Assembly (NCBI RefSeq): GCF_900188375.1
Contig: NZ_FZOO01000003.1
Location: 434,001 to 498,000 of the forward strand
Origin: Geodermatophilus pulveris
GTDB lineage: Bacteria > Actinomycetota > Actinomycetes > Mycobacteriales > Geodermatophilaceae
DNA length: 64,000 nucleotides
Reading direction: 5' to 3'
In this document: positions 1 to 64,000 of the stretch, piece after piece
Layout: each line of letters starts with the position of its first letter
How positions within the stretch are numbered: the stretch's first letter is position 1
Notes under the pieces: generated by a model
Told to the model about the DNA's origin: nothing
Seen by the model: only the letters and a program-made list of their open reading frames with translations
The model's database searches: none
Position numbers and translations under genes: made by a program

Positions 1-1086
1 GCCGAGCCGCCCGCGGGCGAGGACCCGGGGGAGCTGCCCGCCGTGGAGCGGGCCGAGCCGCTGGACGGCACGGTCGTGGTGAGCACCGGCGGGCCGGAGG
101 CCGTCGCCGGCCTGGCGACCGCCCGGGCGGCCGGGGCGCGGGTGCAGCTCACCGACGCCACCGACCCCCGCGGCTCCACCGAGCTGGTGGAGCTGCTCGG
201 CGAGCAGCAGCCGGAGACGGTCGTGGCGCTGGGCGCCGGGTTCGGCGCCGAGGAGGGCCTGGAGTGGAAGCTGGACGCCGCGGCCAGCGGCGCGCAGCTG
301 CCCGGCGGCGGCCAGCTGCTGTTCCCCGGGCGGATGATGATCGCGCTCTACGGCAGCACGGAGGGCCCGGCGCTCGGCGTCCTCGGCGAGCAGGGCCTGG
401 AGGAGTCGATCGAGCGGGCGCGGAGCACGGCGGCCCCGTACGAGGAGCTGGTCGACGTCCCCGTCGTCCCGGCCTTCGAGATCATCGTGACGGTGGCGTC
501 GTCGGCCGCGGGGCCGGACGGCAACTACTCCACCGAGCAGTCCGTCGAGGACGTGCGCCCGTGGGTCGAGGCGGCGGGGGAGGCCGGGCTGTACGTCGTC
601 CTGGACCTGCAGCCGGGCCGCACCGACTTCCGCACCCAGGCCGAGCAGTACCGCCCGCTGCTGGAGCTGCCCCACGTCGGGCTGGCGCTGGACCCGGAGT
701 GGCGGCTCAAGCCCGACCAGGTGCACCTGCGGCAGATCGGCCAGGTGTCGATCGACGAGGTCAACGAGGTGGTCACCTGGCTGGCCGACCTGACCCGGGA
801 GAACGCGCTGCCGCAGAAGCTGCTGGTCCTGCACCAGTTCCAGGTGCGGATGATCCCGGAGCGGGAGCGGCTGGACACCTCCCGCGACGAGCTGGAGATC
901 ATGGTGCACGTCGACGGGCAGGGCTCCCAGCCGGCCAAGCAGGACACCTGGCGGGTGCTGCGGCAGACCGAGCCGGACGAGGTCGCCTGGGGGTGGAAGA
1001 ACTTCTACGACGAGGACCTGCCGGTGCTCACCCCCGAGCAGACGGTCGAGGTCGAGCCGCGCCCGGACCTGGTCAGCTACCAGTAG
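1..1086 (+). CDS. C-terminal part of a large secreted or surface-type hypothetical protein (5' end outside window)
   Basis: The reading frame is open from the first base of the window, so the first GTG at 43 is probably not the true start and the gene begins upstream. The visible ~360 residues start with an alternating strand/helix region (around TVVVSTGGPEAVAGLATA), with short motifs loosely like cell-wall-binding modules. A TIM-barrel-like portion follows, with strand motifs such as VVLDLQPGR and VGLALDPEW. No catalytic motif can be assigned. The gene ends 77 bp before the sigma factor gene. Localisation cannot be judged because the N-terminus is missing. Function is unknown; the barrel reading is inference from secondary-structure pattern. 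Confidence 0.75.
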   Translation, partial: AEPPAGEDPGELPAVERAEPLDGTVVVSTGGPEAVAGLATARAAGARVQLTDATDPRGSTELVELLGEQQPETVVALGAGFGAEEGLEWKLDAAASGAQLPGGGQLLFPGRMMIALYGSTEGPALGVLGEQGLEESIERARSTAAPYEELVDVPVVPAFEIIVTVASSAAGPDGNYSTEQSVEDVRPWVEAAGEAGLYVVLDLQPGRTDFRTQAEQYRPLLELPHVGLALDPEWRLKPDQVHLRQIGQVSIDEVNEVVTWLADLTRENALPQKLLVLHQFQVRMIPERERLDTSRDELEIMVHVDGQGSQPAKQDTWRVLRQTEPDEVAWGWKNFYDEDLPVLTPEQTVEVEPRPDLVSYQ

Positions 1087-1163
1087 CCCGATCGAGGCCC
1101 CGCGTCTCCCGTCGTGTCGGTGTCCTGTGGTCTGCTGGCGCGGCCGCACGCCGAGGAGGACCC

Positions 1164-2138
1164 GTGACGACCCTGCTGACCGACGAGCTGGACCCCCGGT
1201 TGCTGGAGCACCGGCGGGAGCTGACCGGCTACTGCTACCGGATGCTCGGGTCGTCCTTCGACGCCGACGACGCGGTGCAGGAGACGATGGTGCGGGCCTG
1301 GCGCGGCCTGGGGGACTTCGAGGGCCGCTCGGCGCTGCGCTCGTGGCTGTACCGGATCGCCACCAACGTCTGCCTCGACCAGCTCTCCGGCCGGCAGCGC
1401 CGCGCGCTGCCGATGGACCTGTCCGGCCAGCCGTGGCGGCCGGTGGAGGCCTCGCTGGCGGCCCGCCGGCCGGGGGCGGCGTGGGTGGAGCCGGTGCTGG
1501 ACCGGATGGTCGTCGCCGAGGACGCCGACCCGGCCGAGCAGGCCGTGCAGCGGGAGTCGATCCGGCTGGCGTTCGTCGCCGCGCTGCAGCACCTGCCGCC
1601 GCGGCAGCGGGCCGTGCTGCTGCTGCGCGAGGTGCTGCGCTGGAGGGCCGACGAGGTCGCCTCGCTGCTGGACAGCACCGTGGCGTCGGTGAACAGCGCG
1701 CTGCAGCGGGCGCGGGCCACGATGGCCGCCGTCGGCGCGGACGCCGACAGCGAGCCGCTGGACGACGACCACCGGGCGCTGCTGTCCCGCTACGTCGACG
1801 CCTTCGAGCGCTACGACGTCGACGGGCTGGTGGCGCTGCTGCACGAGGACGCCACCCAGCACATGCCGCCGTTCGAGATGTGGCTGCGCGGCCGCGACGA
1901 CATCGGCACCTGGATGCTCGGTCCGGGTGCGGGGTGCCGGGGCTCCCGCGTGCTCGCGACCACCGCCAACGGCGCCCCGGCGCTGGCCCAGTGGCGGCCC
2001 GTGCCCGGCGGCGGGTTCGCGCCGTGGGCGCTGCACGTGCTGGAGGTGCGTGACGGGCGGGTCGCGCACATCTCCAGCTTCCTCGACCTGGACGACGACC
2101 TGTTCCGGCGGCTCGGCCTGCCCGTCGAGCCGGAGTGA
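1164..2138 (+). CDS. RNA polymerase sigma factor, extracytoplasmic-function type with C-terminal NTF2-like domain (SigG-like)
   Basis: Region 2 of a sigma-70 family protein is seen at about residues 15-80 (YCYRMLGSSFDADDAVQETM, then RSWLYRIATNVCLD). Region 4 is at about 135-190 (LPPRQRAVLLLREVL, then SVNSALQRARA). The remaining ~110 residues look like a SnoaL/NTF2-like domain (DDHRALLSRYVDAFERYDVDGL, a tryptophan-rich strand, HISSF). This arrangement is typical of SigG/SigJ-like factors, in which the extra domain is thought to control the sigma portion. The GTG start was chosen because GAGGAGGA lies just upstream (1152-1160) and because homologues begin a few residues before the region 2 helix. 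No anti-sigma gene adjoins it. The length (324 aa) is normal for the family. Confidence 0.9.
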   Translation: MTTLLTDELDPRLLEHRRELTGYCYRMLGSSFDADDAVQETMVRAWRGLGDFEGRSALRSWLYRIATNVCLDQLSGRQRRALPMDLSGQPWRPVEASLAARRPGAAWVEPVLDRMVVAEDADPAEQAVQRESIRLAFVAALQHLPPRQRAVLLLREVLRWRADEVASLLDSTVASVNSALQRARATMAAVGADADSEPLDDDHRALLSRYVDAFERYDVDGLVALLHEDATQHMPPFEMWLRGRDDIGTWMLGPGAGCRGSRVLATTANGAPALAQWRPVPGGGFAPWALHVLEVRDGRVAHISSFLDLDDDLFRRLGLPVEPE

Positions 2139-2176
2139 GCCCGTGACGCCGTAGTGGGCCCGTGACGCCGTAGTGG
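2139..2176. repeat. two perfect 19-bp tandem copies
   Basis: The unit GCCCGTGACGCCGTAGTGG occurs twice back to back (2139-2157 and 2158-2176), directly after the sigma factor stop. It marks the junction between the sigma gene and the truncated SDR remnant on the other strand, and is probably a small duplication scar. Confidence 0.85.
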
Positions 2177-2184
2177 GCCGCCCC

Positions 2185-2620
2185 CGGCGCTCCGTGGCGG
2201 CCACCAGCGAGCCGAACAGCACCATCCCGCCACCCGTGAGGCGTCCGGTGAGCCGGGGCGCGAACCGGTGCGCCGGGTCCAGCACTGCCCGGCAGTTCGC
2301 CTCCAGCAACTCCAGATGCTCGGCCAGGTCGGCGTTCAGGAAGTGCCCCGCCAAGCCGGACTCCGCCGCCTGTACCAGCAGGCCCACGTCGGGGTCCGCG
2401 GTCTGCTCGGCCACCTGCCTCGGGCCGGACGGTGCGGCCAGGTCGACGGGCAGTTCCCGGGTCTGCACGCCGTGCTCGGCGTGCAGCCGCTTGGCGAGCG
2501 CGGCCAGCAGGTCGGCCCGGCGTGTCACGAGCACCACGTCGAGGCCGGCGGTAGCCAGGCGTTGGGCGCAGGATTGCCCGGCACGACGGCCAGGGACAGT
2601 GCCCTCACGGCCGCGGCCGG
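2185..2620 (-). pseudogene. remnant of a short-chain dehydrogenase/reductase
   Basis: On the minus strand the stretch VVLVTRRADLLAALAKRL, followed by RELPVDLA and MVLFGSLVAA, matches the N-terminal Rossmann half of an SDR: second strand with an Arg-Arg end, an acidic residue after strand 3, and strand 5 ending in GSL. The expected TGxxxGxG loop is degraded to VPGRRAGQS and no good start codon precedes it. The frame loses similarity right after strand 5, at the tandem repeat, so the catalytic Tyr-xxx-Lys half is missing. The open frame continues antisense through the sigma gene, but that part is only a shadow. A dead fragment is the simplest reading. Confidence 0.7.
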
Positions 2621-2679
2621 CAGTGCGGCGCCGAGCAGGTCGGGACGGGGCCGCCGTCGGGCTGCCGAGGACGGGCGGC

Positions 2680-4485
2680 CTAACAGTCGGAGTGGACCTC
2701 GGTCCACCAGGTGTGGGAGCCGTCTCGAGTGGTGATCGATCCCCGGATGCTGCTGCAGATCCCGGGACCGTCCGACGTCATCCGCGTGTACAGGAAGTCG
2801 TCGACTCCCTCGTTTCGGAGTTCCTCGCCGGCACCGGGGTCCAGGGTGACGGTCATGCGCCGGTCGGCGTGATCGGCGGTCGCGATCTTCGCCCACCTGG
2901 TGCCACAGCGGGCGGAGCCGACGAGTTGCAGGCTCCCGATCAGGTCACCGTTGGATGCCCGGATCTCCACCGGGTCGATCAGGTTCTCGTGCCCCTCGTG
3001 GCACCGGGCCGGACCATAGGGGCTCTGCCCCTCGCAGCCCGGGCCCGGGCACACCGGTGAGGCGGGTGCGGTCGCCGGCGGGGGATCCGGCGCCCGGGCC
3101 GTGCTGCCCGGCGCGCTGCTGCCGGCAGCTCCGCCGGCTCCCCCACCTCCCGGTCCCGTCGGGGCCGTCGTGCCGGACGAGATCAGAGGCGGCGGCGAGC
3201 TCTCGCGGACTACGCCGCCCGGACCGTCCTCTGACGGGCCGGCGTCCTCGTCTCCGCCGGGTCGGACGGGTGGGCCCTCCTCGGGAGTGGTCGGGGTACC
3301 GCCGGGCCGGTCGGTCTCCGGTGACGAGGGACTTGGCACGGCCAGGCCGCCGTCGGGTGCAGCTGACACGGGTTCAGCCGTCTCCGGCGCCTCCTCGGTG
3401 CCCGGGGCCAGACCAGGCCGCGCCTGCTTGCCGACGTCCTGGGCGGACCGGTCGAGCAGTGTGGGGGCCGCCAGGCTGGCGGCGAGCAGCACGAAGGCCA
3501 GGGCCGCGACACCGACCCACGTGCCGTACATGCGCAGGCGCGTCCAGCCGGCCCCGGAGACCACCGCCGACCGCCCTCGCCGCCGAGCACCGGCGGTCCG
3601 GCCACTGGTGCTTTCCGCCAGGATCGCCGCGATGTCGGGGCTCGCTGCGGGCGGCAGCGCGGGGAGGCCGTCGAGTTCCTCAGCGGCGTGCGCAAGGCGG
3701 GCCGCGAGCTGAGCCGCCGACGGGCGCTGCTGGGGAGCACTCGCGAGGCAGTCCAGGAGCAGTCGGCCGGCCGGCTCGGGGACGGCCGCGTACGGTCCGA
3801 CCAGCCGACCCCGGCGGGCGCCCAGGAGCGTTCGCTCGTCAGGCGTCGGCCGGCGTCCGACGAGGACCTCGGCGAGCAGGACCCCCAAGGCGTAGACGTC
3901 CGCTGCGGTACCGGCGGGCCGGCCGGCGAGCAGTTCGGGAGCCAGGTAGGCGGGGGTCCCCGGCACCTGGGAGGCGCGCGTGAGGGCGGGGCCGGTCAGG
4001 GCGCGGGACACTCCGAAGTCGACGATTCGGGCGTTCGTACCGCGCCCATCGCGTTCGAGCAGCACGTTCTCCGGTTTCAGGTCCCGGTGCACGATGCCCG
4101 CGGCATGCGCCGCGGCGGCCGCCGCGGCGACCTGCCCGACGATGCGGCAGGCCGTTCCAGGCGACAGCGTCCGCTGCTCGGCTAGGTGTGCCCGGAGGTC
4201 GGGACCGTCCACCCTGTCCATCACCAGCGCCAGCACCGCTCCTTCTCGCACCACGTCCCGGACGCGCACGATGCCCGGGTGATCGAGCGTGGCCTGTCGG
4301 GACGCCTCGTGCTCGAAGCGCATCCGGACCTCTGGATCGGTGGCGAACTCGGGTCGCAGGAGCTTGGCCGCGAGGGGCCGGTCGGTGTCACGGCTGGTCG
4401 CCGACCACACCTCCCCGGCCGCTCCCCGGCCGATGCAGGTGTGCAGCAGGTAGCGACTACCGAGTGCCCGTCCACCATCAGTCAT
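2680..4485 (-). CDS. transmembrane serine/threonine protein kinase (PknB-like)
   Basis: A eukaryotic-type kinase domain fills about residues 10-270: glycine loop IGRGAAGEVW (18-27), invariant Lys41, catalytic HRDLKPEN (133-140), DFG-type VDFGVS (155-160), and the APE-equivalent LAPELLAG. After a basic linker there is one membrane segment (about residues 335-360, VGVAALAFVLLAAS), then a long Pro/Thr/Ser/Gly-rich external part and a C-terminal domain with several cysteines (CHEGHEN, CGTRWAKIA, CSSIRG) that may be a sensor. The ATG at 4485 was preferred over an upstream in-frame ATG because the kinase domain starts right after it. It lies downstream of the FHA gene on the same strand (152-bp gap), a usual pairing of kinase and phosphothreonine reader. 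Confidence 0.92.
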   Translation of the reverse strand: MTDGGRALGSRYLLHTCIGRGAAGEVWSATSRDTDRPLAAKLLRPEFATDPEVRMRFEHEASRQATLDHPGIVRVRDVVREGAVLALVMDRVDGPDLRAHLAEQRTLSPGTACRIVGQVAAAAAAAHAAGIVHRDLKPENVLLERDGRGTNARIVDFGVSRALTGPALTRASQVPGTPAYLAPELLAGRPAGTAADVYALGVLLAEVLVGRRPTPDERTLLGARRGRLVGPYAAVPEPAGRLLLDCLASAPQQRPSAAQLAARLAHAAEELDGLPALPPAASPDIAAILAESTSGRTAGARRRGRSAVVSGAGWTRLRMYGTWVGVAALAFVLLAASLAAPTLLDRSAQDVGKQARPGLAPGTEEAPETAEPVSAAPDGGLAVPSPSSPETDRPGGTPTTPEEGPPVRPGGDEDAGPSEDGPGGVVRESSPPPLISSGTTAPTGPGGGGAGGAAGSSAPGSTARAPDPPPATAPASPVCPGPGCEGQSPYGPARCHEGHENLIDPVEIRASNGDLIGSLQLVGSARCGTRWAKIATADHADRRMTVTLDPGAGEELRNEGVDDFLYTRMTSDGPGICSSIRGSITTRDGSHTWWTEVHSDC

Positions 4486-4637
4486 GGATTGCCCCGCTCG
4501 TAGTGGTGCCCGCACCGCGGTGCACACGCAAACTGCTGGTCAGGACTGTCGATGAGCTGCCGGCGAGCCCTACCAGGGCAGGGCTATCCGACGCGAACGC
4601 CACGCGGGTCCTCTGACCGTCGGGACACGACCGGCGT

Positions 4638-5297
4638 TCACATCAGGCCGAGGTCGCGAGCGCGGGTGGCGAGGCGCTGCCGTTTCTCGTTCGGGCGGGC
4701 GTCATCGAGTCGGAACCGGCGGAACAGCTCCTTGAGGTGCTCCTTGACCGTGTCCTCCGCCAACTGCAGGCGTTGGGCGATCTCCCGATTCGTCGCCGGG
4801 ACGACGGCACCCTCGAGCAGCGGCCCGCACAGCGCCCGCAGGACCAGCCGCTGCGCCTCGCTGATCTTGACGGTGCCGCCACCGACCGCGGTCGCTTCCG
4901 TCTCGGCCGGCGACGCACGCCGGTAGGTGAGCACCGTGCCACCCAGGCGCAGGCGGTCCTCGTGTCGCAGCCGTCGTCCCCCGCTGAGTCGCTCTCCGTT
5001 GACATGGGTCCCGTTGCGTGACAACCCGTCATCCGCCAGCAGCCAGTCCTCGCCGACGCGTTCGAGCACGGCGTGGGCGCGTGACACCTCGTCGTCCCAC
5101 GTGAGGGCGAGGTCACAACGGGAGCTGCGTCCGAGGAGGAGACGTCCGGCTGACCCCCTGAGCACGAAGCGGCGAGCCGCGCCGTCCCCGTCCCGGAAAC
5201 AGAGAACGTCGTCGTCCACCGGCGGTCCGGCTGGGACCGTGGGTCCCGCCGCAGCCGCCGGAGCTGTGCCGACGCTGCGCGGTCCTTCGACGTCCAT
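4638..5297 (-). CDS. FHA-domain protein with C-terminal helix-turn-helix
   Basis: About residues 45-130 form a forkhead-associated domain, with the signature GRSSRCDLAL, SRAHAVLE and DGLSRNGTHVNGERL; such domains bind phosphothreonine peptides. The last ~75 residues (REIAQRLQLAEDTVKEHLKELFRRF) read as a LuxR/winged-type helix-turn-helix, so the protein may be a DNA-binding regulator whose activity depends on phosphorylation. The Ser/Thr kinase gene follows on the same strand. Inference: the kinase phosphorylates this protein or a partner it recognises. The FHA call is secure; the DNA-binding call is likely but not certain. The gene is divergent from the secreted SH3-like protein gene. Confidence 0.85.
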   Translation of the reverse strand: MDVEGPRSVGTAPAAAAGPTVPAGPPVDDDVLCFRDGDGAARRFVLRGSAGRLLLGRSSRCDLALTWDDEVSRAHAVLERVGEDWLLADDGLSRNGTHVNGERLSGGRRLRHEDRLRLGGTVLTYRRASPAETEATAVGGGTVKISEAQRLVLRALCGPLLEGAVVPATNREIAQRLQLAEDTVKEHLKELFRRFRLDDARPNEKRQRLATRARDLGLM

Positions 5298-5491
5298 CGG
5301 ACCTCCCCCGCCGCCAGGGTAGGCGGCTGCACGCGAGCCGGGGACCCCCCGCCAGGGAGGGGTGTGGCCACCCGGTGGGCGGTCCCGTCCACACCCGTGG
5401 GCGGATGCCGCGGGCAGTCCACGGCGGACAGCATCGATGCAGCCCAGAGCGGCGCCGACCGGCGGACCGATGGGTCGAACGAGGAGCGACC

Positions 5492-6376
5492 ATGGACCGC
5501 ACCAAGCTCACAGCGCTCGGAGGCGCCGTCGCCGTCCTGAGCACGGCCGGCGCCGTCGTCCTCGGCGTCGGGGGCAGCGGCGCCGCCAACGCCACCGCCC
5601 AGCCGACCGTGCAGACCCACGGCGCGTCTCTGATCGTCCGCGACCGGCCGGGGAGGGGTGGGGAGGAGGTAGGGCGGCTCCAGGACGGCCAGCCGGTGCG
5701 GATCGAGTGCCAGACCGAGGGGGACATGGTTTCCGACGGGTACTTCGCGCCAACCTCGCTCTGGGACCGGATCGGTCCAAACCGGTACGTCAGTGACGCC
5801 TACGTCCACACGGGGCGGAACGGCCGGGTGGCTCCGGAATGCGACGGGCCGCGGACCGGGGCCGCAACGCCGGAGGCGCCGCCATCGCCGGCGGGTCCGG
5901 GCCCTGACCGGTGGCTGCTGCACGACGCGACCAACGACTATCGCGGGACGCCCTACGAGGAGGCGTTGCGCGACTCCCGGCAGGCGAATTGGCTCGGTGC
6001 GCCGACGAACATCCGCCGGAACACGGCGAGTCTCCCGATCCCTGATGTCTCCGTCGGCGTGGGGCCAATCAGCGCGCCCGTGCCCAGGGGCACCGTCAGC
6101 ATCAACGCCTACGGCACCGGTCTGCACGTCACTGGCGTCCAGGCCGGTTTCGAGGGCGTCACCGTGAGTTGCAACTGGCGGATCGACTTCAGGTTCACGC
6201 CCCTCGACCCGGCGCAGGGCGTGGAGGAGACCGACGTCGGTTCGTCCCGCGGCTGCAGCAGGACCGGGGACCGAGTCATGAAATACGAGCGGGACCTCCC
6301 CGCCGGCCGGCTCTGCGCCGACCTCGTGGTCGAGAACGACTTCGTCGAGGCGGCCTGCGTGTCGTTGGCGTTGTGA
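5492..6376 (+). CDS. secreted SH3-like domain protein
   Basis: The ATG at 5492 has a GAGGAG ribosome site 6 bp upstream. An N-terminal signal peptide is visible (LTALGGAVAVLSTAGAVVLGV, then an Ala-rich cleavage area near residue 30). Residues 35-110 resemble a bacterial SH3 domain (SLIVRDRPG, GQPVRIECQT, and RYVSDAYVHTGR near its end). A Pro-rich linker follows, then a C-terminal domain of ~140 residues with several cysteines (VSCNWRIDF, SRGCSRTG, GRLCADLVV) that may form disulfides outside the cell. It resembles secreted proteins that bind the cell wall. The C-terminal domain is not recognised. Confidence 0.8.
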   Translation: MDRTKLTALGGAVAVLSTAGAVVLGVGGSGAANATAQPTVQTHGASLIVRDRPGRGGEEVGRLQDGQPVRIECQTEGDMVSDGYFAPTSLWDRIGPNRYVSDAYVHTGRNGRVAPECDGPRTGAATPEAPPSPAGPGPDRWLLHDATNDYRGTPYEEALRDSRQANWLGAPTNIRRNTASLPIPDVSVGVGPISAPVPRGTVSINAYGTGLHVTGVQAGFEGVTVSCNWRIDFRFTPLDPAQGVEETDVGSSRGCSRTGDRVMKYERDLPAGRLCADLVVENDFVEAACVSLAL

Positions 6377-6396
6377 GCCGTCGCCCATAGGGCGCC

Positions 6397-6432
6397 GGGC
6401 CCCGGTGGGGGAACTTCTCCCCACCGGGGCCC
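6397..6432. terminator. bidirectional intrinsic terminator hairpin
   Basis: Perfect 14-bp arms, GGGCCCCGGTGGGG and its complement, surround an 8-base loop. The hairpin sits between the convergent SH3-like gene (ends 6376) and larE (ends 6492), so it can end transcription from both sides. Confidence 0.8.
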
Positions 6433-6491
6433 TGGCGTCCGGCTCGCCCCGGCAGCCGGGTAGAAGAGCCGCCCTGACCGCTCTGGCGGGT

Positions 6492-7352
6492 TCACCCCTC
6501 GCGGACGCCCACCAGCGGCAGGGTGAAGGCGCCGGACTGGATGCCGGCGAGGTCCACGGCGAGGAACCGGAAGCCGGCCGCCCGCACCACCTGCAGCGCC
6601 TGCTCCCGGAGGGGGTCCGAGACCAGCGCGGGGAGGTCCTCGACGGCGACCTCCAGCCGGGCGACGGCCCCGTGGTGGCGCACTCGCAGGTCGGCCAGCC
6701 CGAGCCGCCGCAGCCCCGCCTCGGCGCGCTCCACCTGCGCCAGCTTCTCGGGGGACACCTCGCTGTGGTGCGGGATGCGGGAGGCCAGGCAGGGGGCCGC
6801 GGGCTTGTCCGCGCACGGCAGGGCGTAGGCGCGGGCGACCCGCCGCACCGCCGCCTTGTCCAGGCCGGCGTCGGCCAGCGGGCGCAGCACGGCGTGCGCG
6901 GTGGCCGCGCGGGCGCCGGGGCGGTCCGGGCGCCGGGCGTCGTCCGCGTTCTCCCCGTAGGCCACCGCGGTCAGGCCGTACCGGGACACGACGTCGGAGG
7001 AGATGCGGGCGAACAGCTCGTCCTTGCAGTGGAAGCACCGGTCGGGCCCGTTGCGCCGGTACTCGGGCCGGTCGCCCTCGGCGGTCTCGACCTCCACCAC
7101 GGGCACCCCGACGTGCGCGGCGACCCGGTGCGCCGCCTCCCGCTCGTCGGCGGCCAGGCTGGGGGAGACCCCGAGCAGCGCGAGGACCCGGCCGGGGCCC
7201 AGCGCGTCGGCGGCGAGCGCCAGCAGCACCGAGGAGTCCACCCCGCCGGAGAAGGCGACCCCCAGCCGCGCCGTGCCGGCCAGCGACTGCTGCAGCGCGT
7301 CCACCGCCCGGCGGTCGTCCGGCTGCAGCGCCGTCACGGACACGTGCGGCAC
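6492..7352 (-). CDS. larE: LarE, ATP-dependent sulfur-insertion enzyme for the nickel-pincer cofactor
   Basis: LarE adenylates the biscarboxylic nicotinate mononucleotide and converts its carboxylates to thiocarboxylates, making the pincer cofactor of lactate racemase. The sequence shows an N-terminal PP-loop ATP-binding motif (FSGGVDSSVLL, about residues 34-44), the conserved CFHCKDELF and the loop PCLASRIP, whose Cys is at or near the sulfur-donating or cluster cysteine of the family. Length (286 aa) is normal. The start lies one base after the larA stop, so the two are almost certainly translated from one mRNA. A strong terminator lies downstream. Confidence 0.93.
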   Translation of the reverse strand: MPHVSVTALQPDDRRAVDALQQSLAGTARLGVAFSGGVDSSVLLALAADALGPGRVLALLGVSPSLAADEREAAHRVAAHVGVPVVEVETAEGDRPEYRRNGPDRCFHCKDELFARISSDVVSRYGLTAVAYGENADDARRPDRPGARAATAHAVLRPLADAGLDKAAVRRVARAYALPCADKPAAPCLASRIPHHSEVSPEKLAQVERAEAGLRRLGLADLRVRHHGAVARLEVAVEDLPALVSDPLREQALQVVRAAGFRFLAVDLAGIQSGAFTLPLVGVREG

Positions 7353-7353
7353 C

Positions 7354-8646
7354 TCAGCCGACGTCGGCGAGGAGCTCGGAGGCCACGTACGGGATGGTCT
7401 GCGGCCCCTCGGGCAGCACGCACACCCGGGCGTCCGGCCCCGCCGCGTCGAGCAGCTCGCGCACCGTGGCCCCGATGTCGCGGGTCTGCTCCAGGTGCGC
7501 GGCCGCGAGCGCCTCGTCGGAGAGGTGGGCGGTGTGCATGATCACCCGGGCCCGGCTCTGCACCTTGGCCTGCACCTGGACCTGCCACTGGTCGGGCACG
7601 GTCTTCGGCCGGTTCTCGATCATGTCGAGCAGCGCCTGCGGGGAGTCCGCGGACTGGAGCACCTCCCGGTAGGAGCCGTGGTCGGGGAAGCCGTCCCGGC
7701 ACTCGGCGGCGCAGATGATCGCGCCGCCGTCCCGGACCACCGTCGCCGCCGCGGAGATGCCCTTCACGGCCTGGTAGAGGTTCTGGTCCAGCGGGAAGCC
7801 GGAGTTGGTCGTGACCACGACGTCGAAGCGCTCGGGCACCGGCGCCATCGCCAGCTCCCGGGCCGCCTCGCGGGCCGCGGCGTGCATGGCGAACAGCTCC
7901 CCGCCGAACGCGCCCACCACCTGCTGGTCCCGGTTGAGCGTGACGTCGAAGCCGAAGTGGACGCCCCCGACCGCCGCCACCACCGCGCGGATGTCGTCGT
8001 GCACGGGGTTGCCCTCGCAGATCCCCCAGACGGCCTGCGGGGAGCCGATCCGCTCGGCGTCGTGCAGGGTGAGCACGGTCTCCAGGCCGGCCAGGCCGGG
8101 GACCGCGAGCTTCGGGCCGCCGCTGAACCCGGCGAAGAAGTGCGGCTCGACGAAGCCGGTGGTGATCCGGACGTCGGCGTCGACCCAGTGGCGGTCGAGC
8201 CACACGGGGACGCCGTTGCCGTGGGTGCCCATCCAGACCAGGGACGCGTCGTCGCGGGCGTCGTGGTTGACCACCCGGACCCGGTCGACGACGTCGCCGA
8301 GCATGGCCCGGATCTCGGCGTCGGTGTTGCCGCGGTGCGTGCCGGTGGCGATCAGGATCAGCACGTCGTCCGGGTCGACGATGCCGGCGATCTCGTCGAG
8401 CACGGCCGGGACCATGAGGTCGCGCGGCTGGGCGCGGGTGCCGTCGCAGACGGAGATGGCCACCTTCTGGCCCGGCCGGACGATGTCGCGCAGCGGCGGC
8501 CCGGCCACGGGCTCGCGCAGGGCGGACCGGAGGACCGCCATGGGGTCCGGGGCGCCGGGCACGTAGCGGGGCTCGACGACGGTCGTCCGGTCGTCCGGCA
8601 GGTCGACGGGGAGGCCGTGCTCGCCGTAGGCCAGGTGCACCCTCAT
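7354..8646 (-). CDS. larA: LarA, nickel-dependent lactate racemase family protein
   Basis: LarA interconverts D- and L-lactate, or a related 2-hydroxyacid, using a nickel pincer nucleotide. Family hallmarks seen include GTHRGN (about residue 120), VEPHFFAGFSGGPK (about 168-181, with the His and Lys that contact cofactor and substrate in the family) and HTAHLSDE near the C-terminus. Length (430 aa) is normal. It is the first gene of larA-larE and faces larB-larC across a 49-bp gap. Many LarA homologues act on substrates other than lactate, so the exact substrate is uncertain. No lactate permease, nickel transporter or lar-type regulator gene is adjacent in this window. Confidence 0.92.
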   Translation of the reverse strand: MRVHLAYGEHGLPVDLPDDRTTVVEPRYVPGAPDPMAVLRSALREPVAGPPLRDIVRPGQKVAISVCDGTRAQPRDLMVPAVLDEIAGIVDPDDVLILIATGTHRGNTDAEIRAMLGDVVDRVRVVNHDARDDASLVWMGTHGNGVPVWLDRHWVDADVRITTGFVEPHFFAGFSGGPKLAVPGLAGLETVLTLHDAERIGSPQAVWGICEGNPVHDDIRAVVAAVGGVHFGFDVTLNRDQQVVGAFGGELFAMHAAAREAARELAMAPVPERFDVVVTTNSGFPLDQNLYQAVKGISAAATVVRDGGAIICAAECRDGFPDHGSYREVLQSADSPQALLDMIENRPKTVPDQWQVQVQAKVQSRARVIMHTAHLSDEALAAAHLEQTRDIGATVRELLDAAGPDARVCVLPEGPQTIPYVASELLADVG

Positions 8647-8695
8647 GTGCGGACCCTAACCGCGCCCGCCGGTCCCGGCCGGGCAGGATACGGCT

Positions 8696-9379
8696 GTGGA
8701 CCGCGAGGGGGGCGACCCCGGCTACGTCGACCTGGGCTTCGCGCGGGTGGACACCGACCGGCTGCCCCGCACCGGCGACCCGGAGGTCGTGTACGCCGCC
8801 GGGAAGACGCCGGACGAGGTGGTCGCCATCCTCGGGACCCTCCGCGACGCGGCCCCGGACCGGCCTTCGCTGGTCACCCGGGCCGACCCGGCGACGGTGG
8901 CGGCGGTGCGGCTGCGCTGGCCCGAGGCGCAGGTCGAGGGGACGACGGTCGTCGTCGGGGACCTGCCGCAGGCCCGCGGGCTGGTCGGGGTCGTGACGGC
9001 GGGGACGTCGGACTCGCCGGTGGCGGCGGAGGCCGCGACGACCGTGCGGGCCTTCGGGGCGGGCGTCGTCCGGGTGACCGACGTGGGGGTCGCCGGGCTG
9101 CACCGCGTGCTCGACGCCCGCCCGGTGCTCCAGGACGCCGACATCCTGATCGTGGTGGCCGGCATGGAGGGGGCGCTGCCCAGCGTGGTCGGCGGGCTGG
9201 TGGGGACACCGGTGGTGGCCGTGCCGACCAGCGTGGGCTACGGCGCGAGCTTCGGCGGGCTGGCCGCGCTGCTGGGGATGCTCAACTCCTGCGCGGCGGG
9301 CGTGGTGGTCTGCAACATCGACAACGGGTTCGGGGCCGGGGTCTTCGCCGCGCGGATCGCGCGGGGCATGCAGCGGTGA
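8696..9379 (+). CDS. larB: LarB, pyridinium-3,5-biscarboxylic acid mononucleotide synthase
   Basis: LarB carboxylates and hydrolyses nicotinic acid adenine dinucleotide in the first step of pincer cofactor synthesis. The C-terminal two thirds is an AIR-carboxylase (PurE)-like domain, seen as VVTAGTSDSPVAAEAA, TDVGVAGLHR, VVAGMEGALPSVVGGLV and VPTSVGYGASFGGL. Length (227 aa) fits the family. The gene is divergent from larA, with a short shared upstream region, and its stop overlaps the larC start by four bases (GTGA), so larB-larC is translationally coupled. Confidence 0.93.
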   Translation: MDREGGDPGYVDLGFARVDTDRLPRTGDPEVVYAAGKTPDEVVAILGTLRDAAPDRPSLVTRADPATVAAVRLRWPEAQVEGTTVVVGDLPQARGLVGVVTAGTSDSPVAAEAATTVRAFGAGVVRVTDVGVAGLHRVLDARPVLQDADILIVVAGMEGALPSVVGGLVGTPVVAVPTSVGYGASFGGLAALLGMLNSCAAGVVVCNIDNGFGAGVFAARIARGMQR

Positions 9380-10584
9380 CCGACCGGGTCGGGTGGCTGG
9401 ACTGCAGCAACGGCGTGGCCGGCGACATGCTGCTGGGCGCCGTCGTGGGGGCGGGCGTGCCGCTGGACGTGGTCGCCGCCGCACTGGAGCCGCTGGAGCT
9501 GCCGGTCACGCTGCGCGCGGAGGAGGTGCGGCGGGCCGGGCTGCGGGCGGTGCGGGTGGTGGTGGAGGCGCCGGAGGCGGGCCAGCCGACACGCCGGTGG
9601 TCCGACGTCCGGGAGCTGCTCGGCCGGCTGCCGGACCCGCTGCGCGCGTCGGCGACCGGGGTGTTCGGCGCGCTGGCGCGGGCGGAGGCGGCGGTGCACG
9701 GCGTGCCGGAGGACGACGTGCACTTCCACGAGGTGGGCGCGCTGGACGCGATCGCCGACGTCGTCGGGGTCTGCGCCGGCCTGGGGGCGCTGCGCCTGGA
9801 CCGGCTGGTGGCCTCGCCGATCGCGCTCGGGGGAGGGCACGCGCGCACGGCGCACGGGACGATCCCGGTGCCCGGACCGGCGGTGCTGGCCCTCCTGGCG
9901 GCGGCGGGTGCCCCGGGGCGGGGCGGCCTGGACGAGGTGGAGCTGGCCACGCCGACCGGGGTCGCGCTGGCCACCACGCTGGCGGACGGGTTCGGCCCGA
10001 TGCCGCTGCTGCGCCCGACGGCGACCGGGACCGGCGCGGGCACCCGGGACCCCGCCGGCCGACCGAACGTGGTGCGGCTGGTGGTGGGGGAGTCCTCGAC
10101 CGCCCCCGGAGTGGACACGACGACGGCGGTGGTGCTGGAGGCGAACGTCGACGACCTGGACCCGCGGGCCTGGCCGCTGGTGCTGGGCGCGCTGCTGGAC
10201 GCGGGCGCGCTGGACGCCTGGCTGACCCCGACGCTGATGAAGAAGGGCCGACCGGCGCACGTGGTCGCGGCGCTGGCCGTGCCGGACCGGGTGCCGGGGG
10301 TGCGGGACGTGCTGCTCCGGGAGACCACGACGCTCGGCGTCCGGGAGACAGTCGTGGTGCGGCACGCCGTCCGCCGGACGTTCGCCACCGTCGACGTCGA
10401 CGGGCAGCCGGTCGCGGTCAAGCTGGGGTGGGGGCCGGACGGCGCGGTGGTCAACGCGATGCCCGAGTGGGAGGACGTCGCGCGCGCGGCCGCCGCCCTC
10501 GACCGGCCGGTCAAGCGGGTGCTGGCCCAGGCGGTCGGGCTCGCCGAGGCCCTGGCTGCCGGCTCCGGGCACGACGAGGGCTGA
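9376..10584 (+). CDS. larC: LarC, CTP-dependent nickel-insertion enzyme (single-chain form)
   Basis: LarC inserts nickel into the dithiocarboxylate nucleotide to finish the pincer cofactor. The N-terminal motif GWLDCSNGVAGDMLLGA, the central HFHEVGALDAIADV and the C-terminal LEANVDDLDPRAW and LMKKGRPAHV are typical. In Lactiplantibacillus the gene is split and joined by programmed frameshifting; here it is one 402-residue frame, as in many actinobacteria. The GTG start overlaps the larB stop. A 161-bp gap separates it from the secreted DUF1996 gene. Confidence 0.93.
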   Translation: MTDRVGWLDCSNGVAGDMLLGAVVGAGVPLDVVAAALEPLELPVTLRAEEVRRAGLRAVRVVVEAPEAGQPTRRWSDVRELLGRLPDPLRASATGVFGALARAEAAVHGVPEDDVHFHEVGALDAIADVVGVCAGLGALRLDRLVASPIALGGGHARTAHGTIPVPGPAVLALLAAAGAPGRGGLDEVELATPTGVALATTLADGFGPMPLLRPTATGTGAGTRDPAGRPNVVRLVVGESSTAPGVDTTTAVVLEANVDDLDPRAWPLVLGALLDAGALDAWLTPTLMKKGRPAHVVAALAVPDRVPGVRDVLLRETTTLGVRETVVVRHAVRRTFATVDVDGQPVAVKLGWGPDGAVVNAMPEWEDVARAAAALDRPVKRVLAQAVGLAEALAAGSGHDEG

Positions 10585-10745
10585 CCCGGCGTCCCGGCCG
10601 GGGTGGCACCCTCGAACGCAGCTCCCGCCGTCCAGCGGGGCGCTGCGCCGGGTCGGGGAGCGGAGGTGCGGGGCGTGTCCGTGCTCGTGCCGTCGTGGCC
10701 GGCGTCCCCGGTGCGGCTGACGGCTGCCGGCGGGGGCGCTCGCTG

Positions 10746-11687
10746 ATGTGGGGCCGGGTGACCGCGTCGGTGGCGGCGGCGTTCGTGGTGGTGGCGGCCA
10801 TGACGCCCGCCCCGGACGGGCCCGCCGTGCGGGCCGCGCCGGTGGACGTGCACTGGATCGTGGAGTGCGACCAGGTGGGCACGGCGCACATCGACCCGAT
10901 CCTGAACCCGGGCGGGTCGTGGCCGCACCTGCACACGTTCGGGGGGAACCCGGCGGTGCACGCGTCGTCGACGGCCGGCCAGTTGTTCGAGGCGGGCTCG
11001 GGGTGCAAGGACTCGGCGGACCGGTCGGCGTACTGGCAACCGACGCTGGTGGACGAGGCCGGCCGGCCGGTGGTGCCGGAGTCGTTCCGCGCCTACTACC
11101 GGGCGGGTGAGGTGGACCCGCAGCTGGTCGAGCCGGCGCCGTTCGGCCTGCGTCTGGTGGCGGGGGATCCGATGGCGACGTCGCGGCAACCGCTCGACAT
11201 CGACCACCTGTGCGTGGGGACGTCGTACGGGCTGGTGGAGTCCGTCCACGACACCGCGGTGGACTGCGGGCCGGGAGAGCTCCTGCGGTCGGACGTCGAG
11301 TTCCCACAGTGCTGGGACGGGGTGGACCTGTGGCGGGAGGGGGCGGCGCACATGGCGTACCCGCGGGGCGGTGAGTGCCCGGCGGCGCACCCGGTGGCGA
11401 TCCCACAGCTGTCGCTGGAGGCCTCGTACGCGGAGGGGTCGACGTACGAGGGGATGGGGTTCGAGGGCGGGCTGTCGCCGTACGGGCTGCACGCGGACGC
11501 GATCCTGGCGTGGGACCCGGGGGAGATGGAGACGCTGGTGGAGGGGTGTCTGAACGCGTTCCGGGTGTGCGGGGACGTGACCGACGAGGTCCGGCCGTTC
11601 TCGGGTGCGGACCGTCGGGGGACGTTGCCGCTGCCGACGGTGCCCGACGTGCCGGCGGCCGGGTCGGCACCGACCGGGCACGGGTAG
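10746..11687 (+). CDS. secreted DUF1996 family protein
   Basis: A signal peptide (RVTASVAAAFVVVAAMTPA) leads into a DUF1996 domain covering nearly the whole chain. Hallmarks are WIVECDQVGTAHIDPI, PHLHTFGG, the Cys-containing VEFPQCWDGVDLW, HMAYPRGGECPAAHPV and IPQLSLEASY. The domain occurs in secreted fungal and actinobacterial proteins and its conserved His and Cys suggest metal or carbohydrate binding, but no activity is established. The ATG is in a usual position before the signal peptide. The gene stands alone between larC and the dead monooxygenase. Confidence 0.85.
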   Translation: MWGRVTASVAAAFVVVAAMTPAPDGPAVRAAPVDVHWIVECDQVGTAHIDPILNPGGSWPHLHTFGGNPAVHASSTAGQLFEAGSGCKDSADRSAYWQPTLVDEAGRPVVPESFRAYYRAGEVDPQLVEPAPFGLRLVAGDPMATSRQPLDIDHLCVGTSYGLVESVHDTAVDCGPGELLRSDVEFPQCWDGVDLWREGAAHMAYPRGGECPAAHPVAIPQLSLEASYAEGSTYEGMGFEGGLSPYGLHADAILAWDPGEMETLVEGCLNAFRVCGDVTDEVRPFSGADRRGTLPLPTVPDVPAAGSAPTGHG

Positions 11688-11754
11688 CACGGGACCACCC
11701 CGAGTGGGATGGCGCCGGTGGCGAGCCTCGGGGCGTGAGGACCTGATCGCCGCG

Positions 11755-12100
11755 CGTCGAGGCCCTGACGGCACCGGCCGCCGATCTGCACGGGTCCTGG
11801 TCCGCCCGCACGACGACCGGCAGCTGCAGGGCCGGCACGAGGACCCGGTTCCGCAGAGGGGGCGTGACGGGGCGGGGGGAGAAGAAGGCGCTGTGGCCGA
11901 GGTCGCTGCTCGTCAGGACCGCGCGGGCGACCGGCCTCCGCTCCTCGTACGCGTCCTGGATGCCGGTGGTCATGCCCTGGCCGCCCGCGGGGCTGTGCAC
12001 GTGGGCGGCGTCGCCGACCCAGGAGCACCCGTACCGCCCGGTATCGGTCGACGATGGCGACCCGGGGGTTGGAGTCGGACAGCCACGTGACGTGGCTCCG
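11755..12100 (-). pseudogene. decayed FAD-dependent monooxygenase (PheA/TfdB-like hydroxylase)
   Basis: Minus-strand translation gives, in one frame, HVTWLSDSNPRVAIVDRYR and, in another, WVGDAAHVHSPAGGQGM with GIQDAY. This is the second FAD-contact motif of aromatic hydroxylases (GDAAH..P.GGQGMN.GIQDA). The motif then jumps directly to EERRPVARAVL, which in intact enzymes lies some 30 residues later (YEAERRPVA). The remnant therefore has at least one frameshift and one internal deletion, and the N-terminal FAD domain is absent. It fills the space between the DUF1996 gene and the hydrolase gene. Confidence 0.75.
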
Positions 12101-12176
12101 GCTGTGGCGACTGGACCCGACGCGTCTCCCTGGTACAGGGGACTGGACCGCTCCGGCCGGGCCGCACGTGACGACG

Positions 12177-13043
12177 TCACCGTGCTGCGGCGCGTCTGGC
12201 GTTGTCCGTGATCGCGCGGATGAGCCGGGGCCGAGCTCCGGGCGGCAGGTCGTGACCCATCCCGGTGATCAGCTCGAGTCGTGCGCCAGGGATGGCGTCC
12301 GCGGTCGCGTGTCCACCGGACGGGTGGCACATCGGGTCCTCGGTTCCGTGGATGACGACGGTGGGGACCGTGAGCAGGTGCAGCGCCTCGGTCCGGTCCG
12401 GGGCGGCGCGCACGGCGCGGTGCTGGCGTCGACGGCCGTCCCGCGCGTCAGGGTCGCGCTCGGACGCAAGCGCGCTGACCCGCCGCAACTCGTCGAGGTC
12501 TTGGTCGAAGCCCGTCGACCCGACCACGGAGAAGATCCGGACGCGGCGTTCGATCGCCTCCTCCTCGTCACGGGGCGGTCGGGCCAAGGCGTGGCGGAGG
12601 ACGCGCAGGGAGGTCCGGCCCTTGCCGCGGCGACCCGTGGTCGACATGAGCGAGGCCAGCGAGCGCACGCGACGGGGATGCCTGATGGCCATCGCCTGGG
12701 CGATCATGCCGCCGAGGGAGGCACCCACGATGTGCGCGGAGTCGACACCGAGGGCGTCGAGGAGGCCGACGGCGTCGTCGGCCATGTCGTCGAGGGTGTA
12801 GCGGCGTCCGGGCAGGTGTGTGGAGCGGCCGGCGTCTCGGTTGTCGAACCGGACCACCTGGAAGCCCTCGGCGGCCAGCTGGCGGCAGAAGTCCTCCGGC
12901 CAGTGGACGAGCTGGCAGCCCAGGCCCATGATCAGCAGCATCGCCGGGGCATCCGGGCTCCCGAACGCGTCGTGGCAGAGGTCCACCTGGCCAACGGTCG
13001 CCAGGCGCGGTGGGTGGTACGGCACCGCATCGGCGGCGCTCAT
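12177..13043 (-). CDS. alpha/beta hydrolase (RdmC/aclacinomycin methylesterase-like)
   Basis: The 288-residue chain has the usual fold markers: LLIMGLGCQLVHW oxyanion loop near residue 40, VVRFDNRDAGRST, nucleophile elbow GASLGGM (about residue 108, Ser), acid region VIHGTEDPM and the catalytic His in ITGMGHDLPP. The DNRDxGxST signature is typical of the RdmC-like group of esterases. Its start overlaps the stop of a 21-codon reading frame upstream (ATGA), so it is likely translated by coupling. It may share a transcript with the DoxX fusion gene further upstream. Confidence 0.88.
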   Translation of the reverse strand: MSAADAVPYHPPRLATVGQVDLCHDAFGSPDAPAMLLIMGLGCQLVHWPEDFCRQLAAEGFQVVRFDNRDAGRSTHLPGRRYTLDDMADDAVGLLDALGVDSAHIVGASLGGMIAQAMAIRHPRRVRSLASLMSTTGRRGKGRTSLRVLRHALARPPRDEEEAIERRVRIFSVVGSTGFDQDLDELRRVSALASERDPDARDGRRRQHRAVRAAPDRTEALHLLTVPTVVIHGTEDPMCHPSGGHATADAIPGARLELITGMGHDLPPGARPRLIRAITDNARRAAAR

Positions 13044-13105
13044 GCCACGGCCTCCTGCACCTGGGCGCGGTCGCGGAGGTCGGCATGAGGGAGGCTGCCG
13101 CTCAT
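13040..13105 (-). CDS. 21-residue leader or remnant peptide coupled to the hydrolase gene
   Basis: A short frame (MSGSLPHADLRDRAQVQEAV and one more residue) has a clear GAGGAGAC ribosome site just before its ATG. It ends in an ATGA overlap with the hydrolase start. The good ribosome site and the overlap suggest that it is translated and feeds ribosomes into the hydrolase gene, which itself lacks an obvious site. It could also be the stub of a gene lost by deletion. No homologue is recognised. Confidence 0.45.
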   Translation of the reverse strand: MSGSLPHADLRDRAQVQEAVA

Positions 13106-13185
13106 GGACGTCTCCTCGTCCTGTGCCACGGGAACGCGGGAGGTCGGGGCGACGCAGGTGGCGTGTCGCCCCGACCAGTCGACGA

Positions 13186-14139
13186 TCACTCCTCCGGTTC
13201 GGGGGCCCGCCCTGGACCCGTCACGGCGCGGGACCGATCCGACGGGGGCTCCGAGTCCGTCCGGATCGGCCTGGTGAGCGCGCGCACCTCGGCCCAGGTC
13301 GTAGGGACTCCGACCTGTGCAGGGTCGAGGATGTGGAACGCCGAGCTCCGCATGCGGGTGCGGTAGGAACGCATGACGCCGACGTGCAGACGCGACCGGG
13401 TGTACTCCTGCAGCGCCGGCTCGTCGGCCCACGACGACCAGGTCCAGAACGTCCCGGCCAGCGGGCTGGCGGCCAGCCGCAGCGTGATGGCGCCAGCCGA
13501 GGTCCGGAAGGCGCGCCGCAGGCGCAGCGCGGCGCGGAGGAACCCCGGGACGTCCCGCAGCGATCGCAGCTCCAACCGGGAGACCATCACCACCCCGGGG
13601 GATGACGGGTACGCGGACCCGTGGGCCGGCGGCAGCGTCGCGATCTGGCTCGTACGGTCGCCCCGCTCCGCTGGTGCGCTGCGCCCGTCGTGGCGCAGGC
13701 CGGCCCAGACGGTGACCGCGGCGGCGATGAACACCACCTGCATGACCGTCCGGACACCGAGCGGGGTCGGCGCCTCACCGTTCAGCCCGCTGCCGGACAT
13801 GGCGGCGTACACGTTGGCCGGGAACATCGCGACCATCAGGGAGGTCAGGCCCACGGCCGACCGGCGCGCGGTGGGCCGCCACAGCAGCCCAGCCGCTCCG
13901 GCCAGCTCCAGGACCCCCGTCACGGTGACCAGCAACCCGGGTGCCGGCAGCGCCGGCGGCACCATCGCGATCAGGTCGTCGCGCAGGACGACGAAGTGGG
14001 TGGTGCCGGTCACGGCGAACATCGCGGCCAGTCCACCTCGGAGTGCGGTGGTCCAGTGCCCGTGCAGCGCCCGCGACGTCGCAGCACAGACGAGGAACAC
14101 GACGCCGGTCGTGCTGATGAGGACGAGCAACGGGGCCAT
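13186..14139 (-). CDS. DoxX-like membrane protein fused to a monooxygenase-like (ABM/DUF3291-type) domain
   Basis: The first ~140 residues hold four membrane segments with a DoxX-like pattern (FAVTGTTHFVVLRDDLIAMVP, VTGVLELAGAAGLLW, MVAMFPANVYAAM, VMQVVFIAAAVTVW). After a linker, about residues 185-285 (VVMVSRLELRSLRDVPGFL, GTFWTWSSWADEPALQEY, HVGVMRSYRTRMRSSAF) resemble the small alpha/beta barrel of spheroidene-monooxygenase or DUF3291 proteins. The ATG at 14139 is preceded by GGAGGGT at good spacing; the longer open frame upstream is unlikely. DoxX proteins are often separate genes, so the fusion is unusual. The gene is divergent from the XRE regulator, which may control it. Confidence 0.75.
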   Translation of the reverse strand: MAPLLVLISTTGVVFLVCAATSRALHGHWTTALRGGLAAMFAVTGTTHFVVLRDDLIAMVPPALPAPGLLVTVTGVLELAGAAGLLWRPTARRSAVGLTSLMVAMFPANVYAAMSGSGLNGEAPTPLGVRTVMQVVFIAAAVTVWAGLRHDGRSAPAERGDRTSQIATLPPAHGSAYPSSPGVVMVSRLELRSLRDVPGFLRAALRLRRAFRTSAGAITLRLAASPLAGTFWTWSSWADEPALQEYTRSRLHVGVMRSYRTRMRSSAFHILDPAQVGVPTTWAEVRALTRPIRTDSEPPSDRSRAVTGPGRAPEPEE

Positions 14140-14419
14140 GGTGACCCTCCGTTCCAGCGTTGGCGGCGGCTGGATCCGCCCGGACAGGGTTCGGGTGACG
14201 TGTGACGGCCGTAGCTGCGTCGCTGGGTGCATGCCGGTAGGCGGCTGTGGCCAGGCCGCCGCGGCCGGCCACGTCGCGAACCCTCGGCGAGCACTCCGTC
14301 CATGCGGCAGAGCGTCGAGGCGCCGGACCCGGTGCGCCACGAACAGGTCCCACTCACCGGCCCACTCACTAGACTCAGCGGGCGCCAGCCGGCGCTGGGA
14401 GGAGACGGGGACGGCGGGC

Positions 14420-16888
14420 ATGTCGCTCAGCGGTGTCGAGGCCTTCAGTGCCCGGCTGCGGCGTCTCCGCCACACCGCAGGGCTGACCCAGGAGGAGTTG
14501 GCGCACTCGGCCGGACTGAGCACCAATGCTGTCAGTCAGCTGGAACGCGGCCTGCGGCGGCATCCCTATCCGCACACCCTGGGCGCGTTGGCCGATGCGC
14601 TGGACCTGGACGGGGCCGAGCGGGCGGCGTTCGTGGCGCGGCCCGCGTCGCTGGACCGCAGCCCAGGATCGGGGGCCCCGTCGACCTCTCCTGAGGTCTT
14701 GCCCGGTGGGGACACTCCGCTCATTGGGCGTGACGACGAGGTGACGTCGCTCGTGTCTCGCCTGACCGGCGGCAGTGCCGGCCGCCTCCTGACCCTCACC
14801 GGTCCCGGAGGGGTGGGCAAGAGCCGTCTCGCCCGTGATCTCGCCGCCTGCGCGCGCGGCGCGTTCGCCGACGGGGTCGTGTTCGTACCACTGGCTTCCC
14901 TCACCGACCCCTCCCTGGTCGTCCCGACGATCGTGCGGGCTGTGGGACTGCGTGAAGAAGCGCAGACGCCACCGGGCGAGTTGCTCAGCGAGTACCTGCG
15001 GGACAAGAGCCTGCTGCTCGTGCTGGACAACTGCGAGCACCTGCTGGCCGCCGCTCCCCGGATCGCCGAACTCCTGTCGGTGTGCCCGACCCTGCGGATC
15101 CTGGCAACCAGCCGCAGCCGGCTCGGTGTCCGCGGCGAACGGGCGTGTCCGGTGGAGCCGCTGGCCGTGCCGGAGGCCGGCGCGCCCCACCATCTCGCGC
15201 GGATCTCGAACGCCCCAGCGGTGCGGTTGTTCATGGCCCGGGTCCAGGATGCCGACCCGGAGTTCGCCTTGACGCCGGACAACGCCGAGGAGATAGCCGA
15301 GATCAGCCGGCGCCTGAGCGGGCTGCCGCTCGCTCTCGAGGTCGCGGCTGCCCGGGTGAGCTTCCTCGGCTCGACGCAGCTGCTCACCCGCCTGGACGGA
15401 GTGCTGGGCCTGTGCGGCGCGCGCGACCTGCCGGAGCGACAGCGGACGCTGCGGGCGACCCTGGACTGGAGCCACGACCTGCTCTCCCGGGCCGAACAGG
15501 TGTTGTTCCACCGCCTGGCGGTCTTCGCCGGGGGCTTCGACCTGGAGGCGGCCGAGGCAGTCAGCGCGGGGGGCGAGCTCACATCAGACGTCGTCCTCGC
15601 CTCGCTCGAGAATCTGTGGGAGCAGGCGCTCGTGCGCACCGCCGCGGCCCCCGGTCCCGCTGGGATGCGGTACGGCATGCTGGAACCAGTCCGGCAGTAC
15701 GCGCTCGAGAGACTCGCCGACAGTGGCGAGGAGGACCAGGTCCGCGCGCGCCATGCCGACTGGTGCCTGACCCTGGCCCAACGGGTCGAACCCGAGCTGA
15801 GCGGGTCGGACCAGAGTCGGTGGCTGGACGTCCTCGACGCCGAGCACGGCAACCTCCGAGCCGCCCTCGCCGAGACACTCCGACGCACGGACGACGACGC
15901 CGGGCTGCGGCTGGCCGTGGCGCTGCGGCGGTTCTGGTACGTGCGCGGCCACCTGCAGGAAGGACGCCGGTGGCTGCAGGAGGCGTTGACCGCCTGCTCG
16001 TCCGCTGCGCCGCCGCTTCGCGGGGCGGCGCTGAGCGCCCTGGGCCACCTCGCGGTGAAACAGGGGGACTTCACCGCCGCACAGAGCTCCTACACGCAGG
16101 CTCTGGAACTCGCCACGGCGCCCCCCAGTACCCGTGCGACCGCCGCGGCGACGGGCGGACTGGCGGTCGTCGCGCTGTGGACCGGCGCGCACGAGCGCGC
16201 GACCCGGCTGTCCCGGCAGAGCATCGCGCTGTGTCGGGAGACCGGCGACCCCTCCGGCCTCGCCACCGCGCTCAACGTCGCCGGTCTCGTGGAGATCCAG
16301 CGTGGGCGCCACCGGGACGCAGCCGTCCTGCTGGAGGAGGGGCTGGCGGTCTCCAGGGCGGCGGGGGACGAGGGCCTGACGGCTGCCCACCTGAACAAGC
16401 TCGGCTGGTGCCACCTGGAGGGAGAGCACCTGGACCAGGCCGCCCGGTCCTTCGGCGACGCCCTGACCCGGTTCGCCCGACTGGGGGAGCAGTGGCTGGC
16501 CGCCGACTGCCTCGACGGTCTGGCACGCGTCATGCTCGCCCGGGGCAGGCCGACGAGGGCGGCACGGCTGTGGGGAGCCGCCGACGCGCAGTGCACCGTC
16601 ATCGGCGCCACCACGCTGCCGTTGGACCCGTCCGTGTACGAACGCCTCACGAGCCGGGCCCGCGCCGAGATCGGCGAGGACGCGTTCGCCGCGGCCTGGG
16701 CACAGGGAGCCGCCCTGAGCCCCGACCGGGTCCTCGGCGAGGCGCTCGAGGAGATCGCCATCGAAGGCGCCGCCGAGAACACACCCGCAGCACATGGCGC
16801 CGACAGGTCGCCTGGAGCCCGCAGTCGCCTTCCCCGGGACCCCGGCGACGCCCTCCCAGCGCCGCGTGGTGGTCAGATCGGGCAGTAG
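14420..16888 (+). CDS. large transcriptional regulator: XRE helix-turn-helix, NB-ARC-like ATPase, TPR repeats
   Basis: Residues 8-65 are an XRE-type DNA-binding domain (LRRLRHTAGLTQEELA, STNAVSQLERGLR). Residues ~95-370 hold an AfsR/NB-ARC-like ATPase with Walker A TGPGGVGKSRLA, Walker B SLLLVLDNCEHLL, sensor LRILATSRSRLGV and LPLALEVAA. A winged-helix part follows and the C-terminal ~350 residues are TPR-like repeats (for example GHLAVKQGDFTAAQSSYTQAL). The layout is that of STAND signal-transduction regulators. The ATG at 14420 lies after GGGAGGAGACG. A frame open further upstream is only a shadow. It is divergent from the DoxX fusion/hydrolase genes and probably regulates them (inference). 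Confidence 0.88.
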   Translation: MSLSGVEAFSARLRRLRHTAGLTQEELAHSAGLSTNAVSQLERGLRRHPYPHTLGALADALDLDGAERAAFVARPASLDRSPGSGAPSTSPEVLPGGDTPLIGRDDEVTSLVSRLTGGSAGRLLTLTGPGGVGKSRLARDLAACARGAFADGVVFVPLASLTDPSLVVPTIVRAVGLREEAQTPPGELLSEYLRDKSLLLVLDNCEHLLAAAPRIAELLSVCPTLRILATSRSRLGVRGERACPVEPLAVPEAGAPHHLARISNAPAVRLFMARVQDADPEFALTPDNAEEIAEISRRLSGLPLALEVAAARVSFLGSTQLLTRLDGVLGLCGARDLPERQRTLRATLDWSHDLLSRAEQVLFHRLAVFAGGFDLEAAEAVSAGGELTSDVVLASLENLWEQALVRTAAAPGPAGMRYGMLEPVRQYALERLADSGEEDQVRARHADWCLTLAQRVEPELSGSDQSRWLDVLDAEHGNLRAALAETLRRTDDDAGLRLAVALRRFWYVRGHLQEGRRWLQEALTACSSAAPPLRGAALSALGHLAVKQGDFTAAQSSYTQALELATAPPSTRATAAATGGLAVVALWTGAHERATRLSRQSIALCRETGDPSGLATALNVAGLVEIQRGRHRDAAVLLEEGLAVSRAAGDEGLTAAHLNKLGWCHLEGEHLDQAARSFGDALTRFARLGEQWLAADCLDGLARVMLARGRPTRAARLWGAADAQCTVIGATTLPLDPSVYERLTSRARAEIGEDAFAAAWAQGAALSPDRVLGEALEEIAIEGAAENTPAAHGADRSPGARSRLPRDPGDALPAPRGGQIGQ

Positions 16889-17477
16889 CAGCAGTTCGAT
16901 CGGCCCGCGCGTCACCCAGGCGGCGGACCGACCGATCGAGCACACGGACCGCTGACACGGCATTCGAGCAGGCCCGACGCGAGGGGCACCTGGAACGCCG
17001 CGACTCAGACGGTCGAGTCCTGCTACCCATCCGCAGGCAGGCAGGCAGTGAGTGGTGTGCAGGCCGATGCTCGTGATGGAGCTGCGTCTTCAGCTGGATC
17101 GTCCTCGGCACGGAGCCCGGTCGCTCGGTACGTCGCTCCTGGTAGTTCGTCCGGCGGCCAGCACAGCCGAGGTCAGCGGCCGGTGACCGATGACGGGGCG
17201 ACGTGTCGCGGCAGCACTGCCGGATGGCCCGCACGTGGATGACCTCGCGCTCACGTCCAGTGCAACAGCGCGGGTTGACAGGCACCGGATCTCCGCCGAA
17301 CCCGTTGGTGAACTGTGGATGTGCGCAGCACGACGCAGTCATTTCGCCGCCCCGGGATCACCCGGGCGCGGCTCGCTGTGCGCTGAACCGACCACTACTC
17401 GCAGCGCGGTGACACGCCTTGGGCGACCCCGGGGTGTTCGTCCCCTTCACCTCCCTCCTGCGCTGTGAGGTCCTCGT
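16889..17477. other. gene-free stretch after the XRE regulator
   Basis: No convincing gene, RNA or hairpin is visible here. The only structure is a short run of four CAGG units around 17033-17048. Open frames on both strands have the arginine-rich, low-complexity look of shadows. Confidence 0.5.
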
Positions 17478-17785
17478 GTCGATCGTCGCCCACCCCGCTC
17501 CTGCTCTCCGTGACCTGACCGACGCGGCCTCCGGGCCGCACGCCATCCAGCTCGTGGTCGATCGCCTGGAGAACGCGCTGGTCACTCCGTGGAGTCTGCC
17601 GGTGCGCCGAGATCCCGGCCCCCGGGTCGTGCCCATCGCCGACGACTACGACCGGCTGCGCTACACCCCGGGCGCTGTCACCCGCGATCGGCGCTACACC
17701 CGACACGTCGACAACGAGCACGTGCTCCGCTCGCACACGTCCGCCCGGATCCCCGCGCTGTTGCGGCACCTCGCCGGCGCCCGAC
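17478..17785 (+). pseudogene. N-terminal fragment of a PheS-related ligase (SrmL-like)
   Basis: The translation contains LRDLTDAASGPHAIQLVVD, PWSLPVRRDPGPRVV, DDYDRLRYTPGAVTRD, RRYTRHV and LRSHTSARIPALLR. This pattern is like the first ~110 residues of the actinobacterial class II aminoacyl-tRNA-synthetase-like proteins known as PheS-related mystery ligase (SrmL), in particular the TRDxRYTR and SHTSA motifs. The rest of the catalytic domain is missing. At about 17775-17785 the sequence runs into a MazF-like gene on the opposite strand. The frame stays open by chance to 17985. The fragment is probably dead. Confidence 0.6.
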
Positions 17786-17836
17786 CTCGGCCATCTCGCA
17801 CCACCAGACCTCGCCACGCGCGGGCAGCGTGGTCAC
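17771..17836 (-). pseudogene. first ~22 codons of a MazF/PemK-type toxin
   Basis: The minus strand reads MTTLPARGEVWWCEMAEVG followed by RR. RGEVWW and GRR are the start of MazF/PemK ribonuclease toxins, where GRRPVVVLSR normally follows. The sequence stops matching after the two arginines, at the junction with the SrmL-like fragment. The GTG start overlaps the stop of the upstream antitoxin-like frame, as in intact toxin-antitoxin pairs. Confidence 0.55.
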
Positions 17837-18030
17837 GATCGTGCGGCGGCTTCGCGGAACGACGCCAGGTCACCCCACTCGTCCGGTTCGTCGAGGGGGT
17901 GTTCGTCGTAGGCGGTGTAGCTCTCCACCTGTCCGCCGCACCCGTCAGCACCGTCGGTCGTGAGTGCCGCGACCCATCCCGGTAGCCGTTCCTCACCGGG
18001 ACGGCACCGTGACCGCGGACGAAGCTGCTG
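17833..18030 (-). pseudogene. C-terminal part of an antitoxin-like gene
   Basis: The frame ends in [18 protein letters not shown] plus about seven residues, then a TGA that overlaps the GTG of the toxin fragment. The acidic tail and position fit the toxin-neutralising end of an antitoxin. The upstream part runs into the IS3 orfA fragment near 18040 without a start codon, so the gene lost its DNA-binding N-terminus. The antitoxin call rests mainly on this context. Confidence 0.45.
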
Positions 18031-18039
18031 AGTAGCGCC

Positions 18040-18180
18040 ATGCGATCGACGCCTCGCCCCTGCGGGCCACGGCGATCACATCACGCCGGAACTCCGGCGG
18101 GAACGGCTCGGGCACGATGCCGGTCCTCCCAGCGAGGCCGAAGCCCCACAGGCAAGGAGTCAACTGGACCAGGGGCAGTT
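18040..18180 (-). mobile_element. left-end fragment of an IS3-family insertion sequence (start of orfA)
   Basis: A minus-strand frame starting with GTG at 18115 reads [19 protein letters not shown], the typical start of an IS3-family OrfA (PPEFRRxVI). It breaks after about 22 residues. The terminal DNA just upstream (CTGGTCCAGTTGACTCC on the minus strand) resembles an IS end. A similar CCAGTTGAC motif borders the OrfB remnant at 42.35 kb, so the two could be ends of related elements. Confidence 0.6.
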
Positions 18181-18217
18181 CCAGGCACCTGATGCTGCCG
18201 TGAGGGCAGCGGACGCA

Positions 18218-20947
18218 TCAACCACGGGCTGGGAGTCGGACCGCCAGCTCGGCCCGCGAGGACACCCCGAGCTTCAGATAGACGTGCCGCAGGTGGTACT
18301 CGACGGTCTTCGGGCTCAGGAAGAGCGCCGCGGCGGCCTCCCTCGTCGTCCGGCCCCCGGCCAGCATCGTGGCGATCTGCAGCTCCTGGGGCGTCAGGTC
18401 GCTCACCGAGCTGACCTGCCGGCGCTGTGCGCTCCCGCCGGTCGCCCGCAGCTCGACGGCCGCCCGGTCCCCCCACGGACCGGCGCCCAAGGCGTCGAAC
18501 GCGGTGAGCGCGGCGCGCAGCTGGACGCGGGCATCGACCCGGCGACGGGCACGCCGCAGCCGGGCGCCGTAGGCCAGCTGGGTCCGCGCCAGCTCGAAGG
18601 GGTCCAGCGTCCGCCCGTGGTGCTCGAGCGCCTGTTCGAACTCCCGGTCGATGTCCGTGTCCTCGCAGGTGAGCGCCACCGTCCGGGCGGCGCGGGCCAG
18701 CGCCCACGGCTGGCCCTTCTCGGCGGCGCGGGCGGCGTACCGCGCGACCTGCGCGCGGGCGTCCTCCGCGCGGCCGAGGTGGACCAGGGCCTCCGCCAGC
18801 TCAGGAGCGGGCGAGAGGTCGACGTCCACAAGTCGGAGGTCGGCCAGCAGGGCGTCCAGTCGCCGGAGGTGGGCCAGCGCCGCCTCCGGTCGACCGAGGC
18901 CGAGCTCGAGGCTCCCGAGCGCCGAGAGCGACCACACCTGGAACAGCGCGAGGTGCCGGGGCCCGCTGATGTCCAGCGCCTCGGTGGCGTGCGCCCGGCA
19001 GGCGTCCTCACGCCCCTGGCGCGCCTGCAGCCAGGCGAGCCCGGCCAGGCAGGCGGCCAGGTCGGAGGTCGAGCCCGTCTCCCGGGCGAGCTGGGCGCCC
19101 TCGGTGTAGTTCACCTCGGCGACGTCCCAGCGGTCGCCGGTGGCCTGGTCCCGTGCGACCAGGAAGAGCAGGTACGGCAGCCCACCGAGGTCGCTGCGCC
19201 GCCGGAGGTCGTCCACCACGGCAGCGACGATCTCCCGTCCGGTGCCCCGCTCGCGGAGGAAGAGCACCCCGAGCACCAGCCACGGCGCAAGGCGTGGATC
19301 CCGCAGGAGCGGTGCACCGGGCTCCAGCAACCGGACGGCGCGGCGGATCCGATCCGGACCGCCGTGTCCGGTCAGGACGCCGGCCACGCCACCAGCCACG
19401 GCACCGACCCAGCGCGCGGGCTCGCCGACGGCGCGGTCGACGAGCCGGTCGATGCGCTTCGCGGCCTGGGCGACGGTGGCGGTGTCGGCGAGGAAGAAGC
19501 AGGCGAGGATCGCATCGGCCAGGAGCAGGATCGCGGTGTCGGGATCGGCACCCGCGCCCTCGGCTGCGGCGGCCATCAGCTCGTCGCGCGCCCGCTCGAC
19601 CGAACCGGTGCGGGAGGCGATGGTGCCGCCGAGCCCGGTGGCCCGTACACACAGTGCCGGCGGCTGGGGGAGCTCCGACGCGCGGGCCAGCAGGGCGGCC
19701 GCCTGGTCGGCCAGGCCCGCCCGCCAGGCCGACTCTGCGGCCGAGACGAGCCGGTGCACGGCGTCGCCGGGGTCGGGGCTGAGCCGGGCCGCCCGCTCGA
19801 AGGCGGTGGCCGCGACCGCGTGGGCGCTCCGGTCCCGCGCCCGGCCGGCCGCGGCGTCCAGGACCCGCGCGGTGTCCTCGTCGGGTCCGAGTGCCGCCTC
19901 ACCGAGGTGCCAGGCACGATGGTCGACGTCGTCCTCGGGCAGGGCCGCCGCCAGCGCGCGGTGCACCGCCCGGCGAACCCCTGGCGGAGCCTCGGACCAC
20001 ACCGCCGAGCGGACGAGGTTGTGGCGGAAGCCCACGCGTCCGGCGGTCACCGTGAGCAGCTGCGCCGTCTCGGCCTCGTCCAGGGTCGCCGCGTCGACGT
20101 CGAGCAGCCTGCAGGCCCGCGCGATCAGCGCCAGGTCGTCGCCGGCGGCCGCCGCCACGAGCAGCGCGGTCCGGGCCGGCGCCGACAGGCGGTCGGCCCG
20201 GCGGGCGAAGGCGCGGGCCACCCTGGCCGGGACGGGCACCGGCGCACCGGGTGGCAGGGCGTCCACGACGGCGGCGTCGTCGGCGAGCTCCAGCAGCGCC
20301 AGGGGATTGCCGCCGGTCGCCTCGTACAGCCGCGCGGCGACCGGGCTGCCGAGCCGGCGGCCGCTGGCGGAGACGAGATCCTCGGAGGCCGCGGGGGACA
20401 GGCCGCCCACGGCGAGCACGGGCAGGCCGGCATCCAGCAGGGGCGAGGGTTCGCCGTCGCGCACCGCCGCGAGCAGCACCACGGGGTCGGCGGTCAGGCG
20501 CCGGGCCGCGAAGACGAGGGCCTGCGCGGACGGCTGGTCCAGCAGGTGCGCGTCGTCCACCAGCACCGCGAGCGGCTGGTCCTCGGCGAACCGGCTGAGC
20601 AGGCTGAGGGTGCCCGCTCCCACCGCGAACCGGTCGCTGCCGGTGCCGGGCCGCAGCGCCAGGGCCGTGGCCAGCGCCTCGGCCTGCGGAGCGGGGATCC
20701 GGTCGAGCTGCACGAGCGCCGGACGGAGCAGCTGGAGCAGCGCCCCGAACGGCACCTCCGCCTCCGACTCGGTGCCGGTCGCCCGGAGCAGCCGCATGCC
20801 GGTGGCCGACGCCGCGGCGTCCTCGAGCAGCGTGCTCTTGCCGATGCCCACCTCGCCGGTGAGCACCAGGACGGCGCTCTGCCCGACCCGTGCGCCGGAC
20901 ATCAGGCCCTCGAGAAGGGACCGCTCGCGCTCGCGACCGAGCAGCAT
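18218..20947 (-). CDS. LAL-type LuxR-family transcriptional regulator
   Basis: A 909-residue regulator with an N-terminal ATPase and a C-terminal LuxR DNA-binding domain. The Walker A motif GEVGIGKST is at residues 31-39, Walker B at LAVLVDDAHLLD (about 125-136) and a sensor-like VVLLAAVRDGE follows. The middle ~500 residues are TPR-like helices. The last 65 residues (DLTPQELQIATMLAGGRTTREAAAALF, SPKTVEYHLRHVY) are a LuxR helix-turn-helix. LAL regulators usually activate nearby catabolic or secondary-metabolism genes in response to a small inducer. It is divergent from the methyltransferase/glycosyltransferase pair (gap ~104 bp), its likeliest targets (inference). Confidence 0.92.
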   Translation of the reverse strand: MLLGRERERSLLEGLMSGARVGQSAVLVLTGEVGIGKSTLLEDAAASATGMRLLRATGTESEAEVPFGALLQLLRPALVQLDRIPAPQAEALATALALRPGTGSDRFAVGAGTLSLLSRFAEDQPLAVLVDDAHLLDQPSAQALVFAARRLTADPVVLLAAVRDGEPSPLLDAGLPVLAVGGLSPAASEDLVSASGRRLGSPVAARLYEATGGNPLALLELADDAAVVDALPPGAPVPVPARVARAFARRADRLSAPARTALLVAAAAGDDLALIARACRLLDVDAATLDEAETAQLLTVTAGRVGFRHNLVRSAVWSEAPPGVRRAVHRALAAALPEDDVDHRAWHLGEAALGPDEDTARVLDAAAGRARDRSAHAVAATAFERAARLSPDPGDAVHRLVSAAESAWRAGLADQAAALLARASELPQPPALCVRATGLGGTIASRTGSVERARDELMAAAAEGAGADPDTAILLLADAILACFFLADTATVAQAAKRIDRLVDRAVGEPARWVGAVAGGVAGVLTGHGGPDRIRRAVRLLEPGAPLLRDPRLAPWLVLGVLFLRERGTGREIVAAVVDDLRRRSDLGGLPYLLFLVARDQATGDRWDVAEVNYTEGAQLARETGSTSDLAACLAGLAWLQARQGREDACRAHATEALDISGPRHLALFQVWSLSALGSLELGLGRPEAALAHLRRLDALLADLRLVDVDLSPAPELAEALVHLGRAEDARAQVARYAARAAEKGQPWALARAARTVALTCEDTDIDREFEQALEHHGRTLDPFELARTQLAYGARLRRARRRVDARVQLRAALTAFDALGAGPWGDRAAVELRATGGSAQRRQVSSVSDLTPQELQIATMLAGGRTTREAAAALFLSPKTVEYHLRHVYLKLGVSSRAELAVRLPARG

Positions 20948-21051
20948 CCGCCGAGTCTAGGGAGCCGCTAGGTGGGTCTCCTGATGCGACGACGCCACGG
21001 CCGCGACGAGGGTCGGGAGTGACCGGATCACCCCACACCTGAGGAGTCGTC

Positions 21052-22143
21052 ATGACCGCCACCGAGCTGCCCGCCCCCGTCCAGCGGCCGATCGACCCGG
21101 AGAAGCTGATGGGCTTCGTCTTCCGCGCCGTGGACGAGGTGGGCGCGACGCTCAACACCGCGCTCGTCGTCATGGGCGACGCCCTGGGCTACTACCGCGC
21201 GATGGCCGACGGCACCGCCGTCACGCCGTCCGAGCTGGCGGAGCGGACGGGCACCGACGAGCACTACGCGCGGGAGTGGCTGGCCGCCCAGGCTGCCGGC
21301 AGCTACGTCGACTACGACCCGGAGATCCGCCGGTACACGCTGCCGGCCGAGCAGGCCGCGGCGCTGACGGACGAGAGCAGCCCGGCCTATCTGCCCGGCT
21401 TCTTCCAGCTCGCGCACGGCACCGTGCGCGATGCCGCCGCGGTCCTCGAGGCAGCCCGCACCGGCGACGGCATCGGCTGGCACGCCCACAGCGGCGACGT
21501 CCACGTCGGCTGCGAGCGGTTCTTCCGCACGATGTACAACGCGCACCTGATCGGCGAGTGGCTGCCGGCCCTGGACGGCGTCGTCCAGAAGCTGGCGCGG
21601 GGCGCGACGGTCGCCGACGTCGGCTGCGGCCACGGCGCCTCGACGATCCTCATGGCGCAGCACTTCCCGCGGTCGACGTTCGTCGGCTCCGACTACCACG
21701 AGGGGTCGATCGCCGTCGCCCGCGAACGGGCGGAGCGGGCCGGTGTGGCCGACCGCGTGCGGTTCGAGGTGGCGCCGGCCACCGGCTTCTCCGGCACGGG
21801 CTTCGACCTGGTGACGATGTTCGACTGCCTGCACGACATGGGCGACCCGGTCGGGGCGGCGCGCCACGTGAAGGAGACCCTCGCCGCGGACGGCACCTGG
21901 ATGATCGTCGAGCCGATGGCCGGCGACCGGGTGGAGGACAACCTCAACCCGGTCGGCCGGACCTACTACGGGTTCTCGACCCTGCTCTGCACGCCGGCGT
22001 CGCTCTCCCAGGACGTCGGCCTCGCGCTGGGCACGCAGGCCGGGCCGGCCCGCATCCGCGACGTCGCCACGGCGGCGGGCTTCCGCCGGTTCCGTCCGGC
22101 CGCGAACACACCGTTCAACAACGTCCTCGAGGTCCGCCCGTGA
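21052..22143 (+). CDS. SAM-dependent methyltransferase with N-terminal winged helix (Rv2258c-like)
   Basis: Residues ~20-100 form a winged-helix region (VVMGDALGYYRAMADG, SELAERTGTDEHYAREWL) and residues ~170-320 a Rossmann methyltransferase. Motif I is VADVGCGHGASTILMA, motif II is STFVGSDYHEGSI, and FDLVTMFDCLHDMGDP follows. The same layout is found in mycobacterial Rv2258c. The substrate is unknown. Its stop overlaps the GTG start of the hydrolase-glycosyltransferase gene (GTGA), so the two are one operon and may tailor one small molecule (inference). Confidence 0.88.
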   Translation: MTATELPAPVQRPIDPEKLMGFVFRAVDEVGATLNTALVVMGDALGYYRAMADGTAVTPSELAERTGTDEHYAREWLAAQAAGSYVDYDPEIRRYTLPAEQAAALTDESSPAYLPGFFQLAHGTVRDAAAVLEAARTGDGIGWHAHSGDVHVGCERFFRTMYNAHLIGEWLPALDGVVQKLARGATVADVGCGHGASTILMAQHFPRSTFVGSDYHEGSIAVARERAERAGVADRVRFEVAPATGFSGTGFDLVTMFDCLHDMGDPVGAARHVKETLAADGTWMIVEPMAGDRVEDNLNPVGRTYYGFSTLLCTPASLSQDVGLALGTQAGPARIRDVATAAGFRRFRPAANTPFNNVLEVRP

Positions 22144-24329
22144 CCGTGTCGCCGGAGGTCCGACGACGGACCGGGCAGGAGCAGACTGCGCACGTGCGGC
22201 AGGCTCCGAGCCGAGCGCGGGATCCCGACGTCCAGGGCGTGGTGCAGCGGGACGGCGTCCGGCTGGCGTACGAGGTCTTCGGACCGGACCACGGCCCGAC
22301 CGTCCTGCTCATGCCGACCTGGGCGATCATCCCGTCGCGGCACTGGAAAGCCCAGATCGGCTATCTGGCCCGGTACTTCCGGGTCGTGAGCTTCGACGGC
22401 CGGGGCAGCGGGGGCTCCGACCGGCCGGCGGGGGCGGCGGCCTACACCGACGTGGAGTACGCGCAGGACACGGTCGCGGTGATGGACGCCACCGGCACCG
22501 ACGCGGCGGTCCTGGTCTCGCTCTCCTGCGGCGCGACCTGGTCGGTGCACGTCGCGGCCGGTCATCCGGACCGGGTGCTCGGTCTGTTCGCCATCTCCCC
22601 GTCCTGCGGCTTCCCCGTCTCACAACCCGACCGGGAGCGCTACGCCTGGGACGCCTGGCACGACGTCCGCGACGGCTGGGCCCGCTACAACCGGTACTTC
22701 TGGCTCGAGGACGACTACGACGCCTTCCTGTCGTTCTTCTTCGGCCAGATGTTCAGCGAGCCGCACTCCACCAGGCAGATCGAGGACTGCATCGGCTGGG
22801 GACGTGAGGTGGCGCCGGAGACGCTCGTCGACGCGACGGCAGGCCGGCTGGGTTGCGACGGCGCGGTCTGCCTGCCGATCGAGCCGCTGTGCGCAGAGGT
22901 CCGGTGCCCGGTCACCGTGGTGGCCGGCACGGACGACCGGGTCCGGTCGTACGTGATCGGCGAGCGGCTGGCCGAGTCCACCGGCGGTTCGTTGGTGCTG
23001 CTGGAGGGCAGCGGGCACGGACCCCACACCCGCGACCCCGTGCGGGTCAACCACCTGGTCAGGGGATTCGTCGACCGGGTGTGCCCCCGGGTCGGGCGGA
23101 CGACGTGGACGCGGGCGGCGCGGCGGCCGGAGCGGGCGCTGTACCTCTCGTCGCCGATCGGGCTCGGGCACGCCCGGCGCGACGTCGCGATCGCTGCCGA
23201 ACTGCGCCGGCTGCGCCCTGACCTCCGGATCGACTGGCTCGCCCAGCACCCGGTGACCCGGGTGCTCGAGGGGCGAGGAGAGCGGATCCACCCGGCCTCG
23301 GCCTGGCTGGCCAACGAGTCCGGGCACGTCGAGCACGAGTCGGGGGAGCACGACCTGAACGCGTTCCAGGCGATCCGGCGGATGGACGAGATCCTGGTGA
23401 ACAACTTCCTGGTGTTCGCCGACGTCGTCGCCGAGGAGCACTACGACCTGGTGGTGGGCGACGAGGCCTGGGAGGTGGACCACTTCCTGCACGAGAACCC
23501 GGAGCTCAAGCGGTTCGACTTCGCGTGGATGACCGACTTCGTCGGCTGGCTGCCGATGCCGGAGGGCGGCGCGGCCGAGGCGGCGCTGACCGCCGACTAC
23601 AACGCCGAGATGCTCGAGCAGCGGGCGCGGTTCCCGCGCCTGCGGGACCGCTCGATCTTCGTGGGCAGCCCCGACGACATCGTGGACGGCGACTTCGGCC
23701 CGGGTCTGCCGCCGATCCGGACGTGGACGGAGCAGAACTTCGATTTCGCCGGTTACGTCACCGGCTTCGACCCGGCGGCGCTGCGGGGCACCGAGGAGGT
23801 GCGGCGGGACCTCGGCGTGCGCGCCGACGAGAAGCTCTGCCTCGTCACCGTCGGCGGATCGGGGGTGGGTGGCTCGCTGCTGCGGCGCGTGCTGGACGCC
23901 GTCCCGGTGGTCCGGCAGCTGGTGCCCGAGTTGACGTTCCTGTTCGTCACCGGACCCCGGATCGATCCCGCGTCGCTGCCCGAGGTGCCCGGCGTCCGGG
24001 TGACGGGCTACCTCCCCGACCTGTACCGGCACCTGGCGGCGTGCGACCTGGCGGTGGTGCAGGGCGGCCTCACCACCTGTATGGAGCTGACCGCCCTGCG
24101 CAAGCCGTTCGTCCATGTCCCGCTGCGCCGGCACTTCGAGCAGAACTTCCACGTGCGCCGGCGGCTCGACCGCTACGGGGCCGGCCGTTGCGTGCCGTAC
24201 GAAGACGCCGCGGAGCCCGACGCCCTCGCACAGATCATCGCCGAGGAGGTGACCCGGGAGGTCGCCTACCGGCCGGTGGAGACCGACGGAGCTGCTCGGG
24301 CGGCCGCGCTGCTGGCGGAGCTCCTCTGA
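22140..24329 (+). CDS. fusion of an alpha/beta hydrolase and a GT-B (MGT-like) glycosyltransferase
   Basis: Residues ~30-310 are an alpha/beta hydrolase (LAYEVFGPDHGPTVLLMP, VVSFDGRGSGGSDRP, elbow VSLSCGATW, acid VVAGTDDRV, His in GSGHGPH). The elbow is SLSCG instead of GxSxG, so activity may be altered. Residues ~330-729 are a glycosyltransferase of the UGT/MurG type: LYLSSPIGLGHARRDVAIA at the N-lobe, LCLVTVGGSGVGGSLLRR as linker strand, and the nucleotide-sugar pocket CDLAVVQGGLTTCMELTAL with RHFEQNF. One frame of 729 codons has no frameshift, so it is a true fusion. The GTG overlaps the methyltransferase stop. The role is unknown; a glycosylation/hydrolysis tailoring enzyme is plausible. 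Confidence 0.85.
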   Translation: MTVSPEVRRRTGQEQTAHVRQAPSRARDPDVQGVVQRDGVRLAYEVFGPDHGPTVLLMPTWAIIPSRHWKAQIGYLARYFRVVSFDGRGSGGSDRPAGAAAYTDVEYAQDTVAVMDATGTDAAVLVSLSCGATWSVHVAAGHPDRVLGLFAISPSCGFPVSQPDRERYAWDAWHDVRDGWARYNRYFWLEDDYDAFLSFFFGQMFSEPHSTRQIEDCIGWGREVAPETLVDATAGRLGCDGAVCLPIEPLCAEVRCPVTVVAGTDDRVRSYVIGERLAESTGGSLVLLEGSGHGPHTRDPVRVNHLVRGFVDRVCPRVGRTTWTRAARRPERALYLSSPIGLGHARRDVAIAAELRRLRPDLRIDWLAQHPVTRVLEGRGERIHPASAWLANESGHVEHESGEHDLNAFQAIRRMDEILVNNFLVFADVVAEEHYDLVVGDEAWEVDHFLHENPELKRFDFAWMTDFVGWLPMPEGGAAEAALTADYNAEMLEQRARFPRLRDRSIFVGSPDDIVDGDFGPGLPPIRTWTEQNFDFAGYVTGFDPAALRGTEEVRRDLGVRADEKLCLVTVGGSGVGGSLLRRVLDAVPVVRQLVPELTFLFVTGPRIDPASLPEVPGVRVTGYLPDLYRHLAACDLAVVQGGLTTCMELTALRKPFVHVPLRRHFEQNFHVRRRLDRYGAGRCVPYEDAAEPDALAQIIAEEVTREVAYRPVETDGAARAAALLAELL

Positions 24330-24373
24330 CAGCCCGCTGGGCTGGATCGACAGGCATGTGACGGGGTCGGCAG

Positions 24374-24703
24374 GTGGAGCAGGTCGCCGGCCAGATGCCA
24401 GTCCTCGCCGACCGACTCACCACGGCGATCGACCGCTGGTCCCGCACCGGCCGGCTGTCCGCCAACGCCCGCGACCTGCCACCCATGCTGCCCCTCTCGA
24501 CCTGGTTGGTCGCGCCGACGTCCACCTCGGCCCGAGCGGCCACGTTCCGTCCCGAGGTGTCCATCGACGGCCGCCCAACCCGGGTGCTGGCCGAACAGAC
24601 GACTGCGGTGGACCCGCAGCGCTTGGGTGAGTCGGCCGGGCACCTCACCTTCGATGAACTGCGCCAGGTCGACGCAGCGCTGCGCCTGGTCCTCGGCCTG
24701 TGA
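24374..24703 (+). pseudogene. C-terminal two thirds of a MazF/PemK toxin on an unrelated N-terminus
   Basis: From about codon 38 the frame reads MLPLSTWLVAPTSTSARAAT with FRPEV, VLAEQTTAVDPQRL and FDELRQVDAALRLVLGL. This is nearly identical to the intact toxin at 44651-44962, and the DNA is similar to the stop codon. The N-terminal RGEV..GVRYAVVVQ segment is missing and replaced by ADRLTTAIDRWSRTGRLSAN, which is not part of MazF. There is no antitoxin gene upstream. It is therefore a truncated copy. The ~290 bp after it hold no gene that I can support. Confidence 0.65.
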
Positions 24704-24995
24704 GAAACCTCTGGCGCGTCGCCTCGCTGGACGAGCGTCGCCTGGAAGTCCGCTGGGCACGCCACGACGCGCTGCTTCGTGCGGCTGGCCGCGGCGGTCC
24801 AGTCGCGGCATCTGGGATGCCGTCCCGTTGGCGGAACTCCTGGCGCGGGTGGGTCCGACAGCGCCTACCACCCCGCCGATCGCCTGCTGGGTGCCCCCGG
24901 TCACCTCGCCGCCGGCTCATCGTGCGGCGCCTGTGACCGGCTCGTGGTCACGGCCAGCGGTGCGCCGCGGCTGGGGCCGATCGGACCACGGCGGC

Positions 24996-25763
24996 TCAGC
25001 GGAACACGGCGTCGGTGATCTGAGCTCGGAAGAACTCCCCTTCGGCCTGGCGGTCGGTGCCCCACCACCAGCCGGCACGGAGCGACGAGCCGATGGTCAC
25101 GCCGGCGAAGGTCCGCTCGGCGTCGATGGCCACGCCGAACGGATAGCGGCCGAAGGGGGCTCCGTCCGGGTTGCCCCAGCGCTGCATGAGGGCGCCCGGC
25201 AATTGCCCGTCCTGGCCGACGTGCAGCTCAGCGCTCTCGTCCTCTCCGTCGATCCGCCAGGTGACGACGACCCGGTCGTCGTCGGGACCGGGCGTCCACG
25301 TCGCGGCGCGGAACGCCGTCGGCACCAGCACCATCTCACCGGCCAGACGGCCTGCGGCGCTCCGGGTGACGTCCGGCCCCGTGGCGGACATGACGGGGAC
25401 CAGCCCTCCCAACCGCCATCGCATCTGGCCTGACCCGGAGCTGAGCCGGTCGAAGCCGACCACCGGAACGCCGAGGATCCGGGCCGTCGCAGCCCAGACG
25501 AAGCCTCGGGGCGGGGCGAGGACCTGCCGCGCGGTGAAGGGCCGCCAGGCGCCGATGCGGATGTGACCGCGCATCGACAGCTCCACCGACTGCCACAGCG
25601 GCGTGCCCGGGGCGACCGCACGGGTCAGCCAGCGGCGCGCCGGTTCGGGCACATCAGCGAGCATCGAACGGTCGAAGGCCTCCGGCGCCTCGGTGGCGCG
25701 GCCCAGCACGTCCCACTCCCGGCGCACGCTCCGCGCCGCCCTGGGCACCGCGGAACGGGTCAC
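24996..25763 (-). CDS. DUF6544-like family protein
   Basis: The chain (255 aa) shows the pattern of the DUF6544 family: MLADVPEPARRWLTRAV, SVELSMRGHIRIGAWRPFTARQ, PPRGFVWAATARI, GVPVVGFDRL, and GEMVLVPTAF near the middle. The GTG at 25763 was chosen because it overlaps the stop of the upstream membrane protein (GTGA) and because the conserved region starts shortly after it. A longer open frame continues antisense through other remnants. Function is unknown. Conserved aromatic and basic residues suggest a lipid- or ligand-binding beta fold, but this is speculative. Confidence 0.75.
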   Translation of the reverse strand: MTRSAVPRAARSVRREWDVLGRATEAPEAFDRSMLADVPEPARRWLTRAVAPGTPLWQSVELSMRGHIRIGAWRPFTARQVLAPPRGFVWAATARILGVPVVGFDRLSSGSGQMRWRLGGLVPVMSATGPDVTRSAAGRLAGEMVLVPTAFRAATWTPGPDDDRVVVTWRIDGEDESAELHVGQDGQLPGALMQRWGNPDGAPFGRYPFGVAIDAERTFAGVTIGSSLRAGWWWGTDRQAEGEFFRAQITDAVFR

Positions 25764-26161
25764 CGCGTCCCTCCGGCGGACGGAGGCGTCGGCGTGCGGT
25801 GTGCCGCGGCGACGGCGACCGCCACGGCGATGAGCGCGGCGGCGTCCACAACGAGACCGGCCAGCGCGATCGAGGCCGACGGCACGAGCACCGCGATCGA
25901 CAGCAGCGCAGCCAGGAGACCGATCGGCCGCCAGGTGGGACGGCTCGTGAGAACGAGGACGGCGGTCAACTGGAGGAGGAGCGCAGCTGCCAACCAGACG
26001 CCGCCGATGATGATCCCGGGACGGGATCCCGCGGCCGGGGACACGTCGTCGGACGGTAGCGGCCGACGGTCCGTCGGCGGCGCCGGACGACGGTCGGACG
26101 CGGCGAGCCGACTGCGACGACAGGCGTCCAGGTCGTCGCCGCCTGCGCTCTCGTACCGCAC
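25760..26161 (-). CDS. small membrane protein coupled to the DUF6544-like gene
   Basis: After a ~50-residue polar N-terminus there are three membrane segments (IIIGGVWLAAALLLQLTAVLVL, PIGLLAALLSIAVLVP and LAGLVVDAAALIAVAVAVAA). Its stop overlaps the next start by four bases, so the two are coupled. The true start is uncertain: the ATG at 26161 lies directly beside an SDR remnant and the polar N-terminus has biased composition, so a start nearer the first membrane segment is possible. Function is unknown. Confidence 0.55.
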   Translation of the reverse strand: MRYESAGGDDLDACRRSRLAASDRRPAPPTDRRPLPSDDVSPAAGSRPGIIIGGVWLAAALLLQLTAVLVLTSRPTWRPIGLLAALLSIAVLVPSASIALAGLVVDAAALIAVAVAVAAAHRTPTPPSAGGTR

Positions 26162-26179
26162 ACCGCGGCTCCGGTGGTG

Positions 26180-26510
26180 CTCCGCCGGCGCGACGCCTGA
26201 CCGCCACGTCGTCCACGAGGCCGGTCAGCTCGGCGCTCAGGCGGCGGGCCGGCTCGGACTGGTGGTAGGCGCGTGCGCCGGAGTAGGACCGCCGGCCCTG
26301 CAGGTCGTCGGAGTCGATCCGTCCGCCGGTGTGCGCGTGGGACGAGACGGTGACCACGCGGGCCGGGGCGCTCCGCTGCAGCCGGTCGAGGAGCAGGTCG
26401 GTGAGCAGGAACGGTGCGAGGTGGTTGAGGGCGAAGGTGTGCTCGAGCCCGTCGGCGGTGACGGGCCGGGTGTTCCAGTAGCCGCCGACGGTGTTGATCA
26501 GCACGCACCT
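26180..26510 (-). pseudogene. internal fragment of a short-chain dehydrogenase (retinol dehydrogenase-like)
   Basis: The frame contains LINTVGGYWNTRPVTADGLE, HTFALNHLAPFLLTDLL, VVTVSSHAHTGGRI and AYHQSE. This is the middle of an SDR: the NNAG-like strand, the Asn-His of helix 4, the catalytic Ser strand and the start of the catalytic YxxxK. The glycine loop and first 80 residues are absent, and the frame loses identity right at the Lys position (QSE instead of QSK), so it is truncated on both sides and dead. Confidence 0.75.
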
Positions 26511-26567
26511 CCGCCCGGGTGGGCAGGTTCGTCCCGGGTCACGGCGTGGCTCTCCTCCGGCGGGCGG

Positions 26568-27620
26568 CTATGCGCTGCCAGGCGCGACGTGGATGACGAT
26601 CTTGCCGATCGCGCGCCCGTCCAGCAGGTGGCGGATGGCCGCGGCGGTCTCGGCGAGCGGGTAGACCCGGTCGACCGCGGACGTGACCGCGCCGGCGTCG
26701 ATCAGCTCGCGCAGTGCCACCAGGTCCCCGGCGTTCTCCGAGGCCACGAAGGTGCCCAGGTGCTGGCCGACGAACCTGGACAGCACGGCCGCCCGGACCT
26801 GGCGGTCGCTGCCGCCGAGCCACCTCCCGTCGGTCTCGCCGCCCACGATCACGAGGCGTCCTCTGGCGACGAGGGCTCGGCGGAGGACGGACAACGGGCG
26901 GTTGCCGCCGACGTCGAGGATGACGTCGTAGCGCTCCTGCTGATCGGTGATGTCCTCGCGGGTGTAGTCGACGACGTGGTCGGCGCCCAGCGCCCGGACC
27001 GCGTCGACCTTCGCCGTCCTGGCCACGCCGGTCACGACGGCCCCCGCCGCCTTGGCGATCTGGACGGCGAAGGTGCCCACGCCGCCGGAGGCGCCGATGA
27101 CCAGGACCCGCTGCCCGGCCTGCACCCGACCGTGGTCCCGGACGGCCTGGAGGGCGGTGGACCCGGAGATGGGCACGGCCGCCGCCTGGTCGAAGGAGAG
27201 ACCCGGAGGCTTCAGGGCGAGCTTGTCCGGCCGCACGACCGCGTAGCCGGCGAACGTGCTCGTGGACATGCCGAACACCTCGTCGCCCGGCGCGAAGCCG
27301 CGCACGTCGGCGCCCACCGCGGCGACCGTTCCGGCGAGGCTGCGGCCGGGGCTCGCGTACTTCGGTCGGCGGAGCCCGAAGCCGGCGAGGCGGATGGGGT
27401 AGGGGAGTCCGGCCATGATGTGCCACGTGCCCCGGTCCACGCTGGCGGCGTGCACGCGCACGAGTACGTCGTCGTCCCCGACCGTGGGCCGGTCGGTGTT
27501 GCGGAGCCGCAGGACGTCCTCCGGTGCGGGCCCGTACCGGTCCTGGACGATCGCCTGCATCGAGGGTCTGCCGGTGCCGACCGGTGGCGCACTCAGGGAG
27601 CCGGGCTCGGTAGCTCTCAT
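26568..27620 (-). CDS. NAD(P)-dependent alcohol dehydrogenase / quinone oxidoreductase (zinc-free MDR family)
   Basis: A 350-residue medium-chain reductase. The N-terminal GroES-like domain shows VLVRVHAASVDRGTWHIM and PGRSLAGTVAAVGADV with APGDEVFG. The Rossmann domain shows VLVIGASGGVGTFAVQIAKA (about 165-184) and GVARTAKVDAVRALGADHVVD. Cys/His zinc ligands are absent, as in quinone-reductase-like members. The ATG at 27620 follows GGAAGGTCCCG; an internal ATG 20 codons later is also possible. It stands between the SDR remnant and the DUF2306 gene. The substrate is unknown. Confidence 0.88.
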   Translation of the reverse strand: MRATEPGSLSAPPVGTGRPSMQAIVQDRYGPAPEDVLRLRNTDRPTVGDDDVLVRVHAASVDRGTWHIMAGLPYPIRLAGFGLRRPKYASPGRSLAGTVAAVGADVRGFAPGDEVFGMSTSTFAGYAVVRPDKLALKPPGLSFDQAAAVPISGSTALQAVRDHGRVQAGQRVLVIGASGGVGTFAVQIAKAAGAVVTGVARTAKVDAVRALGADHVVDYTREDITDQQERYDVILDVGGNRPLSVLRRALVARGRLVIVGGETDGRWLGGSDRQVRAAVLSRFVGQHLGTFVASENAGDLVALRELIDAGAVTSAVDRVYPLAETAAAIRHLLDGRAIGKIVIHVAPGSA

Positions 27621-27699
27621 CGGGACCTTCCGTTCTCACGTGGTGGTGGACGGGTGGTTGCTGCAGCACGGGGATCCATCGCCTCGACCTCGCGGTCGG

Positions 27700-28350
27700 T
27701 CAGGGCACCGCCGCTCGCATCGCTGGCGCTGGGGTGCGGCGGCGTGGCCGGCTACGGATGGCTCCCTCGGCGACGGCCAGGTTGATGCCCCAGGCGGCCG
27801 CGAGCAGGAGTGCGGTGGTCAGGTCGCCGGTGCCGAGGAGCGCCCCGCCGATGCCCAGGGTGAAGACCTGGGTGCCGGCGACGAGGCCGATGGCGTAGCT
27901 GCGGATCATCCAGGCCCGGTGGCGTGTGGTGTCGCGACGTCGGGCGGCGCGGAGGCCGAGGACGAGGGTGACCACCATCGCCACGCCGAACGCCAGCCGC
28001 AGCGGGTACAGCACCTCGCGGGTGGCGCCCTCCCGTGGGACGTACTGGTTCAGCCACAGGGCCGACAGCGCCACGCCCAGTCCGGCGACGACCAGCACCC
28101 GCCCGGCCCGGCGGTGCCAGCTGTGCCGGCGCAGCCGTGGCGCGAACTGGAAGGCGCCCACGACCGCGAACGCGGCGGCGCAGGTGATGTGCAGCACCAC
28201 CGGCAGCGGCGTCGCGTGGTAGCGGGCGTCGGAGGGGATCGCCTGCGTGCCGCCGGACAGCTCGACGAGGCGCAGCGCGCCGGCGACCACCGGGACGGTG
28301 CCGAGCGCCACCAGGGCGATCGTCACCCGCCACGTCCGCCAGCGCGTCAT
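27700..28350 (-). CDS. DUF2306 family membrane protein
   Basis: A 216-residue protein with about six membrane segments: VTIALVALGTVPVVAGALRL; LHITCAAAFAVVGAFQF with the His-Ile pair typical of the family; VLVVAGLGVALSALWL; FGVAMVVTLVLGL; YAIGLVAGTQVFTLGIG; LLLAAAWGINLAVAEGAI. Conserved His/Arg residues (RRHSWHRRAGRVLV, RHRAWMIRSYAI) match DUF2306/YoeB-like integral membrane proteins that may bind heme; this role is not established. Its start overlaps the DUF4386 stop (ATGA), so the two are one operon. Confidence 0.82.
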   Translation of the reverse strand: MTRWRTWRVTIALVALGTVPVVAGALRLVELSGGTQAIPSDARYHATPLPVVLHITCAAAFAVVGAFQFAPRLRRHSWHRRAGRVLVVAGLGVALSALWLNQYVPREGATREVLYPLRLAFGVAMVVTLVLGLRAARRRDTTRHRAWMIRSYAIGLVAGTQVFTLGIGGALLGTGDLTTALLLAAAWGINLAVAEGAIRSRPRRRTPAPAMRAAVP

Positions 28351-29030
28351 CGGACCGCGGTGCGACCGGGGCGATCCTCGACGGCGACCGGCCGGGCGTC
28401 GGCTTGGCGCGAGGTGCGCCACAGGGAGTACCCGAGGCCGATCAGCGCGATGCCGTTGGGGAAGGCGATCAGCCGGTAGAGGGCATCGGGCATCAGGGCC
28501 AGGACGGCGCTGACCAGGCCACCCACGGCGAGCAGGACGGCCGCCCAGCGGGCGAGGACGTGGGCCCGGTACAGCGCGATCCCGAACACGAGGCCACCGG
28601 ACAGGTAGCAGGCGCTCTGCAGCTGGAACAGCGTCCCCAGCACGCCGACGTCGCCCGCGGCGGCGTCCCCGGTGAAGGTCGCGAGGACGTTGCCGACGAA
28701 GGCCGGCTCGGTCTCCGCGAGGGGAGGCAGGACGTACCCCAGGGCGAAGGTGGAACTGGTGATGAGCAGGTAGCCCGCTGCCAGGACCAGGTAGCCCACG
28801 AGGCCGACGACCCCGTTGCGGCGGACCTGGCTCAGGTACATGCCGGTGATCCCGACCAGCGCCAGCACGGCCATCAGGACCTTCAGGGAGTTGCGGACCG
28901 CCATCTCGGTCGTGGTGATCGAGGTGGTGTCCAGCGGGGGGTGGCCGAGCTGGACCCCGACGAAGAGCGTGCCCGCGGCGATCGCGGCGGCCCCGCTGGC
29001 TCGGACGAGGGACGAGGGGCTGACCGTCAT
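28347..29030 (-). CDS. DUF4386-like membrane protein
   Basis: This 227-residue protein has about six membrane segments and the pattern of the DUF4386 family: ASGAAAIAAGTLFVGVQLGHP at the N-terminus, VGYLVLAAGYLLITSSTFAL, LFQLQSACYLSGGLVFGIAL, WAAVLLAVGGLVSAVLALM and FPNGIALIGLGYSLW. Function is unknown; members often sit beside two-component systems or other small membrane genes, as here. The ATG at 29030 is at the family's usual start. It is the first gene of a two-gene operon with the DUF2306 gene. Confidence 0.8.
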   Translation of the reverse strand: MTVSPSSLVRASGAAAIAAGTLFVGVQLGHPPLDTTSITTTEMAVRNSLKVLMAVLALVGITGMYLSQVRRNGVVGLVGYLVLAAGYLLITSSTFALGYVLPPLAETEPAFVGNVLATFTGDAAAGDVGVLGTLFQLQSACYLSGGLVFGIALYRAHVLARWAAVLLAVGGLVSAVLALMPDALYRLIAFPNGIALIGLGYSLWRTSRQADARPVAVEDRPGRTAVR

Positions 29031-29099
29031 GTGGCGCTCCTGGTGGTGGCGGTGAGCGGAGGTCGCGGGCGGCGCCGCGCGTCCCGTCGTGCGGGGGTG

Positions 29100-29855
29100 T
29101 CAGCGCGGGGAGGCGGCCGGGGTCGGCGGCGGCGCGGTCGGCATCGCCGGTGGTGTCGGCCCGGGTGGCACCGAGGCCGGGTCGGTGCCGCCGGTGTCCA
29201 GCCGGAACGGCGGGTAGCGGTCGGTCATCAGCGCGGCGTAGGCCGTGACCCGGAGCGCCCAGCGGTCCATGCCGAGGACGAAGTCGTAGAGCGGCTTCGG
29301 GTAGCGGCCGGTGAAGAGCAGCGTGATCGCGGCGATCAGCACGAGCAGCCCGACGAGGCTCCACCCGGCGGTCGAGCCGTCGTCCCAGGTGTCGTTCGTC
29401 TCACCGGCCCGCGTGCCGAGCCAGACGCCTCCGCCGACGAAGACGGCGAGGACGAGGAAGTGCGGGATGGCCAGCAGCCACTTCACGAAGATCAGTCCTC
29501 GGGACAACCGTTCGGGGTAGGTCACTGCGAGGTGCGCGGGGTGGTCCGGCACGTCGGCCAGGGTGAACGGCGGGTAGCGGTCCGTCCCGAGCGCCCAGTA
29601 GCCGTAGTGGTGCACGCGCCAGGACCAGCGCAGGACCCCGACGTTGAAGTCGAACAGCGATCGTGGGTAGCGGCCGGTGAAGAGGATCGCGAAGAAGGCG
29701 ATCACCGTGATGACGACGAACGCCACCCACAGGAGGAACAGCACGACGACGTGGGGGATCAGGAGCAGCCACTTCACCAGCCACAGCCAGCGGGAGAGCG
29801 CCGGGTCCAGGGAAGCGTCGACACGTACGGGATAGGGGGTGCGGTTCTCGGTCAT
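29100..29855 (-). CDS. DUF4389 domain membrane protein (two repeats)
   Basis: Two similar halves each carry LVKWLLLIPHVVVLF or FVKWLLAIPHFLVLA, then a ...LFTGRYP(R/K).L.DF motif and (T)DRYPPF. This is the DUF4389 repeat. The C-terminal 30 residues are Pro/Ala-rich. The ATG at 29855 has GGAGG at good spacing, so the 10 residues upstream in the open frame are not included. Function is unknown; the family is common in actinobacteria near stress or envelope genes. Confidence 0.85.
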   Translation of the reverse strand: MTENRTPYPVRVDASLDPALSRWLWLVKWLLLIPHVVVLFLLWVAFVVITVIAFFAILFTGRYPRSLFDFNVGVLRWSWRVHHYGYWALGTDRYPPFTLADVPDHPAHLAVTYPERLSRGLIFVKWLLAIPHFLVLAVFVGGGVWLGTRAGETNDTWDDGSTAGWSLVGLLVLIAAITLLFTGRYPKPLYDFVLGMDRWALRVTAYAALMTDRYPPFRLDTGGTDPASVPPGPTPPAMPTAPPPTPAASPR

Positions 29856-29997
29856 TCCGGCCTCCGCGGAGGAGGGCGTGAGCACGCCCTGAGATGAGGC
29901 ATGCAGTCTGGCGCCGGCTCGTGCCGGGGCACATCGGCGTGATGACCGGTCCGGACGGGCGCTTTGTCGTAGGCCCGCTGCAGTACGCGTCCTGCGG

Positions 29998-30372
29998 TCA
30001 GCGCGGGGGTGCCGGCAGCGGCGGTGGGGTCACCGAGCGGACTGCCTCGGCGAGTCGGTCCGGGAACTCGACGTCCTCGTCCAGGCAGGCCCTGGCGCCG
30101 GCGCGGAGGACGGCGGTCATCGAGATGCGCCCGCTGCACACGGCGATCACGGCTCGTCCGCGACGGGCGAGTTCGGCGACGACGAGCAGGTCCTGCGCGT
30201 GCTCGCGCCGGCTCAGCTCCAGGACCACGAGATCCGGAGCGAGGTCGGTGGCCAGCTGCGCGAGCAGCCGCGGCGTACCCGTCGTACCGACGACCCGGTC
30301 CCCGTGGAGCTCCAGCAGGCTGGACAGGGACCTGCGGACGCGGACGTCGCGAGCGGCAACCAGCACCCTCAT
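29998..30372 (-). CDS. receiver-like protein without the phosphoacceptor aspartate
   Basis: The 124-residue chain follows a response-regulator receiver fold (MRVLVAARDVRVRRSLSSLL, APDLVVLELSRREHAQDLLV, GRAVIAVCSG, AVLRAGARACLDEDV). At the usual phosphoacceptor position after strand 3 the residue is Glu52 (LVVLELS), and the acidic pair of strand 1 is reduced to one Asp. It is therefore probably a pseudo-receiver working without phosphorylation, or locked in an active-like state. There is no output domain. It lies 105 bp downstream of the response regulator gene on the same strand, and may tune that pathway (inference). The start after the first ~20 open codons fits the fold. Confidence 0.65.
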   Translation of the reverse strand: MRVLVAARDVRVRRSLSSLLELHGDRVVGTTGTPRLLAQLATDLAPDLVVLELSRREHAQDLLVVAELARRGRAVIAVCSGRISMTAVLRAGARACLDEDVEFPDRLAEAVRSVTPPPLPAPPR

Positions 30373-30477
30373 CGCTGCACCGCCTGGATCCGGAGTGCTC
30401 CTCAGCTCAGCACGCGACCGGCTCCGCGTCACCGGCGCAATGACCTGTCGTGGCAGGGAGGAACGGCCGAGGCTCGT

Positions 30478-31161
30478 CTACCGGGGGGTCACCGGTACCA
30501 GGCCCTGGTGGACGGCGTACAGCGCCGCCTGGGTGCGCGACCGCAGCCCCAGCTTGTCGAGGATGCTGCTGACGTGGGTGCGGGCGGTGCGCTCGCTGAT
30601 CACCAGCCGGGAGGCGACCTCCCGGTTCGACAGCCCGGCCGCGAGCAGGACGAGGACCTCGTGCTCCCGGGCGGTGAGGGGCTCGGCCACGGCCCGGCCG
30701 GGTGCGCTGAAGGCCCGGGCCAGCTGCCGGGAGACGGCCGCTCCCAGCGGCATCTCACCGCGGCGGGCCTTGCGGATGCCGTCGACGACCTGGTCGGCCT
30801 CGGCGTCCTTCAGCAGGTAGCCGGAGGCGCCTGCCTCGAGCGCACCGCGGATCCGGTCGACCTCGCTGTAGCTGGTCATGGCCATGACGGCGATGCCGTC
30901 GTACCGCTGGGTCAGCAGCCGCGTCGCGGTGACCCCGTCCGTGCCGGGCATGAGCAGATCCATGAGGACCACGTGCGGAGGCTCCCCCTCGGCGACCAAC
31001 GCGGCGACCAGGTCGAGTGCTGCCCGTCCGTCGGCGGCCTCGCCGACGACCTCCACGTCGTCGACGAGTTCGAGGTAGCTGCGCAGCCCGCGGCGCACCA
31101 CCGCGTGGTCGTCGACGAGGCAGACGCGGATCCGCTCGTCGGCAGGCTCAGGGGCGGTCAT
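30478..31161 (-). CDS. NarL/FixJ-family response regulator
   Basis: The receiver domain is at residues 10-130 with acidic pair Asp17/Asp18 (VCLVDDHAVVRRG), phosphoacceptor Asp68 (VVLMDLLMPG) and Lys in YLLKDA. The LuxR-type output domain is at ~150-215 (LTAREHEVLVLLAAGLSNREVA, ERTARTHVSSIL). Its ATG overlaps the histidine kinase stop (ATGA), so kinase and regulator are made together. The regulon cannot be read from the sequence; nearby membrane genes at 27.7-29.9 kb are candidates. Confidence 0.94.
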   Translation of the reverse strand: MTAPEPADERIRVCLVDDHAVVRRGLRSYLELVDDVEVVGEAADGRAALDLVAALVAEGEPPHVVLMDLLMPGTDGVTATRLLTQRYDGIAVMAMTSYSEVDRIRGALEAGASGYLLKDAEADQVVDGIRKARRGEMPLGAAVSRQLARAFSAPGRAVAEPLTAREHEVLVLLAAGLSNREVASRLVISERTARTHVSSILDKLGLRSRTQAALYAVHQGLVPVTPR

Positions 31162-33236
31162 CGCGCGTCCGACACGGGTGACGTGGCCGGCACCGCCAGC
31201 GTGCTCCCGGGTGTGGTCAGCGGGATCACGGCCGACACCCGGGTGCCCCGCCCCGGTCCGGTGTCCACCACGAGGGAGCCGCCGAGCTGTTCCATCCGCT
31301 GCGCCATCGTGCGCAGGCCCAGGTGTCCGGGCTGGGGCGTGGACGCGTCGAAGCCCACGCCGTCGTCCGTCACGTCGACCAGCAACTCCTGGCCGCTGTT
31401 CCGGCGACGCAGCTGCACGACCGCGCTCCGGGCCCCGGAGTGCTTCGCGACGTTGGCGAGGGCCTCCTGCACCAGCCGGTAGACCTGCTCTTCCACATCG
31501 CCCGGCAGCGGGATCGGCCGCTTCGGCGCTCGGACCTCGACGCGGATCTCGGTACGCGCGCTGACCCCCTCGGCCTGCTTGCGGATCGCGGCGGCCAGAC
31601 CCTCTTCCCGCAGTGCCTCCGGTCGCAGTTCGAAGATGAGCGCCCGCATCTCGGCGAGCGCACCCTGCGTCAATGCGCGCAGGTTGCCCAGCCGCTCACC
31701 CAGCGGTCCTTCGGGTGGTAGGCCTGCTCGTTCGAGGAGCAGTTGCGCGCCGCGGGTCTCCAGCGTCATCGAGAACAGGGCCTGGGAGACCGAGTCATGG
31801 AGTTCGCGCGCCAGGCGGTGCCGGGCCTGTAGCGCCAGGCGCTGCTGCGCCTCGGCGAAGAGCCGGGCGTTCTCGATCGCGACGCCGGCCTGCGCGGCGA
31901 GGGTGACCACGGCGCGCTCGTCGCCGTCGGTGAACCCCGACGGGCCGCGCTTCTCGGTGAGGTAGAGGTTGCCGTAGATCCGTCCGCGGACCGTGATCGG
32001 CACCCCCAGGAACGAGGTCATCGGTGGGTGGTGCGGCGGGAAACCGACCGACCGCGGGTCGTTCTGGATGCTGCCCAGACGCAGCGGACGGGCATCGGAG
32101 GTCAGGGCGCCCAGGATCCCTCGGCCGATGGGCAGGGCTCCGATCGCGGCGCGCTGGTCCTCCGTGAGGCCGTGGGTGATGAAGTCCTCCAGCCGACCGT
32201 CCCGGCCGAGCACCCCCACCGCGCCGTACCGGGCGTCCGCGACGTCGCACGCCAGTTCCACGATCTTGGTCAGCACTGCCGGGAGGGACAGCTCGGAGGC
32301 CAGTGCCAGCCCGGCCGCGATGAGCCCCTCGTCCCGGCGGGAGGACGCGGCGGCGTCGGCGTACAGCCGGGCGTTGTCGACGGCCGTGGCGGCCTGGTCG
32401 GCGACGGCGGCGAGGAACCGCAATTCGTCGCCGTCCGGCGGCGGACCTGGCCAGAAGGTCTTGACGGCGCCGACCGGGTGGTTGCGGGCGACCATCGGGA
32501 AGGACGCGATGCTCCGCCAGTCCAGATCACCGTCGAGGTCCTCCAACCAACGCAGCACCGGGTCCTCACGGGCCCGGTCGACCACGACCGTCTGCTGGTT
32601 CCGGAATGCGGCCACCGACGGCAGGGCCTCCTTGCCGTCGGCCAGTGCCCGCCGGAAGCGGTCGGCATAGTCCGCCGGGAGACCGGCTGTCCCCGCGACG
32701 CGCAACCGGGCGGGCTCGCCGTCGAAGACGATGGCGGCGCAGCCGGTCATCTCCGTTGCCTCCAACAGGCACGCGGCGACGGTGTCGAGGGTCGCCTCCA
32801 GCGACTCCGCCAGCGCCACCTGTGCCGCCAGATGGGTCAGCGTGGCCTGCCAGCGCACCGCGCGACGCTCCTCGGTGACGTCCCGGAACGCCCGCACGAC
32901 CAGGCGCTGGCCCTGGACGTCCAGTGGGACGTCGGAGTACTCGACTTCCCGTCGCCCACTGCCCCTGGCGGAGTGCACCCCCCGCGCAGGCACGGTGATT
33001 ACCGCGGTCCGGTGCGGTGCCGCCGGACCCGGGAGCGCCTCGTGTCCGGCATCTCCGAGCGCCCACCCCGCGGGATTGACGTGCAGGACGTGCAGATCCG
33101 GCGTGAGCAGGGCGACGCCCTGGGACAGGCCGTCCACCATCCGGACGAGGTCGTCGAACCCGCCTACCGCCGGCCAGTCGTCATGCCACGCGGACGTGGT
33201 GGCATGGATGTCCGCAGCGCTCCCCACCGGCACCAC
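31158..33236 (-). CDS. soluble histidine kinase with PAS, GAF and HisKA_3 domains
   Basis: Domains in order: a PAS-like segment (MVDGLSQGVALLTPDLHVLHVNP), a first GAF domain (about 130-290), a second GAF domain (VVELACDVADARYGAVGVLG-like region to FLGVPITVRGRIYGNLYL), the phosphorylation helix HRLARELHDSVSQALFSM, and an HATPase with QEALANVAKHSGA, DVTDDGVGFD and HLGLRTMAQRM. The two-GAF kinase layout resembles DevS/DosS-type oxygen or redox sensors, although no heme ligand is certain. No membrane segment is seen. The start is uncertain: GTG at 33236 is used, and ATG at 33140 is possible. It is coupled to the downstream regulator gene by ATGA. Confidence 0.88.
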   Translation of the reverse strand: MVPVGSAADIHATTSAWHDDWPAVGGFDDLVRMVDGLSQGVALLTPDLHVLHVNPAGWALGDAGHEALPGPAAPHRTAVITVPARGVHSARGSGRREVEYSDVPLDVQGQRLVVRAFRDVTEERRAVRWQATLTHLAAQVALAESLEATLDTVAACLLEATEMTGCAAIVFDGEPARLRVAGTAGLPADYADRFRRALADGKEALPSVAAFRNQQTVVVDRAREDPVLRWLEDLDGDLDWRSIASFPMVARNHPVGAVKTFWPGPPPDGDELRFLAAVADQAATAVDNARLYADAAASSRRDEGLIAAGLALASELSLPAVLTKIVELACDVADARYGAVGVLGRDGRLEDFITHGLTEDQRAAIGALPIGRGILGALTSDARPLRLGSIQNDPRSVGFPPHHPPMTSFLGVPITVRGRIYGNLYLTEKRGPSGFTDGDERAVVTLAAQAGVAIENARLFAEAQQRLALQARHRLARELHDSVSQALFSMTLETRGAQLLLERAGLPPEGPLGERLGNLRALTQGALAEMRALIFELRPEALREEGLAAAIRKQAEGVSARTEIRVEVRAPKRPIPLPGDVEEQVYRLVQEALANVAKHSGARSAVVQLRRRNSGQELLVDVTDDGVGFDASTPQPGHLGLRTMAQRMEQLGGSLVVDTGPGRGTRVSAVIPLTTPGSTLAVPATSPVSDAR

Positions 33237-33870
33237 CGCCCAACGGTCCGCTGCCGCGAAGCTACTCCCGTCGACTGGTCCTGTGATCGTTCTCGACCGC
33301 GTCAGGACGGCGTGGTGACCGAGGATCGGCCCGCACGACTGGACCGCCGCAGCTCTGGAGGAGCCGACCGGTGGAGGATCGCGACCTGCCGGCCGACTGG
33401 TCCAGCTCCACGCGCGGCCGGTCACCGTCGTGATCGACCACGAGGCATGCGCCCGGCCCACCCCCGCACGGACCTGCCGGTCGTCGCCAGGTGCCGGGTG
33501 TGCTGTGCCAGCGCGCGCGGTGAGGCCTGCGGTGTGACGGACCACGGGCGACTCGCAGATCTCGCGCTGCGCGTCGCGAGGGACCGGTGCACGGAGCGAG
33601 GACATCGCCAAGCCCCTCACCCACCGGGACCAGGCCATCCAGGAGTGGTACCGCCGGCAGTTGATCAGGCGCGTGCTCGCGCACGGCACCGGACAGGACG
33701 AGCCTCGACCGGACGCCAACCGGGGCGCGTCTGCTCGACCGGTCAGCCGGGCGAGGATCGCGGCGAGCACGGCGACTCCGCGGAAGACCACGGCGGATGC
33801 GTCGTCGCGGGTGGCCGGTCGGCGCCGGACCTGCCTGGGGACGCCGCTCGACGATGCCCGCGACAACGCG
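33237..33870. other. gene-free stretch between the kinase and the first attachment site
   Basis: Frames on both strands are open, but their composition is that of shadows and no family motif is seen. One short plus-strand stretch (THRDQAIQEWYRRQLIRRVL, near 33630) might be a gene remnant. The region probably holds the kinase promoter at its left end and the chromosomal flank of the integrated elements at its right end. Confidence 0.4.
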
Positions 33871-33917
33871 GTGGAGCGGGTGACCGGGATCGAACCGGCA
33901 TGGCCAGCTTGGAAGGC
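33871..33917 (-). repeat. attachment-site copy 1: 3' part of tRNA-Gly(TCC)
   Basis: A 47-bp sequence identical to those at 44239 and 48995. Read on the minus strand it is the 3' part of a tRNA: the anticodon loop CTTCCAA (anticodon TCC), the anticodon-stem 3' side GCTGG, a complete T arm CCGGTTCGATCCCGG and the acceptor 3' strand CACCCGCTCCA. The 5' half of the tRNA is absent, so this is a displaced attachment core and not a gene. It is the left boundary of element A. Confidence 0.85.
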
Positions 33918-33978
33918 GGGGCGATGTAGACCTATAGGCGCTGGTCAGCGGCTCGTTGAGCTCCCCGAGAGGGTCCAC

Positions 33979-33998
33979 GTGACCACTATGTGACCAAT
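33979..33998. promoter_or_regulatory. possible integrase arm-type sites
   Basis: Two direct GTGACCA repeats spaced 11 bp apart lie between attachment copy 1 and the integrase stop. Similar TGACCA or TGACCCA motifs lie beside the other two copies, as expected for integrase arm-binding sites. Confidence 0.45.
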
Positions 33999-34014
33999 CG
34001 CCTCTCGGTCGGCA

Positions 34015-35148
34015 TCACTCCGGCCGCTGGTCGCCGTTGCTCTCCGGTGCCTTGGTGATAGCACCGAGCATGGCGTCAAGGGCCCGGGCGATGTCGGCAT
34101 CGCGGTCGTCGGCGGCGTGCTGGTAGAGGAGCGCGGCGGCGGGGGAGGAGTGACCGAGCCGACGCATGAGCTCTCTCGTGGTCGCTCCGGTAGCAGCGGC
34201 CAGGGTGGCGCCGGTATGACGGAGTTCGTGTGGCCGGACCGGCGGCAACCCGATGGCGTCCGCGGCGCGGCGGAAGGTGGAGTTCCAGTTGCTGCGGGCA
34301 AGGTAGCCGCCGGTACTGGTGCCAAACAGGAGGGCGTCCGGAGGAGTCGGGACGTGCTTCTCCAGGTGCTCCTCCAGTACCGCCGCGACCGCGGCGGGGA
34401 GGGTCACCGTCCGGTGTCCGGCGTCGGTCTTCGGTTCGCCGAGCACCCACCGGCCGCCAACGCGTCGCACCGAACGCTCGACGCGCAGCCGGCCGCCAGA
34501 CAGGACGTCGGATCGGCGCAGGGCCGTGGCTTCACCGAACCGGAGCCCGCCGAAGGCGAGGACGAGCAGCAGGGCGCGGTAGCGAGCGGTCCTCCGGTCC
34601 CGCCCCAGTTGGTCGGCAAGCTGCAGTGCTTCTGCGGCGGTGAGTGCGCGAGACGGCCGGGTGGCCTTGGGAGTGCCGGCGCCCCGCAACCGGCATGGAT
34701 TGGACGCGATGGCTTCGTCGGCCACCGCGACGTTGAGGATGGCGCGCAGGAGCCGATACGACTGCGCCAGTGCTGTCGGGCCCGTCGTCCGGCCGGCCTT
34801 GGCGTGCCAGGAGCGGACGGCGGCGGGGGTGACCTCGCCGACGGGAACGTCCGCCCATGGCTCGGCGAGGTGGTGACGCCACAGGCCGGCGTAGAGGACG
34901 CGGGTGCCCTCGCGGAGGTCATTGCGGGCAAGGTAGTCCTCGGCGTACTCGCCGACGGCGCGGCTGCTGGCGTTCGGCGCTCGCCAGCTCTTCCGCAGGA
35001 GGTCGGTCTGCTGACTTGCCAGCCACGCCCAGGCGTCGGCCTTGGTGCCGAAGATTTTGGTGTGGCGCCGACCATCAGGGCCGAGGTACCGGGCGCGGTA
35101 GCGGCCACTCGGAAGCCGGTCGACCGACCCGAACGTCCGCTTGGCCAC
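34015..35148 (-). CDS. tyrosine site-specific integrase of element A
   Basis: The full-length 377-residue phage-type integrase recombines the tRNA-Gly attachment sites. The N-terminal part (GRYRARYLGPDGRRH, residues 15-29) is the arm-binding type domain; residues ~60-150 are the SAM-like core-binding domain. The catalytic set is present: Arg203 (GLRFGEATAL), Lys240 (EPKTDAGHRTV), His307 and Arg310 (HELRH), His333 (LGHSS) and Tyr342 (ALLYQHA). It starts 41 bp downstream of the excisionase gene on the same strand and ends ~100 bp from attachment copy 1. By eye it is nearly collinear with and highly similar to the integrase at 52634. Confidence 0.95.
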   Translation of the reverse strand: MAKRTFGSVDRLPSGRYRARYLGPDGRRHTKIFGTKADAWAWLASQQTDLLRKSWRAPNASSRAVGEYAEDYLARNDLREGTRVLYAGLWRHHLAEPWADVPVGEVTPAAVRSWHAKAGRTTGPTALAQSYRLLRAILNVAVADEAIASNPCRLRGAGTPKATRPSRALTAAEALQLADQLGRDRRTARYRALLLVLAFGGLRFGEATALRRSDVLSGGRLRVERSVRRVGGRWVLGEPKTDAGHRTVTLPAAVAAVLEEHLEKHVPTPPDALLFGTSTGGYLARSNWNSTFRRAADAIGLPPVRPHELRHTGATLAAATGATTRELMRRLGHSSPAAALLYQHAADDRDADIARALDAMLGAITKAPESNGDQRPE

Positions 35149-35189
35149 GTCGAGACCTTGACGGGTACCTCAGCTCGCGTCGTCGACGA

Positions 35190-35405
35190 TCACCGCTGGC
35201 TGTGGACGCGGCCGGAATCCACAAAGGCGTCTAGCGTCGAGCGCTCCAGGCGCACATACTTGCCGACTTTGACGTAGTCGATCCGGCGCTCGGTGATGAG
35301 CCGGCGAATGAACCGCTCGCCGGTACCGAGGTACTCGCCGGCCTGCGCGACGGTCAGGAGCGGGTCGCGGTCGGAATGCCGATCCTGTGCCGCTCGCGTC
35401 GTCAT
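35190..35405 (-). CDS. excisionase / MerR-like winged-helix DNA-binding protein
   Basis: A 71-residue protein with one winged helix (LLTVAQAGEYLGTGERFIRR, LITERRIDYVKVGKYVRLE) typical of actinobacterial Xis proteins. It lies directly upstream of the integrase. The ATG at 35405 gives the same length as the second copy at 53809. Five 11-bp tandem repeats begin 14 bp upstream of the start, probably its own binding sites. Confidence 0.88.
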   Translation of the reverse strand: MTTRAAQDRHSDRDPLLTVAQAGEYLGTGERFIRRLITERRIDYVKVGKYVRLERSTLDAFVDSGRVHSQR

Positions 35406-35419
35406 GGGATCTAGCGTCG

Positions 35420-35474
35420 CCGGTGATCCTCCGGTGATCCTCCTGTGGACCTCCGGTGATCCTCCGGTCGTCCT
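35420..35474. repeat. five tandem 11-bp iterons upstream of the excisionase gene
   Basis: The units are CCGGTGATCCT, CCGGTGATCCT, CCTGTGGACCT, CCGGTGATCCT and CCGGTCGTCCT, head to tail. The 11-bp period is close to one DNA turn, so bound proteins would align on one face. A shorter related array occurs at the same distance from the second excisionase gene (54038-54070). Confidence 0.85.
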
Positions 35475-35509
35475 TCCTTCGGCGTCTGACCGTGTGACCC
35501 TTCGACGCG

Positions 35510-35750
35510 ATGAGTGCGGACGCGGGCTTCGAGGTCGTGGTGGGTACTGACGGCGGCATCGCACCCGAGGAGCTTGCGCGCGATGGTGTAGCCGGGGCGC
35601 GCACCTGCGCATCGTGGCCCAGGTCGAACGTCCGCAGATCCGCCGGGTCTATGGCGTGCTCCGGGGGAGGTCCGTCAGGTGCTATGGAAGGACTTCGAAG
35701 CTGCCAGCCGCCTCGCAGTGGAGGACGTCGAGTCGGGCCCGACCTCTGCC
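35510..35750 (+). pseudogene. frameshifted antitoxin-like gene (first gene of a decayed toxin-antitoxin pair)
   Basis: The first frame begins MSADAGFEVVVGTDGGIAPE with ELAR. It continues in a second frame as LRIVAQVERPQIRRVYGVLRG and in another as VRQVLWKDFEAASRLAVEDVE to a TGA near 35750. The pieces together look like a small antitoxin with an AbrB-like start and an acidic C-terminal tail. At least two frameshifts, one next to a TAG at about 35593, break it. The following PIN-like remnant supports the toxin-antitoxin reading. Confidence 0.5.
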
Positions 35751-35815
35751 GATCGGTGAGGTTCGTCGCTGACACGACATGCACTCGTCTAATTCCTCGG
35801 GGCCGACGAGCGCCT

Positions 35816-36177
35816 GAGTACGCGGCCCGGGAACGCTCGAGCGGGCCCAGTTCCACCCCGACGGCGGCATCGCCGTCTCCCTGGCGAGCCGACTTGACCT
35901 GCACTACCTCCATCGAGCCGGCCGGTTCAGCCCAGACGACGTCCGACGCATCTGGGCGGTCACGGAGGACCCGAGCTCGATCACCAGCGCGGTCCCGATC
36001 ACGGCCCCAGCGGTGGCCCACTTCGACTCCGCGGAGTTGGCCGCACTCCGCGACCCGTGAGAACGGCTAATCAACTAATCAACTCTGCGGCTATCGATCA
36101 CGGGGCTCCGCTGGGCACGAAGGATCGCGCCATCGCCGCGGTCGCTGAGACCGGCGCCGTGGAAGTCATCTGGTGAC
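35816..36177 (+). pseudogene. decayed PIN-domain toxin (VapC-like)
   Basis: There is no start codon after the stop at 35814. The frame reads FHPDGGIAVSLASRLDLHYL, FSPDDVRRIWAVTEDPSS, ITAPAVAHFDSAELAALRDP, then TGA where a Trp codon (DPWERL) would be expected. After a short TAATCAAC duplication the C-terminal part continues as APLGTKDRAIAAVAETGAVE and VIW. LxTKDRAI and the VIW end are PIN-toxin features. The gene lacks its N-terminus, has one nonsense codon and one indel, and is dead. Confidence 0.55.
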
Positions 36178-36537
36178 CGGACTGCCCTGGTTCGAAAGGC
36201 AGGAGCACACACCCCGGCGAGGCGGCCTAGCTCCGCCTGTCGGCGTCGGCGAACTCGTCACAACGAGTCAGCTGCGCCGGAGTGCATGAGGTGTGACGGC
36301 CCGCGATCTTGATTCCACCAGTACCGATCGAAGGGCTCGAGCGGCGGCGTCGGAGACGCAGGTGCGCTTGGGCGATCAGCCGGACGATGGACGGGCCGAG
36401 GACTGCTCAAGGCCTAGCTGTACTGACCGGACAGGTTGGTGCACCGCGTTGTGAGCGGTCGATCTTGATGTGAGGAGGGACCTCCGGGTCAGGTGTGGAG
36501 CTGTCTGACGGCATCCATCCCGACCGCGGAGGTCGCT
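36178..36537. other. gene-free stretch before the IS481 remnant
   Basis: No gene is supported. The right part (36420-36537) is probably the untranslated left end of the IS481-type element, with GGAGGTCGCTC just before its transposase start. Confidence 0.4.
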
Positions 36538-37362
36538 CGTGTCCCACGCTAGTGCCCGGCTGACTCCTGCCGGGCCCATTGGTCCTGGTCCAACGGATCG
36601 CCTCCGGTCGCCCACCGGCGCACGTGGCCGCGGAGATGGGTGTCTCCCGGGCGTGTGCTTACAAGTGGTGGGGCAGGTGGCGGGCCGAGGGCAAGGCCGG
36701 TCTCGTCGACCCGGTCCAGCCATGCCCGCCGCCATCCCAGGCGCACCCCGGCGTGCACCGAGACCCGGATCCGAATTTCCCGGCTCCTGTCCCGCTCCGG
36801 ACCGGTCGCGATCGGGGCGCACGTGAATATGCCGGCTTCGATGGTCGGGCGAGTGCTGCGCCGACACCAGGCCCCGCCGCTGGCTGCCTGTGACCCGGTG
36901 ACCGGGCAGGTCATCCGCGCCTGCCGGCGCAGCGCCAACCGCTACAAACACGACCGGCCCGGCTCGCTGGTCCACATCGATGTGAAGAAGCTCGGACGCA
37001 TCCCTGACGGCGGCGCCTGGCGCGCCCACGGCCGTGGCACCCGTCCCAGCTCAGCCCGCGGGTTGGGTTACGACTACGTCCACGCCGCCGTCGACGATCA
37101 CTTTCGGCTGGCCTACGCCGAGATCCTGGGCGATGAGAAGGGCGCCACCTGCGCCGGCTTCTTCATCCGCCCGCCGCCCTTCTACGCCGGGCATGGCATC
37201 ACCATCGAGCGAGTCATCACCGACAACGCCTTCAACTACCGCAGGTCCCGGGACTTCGCCGCCGCAGCAACGGCGATCGGCGCCGGCAGAAGTTGATCCG
37301 ACCGCACTGCCCTTGGACCAACGGCAAGGCCGAAGGGCAGTCCCGAATGGCTATCTGAAAAG
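36538..37362 (+). mobile_element. IS481-family insertion sequence remnant with broken transposase
   Basis: The transposase is spread over several frames: SHASARLTPAG from the GTG at 36538; VLVQRIASGRPPAHVAAEMG and CAYKWWGRWRAEGKAGL; MPASMVGRVLRRH and ACDPVTGQVIRA; LVHIDVKKLGRIPDGG; YDYVHAAVDDHFRLAYAEIL; ITIERVITDNAFNYR; then, in a new frame, RPHCPWTNGKAEGQSRMAI ending early. The HIDVKKLGR and VITDNAFNY motifs mark the DDE core of IS481. There are at least three frameshifts and the C-terminus is lost, so it is inactive. Confidence 0.85.
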
Positions 37363-37468
37363 CGCTTCAGCCATGAGGACGGCCGCCGCGGGCCGGACCG
37401 GGGGAGAGAGTAGTTGACTAGCTAGGGGGACGGGAGTGTCCAGAGTGCCTCAGGAGGCGTCAGAGCCT

Positions 37469-37481
37469 TACGATCGCTAGG
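37469..37481 (+). promoter_or_regulatory. TACGAT -10 element placed for leaderless transcription
   Basis: A TACGAT hexamer (37469-37474) ends 6 bp before the GTG start at 37481, so the mRNA would begin at the start codon itself. No ribosome site is seen, which agrees with a leaderless transcript. Confidence 0.4.
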
Positions 37482-38197
37482 TGGACTGGCTGCTTGTGGG
37501 GCTGACGGCTGCCGTCGTCGGCGCTGTCGCGCTGGTGTTCGCAGCCTCTGAAGCCTTCACCTTGAGCGTCAAGGCCGGGCCGTTGCAGGTCGAGCTCCGG
37601 CACTCAAGCCGCCGGACGGATAGGGCGTCCGTGTCAGCGCGGGTCGACGAGGCGGTCAACGAGGCGCTCGCCGCAGGGCGGGACGTCGGGCGAGTCGGTG
37701 AAAGCGTGGTGGTTAACCTGCTGCCGGCCTACGACGTCGAGGCCTTAACTCGACTCCTCGGCGTGAGACCGGTCATTGGGGCCGAAGTGCCCCTCCCTGT
37801 CCCTGGCCCAGGCCAGCTGGAGCTACCCGAGCCGGCGCCGCCGAGGGTCGACAAGGAAGCCATCCTGCTTGCGTACCAGCAGGCGCGGTCCAGCCGGCAC
37901 AGGGTCCGAGTCACCGTCTGGGTCTACGCCTGCTTCTGCAGCCTTATGGCCGGGCTCTTCCTTACCATGGTGCAGCTAGCCATCGTGGCCGACCTTGGGA
38001 CTGTATGGGTTGGTGCGTTTCTGGCGCTCGCTGTCGTCCTATTTGGCGTCATGGTCATAGTTGGCAGGCTTGCGGTCCGCAAAACGCCGTACCAGGAGCA
38101 TGCAGCGTTCTACTGGCAGTTGTTGGCTGAAGCAGGTGTGACTGGCGAGCAGGCCAATGAGGCCATGCGCCAGGCCGAGACCTTGAGCCTCAGGTGA
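37481..38197 (+). CDS. hypothetical membrane protein with N-terminal anchor and a central soluble domain
   Basis: Residues 4-30 form an N-terminal membrane segment (LLVGLTAAVVGAVALVFAA). A soluble region of ~110 residues follows. Two further membrane segments are at about 145-175 (VWVYACFCSLMAGLFLTMVQLA) and 180-205 (VWVGAFLALAVVLFGVMVIVG), then a short cytoplasmic tail (YQEHAAFYWQLLAEAGVTGEQ). The stretch before the paired segments faintly recalls membrane domains found beside TRADD-N-like effectors, but the match is weak. The stop overlaps the next gene (GTGA). No function is assigned. Confidence 0.7.
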   Translation: MDWLLVGLTAAVVGAVALVFAASEAFTLSVKAGPLQVELRHSSRRTDRASVSARVDEAVNEALAAGRDVGRVGESVVVNLLPAYDVEALTRLLGVRPVIGAEVPLPVPGPGQLELPEPAPPRVDKEAILLAYQQARSSRHRVRVTVWVYACFCSLMAGLFLTMVQLAIVADLGTVWVGAFLALAVVLFGVMVIVGRLAVRKTPYQEHAAFYWQLLAEAGVTGEQANEAMRQAETLSLR

Positions 38198-38610
38198 CGG
38201 GGGGACACCCTCCCCGCACCCTGCAGCTTCGCCTCCGAATCAACACCGGGCAGCTCAAGTCCAAGTTCTCAGCAACGGGCGAAACTGCGCTGTCGAATCG
38301 AGTGACTGCCTACGGCATCCGCCTTGCCGACCTCTCCGTCACGATCGCTCGCCAGCAGAGTTCGCCCCAGGTTGGCCCCGACCAGGTGACAGCTGGGGTT
38401 ATCGCCGCCATGAACGAGTCGAAGAAGGGCTTCGACTTGCCCCTGCTGTTCACTGGCGCCGCTCTGGGAGTCCTTGGCAACACCATCCCGGAGTTCCATC
38501 CGGTTGACCAGGTCACCGGAGAGACGTTCGTCATCGCCACTGGCAGCATCCTCGCCGCTTGCGGATTCGGCATGCGGGCGATGTGGAACTACGTGCGAGG
38601 CAAGGGCTAG
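38194..38610 (+). CDS. hypothetical membrane protein, second gene of the pair
   Basis: A 138-residue protein with a polar N-terminal half (LQLRLRINTGQLKSKFSATG, ADLSVTIARQQSSPQVGPDQ) and two membrane segments near the C-terminus (LPLLFTGAALGVLGNTIP and FVIATGSILAACGFGMRAMW). The GTG overlaps the upstream stop. Codon use is less GC-extreme than in the chromosomal genes, as in the rest of element A. It is probably a partner of the upstream membrane protein. Unknown function. Confidence 0.7.
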   Translation: MTGGHPPRTLQLRLRINTGQLKSKFSATGETALSNRVTAYGIRLADLSVTIARQQSSPQVGPDQVTAGVIAAMNESKKGFDLPLLFTGAALGVLGNTIPEFHPVDQVTGETFVIATGSILAACGFGMRAMWNYVRGKG

Positions 38611-38944
38611 ATGAGATTGCACCAGCTCGTTGCGGCAGCCACGCCCAAAGCGATGCGCTCGAACTGAGGGGCATTAGGGGCGCCTGGGGCTTGCGTCAAC
38701 TGGATCACCGGCAGTGAGTAGTCAGCGCCAGAACGTGAGAGTACCGTCGCCCAGTGGAGGAACTGCTGTTACAGCTCGTCATCCCTGTGGTGACGCTCTT
38801 CGGGGGATGGTCCGGCAAGAGTTTCCAGTTCCGCAGCGAACGCAAGCAAAGGAGAGCTAAGTGCTCGTCGGACCCGCACCGAGCATCGTGGCGCCTCGTC
38901 TCTCCACTGAGCCGCTCCCGCCTGGCCATGAATCGACCAGGCCC
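38611..38944. other. spacer between the membrane gene pair and the tRNA
   Basis: It contains a possible short frame from GTG 38754 (EELLLQLVIPVVTLFGGWSG, one membrane segment) that runs into the tRNA gene and is probably the stub of a disrupted gene. Nothing else is seen. Confidence 0.4.
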
Positions 38945-39020
38945 TGGTGGCGGAGGCGGGTCTCGATCCCGCGGCCTCCAGGATATGAACCTGGCGAGCT
39001 ACCAACTGCTCCACTCCACT
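38945..39020 (-). tRNA. tRNA-Met (anticodon CAT) carried by element A
   Basis: A 76-base cloverleaf with encoded CCA. The D arm is GAGC-AGTTGGTA-GCTC, the anticodon arm CCAGG-TTCATAT-CCTGG, the variable loop AGGCC and the T arm GCGGG-ATCGAGA-CCCGC. The acceptor strands AGTGGAG and CTCCGCC pair except for A1:C72, with one T:G wobble. The 1:72 mismatch recalls initiator tRNAs, but the three G:C pairs of initiator anticodon stems are absent. The T loop starts with A54 in place of T54. It could be an elongator Met tRNA or an Ile tRNA read after lysidine modification. Confidence 0.85.
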
Positions 39021-39244
39021 ATGTGGCCAGGAATCAATGACCCCGACCTCGAGGGGTGGCAGTGGTTACCCGCTCTGCCTTACCTGACCGGTCGCAAGCT
39101 AACAAAAGTGGGCGGCCACCCTTCGGTTCTGACTCACGGCGCTTTTCACCGTTTGACGCCACAAAACTCAGACACCTCGGCGCAGGGCGCCCTTCTCCGA
39201 GGGAAGGAGGAACTCAGCTAGCCCCACGATGGCCAGGCTACCCG
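39021..39244. other. spacer between tRNA and the Schlafen/AlbA-type gene
   Basis: No gene is seen. A GC-rich imperfect hairpin-like run (CAGGGCGCCCTTCTCCGAGGG) near 39182-39202 could end the minus-strand transcript of the Schlafen/AlbA-type gene. Confidence 0.3.
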
Positions 39245-40501
39245 TCATCCCATCCTCTCGTCGATCGTAACGATTCGCTCGAGTGACGAAATCTCGGGGG
39301 CGACCGGGAAGACGAATGTTCCTTCTTGAACAGCGTCCACGCCGGTGGACGTGAGCCTGTAGTTGAACTTAATGGCGTCTCCTGCGTCCCGCTTGGCGAA
39401 CAGGTAGAAGCTGACTGACTTCTCTTCCCCGTGTGGACGGACGTCGCCAAGGAGCAGTCTGACGATAGGCGGCTTTTCGAAGAAGTTCTCGATGGTTATG
39501 TGTGTGGGTTCGATCTCGACTTCGGTCTCCCCCGTCGGCAACTCGAGTCCGGATGTCAGACCCAGCACACCGCCCCCCTGAGGGGGGAGCGGGAGCCTGT
39601 CCGGCAGGGCTTCGTTTCCGTGCATGGCCTTCAGGAAGCCGGGATCGGATGACCACAAGACGATCTGAACCTGGGGCAGGTTCCGTGTCGTTGGGTTGCG
39701 GACGATGACTTGTAGGTCCTGACCGAATATCGCCAGGCGGCGCAGGTAGAGACCGCGAATTCTTCTTTTGCACTCGGCTAGGTGCAGGCCGACGATGCGT
39801 TCATCACGTTCGTTGAGCGTCCACGCGCGCAGAAGATCGCCACGTGCCTGTATCCACCTAGCGACTGCTTCCGCGCCTGAGTCCAACCGCACGAGGGGCG
39901 GTCCTTCGTAGGACACGTCCAGGTCGAGACGTGGTGTCTCCGTTGCTCGACGAAGCAAGCGCTCCTGCAACTTGTCAAGGTCGCCGTCGTCCGCTGGTGC
40001 CGTGTTGGCTAGCCCCCGAACGAAGATGGTGGCCACTGACATCACGCGCTTGCCGTCACTCCACTCCTTTCGGAGTTGCCAGATTTCGTCGCCCCACTTC
40101 GGCGGTTCCACCAAGACGACGAGTACTTGCTTGCCATCGATGCTGATGTACTGCGAGGACCACGACGGGTGCCGCGTGCTCAAGTACGGGCTGAGCTTGT
40201 TGTCGAGGTCTACCGGATCGATCGGGGTGATGCCGACCAGGTTGTTGGGCTCCGCGCCGACGATCATGTAACCGACGCCGCCGAACTCGTGCTCAGCGTG
40301 TGGGGGGTGCCGGTTGGCCAGGCCGAGGATGCAACGAGCGATGTGGAAGGCGCCGTTCCTGTGGCTCAGGTCCAGCGTGCTCTTCCACTCGACGCTGCGG
40401 CTCTCGTCGTTGGGGTTGGCGTTGACGACGGCCTCGACCAGCCTTCGCACCTCCGCAGGGCTCCGGAGAGCTTGGTCCCTGGGTATGTCGAGCACCAGCA
40501 C
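39245..40501 (-). CDS. Schlafen/AlbA_2-domain protein
   Basis: About residues 25-160 carry an AlbA_2 (Schlafen-type) domain: SRSVEWKSTLDLSHRNGAFH, ARCILGLANR, GGVGYMIVGAEPNNLVGI. In other proteins this fold is linked to nucleic-acid binding or RNase activity. The remaining ~250 residues include helices and a C-terminal beta-rich region (LQVIVRNPTTRNLPQVQIVL, VSFYLFAKRDAG) of unknown type. The GTG at 40501 is used because the open frame further upstream is antisense shadow of the 116-residue gene; a GTG two codons later is equally possible. It is third in a row of minus-strand genes with the 116-residue protein and the GIY-YIG protein. Confidence 0.78.
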   Translation of the reverse strand: MLVLDIPRDQALRSPAEVRRLVEAVVNANPNDESRSVEWKSTLDLSHRNGAFHIARCILGLANRHPPHAEHEFGGVGYMIVGAEPNNLVGITPIDPVDLDNKLSPYLSTRHPSWSSQYISIDGKQVLVVLVEPPKWGDEIWQLRKEWSDGKRVMSVATIFVRGLANTAPADDGDLDKLQERLLRRATETPRLDLDVSYEGPPLVRLDSGAEAVARWIQARGDLLRAWTLNERDERIVGLHLAECKRRIRGLYLRRLAIFGQDLQVIVRNPTTRNLPQVQIVLWSSDPGFLKAMHGNEALPDRLPLPPQGGGVLGLTSGLELPTGETEVEIEPTHITIENFFEKPPIVRLLLGDVRPHGEEKSVSFYLFAKRDAGDAIKFNYRLTSTGVDAVQEGTFVFPVAPEISSLERIVTIDERMG

Positions 40502-40533
40502 CGTCCCGTTCGTTGCGGAACGCCATCGTATGG

Positions 40534-40884
40534 CTACCGAGGTCGGCGCCTGCGGGTGTCCTTGGTCTTGCGCTGCGTCACCTCGTGCGCCGGCTCCGAC
40601 TCGGTCATGGCAAGCAGCGCACTCGATGCGTTGTCGGGGGAGCGGCCGAGGCGCTTGCGGATGTCCTCGGTCGGCTCGATGAGGATCTTGCAGTTCTGCA
40701 GCTTCCACTTCGGGAAGGTCAGCTCGTTGAGGGTGACGTCGTCGAGCTGGCTCAGCTCGTACTCGCGCTCCCGGAAGGCGTTGCGGGCCTCCCACCAGTG
40801 CTGAGCACGCAGGTTGGTGTACTTCTTCGGCTGGTCACCCTTCGACCGGTCCTCGTCCGGCTCCTCCTCGGACGCCTCAGACAC
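40534..40884 (-). CDS. hypothetical 116-residue charged protein
   Basis: An acidic N-terminus (SEASEEEPDEDRSKGDQPKK) is followed by a helical region (HWWEARNAFREREYELSQLD) and a basic Arg/Lys tail. No family is recognised. The GTG start at 40884 is supported by spacing to the upstream GIY-YIG gene (67 bp), and the stop lies 32 bp before the Schlafen/AlbA-type start, consistent with one transcript. It could be a small DNA-associated partner of its neighbours (inference from charge and context only). Confidence 0.6.
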   Translation of the reverse strand: MSEASEEEPDEDRSKGDQPKKYTNLRAQHWWEARNAFREREYELSQLDDVTLNELTFPKWKLQNCKILIEPTEDIRKRLGRSPDNASSALLAMTESEPAHEVTQRKTKDTRRRRPR

Positions 40885-40951
40885 GGAGATGGGGTTAATC
40901 TGGACCTCGTGCCCGGGTCATACGCAGTCTTCGAGGTCAGCATCTTGATGC

Positions 40952-41572
40952 TCACTCGGAAAGCTCCCGCTTGAGCACCGTGTCTGTCCGGTAGGCGGCG
41001 TCGGATCGGTTGTGAGCCGGGTGCTCGGACAGGATGAACTCCAGTTCCGCTCTGAGCGCATCTGCGCGGGAGGCCATGGGTTCAATGTGAACTTCGGCGA
41101 CGTCGGTCCACCAGGACGCCCGTCGATGAGCCTTAAGACGTTTCTTGATGTCCTCGGTCACGCCGACGTAGAGCAACGAGCCGTCTTCGGCCAGATGTCT
41201 GTAGAGCACGTGGCCCTTGACGTCGGCTGGACCCACGATCTTGGGATCGTGGGTTAGAGTAACCGGCGGCGCACCCGTCGCCGCATCGATCGGCTGAAGA
41301 ACCTCTTCCGGCTCAACAAGCAGGCCGTCGTCATACAGCGACACGGCGATCATGACGACACTGCGGGACAATTGCTGTTGATTTGAAATCGCTCTGACTT
41401 CGTCTTTGAGTAACGGTCGCCCGTGGCGGACCTCCTCTCGCTTCACCCAAACCCACGCACCCACTTGGGCGGGGTCTAGAGCGTCGACAAGGTCCACGGG
41501 GACTTCGACGGGTGGCTCAGTGAGATCAGCGGTCGCTTCCCATTGTGACTCATCCATGTCGTATGCTCCCAT
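40952..41572 (-). CDS. protein with C-terminal GIY-YIG nuclease-like domain
   Basis: Residues ~115-190 match a GIY-YIG domain: GHVLYRHLAEDGSLLYVGVT (the paired short motifs here VLY and YVG), IKKRLKAHRRASWWTDVAEV with the conserved Arg, and ADALRAELEFILSEHPAHN with the catalytic-type Glu and the Asn end. The N-terminal ~110 residues (AWVWVKREEVRHGRPLLKDE, AISNQQQLSRSVVMIAVSLY) are not recognised. It is the first of a three-gene row that includes the Schlafen/AlbA-type gene. GIY-YIG domains are common in homing enzymes, restriction enzymes and mobile elements. Confidence 0.75.
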   Translation of the reverse strand: MGAYDMDESQWEATADLTEPPVEVPVDLVDALDPAQVGAWVWVKREEVRHGRPLLKDEVRAISNQQQLSRSVVMIAVSLYDDGLLVEPEEVLQPIDAATGAPPVTLTHDPKIVGPADVKGHVLYRHLAEDGSLLYVGVTEDIKKRLKAHRRASWWTDVAEVHIEPMASRADALRAELEFILSEHPAHNRSDAAYRTDTVLKRELSE

Positions 41573-41744
41573 TCAGTTGATTCGACCCTACTGAAGCTAG
41601 TCATTGCACAAATGGCGTGCACGGGAACCTCGGCCCTGATCGGCCGGGGGTTCCGTCATTCCCGGCCATTTCCGGCTCTTCTGGACGGTGGCTCCGTGCC
41701 GTGGTGCTTCTGCCAGTACCTGCGCCGGGCAGCGTCACGACGCC
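41573..41744. other. short spacer with promoter region of the GIY-YIG gene
   Basis: The sequence upstream of the GIY-YIG start (41580-41620) is relatively AT-rich, as expected for a promoter. No gene is seen. Confidence 0.3.
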
Positions 41745-42291
41745 TCAGGTCTTTCTCTGCAGTTCGGCGTCTTGGAGGGCTTCGGTCTGTCCCCACTCTC
41801 CTTGGCCGTACTGCTCCATGACGAGCTGGCCGTCTTGGACGAAGCCGGCGTCGAAGACTCGGTGGTGCGCATGGACGTAGCTTGGCGCCTCGCCGATGGC
41901 GGCCAGGAACCTCAGTCGACCAAGGGCCGGCAGGATCTGGCCGTCCCAGACAGCCCTCAGAGCTGACTTGAGTGTGGAGGTAGCTGACCGTCCACCAGGC
42001 CGAGATGAGGTCGACGATGCGCTGGCGCTGGCTGGTGACCTTGTGCGGGTAGTTCTTGGACCGCCAGACCTCGTAGGCGACCGGAAAGCATGCTGCGTCG
42101 ATCAGGTACTTGCCCACCTTGAGCCGGGGGACGACAGGCGGGACTGCTTGCTCCCGCAGCGCTTGGATAACCACCCACTCGCCGGCGCCCTCCCGAGCGA
42201 GGCGAGGGAGGTTCCAGGGACGAACGAGGTCGGGACGGCCCTCGATGAATGGCACGCAGTCAGGATCGCGTACTGCTAGGCGTCCCACCAA
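41745..42291 (-). pseudogene. frameshifted endonuclease-like gene
   Basis: From the ATG at 42291 the frame reads LVRPWNLPRLAREGAGEWVV, KVGKYLIDAACFPVAYEVWR and SQRQRIVDLISAWWTVSYLH. Then at about 41965-41980 it shifts to a frame giving SALRAVWDGQILPALGRLRF and HAHHRVFDAGFVQDGQLVME to a TGA at 41745. The central part, with YLIDAA..VAYEVWRSK and a paired IDLISAWWTVSYLH, resembles DUF559/Vsr-like PD-(D/E)xK nuclease folds. It could also be a programmed frameshift, but the lack of a slippery run argues for decay. Confidence 0.5.
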
Positions 42292-42380
42292 TGGCGGATC
42301 AGTCCAAGCTCTAGCGACTCGGGTGGGTGCTCATGGCGAAGGGGACTGCCCCCACTCCAGTTGACTCGTCGGGTGGGCGG

Positions 42381-42545
42381 TCAGGCCGCGGTAGCGGCGG
42401 TGGGGAGTGTCTCGTACTCGATCGGGGTGAGCCGGCCGAGTCGGGGTTGCCTGCGGACGTTGGTGATACGTGCGCACGATCCAGGTGATGATCGCCAGCC
42501 GTAGTGCTCACGAGTCGCCCAGCGCCGGCGGTCGCGCACGCTCTT
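42381..42545 (-). mobile_element. C-terminal remnant of an IS3-family OrfB transposase
   Basis: The minus strand ends LGRLTPIEYETLPTAATAA and TGA, the classical OrfB end. Upstream in another frame is LAIITWIVRTYHQR, the integrase-core helix that precedes it. The DNA after the stop has CCAGTTGAC-like end sequence close to that at 18.17 kb. Only the last ~50 codons remain. A short plus-strand stub (AALKGLRDGAAKFGKDGAE, ending at about 42617) abuts it. Confidence 0.75.
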
Positions 42546-42642
42546 GCCAGACTTACGCAGCCCTCAAGGGACTGCGCGACGGCGCAGCCAAGTTCGGCAA
42601 GGACGGCGCGGAGTAGAGAGGGCACTCGCCCGGCGAAGCGTT

Positions 42643-43680
42643 CTAGTCCACCTGAATGACGGCGCTGGGGATCGCTCGCAGCGACACCAGGTACTGGTCG
42701 CCGGCCGGAGTGAGCCTCCAGTAGACGGACTTGTCGCTCACGGTCCGCTTCTTTGTCCCGGTCGTGATGATGCCCAGTGCTCGGAGTTGGACGATGATCG
42801 CTCCCCACGCCCTGTCGGAGATCTCTGCGGACTCACGGTGCCAACCCCTACCCCAGTTGCCGTCGGCGTCGCTTTGAATCTCGCGCAGCATGTGGTTGTT
42901 GAACGTCGCCCGCAGAGTGGGCTCGGGCGCTTCATCGATCATGAAAGGGCCCAACACCTCAACGATCTCGTCCCAGGTGTAGGTAAGGTCGCCGTCTTCG
43001 GACTGACTTCCGCCGTAATAGCCGCTGTGGACGAGGTCCAGCTCGATCTTGTCGTCACCGTAGGCGAAGCGCTCATCGATCTGCGTCGGCTCTGTCGTTG
43101 AGTTCTCGGCTTCCTTCTTCTCGAACTGCGCGATCTTTGCCTGCAGCTCTGCGATCTCAGCGCGTGTCTCTGCCGTCATGGCCCGGTCGCCGCGCACCCA
43201 TCCCGGTCGCGGGTTGGTCTTGATCAGGTGCATCAGACCGCGCGTGATCTTGGATCCGAGGTCCTCGGCGTTCTTCCAGTCCTTCGTCATCTTGAGTTGG
43301 ACCTTCTTGCGGAACTCGGCGAGCTTCTCCGCGGCCGCGTCGTTCCGATCGGTCTTGCCCACCGGAATCTTGTCAGGCTCAGCCGGGACGAATCCCATTA
43401 CCGGAACGCCGAGCTCAACTGCGTAGTCATACTCCTTCTCGGTGTAGCTAATCCCTTCCGCGGTCATCGACCCATATCGGCCGCCGACGATGACCAGGTA
43501 GTAGTCGCTCTGCTCGATGACGCCCTTGATGAGCGTCCACTGGTCCGTGTCGCCGGCGGGGAACAGCTCCATGCCAGCAGGCAGACAGTCCATCTCGAGC
43601 AACGCCTGCATGACCTCGCGGCGCTCGTCGACAAGGTCCGAGAACGTGGAGCTGATGAACACCTGATAGCGCCGATCCAT
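42643..43680 (-). CDS. DUF4062 domain protein
   Basis: Residues 1-95 are a DUF4062 domain (MDRRYQVFISSTFSDLVDER, QWTLIKGVIEQSDYYLVIVG, GISYTEKEYDYAVELGVPVM), a TIR-like alpha/beta fold often at the N-terminus of signalling or NLR-like defence proteins. A coiled-coil segment follows (AELQAKIAQFEKKEAENS, about 185-200), then a C-terminal domain with a winged-helix look (AWGAIIVQLRALGIITTG, YWRLTPAGDQYLV). The ATG at 43680 was chosen because VFISSTFSD always sits near the start. No ATPase is fused, unlike in many family members. It is the last large gene of element A on this strand. Confidence 0.8.
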   Translation of the reverse strand: MDRRYQVFISSTFSDLVDERREVMQALLEMDCLPAGMELFPAGDTDQWTLIKGVIEQSDYYLVIVGGRYGSMTAEGISYTEKEYDYAVELGVPVMGFVPAEPDKIPVGKTDRNDAAAEKLAEFRKKVQLKMTKDWKNAEDLGSKITRGLMHLIKTNPRPGWVRGDRAMTAETRAEIAELQAKIAQFEKKEAENSTTEPTQIDERFAYGDDKIELDLVHSGYYGGSQSEDGDLTYTWDEIVEVLGPFMIDEAPEPTLRATFNNHMLREIQSDADGNWGRGWHRESAEISDRAWGAIIVQLRALGIITTGTKKRTVSDKSVYWRLTPAGDQYLVSLRAIPSAVIQVD

Positions 43681-43800
43681 GCTCGCAACGCTATCGAGGC
43701 GGCCGGCCACAGAGTCCTGGAGCAGCACCGGCGTGCACCGGCTCGGAGGACTTGGAGCAAGGCGGCGGCCACACTATGGGCACGCCGGCGGCTGGTTTCG

Positions 43801-44046
43801 GTGACGTTCCGCGGCCGCGTCGAGCACCGCGACAGCCGGTCCGCACTACTCGCAGCCGCCTGCATCCGCGGCGGCCGGCAGCCCGATCTCCTGAGCGACG
43901 CCGGCTGGTGGCAGACCCCGGTGGGGCAGTACGCCGTCGTCGCCCTCGTCATCTACAGCCGGGCAGCAGCCGAGCGGGTTGCAGTGCCAGTGGAGGACAT
44001 CGCGCGATGGATCGCCGCTCGGCGCGGCCTCGAGCTCACCGCGTGA
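43801..44046 (+). CDS. small hypothetical protein next to the attachment site
   Basis: An 81-residue frame (GTG start) reads TFRGRVEHRDSRSALLAAAC, DAGWWQTPVGQYAVVALVIY and VPVEDIARWIAARRGLELTA. It is helical with two tryptophans and no signal peptide. It is the last gene of element A, ~190 bp from attachment copy 2, and a perfect 12-bp hairpin follows its stop. The position suggests an accessory role for the element. No family recognised. Confidence 0.55.
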   Translation: MTFRGRVEHRDSRSALLAAACIRGGRQPDLLSDAGWWQTPVGQYAVVALVIYSRAAAERVAVPVEDIARWIAARRGLELTA

Positions 44047-44064
44047 CCACAGTGTGGTCACGCG
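44040..44064. terminator. perfect 12-bp inverted repeat overlapping the stop of the small gene
   Basis: CGCGTGACCACA, one central G, then the exact complement TGTGGTCACGCG. It can form a strong hairpin ending the upstream gene. The arms also contain TGACCA, the motif seen near the attachment sites, so it may also be a protein-binding site. Confidence 0.6.
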
Positions 44065-44238
44065 GCGCCAGGGGGCTGACGTGAGGCTGCGACCTCGCCG
44101 TATGAGCCGCCCGGCGTGACCAGAACATGACCAATGGAGCGGAAAACAGGGGTCAAGAAGGGGTCGCATCGGGCCTTGCGGAGGGTCCTCCAGACCTTCT
44201 CCAGGAGCCCTAACAGGCGCACTGACCTGCGGCTTTGC

Positions 44239-44285
44239 GTGGAGCGGGTGACCGGGATCGAACCGGCATGGCCAGCTTGGAAGGC
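44239..44285 (-). repeat. attachment-site copy 2: 3' part of tRNA-Gly(TCC)
   Basis: The same 47 bp as at 33871 and 48995, in the same orientation and again without the tRNA 5' half. It separates element A from element B. GTGACCAGAACATGACCAAT, like the motif beside copy 1, lies ~130 bp to its left. Confidence 0.85.
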
Positions 44286-44398
44286 TTGGACCTCTGAGGC
44301 ATGTCTTCGCTGGTCAGTGGCTTGGCTGGCAGCGTTCGTGCCTTCCGTGTGCCTCAGCATCGGCTCGCCTCCGCGGTGCCTCCAGAAGCTCGGCCCTA

Positions 44399-44419
44399 CG
44401 TCTTACGATTTGTGAGACG
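44399..44419. promoter_or_regulatory. inverted repeat over a -10-like TACGAT before the antitoxin gene
   Basis: CGTCTTAC and GTGAGACG form an 8-bp inverted repeat with one mismatch, separated by GATTT and covering a TACGAT hexamer. The antitoxin start follows at 44428. This is the arrangement expected for autoregulation by the antitoxin (inference). Confidence 0.4.
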
Positions 44420-44427
44420 CTGTAGGG

Positions 44428-44661
44428 ATGGCTGAAACGATCACCTTCCGTCCCGATGAGGACGCCCGCCGGGCGTTGGCCGTTCTGACGCAAGATGGCA
44501 CCTCCGTCTCCACGGCCGTTCGAGCAGCTCTGATCGAAGCCGCCAAGACGGCAGCGCAGGACAGGCTGCGCGCAGAGGCTGTTGCGCTGGTCGCCGATGA
44601 CACGGATCGTGCCGAGGCGGCTCAGGTCCTTCGGGACATGGCCACGCTGCGTGCGTGGTGA
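44428..44661 (+). CDS. antitoxin of a MazEF-like pair
   Basis: A 77-residue protein beginning MAETITFRPDEDARRALAVL with TQDGTSVSTAVRAALIEAAK looks like a ribbon-helix-helix DNA-binding domain. An acidic C-terminal helix (LVADDTDRAEAAQVLRDMAT) would wrap the toxin. It overlaps the toxin gene by 11 bases, a typical coupling. The antitoxin binds and silences the MazF toxin and probably represses its own promoter. Classification by fold is fairly sure from the small size and the neighbour. Confidence 0.8.
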   Translation: MAETITFRPDEDARRALAVLTQDGTSVSTAVRAALIEAAKTAAQDRLRAEAVALVADDTDRAEAAQVLRDMATLRAW

Positions 44662-44962
44662 GGTGCACCGGCTGCGCTCACCCCGGGGCGCCCGGGGACA
44701 TGAGCAGGCCGGCGTCCGCTACGCGGTCGTCGTCCAGTCCGCCCTGCTGCCGCTGTCGACCTGGCTGGTCGCTCCGACGTCCACCTCGGCACGCGCGGCC
44801 ACGTTCCGTCCTGAGGTGTCCATCGAGGGGCGTCCGACCCGGGTGCTGGCTGAGCAGACGAGTGCCGTGGATCCGCAGCGGTTGGGGGAGAAGGTCGGGC
44901 ACCTCAGCTTCGATGAACTGCGCCAGGTTGACGCTGCGCTGCGCCTGGTCCTCGGCCTGTGA
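44651..44962 (+). CDS. MazF/PemK-type endoribonuclease toxin
   Basis: The 103-residue frame (GTG) reads RGEVHRLRSPRGARGHEQAG, VRYAVVVQSALLPLSTWLVA, TFRPEV and VLAEQTSAVDPQRL to LVLGL. RGEV near the start, then G-x-R-Y/P-A-V-V-VQ and the VLAEQ..AVDPxRLG strand are MazF hallmarks. MazF toxins cut mRNA at short motifs. It is downstream of and overlapping the antitoxin. A near-identical but truncated copy is at 24374 and an N-terminal stub of another at 17.8 kb. Confidence 0.88.
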   Translation: MRGEVHRLRSPRGARGHEQAGVRYAVVVQSALLPLSTWLVAPTSTSARAATFRPEVSIEGRPTRVLAEQTSAVDPQRLGEKVGHLSFDELRQVDAALRLVLGL

Positions 44963-45470
44963 CAAGCGCCCGCACCTCCCGCCAGCGGCTCACCGGCGAG
45001 CACGAGCCGCCGCTCTGCTGCCGGGATCCCCGATCTACAAGAGAAGGGGCTCTTCATACCTGCGGCGGGTGTGAGGACTCGCGCGCGTTAGTGAGGCCGG
45101 AAAGGGGTCGAGACCTTCCAGGATCAGGAGTGTCAACGGCGGGCGAAAGCTGACCCCCTGCCGCCAGGGGGTCAGTTTCAGGTGCCGTCGACAAGGAGCG
45201 CCAGGCGACCTGACCGGAAGGCCTCGATGGTGTCCGAGCCTACGGCGTGTGCTCGCCCGCGCTCATGTCCTGATCCCTGCTACTGCGGCCGCTGGGATCG
45301 GCTCGTCGGCCTGGACGGGTCCCACGTCATCGCGGTCGTCGACAGATCGCGGCCGGGTGCGGGGAGCACCGACCCTCCGCGAGACGGTCACCGGCTCGAC
45401 CACAGGAACCCCAGTCGCTGCTCACCAGAGCTGCTGTCACCGACCACGGGCACCGGGCCTGCCTCGAGCG
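44963..45470. other. gene-poor stretch with a strong hairpin, possible transposase scar
   Basis: No intact gene is seen. Around 45280-45350 the plus strand gives CGRWDRLVGLDGSHVIAVVD, which is faintly reminiscent of transposase sequence but too short to assign. A strong 10-bp hairpin is at 45151-45174. Confidence 0.35.
45151..45174. terminator. 10-bp perfect hairpin
   Basis: TGACCCCCTG, loop CCGC, then CAGGGGGTCA followed by GTTTCA. It may be a terminator or the end of a lost insertion element; it lies about 190 bp after the toxin gene. Confidence 0.5.
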
Positions 45471-45950
45471 TCACACCCGGGCCTGGGCGAGGTCGCGGCC
45501 GGCGGTGGCTCGAGTGCTCCGGGGCCACGTCCATGCGGCGCGCAGGATGAAGGCCAGGAGCAGCACCTCGAGTCCGATGGAGAGGCCGTAGAAGTAGGAG
45601 TACGACCAGGACTCCTCGCCGGCCACGTTGTACATCGAGACGGGGATGTAGAGCGTTGCCACGACGAGGTTGGTGGCGCGGTTGACACTGGCGGGCAGTG
45701 TCGTGGAGAGAAAGATCATGAGGATCGGGATGGCCATGAGCGTGAGCGCAAGGCCGACGAAGGTCGGGCCGGTCTCGAACTCATGGACGACGCCGACCAG
45801 GATCTCGTCGATGCTCCCGGGCTTGTACAGGTGGAGGTAGTCGACGTAGATGTAGAGGAACATGAAGCTGGTCCAGGCCGCTGCGAGCTTCGCTTGGACC
45901 GGGAGCTGCGCTTGCTGGAATGCCCCGGCGGTTGTGCTGCTTCTGGTCAT
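45471..45950 (-). CDS. DUF6326-like membrane protein
   Basis: The 159-residue protein has four membrane segments (AAAWTSFMFLYIYVDYLHLY, GLALTLMAIPILMIFLSTTL, LVVATLYIPVSMYNV and YFYGLSIGLEVLLLAFILRA). The pattern VDYLHLYKPG and NRATNLVVA is that of DUF6326-type proteins. The ATG at 45950 has an AGGAG site. It is divergent from the histidine kinase gene (~190 bp), and may be controlled by that two-component system (inference). Function is unknown. Confidence 0.75.
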   Translation of the reverse strand: MTRSSTTAGAFQQAQLPVQAKLAAAWTSFMFLYIYVDYLHLYKPGSIDEILVGVVHEFETGPTFVGLALTLMAIPILMIFLSTTLPASVNRATNLVVATLYIPVSMYNVAGEESWSYSYFYGLSIGLEVLLLAFILRAAWTWPRSTRATAGRDLAQARV

Positions 45951-46138
45951 CACTTCTCCTGTGTGCTGGCGAGCTGGCCAGGTCGGCTCAGTCGATGTCC
46001 TCACCATGGCCAGCGTTGACAGGCGACACATCCGCCTGCGGGCTCCAGCTGTCCTGGCCGCAGGGACGGGGCATCCGCAGTACTTTCGGCTGATCCGCCC
46101 GGGCGGCGGCCCCTCTACGTTGGCCGGGAGGGGGAAGC

Positions 46139-47272
46139 ATGCTGGCTGCGTTGTGGGCCGAGTCGCGCCCCGCGGACCCGCCGGCGCGAGTCTGGCGGGA
46201 CTGGGCTCTGGTGGCGGTTCTCGTCGCGAGCTCGTTCGTCGAGATGCTGCTGCGCGAGGACAAGGCATGGGCGCCCTTGGTCGTCAGCGTCAGCCTCGTC
46301 GTGGCAGCGTGCCTGCTGTGGCGGCGCACGAGCCCGCTGGCCGCGGTCGCCGTCGCCTTCGGAGCCCTCCTTGCCTTCGACATCGCGAGGATCGTGGCCG
46401 TCGATGCCACCGGCCTGCAGAGCATCGCCGGGGTGCTCGTACTGCCCTACGCCCTCCTGCGCTGGGGGGCAGGTCGCGAGGCTGCCCTCGGACTCGGCAT
46501 CATCCTCGTCTGGCTACCCGTCACCTTCATCGCGACCCCGGCTTCACCTGCGGAGTGGGTCGCCGGCTACGGCTTCTTCCTGTTCTCGGCCGCGCTCGGC
46601 GCGGCAGTGCGCTACAGCACCAGCAGCCGCGTCCGCGAGATCGAGCAGGTGCGGTTGCGCCAGCGCAACGAACTGGCCCGCGAGCTGCATGACACGGTCG
46701 GGCACCGCGTCTCGGCGATCGCGGTCCAGGCGCAGGCAGGTCGCGCGCTGTCGGCTGCAGATCCTGAGCGCGCGCTGGCCACCCTGATCACCATCGAGGA
46801 AGAGGCGTCCCGGACGCTCAAGGAATTGCGGGCGCTGGTGGGTGTGCTGCGCGACGGAACGGACGCCGATGTCGCCCCCCGCCGGGGCGTGGCGGACATC
46901 GAGCGGCTCGCTCGCCCCGGAGGCGAGGTGCTGGGCGTCCGCGTGCAGGTCTCCAATGACGTCGAGGCCGTCGACTCAGCAGTCAGCACCGCCCTCTACC
47001 TGATCGCCGCCGAGGCGGTCACCAACGCGACCCGGCACGCATCCGGGGCTACCCACGTCACCATCGACGTCACCGCATCCCGCGGCCAGGTGCGCCTGCG
47101 AGTGCACGACGACGGCGAGGCCAGGAGGGCCAGCCCCACGCCCGCCGGCTACGGGCTGCGCGGCATGGCGGAACGGGCGAGCCTCCTCGGAGGCACCTTC
47201 CAGGCGGGACCTGAACCCGACGGCGGCTGGAGCGTCGACGCCTCGCTGCCTCTGACGGTGCGTGCGTCATGA
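46139..47272 (+). CDS. membrane histidine kinase (HisKA_3)
   Basis: Residues ~20-160 contain about five membrane segments (WALVAVLVASSFVEMLL, APLVVSVSLVVAACLL, AAVAVAFGALLAF, AALGLGIILVWLPVTFIA, FFLFSAALGAAV). The phosphorylated His184 is in NELARELHDTVGHRV. The ATPase shows AAEAVTNATRHASGA, LRVHDDGEARRAS and YGLRGMAERASLLGG. No extracellular sensor domain is present, as in the LiaS/DesK type, which sense the membrane. Its stop overlaps the response regulator start (ATGA). Confidence 0.92.
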   Translation: MLAALWAESRPADPPARVWRDWALVAVLVASSFVEMLLREDKAWAPLVVSVSLVVAACLLWRRTSPLAAVAVAFGALLAFDIARIVAVDATGLQSIAGVLVLPYALLRWGAGREAALGLGIILVWLPVTFIATPASPAEWVAGYGFFLFSAALGAAVRYSTSSRVREIEQVRLRQRNELARELHDTVGHRVSAIAVQAQAGRALSAADPERALATLITIEEEASRTLKELRALVGVLRDGTDADVAPRRGVADIERLARPGGEVLGVRVQVSNDVEAVDSAVSTALYLIAAEAVTNATRHASGATHVTIDVTASRGQVRLRVHDDGEARRASPTPAGYGLRGMAERASLLGGTFQAGPEPDGGWSVDASLPLTVRAS

Positions 47273-47925
47273 CTATCCGCGTGCTCGTCGCTGACGATCA
47301 GGACATCGTCAGGGCGGGGCTGTGCATGATCTTGGACGCCCAGCCAGGCATCACCGTCGTCGGCGAGGCCGCTGACGGCCGACGGGCGATCGCCATGGCG
47401 CATTCGCTCCGTCCCGATGTGTGCCTGCTGGACATCCGCATGCCGGACGTCGACGGGATCGAGGCCACCCGGCAGCTCGCCGGAGCCGACATCGCCGATC
47501 CCCTGGCCGTCGTCGTCATCACCACCTTCGACCTCGACGAGTACGTCTACGGCGCGCTGAAGGCAGGCGCCCGCGGGTTCCTGCTCAAGGACGCCGGCGC
47601 CGAACTGCTCACCCAGGCCGTGCATGCCGCCGCCCGCGGCGACGCCCTGATCGCACCCAACATCACCGCCAGGCTCCTGTCCTCCTTCGTCGACAAGCGC
47701 TCGCGCCCCATGCCACCCGAGCCCGTCGAGCCGCTGACCTCTCGGGAGGAACAGGTCCTGCTCGCTGCCGCCCGAGGCAGGACCAACAGCGAGATCGGCG
47801 ACGAGCTGTCGATCAGCCTCAGCACCGTCAAGACCCACATCGCCGCCCTGATGCGCAAGCTCAATGCCCGCAACCGCGTCGAGATCGTCATGTGGGCCTA
47901 CGAGACGCGCCGCGTCGACACCTGA
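47269..47925 (+). CDS. NarL-family response regulator
   Basis: The receiver has acidic pair Asp9/Asp10 (RVLVADDQDIVRAG), phosphoacceptor Asp55 (VCLLDIRMPD) and FLLKDAG. The LuxR-type output shows LTSREEQVLLAAARGRTNSE, ISLSTVKTHIAALM. It is coupled to the histidine kinase by a 4-base overlap. Likely targets are the flanking membrane genes, since small DesK-type systems often control such neighbours; this is inference. Confidence 0.93.
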   Translation: MTIRVLVADDQDIVRAGLCMILDAQPGITVVGEAADGRRAIAMAHSLRPDVCLLDIRMPDVDGIEATRQLAGADIADPLAVVVITTFDLDEYVYGALKAGARGFLLKDAGAELLTQAVHAAARGDALIAPNITARLLSSFVDKRSRPMPPEPVEPLTSREEQVLLAAARGRTNSEIGDELSISLSTVKTHIAALMRKLNARNRVEIVMWAYETRRVDT

Positions 47926-48201
47926 TTCGTTCGCAAGCCCCGAGGCCACAGCCGGGTCGACGGGACGCTGGAGCCGTGGGCTGTCCACGGCGACGTCCCA
48001 CCGCGAGCGCGGGCGGGCGCCGGGGCTCGCGGCCCGGCCCACACGATTCGCAGCGCCGCCCTGGTGATCACCATGTGAGCCCACGGTGCAGCGTCGGCCG
48101 CGCCATGGGCCACATCGCCACCGTGGTCCGCCTTTCGGCCAGTACAGGTCCGGCCTCGAGGCCGATGTGCCGGCCGCGCCTCCGGCGGGACGGTGGTCAC
48201 C
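47926..48201. other. spacer between the regulator and the membrane gene
   Basis: No gene is seen. It probably contains the promoter of the downstream membrane protein gene. Confidence 0.35.
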
Positions 48202-48915
48202 ATGACGACAACAACCTCAACCCCTTCACCCACCGCATCCCGGACCTCGTCCGGGCTCCAGCGCGCAGGCGGCACCGCGAGCCTCGTGAAGGCGGCGACG
48301 TACGTCGTCGGTTTCGGCGTCCTGGGCGCCTACCTGGCGCCGGCAGGGTTCCTCGAAGCACAGGGCGATCCCGCGCGCTCCCTGGCGTTCCTGCTCGACC
48401 ACCAGGCGGCGATGTACACCTGGCACTTGGTGCTCTACCTCGTCGGCGGAGCAGCCTTGGTCAGTCTCGTGATCGGGGTGCATGACCGGCTCCGCCGAGC
48501 AGCCCACGGCCTGTCACAGACGGCGGCCGCCGTGGGCCTCCTCTGGGCCGGCCTCTTGTCCGCCAGTGGCCTCATCGCGCTCGCGGGGCAGGGCGCCGTC
48601 ATCGAGCTCGCGGCGGCTGACCCTGTCACCGCCGTGTCGACATGGTCGTCGGTCAGCGTGGTGCAAGACGCGCTGGGCGGCGGCATCGAGATCGTCGGCG
48701 CTGCCTGGGTATTCCTGGTCAGTCTCGCCGGTATGCGGACAGGGGCACTGAGCCGCTACCTCGGCGCGCTGGGCATCGCAGTGGGGCTGGCCGGCGCGTG
48801 GACCCTCGTGCCGCAGGCAGCTGACTATGCCGGAGCCATCTTCGGGCTGGGATTCATCGCCTGGTTCGTGTGGGCCGGGATCAGCTTGCTGCACGGACAC
48901 CGACACGCCAACTGA
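48202..48915 (+). CDS. DUF4386-like membrane protein on element B
   Basis: The protein (about 237 aa) has a Thr/Ser-rich N-terminus, then six membrane segments (VVGFGVLGAYLAPAGFL, TWHLVLYLVGGAALVSLVIG, AAAVGLLWAGLLSASGLIAL, GIEIVGAAWVFLVSLAGM, YLGALGIAVGLAGAWTLV and AGAIFGLGFIAWFVWAG). Pattern and length recall DUF4386 proteins such as the one at 28347. ATG at 48202 was preferred over the GTG three codons earlier; both are possible. It ends 79 bp before attachment copy 3, so it is the last gene of element B. Function unknown. Confidence 0.72.
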   Translation: MTTTTSTPSPTASRTSSGLQRAGGTASLVKAATYVVGFGVLGAYLAPAGFLEAQGDPARSLAFLLDHQAAMYTWHLVLYLVGGAALVSLVIGVHDRLRRAAHGLSQTAAAVGLLWAGLLSASGLIALAGQGAVIELAAADPVTAVSTWSSVSVVQDALGGGIEIVGAAWVFLVSLAGMRTGALSRYLGALGIAVGLAGAWTLVPQAADYAGAIFGLGFIAWFVWAGISLLHGHRHAN

Positions 48916-48994
48916 GTTCGTACGCCAAGCGCCAGTGAGGCCGTTGCCAGGCTTAGCTGAGTTGGGCAGAAGCCGGTCAGGAGCTGTTCAGGAT

Positions 48995-49041
48995 GTGGAG
49001 CGGGTGACCGGGATCGAACCGGCATGGCCAGCTTGGAAGGC
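48995..49041 (-). repeat. attachment-site copy 3: 3' part of tRNA-Gly(TCC)
   Basis: The third identical 47-bp copy, same orientation, again without the 5' half. It separates element B from element C. The intact tRNA-Gly gene would be expected to the right, beyond this window. Confidence 0.85.
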
Positions 49042-49102
49042 GGGAGCCTCCTGTAGTAAATGTGCTGCTCAGCTGGCCCTTCTGTCCTCCGGCTGAGGGC
49101 TC

Positions 49103-49150
49103 GTGACCCACTCATGACCCAGGGTCTCGGCGTGACCCACGCGTGACCCA
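49103..49150. promoter_or_regulatory. four TGACCCA repeats beside attachment copy 3
   Basis: GTGACCCA at 49103, 49132 and 49143 and ATGACCCA at 49114 lie in direct orientation between copy 3 and the dead integrase. They are likely arm-type integrase sites, related to the TGACCA motifs at copies 1 and 2. Confidence 0.5.
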
Positions 49151-49164
49151 CCCCGACATGTCAT

Positions 49165-49880
49165 TGCTATTCGTCCTGCTTCGGGTCGTCATCCGGTGGG
49201 TTTCGTACTACGCGCAGCATGGCGTCGAGGGCACGGGCGATCTCGGCGTCGCGGTCGTCGGCGGCGTGCTGGTCGAGCAGGGTCCCGGCGGGGGAGGAGT
49301 GGCCGAGCCGGGGCATCAGCCTATTGGTGGTCGCGCCGGTGGCAGCGGGACAGCGTCGTTCCGGTGTGGCGGAGCTCGTGCGGCGGACCGCCGGGAGGCT
49401 GATGGCGTTGGCGGCGCGGCGGAAGGTCGACCGCCAGTTGCTGCGGGTGAGGTAGCCGCCGGAACTGGTGGCGAAGAGGGATTGCAGCGAAGCGGCGAAC
49501 GGGCTTCTCTAGGTGCTGCTCCGGTACGGCCGCCACTGCGGCCGGCAGAGTCACGGTCCGCTGCCATGCGTCGGTCCTGGGATTGCCAACTACTCACTCA
49601 CTGCCGCCGCGGCGAACGGAGCGCTCGACGCGGAACGGCCGCCGGGCGGGACGTCGGAACGGCGCAGGCTCACGGCTACGTGAAACCGCAGACCGCCGAA
49701 GGCGAGGACGGGCAGACGGGCGCGGTATCGAGCGGTTCTCCGAACCTGCCCAAGTTGCTCGGCCAGCCGCAGTGCCTCTTCCGCCGTGAGTTCGCGGGAG
49801 GGACGGGAGGCCTTGGGCGTGCCGACGCGGCACAGCCGGCATGGGTCGGACGCGATGGCCTCGTCCGCGACCGCCACGTT
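49165..49880 (-). pseudogene. dead tyrosine integrase
   Basis: Minus-strand pieces in different frames are clearly homologous to the two intact integrases: VADEAIASDPCRLCRVGTPK, SRELTAEEALRLAEQLGQVR, VLAFGGLRF, and in another frame HELRHTGTT. The N-terminal ~140 residues are missing and there are several frameshifts, including around the catalytic Arg and after HELRHTG. It occupies the same place relative to its attachment copy as the intact integrase at 34015, so it was the integrase of an older element C. Confidence 0.85.
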
Positions 49881-50120
49881 CAGGGATGGCCTTGGAGTCT
49901 TGGGTCGCGCGTGGCCATCTTGTCCGCGGCCGCGTCATGTGGACCCCGTCACACACGGGTAGGTCGCCCTCCCCGACTCACCGAATTCGGCGGCACGCAG
50001 ACATCTGACTCGTCATACAGGCGAACCAAGGCGATACCAGAAGCACGCCTCCCGTACTTGCAGTCGGGGAGCCCGTGGGACGGTCTTCGTCATGCTCCGT
50101 CAGCGTTGGCCGGGGGCCGC
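49881..50120. other. spacer between dead integrase and GmrSD-like gene
   Basis: No gene is seen; the frames here are short and unlike known families. Confidence 0.35.
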
Positions 50121-51992
50121 TTAACTCGAGGCGGAGAGCAGCTTCGTAGCCGCCGGCCAGAGCCGGATCGCGGCGGCGGCAAGCACGCGAGCGCGGTCAG
50201 CGATTTTGCCTTCGTTCCACGCGTCGCTCCTGGCCACCTCGTAGTTGATGACCAGAGACTTCTGCTTCTCGAACTCTGGTTTCTTGACCGCCCAGCCGAG
50301 GTTCGACACGTCACGATTGAATGTGGCCGTTACTAAGGTCAGATTGCCAATTCGATCGACCGTGCGACGGCGCTCGGCGCTGAGGGTCTGCCACTTCAGG
50401 TCCACCTCATCCTTGGGCACGATCGTCCCTAGTGCATCGGCGATCGGCCAATGTGTCTCCCATGACTGAGGCATGATGTGCTCGATCTGAAGGTCGTCGT
50501 AGGTCACAGTGGCAGTGGGCTCGTTCAGATCCTCGCGGCGAAGCCGATCGTCGATCGCCCCAAGCAGAAGGCGTATCCGCATCTGTGCCATGCCGTCGTA
50601 GAACCTGCGGGTCAGAAATGCTTCCTCAATTTCGTCGTCACTTGGCCAGTCCAGCACACCGCCCTGAAGCCCCACGACGACGGCGTCCGCAACGTTCGCC
50701 TCCTTGTCGGCGGCTAGCTTCGCTTCTCGGAGGACGCGAGCGAGGTGCGTGCCGTATCCGCGGGTCTGCCATCCGATATACGCTCGCCGCAGCGCCCAGG
50801 ATTCGACGGCCCGCACAGCTCGAACGTGGTCCTCATGCGGCAAGGCGACGCTGGGTAGGGTCCGCAGCCAAGCTAGGAGCGGAATCGCGGTGGTGATGTC
50901 GAGAGCGCGGATGCGTCGATATGCCGTGACGAGGCGTTGGTCTTCGACTGGAGCCGCATCGTAGATCGATTGGTAAGCCTTGGCAAAGGTGCTAAGTTGC
51001 TCAAGCACCTCTTCGGTCTTTGGGCCGTCGTTGAGATATGTCCGGGCCTCTCGATATAGGTGACCAACGTTCGCCTCGCTGCCAGTGGCTGCAGTAAGCC
51101 AGACCGAAAGGAGGACATCGCGCCGCCCTCGCTGAGCATGACCTCGACCGACCTCCTGCTTCCACCACCGGTCGTCGAACTGCGCCCAGTGCTCGTCGTA
51201 CAGCTTTTCAACATCTTCGTCGGCCAGTTCTCCGCGCAGGAACAGAAGATTCTTGACCAGGTCGATGGCGGATAAAGGCGTTTGGCGACCGTTTAATACC
51301 TCGAAGATTACCTGGGCGTCGTCGTTATCGTCGAGGTCGATCACCACGAGCTTGAAGAGGCTTGACATGGCGTCGGCGAGCGCAACAAGTCGGGCTGGAT
51401 CCACAATACCGTTCGCGTTCGTGGCAAAATCCCGGCTTGCCTGAGAAAAGTACTTCCGCGCTTGCAGGTAGAGGTGATCTGCCTTTCCGTCGTAGGACGG
51501 CAGAGCATCGCCGAGCGCCACGGGCCACAGCTCCCGATCCTTACGACGAGGCCATAGCTTGTAGATCTCTTCGGGTGACTCGATGACGTCGTCAGGGTTG
51601 AAGAGCATCCGTCGCACGGACTTAATACGATCCGAATTAGTCTCGACAAGCACGTCGAGCAATCCACGGACGAGTAGCTGAACCGTGGTGAGACGTTGCT
51701 GGCCGTCGATGACGGACCGGAGCGCCACACCTCCGGTCGCGAACGGCAAGCTCGCACAGACGATCGCACCGAGGAAGTGTGGCGAGACCGTTTGCTCCTT
51801 TGCCTTGAGCTTCGAACCCTCCTCCCCGCCGGTGCGAACGTCTAGGAGGCGCTCGGCCGTGGTCTCGAGATCCTCAAAGAGCAGCCGCCACTGGCCGTCC
51901 AGAGTCCACTCGTAGTCCCGTTGGAAGGTCGGGATGATGTACCGGCGCTCCGGCTTGAGGATGTCCTGCAGTGGATAAGTCTTGGCGTCCAA
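50121..51992 (-). CDS. GmrSD-type DUF262/DUF1524 restriction enzyme
   Basis: The N-terminal DUF262 (GmrS-like NTPase) shows YIIPTFQRDYEW (residues 18-29), VIDGQQRLTT (94-103) and, later, VIFEVLNGRQTPLSAIDLVK. The C-terminal DUF1524 (GmrD-like HNH nuclease) shows IEHIMPQSW (about 503-511) and RIGNLTLVTATFNRDVSN. Single-chain GmrSD enzymes are modification-dependent type IV systems that cut glucosylated or otherwise modified phage DNA using NTP. Length 623 fits. Both motif sets are intact, so it is probably functional. Codon use is less GC-rich than the chromosomal half, which suggests transfer. Confidence 0.88.
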   Translation of the reverse strand: MDAKTYPLQDILKPERRYIIPTFQRDYEWTLDGQWRLLFEDLETTAERLLDVRTGGEEGSKLKAKEQTVSPHFLGAIVCASLPFATGGVALRSVIDGQQRLTTVQLLVRGLLDVLVETNSDRIKSVRRMLFNPDDVIESPEEIYKLWPRRKDRELWPVALGDALPSYDGKADHLYLQARKYFSQASRDFATNANGIVDPARLVALADAMSSLFKLVVIDLDDNDDAQVIFEVLNGRQTPLSAIDLVKNLLFLRGELADEDVEKLYDEHWAQFDDRWWKQEVGRGHAQRGRRDVLLSVWLTAATGSEANVGHLYREARTYLNDGPKTEEVLEQLSTFAKAYQSIYDAAPVEDQRLVTAYRRIRALDITTAIPLLAWLRTLPSVALPHEDHVRAVRAVESWALRRAYIGWQTRGYGTHLARVLREAKLAADKEANVADAVVVGLQGGVLDWPSDDEIEEAFLTRRFYDGMAQMRIRLLLGAIDDRLRREDLNEPTATVTYDDLQIEHIMPQSWETHWPIADALGTIVPKDEVDLKWQTLSAERRRTVDRIGNLTLVTATFNRDVSNLGWAVKKPEFEKQKSLVINYEVARSDAWNEGKIADRARVLAAAAIRLWPAATKLLSASS

Positions 51993-52238
51993 GGGGCTCC
52001 CCCGATTGCGGCGCCTCTAGAGCGACCGGCTCGTCGCCGGGAGCCTATGTGACGAACGAGACGGATTGGTGTGGGACGAGCCGTTTGGCGAGCCGCCCGT
52101 CACAACTGTCACTCTGGGTGCAACAGGCTCCACGCTCGGCCATTGGTCGCTGCTCGCCCTAGCCAGGCATACAGCTGAAGTGACGCCCCGTGGGCCGGAC
52201 ACCTCCCGACTGGACAGCAGCTGGGGAGGAGGCGCTGG
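51993..52238. other. spacer, promoter side of the GmrSD-like gene
   Basis: No gene is seen. The right part (TGACGCCCCGTGGGCC, near 52180) may be the end of the IS3-type remnant that follows. Confidence 0.35.
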
Positions 52239-52500
52239 TTGGGGACGGTCGGCAAGTACTCGGAGGAGTTTCGCCGGCAGGCGGCGATGCTCGCCGTCGA
52301 CGGCGGCCGTGGTGTCCGGGACTTCGCCCGAAACTCGCGTCAACCACGAGACGCTGCGGAACGGGGGTGGGTGCGCTCAAGTGGGAGCGGGCCCCGCTTC
52401 GTGGCTCAATCAGCGGCGATGAGCGGGCCGAGCTGGCCCGGTTGCGCCGCGTGGCCGAGCTGGAACTCCAAGAGGTGACCCTGAGAACAGCCGCGGTCTT
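52239..52500 (+). mobile_element. IS3-family OrfA remnant
   Basis: The plus strand reads VGKYSEEFRRQAAMLAVDGG with RGVRDFAR, then in other frames VNHETLRN and GDERAELARLRR-VAELELQE. These are the helix-turn-helix and leucine zipper of an IS3 OrfA. Two frameshifts and loss of OrfB make it inactive. Confidence 0.7.
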
Positions 52501-52539
52501 CGTGGGCAGTGGAGGCATTGGCTTTACCGAGCGCGAATG

Positions 52540-52625
52540 GTGCGCAGGGCGGTGGTGTCGTGCTCGTGGCCGGGCCGGACGACCCAGGTCCACAACGGCC
52601 AGCCGTCGGGGTCGGCGAGCCCCCC
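52540..52625 (-). mobile_element. short transposase fragment
   Basis: The minus strand reads GLADPDGWPLWTWVVRPGHE followed by HDTTALRT, the central pattern of DDE transposases of IS5-like families (G.PLW....PG..HD...). Only about 28 codons remain, right beside the integrase stop. Confidence 0.5.
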
Positions 52626-52633
52626 TGTCGATG

Positions 52634-53767
52634 TCACTTCGGCCGCTCGTCGACGTTGTCATCAGGAGTCTCGGTGAGCCCGCCAAGCATGGCATCGAGG
52701 GCCCTAGCAATGTCGGCGTCGCGATCGTCGGCGGCGTGTTGGTAAAGGAGAGCTGCGGCGGGGGAGGAGTGGCCGAGTCGGCGCATGAGCTCCTTGGTGG
52801 TCGCGCCGGTGGCAGCGGCCAAGGTGGCGCCGGTGTGGCGGAGTTCGTGTGGCCGGACCGCTGGCAAGCCGACGGCGTTGGCGGCGCGGCGGAAGGTCGC
52901 GTTCCAGTTGCTGCGGGCGAGGTAGCCGCCGGAACTGGTGGCGAACAGGAGGGATTCTGGAGAAGCGGGAACGTGGCTTTTCAGGTGCTCCTCCAGTAGG
53001 GCCGCGATCGCGGCAGGGAGCGTCACGGTGCGATGCCCGGCGTCGGTCTTGGGTTCGCCGATCACCCACCGTCCGCCGACGCGTCGCACCGAGCGCTCGA
53101 CGCGCAACCGGCCACCGAGCAGGACATCGGACCGACGCAGTGCAGTGGCCTCACCGAACCGGAGCCCGCCGAAGGCGAGGACGAGCAGCAGGGCGTAGTA
53201 GCGCTCGGTTCTCCGGTCCTTCCTCAGTTGCTCCGCCAGTTGCAGAGCCTCGGCCGCGGTGAGTGCACGGGACGGCCGGGAGGCCTTTGGCGTGCCGGCG
53301 CCACGCAACCGGCAGGGGTTGGAGGCGATGGCCTCGTCGGCGACCGCGACGTTAAGCATGGCGCGCAGAAGTCGGTAGGCCTGTGCCAGTGCTGTTGGAC
53401 CAGTCGTCCGGCCGGCCTTGGCGTGCCAGGAGCGGACGGCGGCGGGAGTGACCTCGTCGACGGGGACGTCGCCCCAGGCATGAGCGAGGTGGTGACGCCA
53501 TAGGCCCGCGTAGAGGACGCGGGTGCTCTCGCGGAGGTCGTTGCGCGCGAAATAGTCCTCGGCGTAGTCGCCCACCGTCCTTCGGCTGGCGGTCGGAGCC
53601 CGCCAGGTCTTCCGGAGGAGGTCCGTCTGCTGGGTGGCGAGCCAGGCCCAGGCGTCTGCCTTGGTGCTGAAGACCTTGGCGTGGCGCCGACCGTCGGGGC
53701 CGCGGTACCGGGCGCGGAAGCGACCGCTGGGAAGCTCGTCGACGGTGCCGAACGTCCGCTTGGTCAC
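52634..53767 (-). CDS. tyrosine site-specific integrase (second intact copy)
   Basis: Same length (377) as the element A integrase and nearly identical throughout, with the catalytic set Arg (GLRFGEATAL), Lys (GEPKTDAGHRTV), HELRHTG, LGHSS and Tyr (LLYQHA). Differences lie mainly in the N-terminal arm-binding part and around residues 255-275, which may change the sites recognised. The excisionase gene is upstream on the same strand. Unlike the other integrases it has no tRNA-Gly copy next to its stop; transposase debris sits there instead. It may belong to an element whose left end was destroyed, or it may use another site. Confidence 0.94.
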   Translation of the reverse strand: MTKRTFGTVDELPSGRFRARYRGPDGRRHAKVFSTKADAWAWLATQQTDLLRKTWRAPTASRRTVGDYAEDYFARNDLRESTRVLYAGLWRHHLAHAWGDVPVDEVTPAAVRSWHAKAGRTTGPTALAQAYRLLRAMLNVAVADEAIASNPCRLRGAGTPKASRPSRALTAAEALQLAEQLRKDRRTERYYALLLVLAFGGLRFGEATALRRSDVLLGGRLRVERSVRRVGGRWVIGEPKTDAGHRTVTLPAAIAALLEEHLKSHVPASPESLLFATSSGGYLARSNWNATFRRAANAVGLPAVRPHELRHTGATLAAATGATTKELMRRLGHSSPAAALLYQHAADDRDADIARALDAMLGGLTETPDDNVDERPK

Positions 53768-53808
53768 GTTGCGACCCTGGCGGGCGATCCAGCGGGCATT
53801 TTCGCCGA

Positions 53809-54024
53809 TCAGCGCTGGCTGTGGACTCGGCCGGCGTCCACAAGGGCGTCTAGCGCCGAGCGCTCGAGGCGCACATACTTGCCGACTTTGACGTAGGCGA
53901 TGCGGCGCTCGGTGATGAGCCGGCGGATGAACCGCTCGCCGATGCCGAGGTACTCGCCGGCCTGCGCGACGGTCAGCAGTGGGCTGCGGTCGAGAGCTTC
54001 ATCCTGCGCCGCTCGCCTCGTCAT
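53809..54024 (-). CDS. excisionase / MerR-like winged-helix protein (second copy)
   Basis: The 71-residue protein is close to the one at 35190 (LLTVAQAGEYLGIGERFIRR, LITERRIAYVKVGKYVRLE). Start and length agree between the two copies. The integrase follows 41 bp downstream, the same spacing as in element A. Three 11-bp units lie 14 bp upstream of the start codon. Confidence 0.88.
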   Translation of the reverse strand: MTRRAAQDEALDRSPLLTVAQAGEYLGIGERFIRRLITERRIAYVKVGKYVRLERSALDALVDAGRVHSQR

Positions 54025-54037
54025 GTCCTCGAGCCTC

Positions 54038-54070
54038 GCCGACGTCCTCCGGTGCGCCTCCGGTCGTCCT
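54038..54070. repeat. three 11-bp iteron-like units upstream of the second excisionase gene
   Basis: GCCGACGTCCT, CCGGTGCGCCT and CCGGTCGTCCT in tandem, related to the five units at 35420-35474 and at the same distance (14 bp) from the excisionase start. Confidence 0.7.
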
Positions 54071-54136
54071 TCCTGTCCGCCGTCCCGTCGCGTGATCCTC
54101 TGATCCGACGATTGCGGGTCCTGCTGTGGACCGGGC

Positions 54137-54643
54137 TCAGTACACGTGGGGAGCGCCGGTCAGGCGGGCGCGCCGCCGGTAGGCCTGCAGCACCATCTCC
54201 AGTTGCTGCGCGAGCGCGGACAGGTCGCGGTCGTAGACGCGCCCGTCGTTGAGTTGGTGGGCGAGCTCCTCGAGAAGCCTTGGCCAGTCCCGCCGCGTCG
54301 GGGCTAGGGGGGTACGGACCTGCACCAGCCTCTCGACCACCTGGACCGGTGTTCGGTCCGACGTCATGGCCCGCGTCTGTTCCCAGGCTCGATGCCGGCA
54401 GGTAGCCGAACACCACTTGGGGATCGGTCCACGGCTCTTCGGGCTGATCGGCCCTCCGCACCACCCACAGGTCTGCGCTGCGGCCCGTCGCTCCCGGCCG
54501 GCCACCTCACCGTCGGGTGCCCCTGCTGCCTTGGCGGCCGGCGTCTGCTCCGCCCGCTGGCGCCGCCGGGACTCCTGCTTCCGCCGTTGCCGCTCACGCT
54601 CCTGCTGTCGCGCTCGGTATCCGGGACTGCCGCTGCTCTCCAT
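54137..54643 (-). CDS. hypothetical protein with a Cys4-type zinc-binding motif
   Basis: The protein starts with a strongly basic region (ARQQERERQRRKQESRRRQR), followed by CGWCGGPISPKSRG and KWCSATCRHRAWE. The C-x2-C...C-x3-C spacing suggests a small zinc ribbon similar to those in actinobacterial mobile-element proteins. The C-terminal ~70 residues are helical (DWPRLLEELAHQLNDGRVYD, LSALAQQLEMVLQAYRRRAR). The ATG at 54643 is one possible start; the frame is open for 14 more codons. It lies upstream of the excisionase and integrase on the same strand and may be part of the element's control region. Function unknown. Confidence 0.65.
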   Translation of the reverse strand: MESSGSPGYRARQQERERQRRKQESRRRQRAEQTPAAKAAGAPDGEVAGRERRAAAQTCGWCGGPISPKSRGPIPKWCSATCRHRAWEQTRAMTSDRTPVQVVERLVQVRTPLAPTRRDWPRLLEELAHQLNDGRVYDRDLSALAQQLEMVLQAYRRRARLTGAPHVY

Positions 54644-54931
54644 GCCAATGACGCTGCAGATGAGCCTCCGGTAACTCGTCACCACGAATTCCGGGACCGC
54701 AGGTGCAAGAGGTGTAATCCTTTGCGATCTTGAATCGCAGCCTCTGGCGATGAGAATGCTCCTGTCGTCCGGCGACGTCGTGCGTCACTGGTGCGGGAGA
54801 GCCCGCAGAGGTGTTTGGCGCGGGGTCCTCGGGTGCCCCTGATTGCTGCCGTGAGCGCGCGGGTCTGTGTCCTTGACTTGAGGGCCCTCCGGGCGACGCC
54901 TTGCAGTCCTCGACGTGAGGAGGGGTCGGCG
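54644..54931. other. left flank of the IS110 transposase, possible bridge-RNA region
   Basis: No protein gene is supported. IS110-family elements carry a structured non-coding RNA in the end upstream of the transposase, or downstream in the IS1111 subgroup. This stretch has GC-rich, hairpin-forming segments around 54790-54930, but I could not draw a definite bridge-RNA fold or the exact IS boundary by eye. Confidence 0.35.
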
Positions 54932-56164
54932 GTGGAGGTTCTGTACGAGCGGGTTGCCGGGCTGGACATCGGCAAGAAGACGCTGACGGTCTGCGTGCGC
55001 ACGCCCGGGGCTCGGGGTGGTCGGCGGGCGGAGACGCGGACGTTTTCGACGATGACCCGGTCGCTTCAGGTGATGCGGGACTGGCTGCTCGACCGCGGCG
55101 TGACGATCGCGGCGATGGAGTCGACCTCGACCTATTGGAAGGGCGCGTTCTACTGCCTCGAGGAAGTGATGGAGGTCTGGCTGGTCAACGCTGCGCACAT
55201 CAAGTCGATCTCGCGGCGCAAGACCGACGTCAAGGACGCGGAGTGGATCGCCCAGCCGCTGGAGTGCGGGCTGCTGCGGCCGTCGTTCGTGCCGCCGCCG
55301 GACATTCGCCGGTTGCGGATGCTGACCCGCTACCGGGTGCAGCTGATGGCCGACCGGACGCGGGAGATCACCCGGCTGGAGCTGATGCTGGAGGACGCCT
55401 CAGTGAAGCTCTCCTCGGTGGCGGCGAGCCTGACCAGCGTCTCCGCACGGGCCATGCTCGGCGCGCTGATCGCCGGGGAGAGCGATCCGCGGGTGCTGGC
55501 GGAGCTGGCCAAGGGCAAGATGCGCCGGAAGATCCCGGCGCTGACCGAGGCTTTGACCGGGCACTTCGACGCCCAACACGCGCAGCTCGCGCGCAGCATG
55601 CTGGCCCGCATCGAGGCGATTGAGACCGCCTTGGCCGAGCTGAACACGGTGATCGCCGCTGCCTTCGAGCCCTGGGCGCATCAGCTGGAGCTGCTGCAGA
55701 CGATCCCGGGAGTGGGGGAGAAGGTCGCCCAGGTGATCATCGCCGAGACCGGCGCGGACATGTCTCGGTTTCCGACGCCGGAGCACCTGGCGTCCTGGGC
55801 CGGGGTTGCCCCGGGGACGCGGGAGTCGGCGGGTAAGCGGTATCCGGTTCGGCCGCCGCACGGCAACAAGTGGCTGACCGCGATGCTGGTCGAGGCCGCC
55901 GGGTCGGTCGGGCGGATGAAGGGCGCCAACTACCTGGCCGCTCAGCACGCCCGGCTCACCAGCCGCCGCGGCATGGCTCGGGCCCAGCTGGCGGTCGGCC
56001 ATTCGATCCTGGTCTCGGCCTACTGGATGTTGACTCGGGACGAGCCCTATCAGGACCTCGGGCCCGAGTGGCTGGCCCGCCGCAACGACGAGGCACACGC
56101 TCGCCGGCTGGTGGCGCAGCTCGAACGCCTTGGCCACACCGTGGTCCTCGACCCGGCCGCCTGA
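54932..56164 (+). CDS. IS110-family transposase (intact)
   Basis: The N-terminal RuvC-like DEDD domain shows AGLDIGKKTLTVCVRTPG (Asp), AAMESTSTYWKGAFYCL (Glu), and SRRKTDVKDAEWIAQPL (two Asp). The C-terminal Tnp2 domain shows LLQTIPGVGEKVAQVIIAET, LASWAGVAPGTRESAGKR with the conserved Ser, and RMKGANYLAAQHARLTSRRG. The 410-residue length is normal. GTG at 54932 follows a GAGGAGG site and precedes the conserved start of the domain. This recombinase acts with a guide (bridge) RNA in characterised IS110 members. It is the only transposase in the window that looks complete. Confidence 0.9.
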   Translation: MEVLYERVAGLDIGKKTLTVCVRTPGARGGRRAETRTFSTMTRSLQVMRDWLLDRGVTIAAMESTSTYWKGAFYCLEEVMEVWLVNAAHIKSISRRKTDVKDAEWIAQPLECGLLRPSFVPPPDIRRLRMLTRYRVQLMADRTREITRLELMLEDASVKLSSVAASLTSVSARAMLGALIAGESDPRVLAELAKGKMRRKIPALTEALTGHFDAQHAQLARSMLARIEAIETALAELNTVIAAAFEPWAHQLELLQTIPGVGEKVAQVIIAETGADMSRFPTPEHLASWAGVAPGTRESAGKRYPVRPPHGNKWLTAMLVEAAGSVGRMKGANYLAAQHARLTSRRGMARAQLAVGHSILVSAYWMLTRDEPYQDLGPEWLARRNDEAHARRLVAQLERLGHTVVLDPAA

Positions 56165-56311
56165 AGCGCAACTGCAGAACTACTGCGGACGGGCTTCGCC
56201 CGCCCCGCGCTGACGCGCGCCTGCAACACCGGTATTCACGGGTCTATGGCACTTACGACCTCGTGCATGGCTAGCCGCGGGCCGTCGTTGACCTGTCCAG
56301 GGTCAGTTCGA
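56165..56311. other. right flank of the IS110 transposase
   Basis: It holds a short palindrome, GGACGGGCTTCGCCCGCCCC (near 56188), and no gene. It is the likely 3' end of the IS110 element. Confidence 0.4.
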
Positions 56312-56900
56312 TCACGCGGCAGTGCCGGCCGGGAGCGCTCCCGGCGGGCGGTGAAGCTGGTCAGGCCGTGGGGCTTGTTCCTGGCTGGAGACAAGGCTGG
56401 CGACCGCGGGCAGGATGGTGTCGAGGTGTTCGCGCCGGCCGAGGTGTCGGCATAGGGTCCGCCAGTTCTTCAGGTGGCTGATGCCGTGCTCGACGCCGAT
56501 CCGCTGCGCCGCGTGAGCCCGGCGTTCGGCCTCGTGCGCCGCGGCAAGCGCGGGCGGGACCGGAGCTGGTTCTTCCGCCGGGCCGGCCGCGGAGTGAGCA
56601 CCGCGCCGGCGGTCTGCGTGCTCAGATATTGGTAGCCGGCGTCGACCCACAGGGTGACGCCCGGAGCGAGGGCGAGCAGCTCGACCAGGCCGGCCTGGCG
56701 CACCTGGGTCAGATCGTGCGTAGATCCCGGGCGGGTGCGCCCGCACAACAGCAGCCGCCCGGCGGGTCGGTGATCACGAGTGCCTTGACGGTGTTGGCGC
56801 GGGCCTTGCCCGAGACGAACCGCTGCCGAAGGGCCTTGTGAGCCGCCGGACGGCGCACCCGCACCTCGTTGGCATCGAGCAGGCCGAGTGGTGTGCCCCT
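56312..56900 (-). mobile_element. IS5-type DDE transposase pseudogene
   Basis: Pieces in three frames reconstruct one protein: LGLLDANEVRVRRPAAHKAL, RQRFVSGKARANTVKALVIT, GRTRPGSTHDLTQVRQAGLV, ELLALAPGVTLWVDAGYQYL (the second catalytic Asp), and AQRIGVEHGISHLKNWRTLC with the Glu. The pattern matches the DDE_4 transposases of IS5-like elements. At least two frameshifts occur and the N-terminal part is cut by the IS3 orfA that starts at 56959. Confidence 0.8.
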
Positions 56901-56958
56901 TGTTTCGTGGAGTCCGATTGTTGGATCTTCGTGCCACCTGACCCCTTGAGGAGGGGCT

Positions 56959-57225
56959 GTGGGACGACGTGGGTATCCGCCGGAGTTTCGGCGCAAGGTG
57001 CTGGATCTGGTGGCTTCGGGACGCAAGGTGTCGAGGTGGCCTTCGACCTGGAGATCAGCGACCAGACGATCTACTCCTGGCTGCGGCAGGACCGGATCGA
57101 CCGAGGCCTTGAGCCGGGGCTGACGACGCCCGAGCGGGCGGAGCTTCGTGCCGCCCAGCGCAGGATCGCCGAGCTGGAGGCCGAGCTGGCCATCCACCGG
57201 CGGGCCAGCGAGCTGCTGGGCGCGA
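56959..57225 (+). mobile_element. IS3-family OrfA with frameshift
   Basis: A GTG preceded by GAGGAGGGG starts GRRGYPPEFRRKVLDLVASG. After ~25 codons the frame shifts to VAFDLEISDQTIYSWLRQDR, TTPERAELRAAQRRIAELEA and ELAIHRRASELL. The helix-turn-helix (ISDQTIYSW) and leucine zipper are typical. OrfB is missing: right after RRASELL the sequence changes to another gene on the opposite strand. It is a truncated and frameshifted element. Confidence 0.8.
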
Positions 57226-57228
57226 GCG

Positions 57229-57345
57229 GTGCTTCTCCAGGAAGCCTTCCAATCTAAGTTCATCAAACTCCCGGATGGCGGCGAGTACGTCTTCGCTCGT
57301 CGCGTCAGGCTGTGGCGCGGCAGGGACCGTAACGGGCGCACGAGG
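57229..57345 (-). pseudogene. N-terminal fragment resembling a ScoMcrA-like (type IV restriction) head domain
   Basis: Ending at the IS3 junction, the minus strand reads DATSEDVLAAIREFDELRLE and GFLEKH. This resembles the first helix of ScoMcrA-like N-terminal head domains (VLxAIxEFDxLGxxxFLxKY). Everything downstream has been lost at the IS3 insertion. Start codon and upstream part are not certain. If right, the island once carried an additional modification-dependent restriction enzyme. Confidence 0.4.
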
Positions 57346-57623
57346 ATATGCAGAGATTGCACACCTCTCGGCGAGACCTCCTACGGGTACGTTCGGGCCG
57401 AAGTCAGAGCGAGGCCAGCCACGGACCTGCTCGCCGTCCCCCGGCGGCATCGTGCCAGGCCCGCCGACCGGCAGTCGGGCCACGGTCCTCAGCATTGGGG
57501 GACCCTTCGGGTCGCACTTGATCTCGCGGGGTTCTCGGGGCCGCCGCTGCGCGAAGAGAGCCCCGGACTAGCGCCAGCCGGGGCCCTCTTCGGCACACGT
57601 GCCCAGTGATCAGGAGGCACGCG
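57346..57623. other. spacer with terminator of the restriction gene
   Basis: No gene is seen. A strong hairpin at 57553-57591 follows the end of the SacI-like gene on the minus strand. Confidence 0.4.
57553..57591 (-). terminator. terminator of the SacI-like restriction gene
   Basis: Arms GAAGAGAGCCCCGG and CCGGGGCCCTCTTC pair over 14 bp with one A:C mismatch, with an 11-base loop. It lies 33 bp beyond the stop of the minus-strand restriction gene. Confidence 0.65.
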
Positions 57624-58742
57624 TTAAAAGAGACCTTGCTGCTCGTTCTCCAACGGCCCGGGTGAGTTGGTGCCCGCCTCAGCAGCGGCCTCGGCAGCTT
57701 CCTGCCACGAGGCAACCGTTTTGTCACTCGATTCAACCTCAACCAAGCGCTGTAGGCCTGCCGAGGCGAACTCGGTCAACGCTTGATGGATTGGTTGCGC
57801 GCCCCAGGCGAGGGCATCGACAAGAAGGTCAGAGATTGATTCGAAGATGTTGAGGGAGACGCTATGGCTCAGAGCCGCCCAGTTTCGGAGCGCCGCCATA
57901 TCAAGCATCGAGTGCTGAGGCGCGTCGACAACCACGAATGCTCGTTCAATGCCCGAAGTGGCGCAAGCCTGAACGAATGTCTTCACATCGGACTCGGTCA
58001 CGGCCTTAGCGCGCGCCTCAACCGCTAGGACGACCTTCTCGTCGAGGTAAACCTCAACGTCTCCGGGGACGTCACGAGAGGGATCGTTCAAGCGGCGTGA
58101 GCGGACGTCATCGTGGACCAGGTCGATGCAAGCAGCTGCCAGCGCTTGCGTCTTCCATGGACGCTCGGTTTTGTCGGCCATGAAGCCTGCGACAGCGTGG
58201 AGCATAGCTCGCAGCTCGAGCTGTCCAGAGAAGGACATTGTGAGGTTTGCGCTAGGCGTGGCAGATAGCCGAAAGCGTATGAAGGACGCGAGGGCCTTCA
58301 AGGCCTGGTTTTCACCGAATGTCTCCAGCAAAACGAGACTCCCCTTGAGGGCGTCCAGTGTAGCCGGATTTCGCACCCGATCGATCGTGGACATGTGGTC
58401 GTATCGGAAGAATGGCTGATTGTTCATGGGCTCTCGCCCTGTGTTGCGTATGGAGAAGCCGTACTCTCTAGCCGCGGGCACTAGCACGTTGTGGCATAGC
58501 GTTCGCAGGCTGTAAGCTCGCTCGCTGTACGCCTCTTTGATAGACAGCGGATCCACTCGTCTGTCAGTGGCGCGAGCCAGGAGGGCTGTGCCGAGCGCAG
58601 GGGTATAGGTCTTGTAAGGCGCCGACTCCATCTTGGCAGCCAGCATCGACCAGTACTCAGGCAGTGGCTCCTCGGACACGGCGAGGGCCACGGCTTCTGC
58701 CAACCTGACCGTGGCCCTCGCGTAGTCGAGTGTGATTCCCAA
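57624..58742 (-). CDS. SacI-like type II restriction endonuclease
   Basis: A 372-residue protein directly downstream of a C5 cytosine methyltransferase. Residues ~80-160 (AYSLRTLCHNVLVPAAREYG, NTGREPMNNQPFFRYDHMST, ALKALASFIRFRL) match the pattern of the SacI family. A PD-(D/E)xK-like centre is seen at DVPGDVEVYLDEKVVLAVEA followed by RAK (about 225-248: Asp, then E-x-R-x-K). SacI cuts GAGCTC; whether this enzyme has the same site cannot be read. ATG at 58742 is separated from the methyltransferase stop by 44 bp. The family call is from motif memory and context. Confidence 0.65.
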   Translation of the reverse strand: MGITLDYARATVRLAEAVALAVSEEPLPEYWSMLAAKMESAPYKTYTPALGTALLARATDRRVDPLSIKEAYSERAYSLRTLCHNVLVPAAREYGFSIRNTGREPMNNQPFFRYDHMSTIDRVRNPATLDALKGSLVLLETFGENQALKALASFIRFRLSATPSANLTMSFSGQLELRAMLHAVAGFMADKTERPWKTQALAAACIDLVHDDVRSRRLNDPSRDVPGDVEVYLDEKVVLAVEARAKAVTESDVKTFVQACATSGIERAFVVVDAPQHSMLDMAALRNWAALSHSVSLNIFESISDLLVDALAWGAQPIHQALTEFASAGLQRLVEVESSDKTVASWQEAAEAAAEAGTNSPGPLENEQQGLF

Positions 58743-58786
58743 AGTTCCTCCCTCACCGAGTTGCTGGTTCGGCGAGAGTAGGAAGC

Positions 58787-59959
58787 TCAGGGCATCAGAG
58801 AGAGTTGCTCGGGGCCCGCATCATCGCGTGTTGCATCAGGACCAGCCAGGTGCCCCAACTGCAACATGAGGGCACGGACGACGACCTTCCCAAGCTCAAC
58901 TGGTACGGCGTTGCCCAGCTGACGCTGAATGTCCGAGCGGCTCCCCTCGAGCTTGTAGTCCTCCGGAAAGGTCATTAGCCGAAGCATCTCCGGAACGCGA
59001 AGGCGCCTCGCCCGCGGGTTTCCGTCCGAATCCTCCACGTTCTCCCAATGAAAGGGGCCAACGTATGGTCCCGGTTGCGCCTGAAGCGTCGTAGAAGGGC
59101 GGTCCGGATCCAATTTTAGAAGAAATGTCCAATAACGACTTCTCCACTTGAAGACGTTTCGTCCACCGTACCTGTCGGTGTGCCACAAGTAGTTCTGCCC
59201 GGGAGGAACTTCTGCTGCTAGCTCCGCGAATTCTCCAGTCAGCATCTCCCCGGGTTCCAAGACACCCGGCAGAAGGTCGCCGATCGCTTCTTTGGCTGTC
59301 ACATAGGGAATCTTCGTCGGGTCCACGACGGAGTGCCGCTCGCTCCAACCAGAGTGAGTCCCCTCCGGAAAGCGGAACTTCTTCCCGTCCCGACGACCGA
59401 CAATAAACACGCGCCGACGGAGCTGAGGAACACCGTAGTCCGCCGCGATCAGGACCTTCCACTGGGGGTTGTAGTTCAAATCACGCATTGCTGAAATGAG
59501 TCTATCGAACTGGGCTGCGTGGGTTCGGTAGGTGAGCCCCTGGACGTTCTCAAGGATGAACGCCTCGGGTTGGGCCTCCGTCACGACGCGTACGTATTCA
59601 TCGAGAAGTGACGCGTTTGGGTCCCGACTTTCGCGCTTCTCCTCGATCCAAAATCCAGACTTGCTGAAAGGGGTACACGGCGGGCCGCCAATCACCAGGG
59701 CCGGCTCTCCCTTCGACAGGCCGCCTGCCTCGAGTAGCTCCTCGGTCGGTGTCAGCCGAATATCGCGGGTGATGGTCGGGACGTTGAAGTTTGCCCGCAA
59801 GCTTGATAAGGCCAGTTCGTCGTAGTCGGTTGCGACCGCAACCGAGAGTGGGCCTTTCCTGCCATCTTGGTCAAGTGGCGGCTCGGCGCACCGCTCTACA
59901 GCAATGTCAAGCCCTCCGGCACCTGAGAATAGGCTGATTACAGGCAGGCGGACATCCAT
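58787..59959 (-). CDS. DNA cytosine-5 methyltransferase
   Basis: All key motifs are present: I SLFSGAGGLD (9-18), IV GGPPCTPFSKSG with catalytic Cys95, VI LENVQGL (about 136-142), VIII YGVPQLRRRVFIVGRR, and IX/X RVPEMLRLMTFPEDY and RQLGNAVPVELGKVVV. Length 390 is normal. ATG at 59959 starts just before motif I; the longer open frame upstream is not used. It methylates DNA at the site cut by the adjacent SacI-like enzyme, with a Vsr gene upstream on the other strand to repair the T:G mismatches that arise after deamination. Confidence 0.93.
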   Translation of the reverse strand: MDVRLPVISLFSGAGGLDIAVERCAEPPLDQDGRKGPLSVAVATDYDELALSSLRANFNVPTITRDIRLTPTEELLEAGGLSKGEPALVIGGPPCTPFSKSGFWIEEKRESRDPNASLLDEYVRVVTEAQPEAFILENVQGLTYRTHAAQFDRLISAMRDLNYNPQWKVLIAADYGVPQLRRRVFIVGRRDGKKFRFPEGTHSGWSERHSVVDPTKIPYVTAKEAIGDLLPGVLEPGEMLTGEFAELAAEVPPGQNYLWHTDRYGGRNVFKWRSRYWTFLLKLDPDRPSTTLQAQPGPYVGPFHWENVEDSDGNPRARRLRVPEMLRLMTFPEDYKLEGSRSDIQRQLGNAVPVELGKVVVRALMLQLGHLAGPDATRDDAGPEQLSLMP

Positions 59960-60203
59960 GCATTTGCTCCTCAACCAAGATCGCGCCGTGTGCACCGCTG
60001 TGAGTGCTCGGGATCCGTGCGACGGCACGGTACCGGGGGCGCCTGCTCCGGCTGGAGAACCCGCGCTCGTCTCGAGGGTCGCGTCGGAGCGCTAGGTGCT
60101 GAGACCAGCCGATACGGGTCATGAGGGGCAGGCTAGCGACGGGCAGTGACAACCTTCGGGACTCAACCTGATGTCGCGCTGCCGGAGACGTCCGTGCGGT
60201 TCC

Positions 60204-60216
60204 TATGCTGGTGACG
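60204..60216 (+). promoter_or_regulatory. TATGCT -10 element for leaderless vsr
   Basis: TATGCT at 60204-60209 ends 6 bp before the vsr GTG start and no ribosome site is present, suggesting a leaderless mRNA. Confidence 0.4.
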
Positions 60217-60614
60217 TGGACGCGCAGGCGCCCCGCCCAGCGACGGCCGCCAACCCCAGTCGAGACACGAAGCCTGAGCTGGCGGTTCGGTCGCAGGTAC
60301 ATCGCAAGGGCTTGCGCTTCTACGTGGGGCGTCAGCCGCTCCCCGGTCTACGTCGAACCGCTGATTTGGTATTCCCGCGCCGACGGGTGGCAGTCTTCGT
60401 GGATGGGTGCTTCTGGCACGGCTGCCCACTGCACCTTCGGATGCCGAGGGCCAACCCGGACTACTGGCCCGCCAAGATTGCCCGCAATATGGAGCGGGAC
60501 CGGGAGACCAACGAGAAGCTGACCGAGGCTGGGTGGCGAGTCCTGCGCTTCTGGGAGCACGAGGACCCGGACGACGTCGCCCGTCGGATCGAGCAGGCGG
60601 TCCGTCAGGCGTGA
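60216..60614 (+). CDS. vsr: Vsr, very short patch repair endonuclease
   Basis: Vsr nicks T:G mismatches next to C5-methylated sites. The 132-residue protein carries NPSRDTKPELAVRSQVHRKG, TADLVFPRRRVAVFVDGCFW with Asp50, and HGCPLH with the metal-coordinating His (VDGCFWHGC), NPDYWPAKIARN and EAGWRVLRFWEHE. All active-site positions agree with the E. coli enzyme (Asp51, His64 region, His69). The GTG at 60216 is in frame and consistent with the leaderless -10 site. It is divergent from the methyltransferase gene. Confidence 0.92.
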   Translation: MDAQAPRPATAANPSRDTKPELAVRSQVHRKGLRFYVGRQPLPGLRRTADLVFPRRRVAVFVDGCFWHGCPLHLRMPRANPDYWPAKIARNMERDRETNEKLTEAGWRVLRFWEHEDPDDVARRIEQAVRQA

Positions 60615-60889
60615 GCGTGAGCCGCGACGGCTTCCAAGGCACGGTCCTTGAGTTCATTGAGCGGGCAGTCGCCAAGGACCTCCTCGGCCGAGTCGCAGCA
60701 CCGCTCGCCCCACTGGTCCTCACGCCAGGCGACCCAGCCGAGGTCGGAGTCCAGGTCTAGGGAGAGCACGACATTTGCGCCGTCGGCAGGGAGCTGGACG
60801 CCGAAGTAGCCACCGGCGAGGGAGACCACCGTGCCGCCGGTCGCATCGGCGGCCTTGTCGATCTCCTGCAAGTACGCAGGGTACTCCAC
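60605..60889 (-). CDS. hypothetical 94-residue acidic protein
   Basis: The chain (EYPAYLQEIDKAADATGGTV, VVLSLDLDSDLGWVAWREDQ, ERCCDSAEEVLGDCPLNELK) is acidic and has a beta-alpha look. The GTG at 60889 starts it. Its 3' end overlaps the end of vsr by 10 bp on the other strand. No family is recognised. Size and charge would suit a DNA-mimic or immunity-type protein, but there is no direct evidence. Confidence 0.55.
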   Translation of the reverse strand: MEYPAYLQEIDKAADATGGTVVSLAGGYFGVQLPADGANVVLSLDLDSDLGWVAWREDQWGERCCDSAEEVLGDCPLNELKDRALEAVAAHAHA

Positions 60890-61655
60890 GGGGGCGTCTC
60901 CTCATAGTCGGCCGTTGACGGCATCCTCCCTCAAGACTCCGGCAACACTGCTAATCCCACCGCGAGTGCCGAGACTGCCGATGGCCCCACCTGCGGAGGT
61001 GCCCTCGGAGATAAGCTGAGGGCCGGAACGCAAGGAGGCCCCGCCCTCCGAAGTAGAGGACGGGACGTTCCGTCGAGTGAACGAGTAGGGCGGTCCGTCA
61101 GGCCCGGCGGGAGGCCCTTTGGCGGGTCTCTTCGCGGCCAGCGGCGGCACCTGAGGCGGCGGCTTCGTAGGCGGCCTCGGCTTGGGCGGCGTCCGGAGGG
61201 GTGCCGGTGCCCTTGCCCTTCGGGTAGCAGGCACGGGCGTCGGCAACACCGTCGGCCCAGCCGAGGCGGCGGGGCTTGCCTTCCTGCCCGGCGGCGAGAC
61301 GGCAGTCCGCGGCGGGCCTGTCAGGTGCCGAGTCGCCGCAGCTGGCCTGCAGCAACAGCTCGGAACGCACGGGGATGCCGTCGGCGCAGTCCGACGCCGA
61401 ACGCGTCCGGCGCAAACAGCGCCTGGCCGAACTACTCCAGATCAGCCGGCGGTCGCGGCAATCGGGACCTACGTCATTGCGCTCCGGAACCGCATCGCGG
61501 CGGCTGTTCGAGAACGGGCGCGGCGGCTGATGTCGTCGCATGCCGCGCAGCGTCGCCGCTGGCCCCGAGTCCCCCCAGACACGCCAGATTGGGTGATGCG
61601 GTGCCTGGTGCCCCAGCGAGGCATATGTTTGCGCCGACTTGGGGGGAAATGACAA
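60890..61655. other. poorly coded stretch with uncertain small frames
   Basis: No secure gene. A proline-rich minus frame (60902-61249) and an alanine-rich minus frame (61098-61370) are open, and a short plus frame around 61371 (SDAERVRRKQRLAELLQISR) has a helical look. All lack family signals and clear ribosome sites. It probably contains remnants and the promoter of the 726-residue gene, with GGGGGG at 61641-61646 as ribosome site. Confidence 0.4.
61098..61370 (-). CDS. uncertain small hypothetical protein
   Basis: A GTG-started 90-codon frame (RSELLLQASCGDSAPDRPAA, RRLGWADGVADARACYPKGK, AAQAEAAYEAAASGAAAGRE). Three spaced cysteines and an Ala-rich tail are seen. It might be real because its first half is not obviously biased, but there is no ribosome site and no homologue is recognised. 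Confidence 0.25.
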   Translation of the reverse strand: MRSELLLQASCGDSAPDRPAADCRLAAGQEGKPRRLGWADGVADARACYPKGKGTGTPPDAAQAEAAYEAAASGAAAGREETRQRASRRA

Positions 61656-63836
61656 GTGCCGGACGACAGGCAGTGGAGCGACGCGCTCTGCGATTGGTTC
61701 TACCGACCTGAGCTGGCTGGGCAGCCGGCCTACCTGTTCTGCGATCCGTCCGTGCCCAGCATGATCGCTGAGGCCAATGGCTGGGCGCTGCCAGACCCCT
61801 TGGCGGACTTGCTTTCGGCCGTTAGGTCGCGCGTCGCCGCCAGCGAGCCTCTGGGACCTTGGCTCCGGCAGGCGCATCGCTGGCGCCGTGAAGGCAGAGT
61901 CGGCAACCCTCCGTGGGTAGCCGTGCTCGCCGTCACGGTCCTCGCCGCCTCAGGCGGAGGCCGCGACGACGGGCTCCTGATACACGAGAGGGCGTACTAC
62001 AAGCCTCTGCGGCGGCTCTTTGGCCTGCCGCAGGGAGCGCAACCTCCGGACTTCGACAATGACGTCCGCATGCTGTGGACGTTCCTGCGGGAATGGCTCG
62101 ACGACGATCTAGGCGGCTCGCGAGGGCTAAGCACAGCAAGCGCTCCCAAGCACTTGTGCAACGTGGGATGGGCGCTGTCGCAGACGGTTCTGACACCTGC
62201 TGAGCGGTCCCGCCTCCCCGAGTTCTTCCGACTCATCGGCGCCCTCCCGGGCGAGGACATCGCTCCGGCAGTACTGCTCGCCAGCTATCAGCGTTGGGCG
62301 TCGCGTCGGGGAGGCTTAGGGGCTTCTCCTCCGGAGCTGGACCGGAGTTCTGCCATCCGCGAGGTGTTGGCCGCTGTCCTGCATCAGTCGCTGCTCGCCT
62401 GGGATGGCCGCCCGCGAGACGAGCGCGGACGGGTCACGCTGCCCCTCCTGCTCGGCTACTACAGCGCCCGCGGCGAGATGAGGCTGGCGTCCCGAGCGGT
62501 GCCCGGCCTCGGTCACCGGCGTCTCGCCATCGGGGACCAGGAAATCACGCTCGGAGCTCCGGATGAGCAGATCGTCGTCCCCGGGGACCCGGCCAGTGCA
62601 CTCGAAGGTCAGCCGATACGGGGAATGCTTGCTGCTTCGGAACAGGACCCAGCCGCAGGCGCTCGAGAGATCGAGATGCGGCTTCCCAGCACCGACCTGC
62701 ATGTGCTTGCATCCAGCGCCGAGCTAGCCATGTGGGTTGAGGTCGGTGCCGCGTCATTTGATCACGAGCATGTCGTCATCGTCCGAGAACGTGTCGCGCG
62801 CGAAGCGGAGCGGGCCATGGCCGCCCTTGGCGGCAGCGCCACGCCTCTGACCCGGATCCGGCTGCCCGCGGGCTGGTACGCCTATCACCGCTTCGAGCCA
62901 ACTCGGCTGGCCAACGTCGACCCCAAGCTCGGAGGGCTGGTGCCGAGCCGGGCGGAACTCGCGCAGCTCAGCGGGGGGCTCCCCATCGAGCTGCGGAACC
63001 GGATCTGGCTGACCGCCGGGCCCCCCGATGTAGCTCTGCCGGACCTGGTTGAACGGCAGGAAAGCCAGGTTCTGCGGCTGGACGGCAACGAGCTGCCGTG
63101 GCCAGCGGACAGCAGGTTGCGGCTGCGAGAACACGGTCTGCGTGCCGGCCTCCACGAACTGATCGTGGCTGGCCGAACGATGCGCTTCACCCTGGTCGAT
63201 GAGGCAGTGGACCAGAGTGGACACGGCGACCTCGAACTCACCGTGGACCGGCGGGCTATGGGGCACAGATTTCCCGGCCGCTCTCGGATGTCCGACGATG
63301 GCAACCGGCTCGGAGACAGGTCGACGGCGGCTGTCCCTGTCGAAGTCACCCTTTGCGGCGCGGAACTGACTACCGCGGACGGCGGCAAGGATGTTGCACC
63401 CCTGCCGAGGCACTGGCACCTGCGCATCGGCGGGCTGTATTTTGTGCTCGGCGGTCCCGGTCAGGCTGCCCGATTGCAACCGAGTGCACCGAGCTGGCTC
63501 ATGGACACAGAGCCACGGCTCTATCCGCGTGATGCTGACCTGGACACTGCGTTGTCCGGACTCCCATTCAGCCCGCGCTGGCTGTTGCACGTGCCGCCGC
63601 GGCAACCTCCGACCGTGCTGGACATCGCGGGGGTCTCGCCGGCCCCCAGCCAAGCGCCGGGGAGGCCCACGCTGGAAACCGGGCCCTCGGTGTGGCAGCT
63701 GGCTCTCAAGCATCTCGATTCTGTCGCCGCCCCGGGGCTCCGCGCCCAGTCGGCATGGCGAGCGTGGATCCACGAGGCCGCTGCGTTGTGCGGGACCCAG
63801 CCGCCGCCTGGCGTCATGGTTGGTCGGTGCCAGTGA
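61656..63836 (+). CDS. large protein of unknown function, first gene of a defence-island unit
   Basis: A 726-residue soluble protein. GTG at 61656 follows GGGGGGAAATGACAA. The N-terminal ~250 residues are helical (QWSDALCDWFYRPELAGQPA, WVAVLAVTVLAASGGG, FDNDVRMLWTFLREWLDDDL, AIREVLAAVLHQSLLAWDGR). The middle and C-terminal parts are beta-rich, with repeated Ig/jelly-roll-like strands (RLAIGDQEITLGAPDEQIVV, RIRLPAGWYAYHRFEPTRLA, RNRIWLTAGPPDVALPDLVE, MRFTLVDEAVDQSGHG). No Walker, nuclease or helicase motif is visible. The stop overlaps the next start (GTGA). Position beside a restriction-modification unit suggests a phage-defence role; this is inference and no named family is assigned. Confidence 0.7.
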   Translation: MPDDRQWSDALCDWFYRPELAGQPAYLFCDPSVPSMIAEANGWALPDPLADLLSAVRSRVAASEPLGPWLRQAHRWRREGRVGNPPWVAVLAVTVLAASGGGRDDGLLIHERAYYKPLRRLFGLPQGAQPPDFDNDVRMLWTFLREWLDDDLGGSRGLSTASAPKHLCNVGWALSQTVLTPAERSRLPEFFRLIGALPGEDIAPAVLLASYQRWASRRGGLGASPPELDRSSAIREVLAAVLHQSLLAWDGRPRDERGRVTLPLLLGYYSARGEMRLASRAVPGLGHRRLAIGDQEITLGAPDEQIVVPGDPASALEGQPIRGMLAASEQDPAAGAREIEMRLPSTDLHVLASSAELAMWVEVGAASFDHEHVVIVRERVAREAERAMAALGGSATPLTRIRLPAGWYAYHRFEPTRLANVDPKLGGLVPSRAELAQLSGGLPIELRNRIWLTAGPPDVALPDLVERQESQVLRLDGNELPWPADSRLRLREHGLRAGLHELIVAGRTMRFTLVDEAVDQSGHGDLELTVDRRAMGHRFPGRSRMSDDGNRLGDRSTAAVPVEVTLCGAELTTADGGKDVAPLPRHWHLRIGGLYFVLGGPGQAARLQPSAPSWLMDTEPRLYPRDADLDTALSGLPFSPRWLLHVPPRQPPTVLDIAGVSPAPSQAPGRPTLETGPSVWQLALKHLDSVAAPGLRAQSAWRAWIHEAAALCGTQPPPGVMVGRCQ

Positions 63837-64000
63837 CCGTCGACCATGACCTCCTGCTGCGCTGGTGCTCAGAACGGTCGTCGGGCTCGCTGACGGCCTT
63901 TCGCGAGGCCCATGACTGGCTGCGTGAAGAGCGCGGCGCAGGAGAGCCGGCTGGTCCGGATCCCCGATCCGAGCAGGATCGATGGATGTGGTCGTTGCAG
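63833..64000 (+). CDS. start of the partner gene (cut by the window end)
   Basis: A GTG overlapping the previous stop begins TVDHDLLLRWCSERSSGSLT with AFREAHDWLREERGAGEPAG and RWMWSLQ. Only 56 residues are visible: a helical N-terminus that could be the DNA- or partner-binding end of a larger protein. The GTGA overlap shows it is co-translated with the 726-residue protein. Confidence 0.6.
   Translation, partial: MTVDHDLLLRWCSERSSGSLTAFREAHDWLREERGAGEPAGPDPRSEQDRWMWSLQ

Follow-up and report, generated by a model that had tools for sequence, protein, structure and literature searches.

At the right end of a 64,000-nucleotide window (G000:C12:434001-498000), two overlapping genes, the second cut by the window edge, lie beside a set of restriction genes. 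A first-pass annotation had described them as an unrecognised two-gene unit and a candidate new defence system, and the question raised by this locus is whether they are new or belong to a system already catalogued. The contig runs a further 12.8 kb, and the sequence was extended rightwards on it as L002 (L002 position + 59999 = window position), which completes the second gene and reveals a third:

61656-63836, + strand: druF, first gene of the proposed Druantia type IV operon; 726 aa, GTG start
63833-64000, + strand: 5' part of druL; first 56 codons, then the window end
L002:3834-4934 (window-equivalent 63833-64933), + strand: complete druL; 366 aa
L002:4931-10333, + strand: druE, third gene, past the window edge; 1800 aa, DEAD/H helicase

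The 726-aa open frame is present as it had been described, and so is its coupling to the second gene, the druF stop overlapping the GTG start of druL at 63833 (GTGA). Both genes of the two-gene unit are thus real, but the operon has a third one, the 1800-aa helicase gene past the window. The end of druL overlaps the druE start in the same manner (TTGA), and the three consecutive co-directional genes, all with frames open at full length, are translationally coupled as judged from these overlaps. Chance ORFs are ruled out by the near-full-length homology of all three products. No Rfam RNA was found in 54000-64000; a sigma-70-like promoter pattern, uninformative for a high-GC genome, was not found either.

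Assignment to Druantia type IV

The top PADLOC matches of the three genes are DruF4, DruL4 and DruE4, each covering nearly the whole protein: DruF4 (PDLC00053) matches residues 5-652 of the druF product (E=6.5e-76), DruL4 (PDLC00057) residues 4-334 of the 366-aa druL product (E=2.8e-60), and DruE4 (PDLC00051) residues 12-1798 of the 1800-aa product, with 1997 bits vs 1639 for DruE2 and 389 for DruE3. Druantia type IV was defined by the PADLOC authors as DruE, DruF and DruL, without DruM and DruG (PMC8565338), and the locus holds all three positive elements: a YprA-family DExH helicase of the Druantia branch (DruE), a DruF beside it and a DruL between the two. We are confident that the pair represents druF and druL at the head of an anti-phage operon of Druantia type IV, in which three genes are translationally coupled; this copy would presumably act in phage defence.

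A genuinely new, unrelated two-gene defence system has next to no probability: DruF and DruL find no match in Pfam, NCBIfam or the PDB and neither has a recognisable domain, but their DruF4 and DruL4 matches are strong and near full-length, and the expected third gene, druE, follows directly. Since Pfam and NCBIfam are blank for both proteins, a motif reader would see nothing. The pair does sit in a defence operon within a defence island, and its two products do belong together, in one operon; it is its unrecognised status that is lost, the DruF4, DruL4 and DruE4 profiles placing it in Druantia type IV. A profile search leading to a named helicase operon, here druF-druL-druE, was the very outcome that the annotation had set against its own proposal. 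The title 'candidate new system' is to be dropped: going by its sequence, the locus is a new, intact-looking example of a catalogued system, a result by which a mistaken 'new system' falls away and Druantia type IV gains a high-GC example.

The association recurs elsewhere. A survey of 396 genomes from the same phylum gave five with DruL; a full-length DruE4 match above 1300 bits occurs in the same five and in no other, so that the two sets coincide (n=5 each). Nine further loci were located in GTDB genomes by DruE peptide patterns, and the order DruF, DruL, DruE is found again in same-phylum loci of other families, in cyanobacterial loci and in Bacillota loci. Profile alignment of DruL with its relatives gives 99.2% probability. 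In one relative (L012) DruF and DruL are fused in a single 1006-aa protein, and long DruF2 profiles match DruL with their C-terminal third (1.1e-10); because of this fusion and this match, DruL is best read as a detached C-terminal part of DruF. Searches of viral contigs and plasmids returned no close relatives of DruF or DruL, only one weak plasmid match.

The helical N-terminus and beta-rich remainder attributed to the first protein agree with the secondary structure of an AlphaFold2 model of DruF, but that model is untrustworthy (mean pLDDT 35), too poor to search for a fold. For DruL a Chamaesiphon relative was modelled (pLDDT 57); no PDB fold matched this model significantly, and weak winged-helix matches at its N-terminus were not relied on. 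These low-confidence predictions, together with the missing recognisable domains in DruF and DruL, weigh against the preferred explanation.

The DruE helicase and its likely action

In Pfam, DruE matches DEAD and Helicase_C and, below threshold, the MrfA zinc module (MZB). DruE keeps the motifs GTGSGKTE, DELH and QRVGRAGR and the MZB cysteines, all of which vary little or not at all among 11 sequences. Its relatives of solved structure, as judged by sequence, are 9wae (2.9e-167), entered only as 'Helicase', 9tu7 (1.5e-52), whose deposited name is DEAD/DEAH box helicase and which we take to be DruE III, and YprA/MrfA (6znp). From its sequence DruE is classed as a DExH helicase of the YprA family with a zinc module of the MrfA type towards its C-terminus. 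Past this module the 11 sequences hold isolated invariant residues only and no conserved catalytic nuclease motif, which fits the 'inactivated Vsr' domain in which DruE of types I and II ends (PMC12458937). In type III, DruE has an active PLD nuclease and works as a helicase-nuclease on late replication intermediates that contain ssDNA, and DruH is probably the sensor (PMC13192584). That DruE of the type II/IV branch, unlike that of type III, has no evident catalytic nuclease motif is a further point against the preferred explanation.

No experiments on any Druantia type IV system were found in the literature searched, and the mechanism proposed here is borrowed from type III, from which we infer the substrate of DruE and the roles of DruF and DruL. 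By analogy, DruE would most likely load on ssDNA-containing phage replication intermediates and unwind or hold them, while DruF and DruL may constitute a sensor, targeting or specificity module that switches DruE on, the part that DruH plays in type III.

Druantia types and the gene after druE

The three genes that type IV (PADLOC DruE4+DruF4+DruL4; PMC8565338) requires are all present, in the same order and direction and with overlaps, and there is no DruG gene. The locus differs in having a C5 methylase, a SacI-like endonuclease and Vsr directly upstream and in its divergent alleles, DruF being about 20% and DruE 34-41% identical to the aligned relatives. With type II (DruM+DruF+DruG+DruE) it has homologous DruF and DruE and a C5 methylase close by; unlike in type II, DruG is absent, DruF is split into DruF and DruL, and DruE scores higher as DruE4 than as DruE2. 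DruL fills all the coding space between druF and druE, leaving no DruG there, and one DruG profile, run against the genome, gave no match, although it matched nothing anywhere and the DruG of L021 matches a different one. Type III (DruH-DruE; PMC13192584, PMC13316683) has the same YprA-family helicase core in DruE, but no DruH was matched among the neighbours scanned here, no C-terminal PLD nuclease is recognised in DruE, and the DruE3 score lies far below that of DruE4. Lastly, the Druantia systems with DruK (PADLOC DruK families) are DruE-centred as well, and six relatives have, immediately behind druE, a gene for a PD-(D/E)XK nuclease that matches PADLOC DruK; we had considered this gene to be new and dropped the idea after that match. 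DruK is absent from this locus, and an unrelated predicted nuclease gene lies downstream instead:

L002:10658-11437 (window-equivalent 70657-71436): 259-aa predicted PD-(D/E)XK nuclease, 324 bp after druE

The 259-aa protein belongs to no Pfam, NCBIfam or PADLOC family. Its own family has invariant E145, D178 and E189-x-K191 and a GQxxDY motif, a PD-(D/E)XK signature, and homologues occur in about 10 of the 396 phylum genomes, often inside larger frames. None of the nine other carriers has DruL, so that a role as a conserved Druantia component is unsupported and the protein may at most be a local substitute for DruK. The variable nuclease gene after druE suggests an exchangeable cutting subunit. 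A separate arrangement was seen at L074 (G237:C2:224000-243999), where DruK and a type II restriction enzyme come after a 2370-aa DruE2 helicase; a C5 methylase lies upstream of the helicase, and an obvious DruF is missing.

The defence island and its C5 methylase

Profile matches confirm the neighbours that had been named from the letters, a SacI-like restriction-modification pair, Vsr and GmrSD:

50121-51992, - strand: GmrSD type IV restriction enzyme; both Pfam halves, in PADLOC also HEC-06
52634-53767, - strand: tyrosine integrase, adjoining GmrSD
57624-58742, - strand: SacI-like type II restriction endonuclease; PF09566 2e-27, PADLOC REase_II 1.4e-46
58787-60028, - strand: C5-cytosine DNA methyltransferase, partner of the SacI-like endonuclease; PF00145 4.4e-57
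60171-60614, + strand: Vsr mismatch endonuclease; TIGR00632 4.5e-36, PF03852 5.2e-16

GmrSD adjoins the integrase, which suggests present or past mobility of the island. An IS110-family transposase (54791-56164, +) and, after it, apparent broken fragments of IS transposases (56312-57362) separate the integrase from the SacI-like genes. Other possible island genes encode a weak Schlafen AlbA_2-domain protein (39245-40795, -) adjoining tRNA-Met (38945-39020) and a DUF4062 protein (42643-43728, -; 6.9e-29). A small 94-aa protein convergent with vsr (60605-60889, -) has only a weak UPF0167 match, and the roughly 770 bp from there to druF hold no convincing gene.

The integrase, the IS110 transposase, the transposase fragments and the absence of druK could be taken to mean that the operon is a decayed or incomplete Druantia remnant. 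We consider this very improbable: the three frames are open at full length, their starts are coupled, the helicase motifs are intact and the matches extend to full profiles, all of which argues against decay.

The C5 methylase is the sole PF00145 protein found by a genome-wide search. It stands on the strand opposite to druF, 1.6 kb upstream of that gene and 44 bp from the SacI-like endonuclease, which is clearly the methylase's first partner in this window. At eight or nine of some 12 independent DruE loci of the branch, this genome excluded, a C5 methylase is found no more than about 5 kb upstream or downstream of the operon. For this count L016 (a 5.2-kb contig) was set aside and the near-identical L017 and L019 were counted once; the nine matches are L010, L011, L012, L013, L014, L017/L019, L018 and L021, or eight if L017/L019 is strictly one. 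The methylases near the relatives' DruE loci are often co-directional and adjacent. Among other long YprA-family helicase loci of the phylum, 1/19 has one, and this single positive, in G237, turned out to be DruE2+DruK. The enrichment (9/12 vs 1/19, Fisher 1e-4) is a rough figure, from a small sample that includes a type II locus with DruG (L021) and some loci cut by contig ends. The Druantia-linked methylases are polyphyletic, with seven changes on the tree and several lineages, and background methylases score as high as they do, or higher, with the PADLOC DruM profiles. We rejected the upstream methylase as a DruM by profile on both grounds.

Nevertheless, it may be too strong to say that type IV lacks DruM, and the methylase is a possible, putative self-marking enzyme for the Druantia operon. 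An extended Druantia, in which the methylase, shared with the SacI-like enzyme, is a DruM equivalent that marks self and the 259-aa PD-(D/E)XK protein replaces DruK as the nuclease, would accommodate the enrichment near branch DruE loci, the lack of any other C5 methylase in the genome, the DruK gene directly after druE in six relatives and the nuclease-like invariant residues of the 259-aa family. We regard it as unlikely, given that the methylase runs opposite to the operon and forms a pair with its own endonuclease, that the linked methylases are not one clade and do not separate from background by DruM profile, and that the 259-aa gene stands 324 bp past druE with its other carriers free of DruL. 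The broader proposition, that type IV recurrently recruits unrelated C5 methylases as a self mark, with the methylase of the SacI-like system shared and an unrelated PD-(D/E)XK protein in place of DruK as the instance here, is likewise unlikely. How self is told from phage in this least-studied branch of Druantia is worth following, and the recurrence of C5 methylases of different lineages nearby makes methylation-based self-recognition testable. In Anaerospora (L017:15921-18949) and in a Selenomonadales MAG (L019), a C5 methylase and Vsr come after druE, in Anaerospora together with a modification-dependent endonuclease of AspBHI/Mrr type; here too an R-M-like cassette is joined to Druantia.
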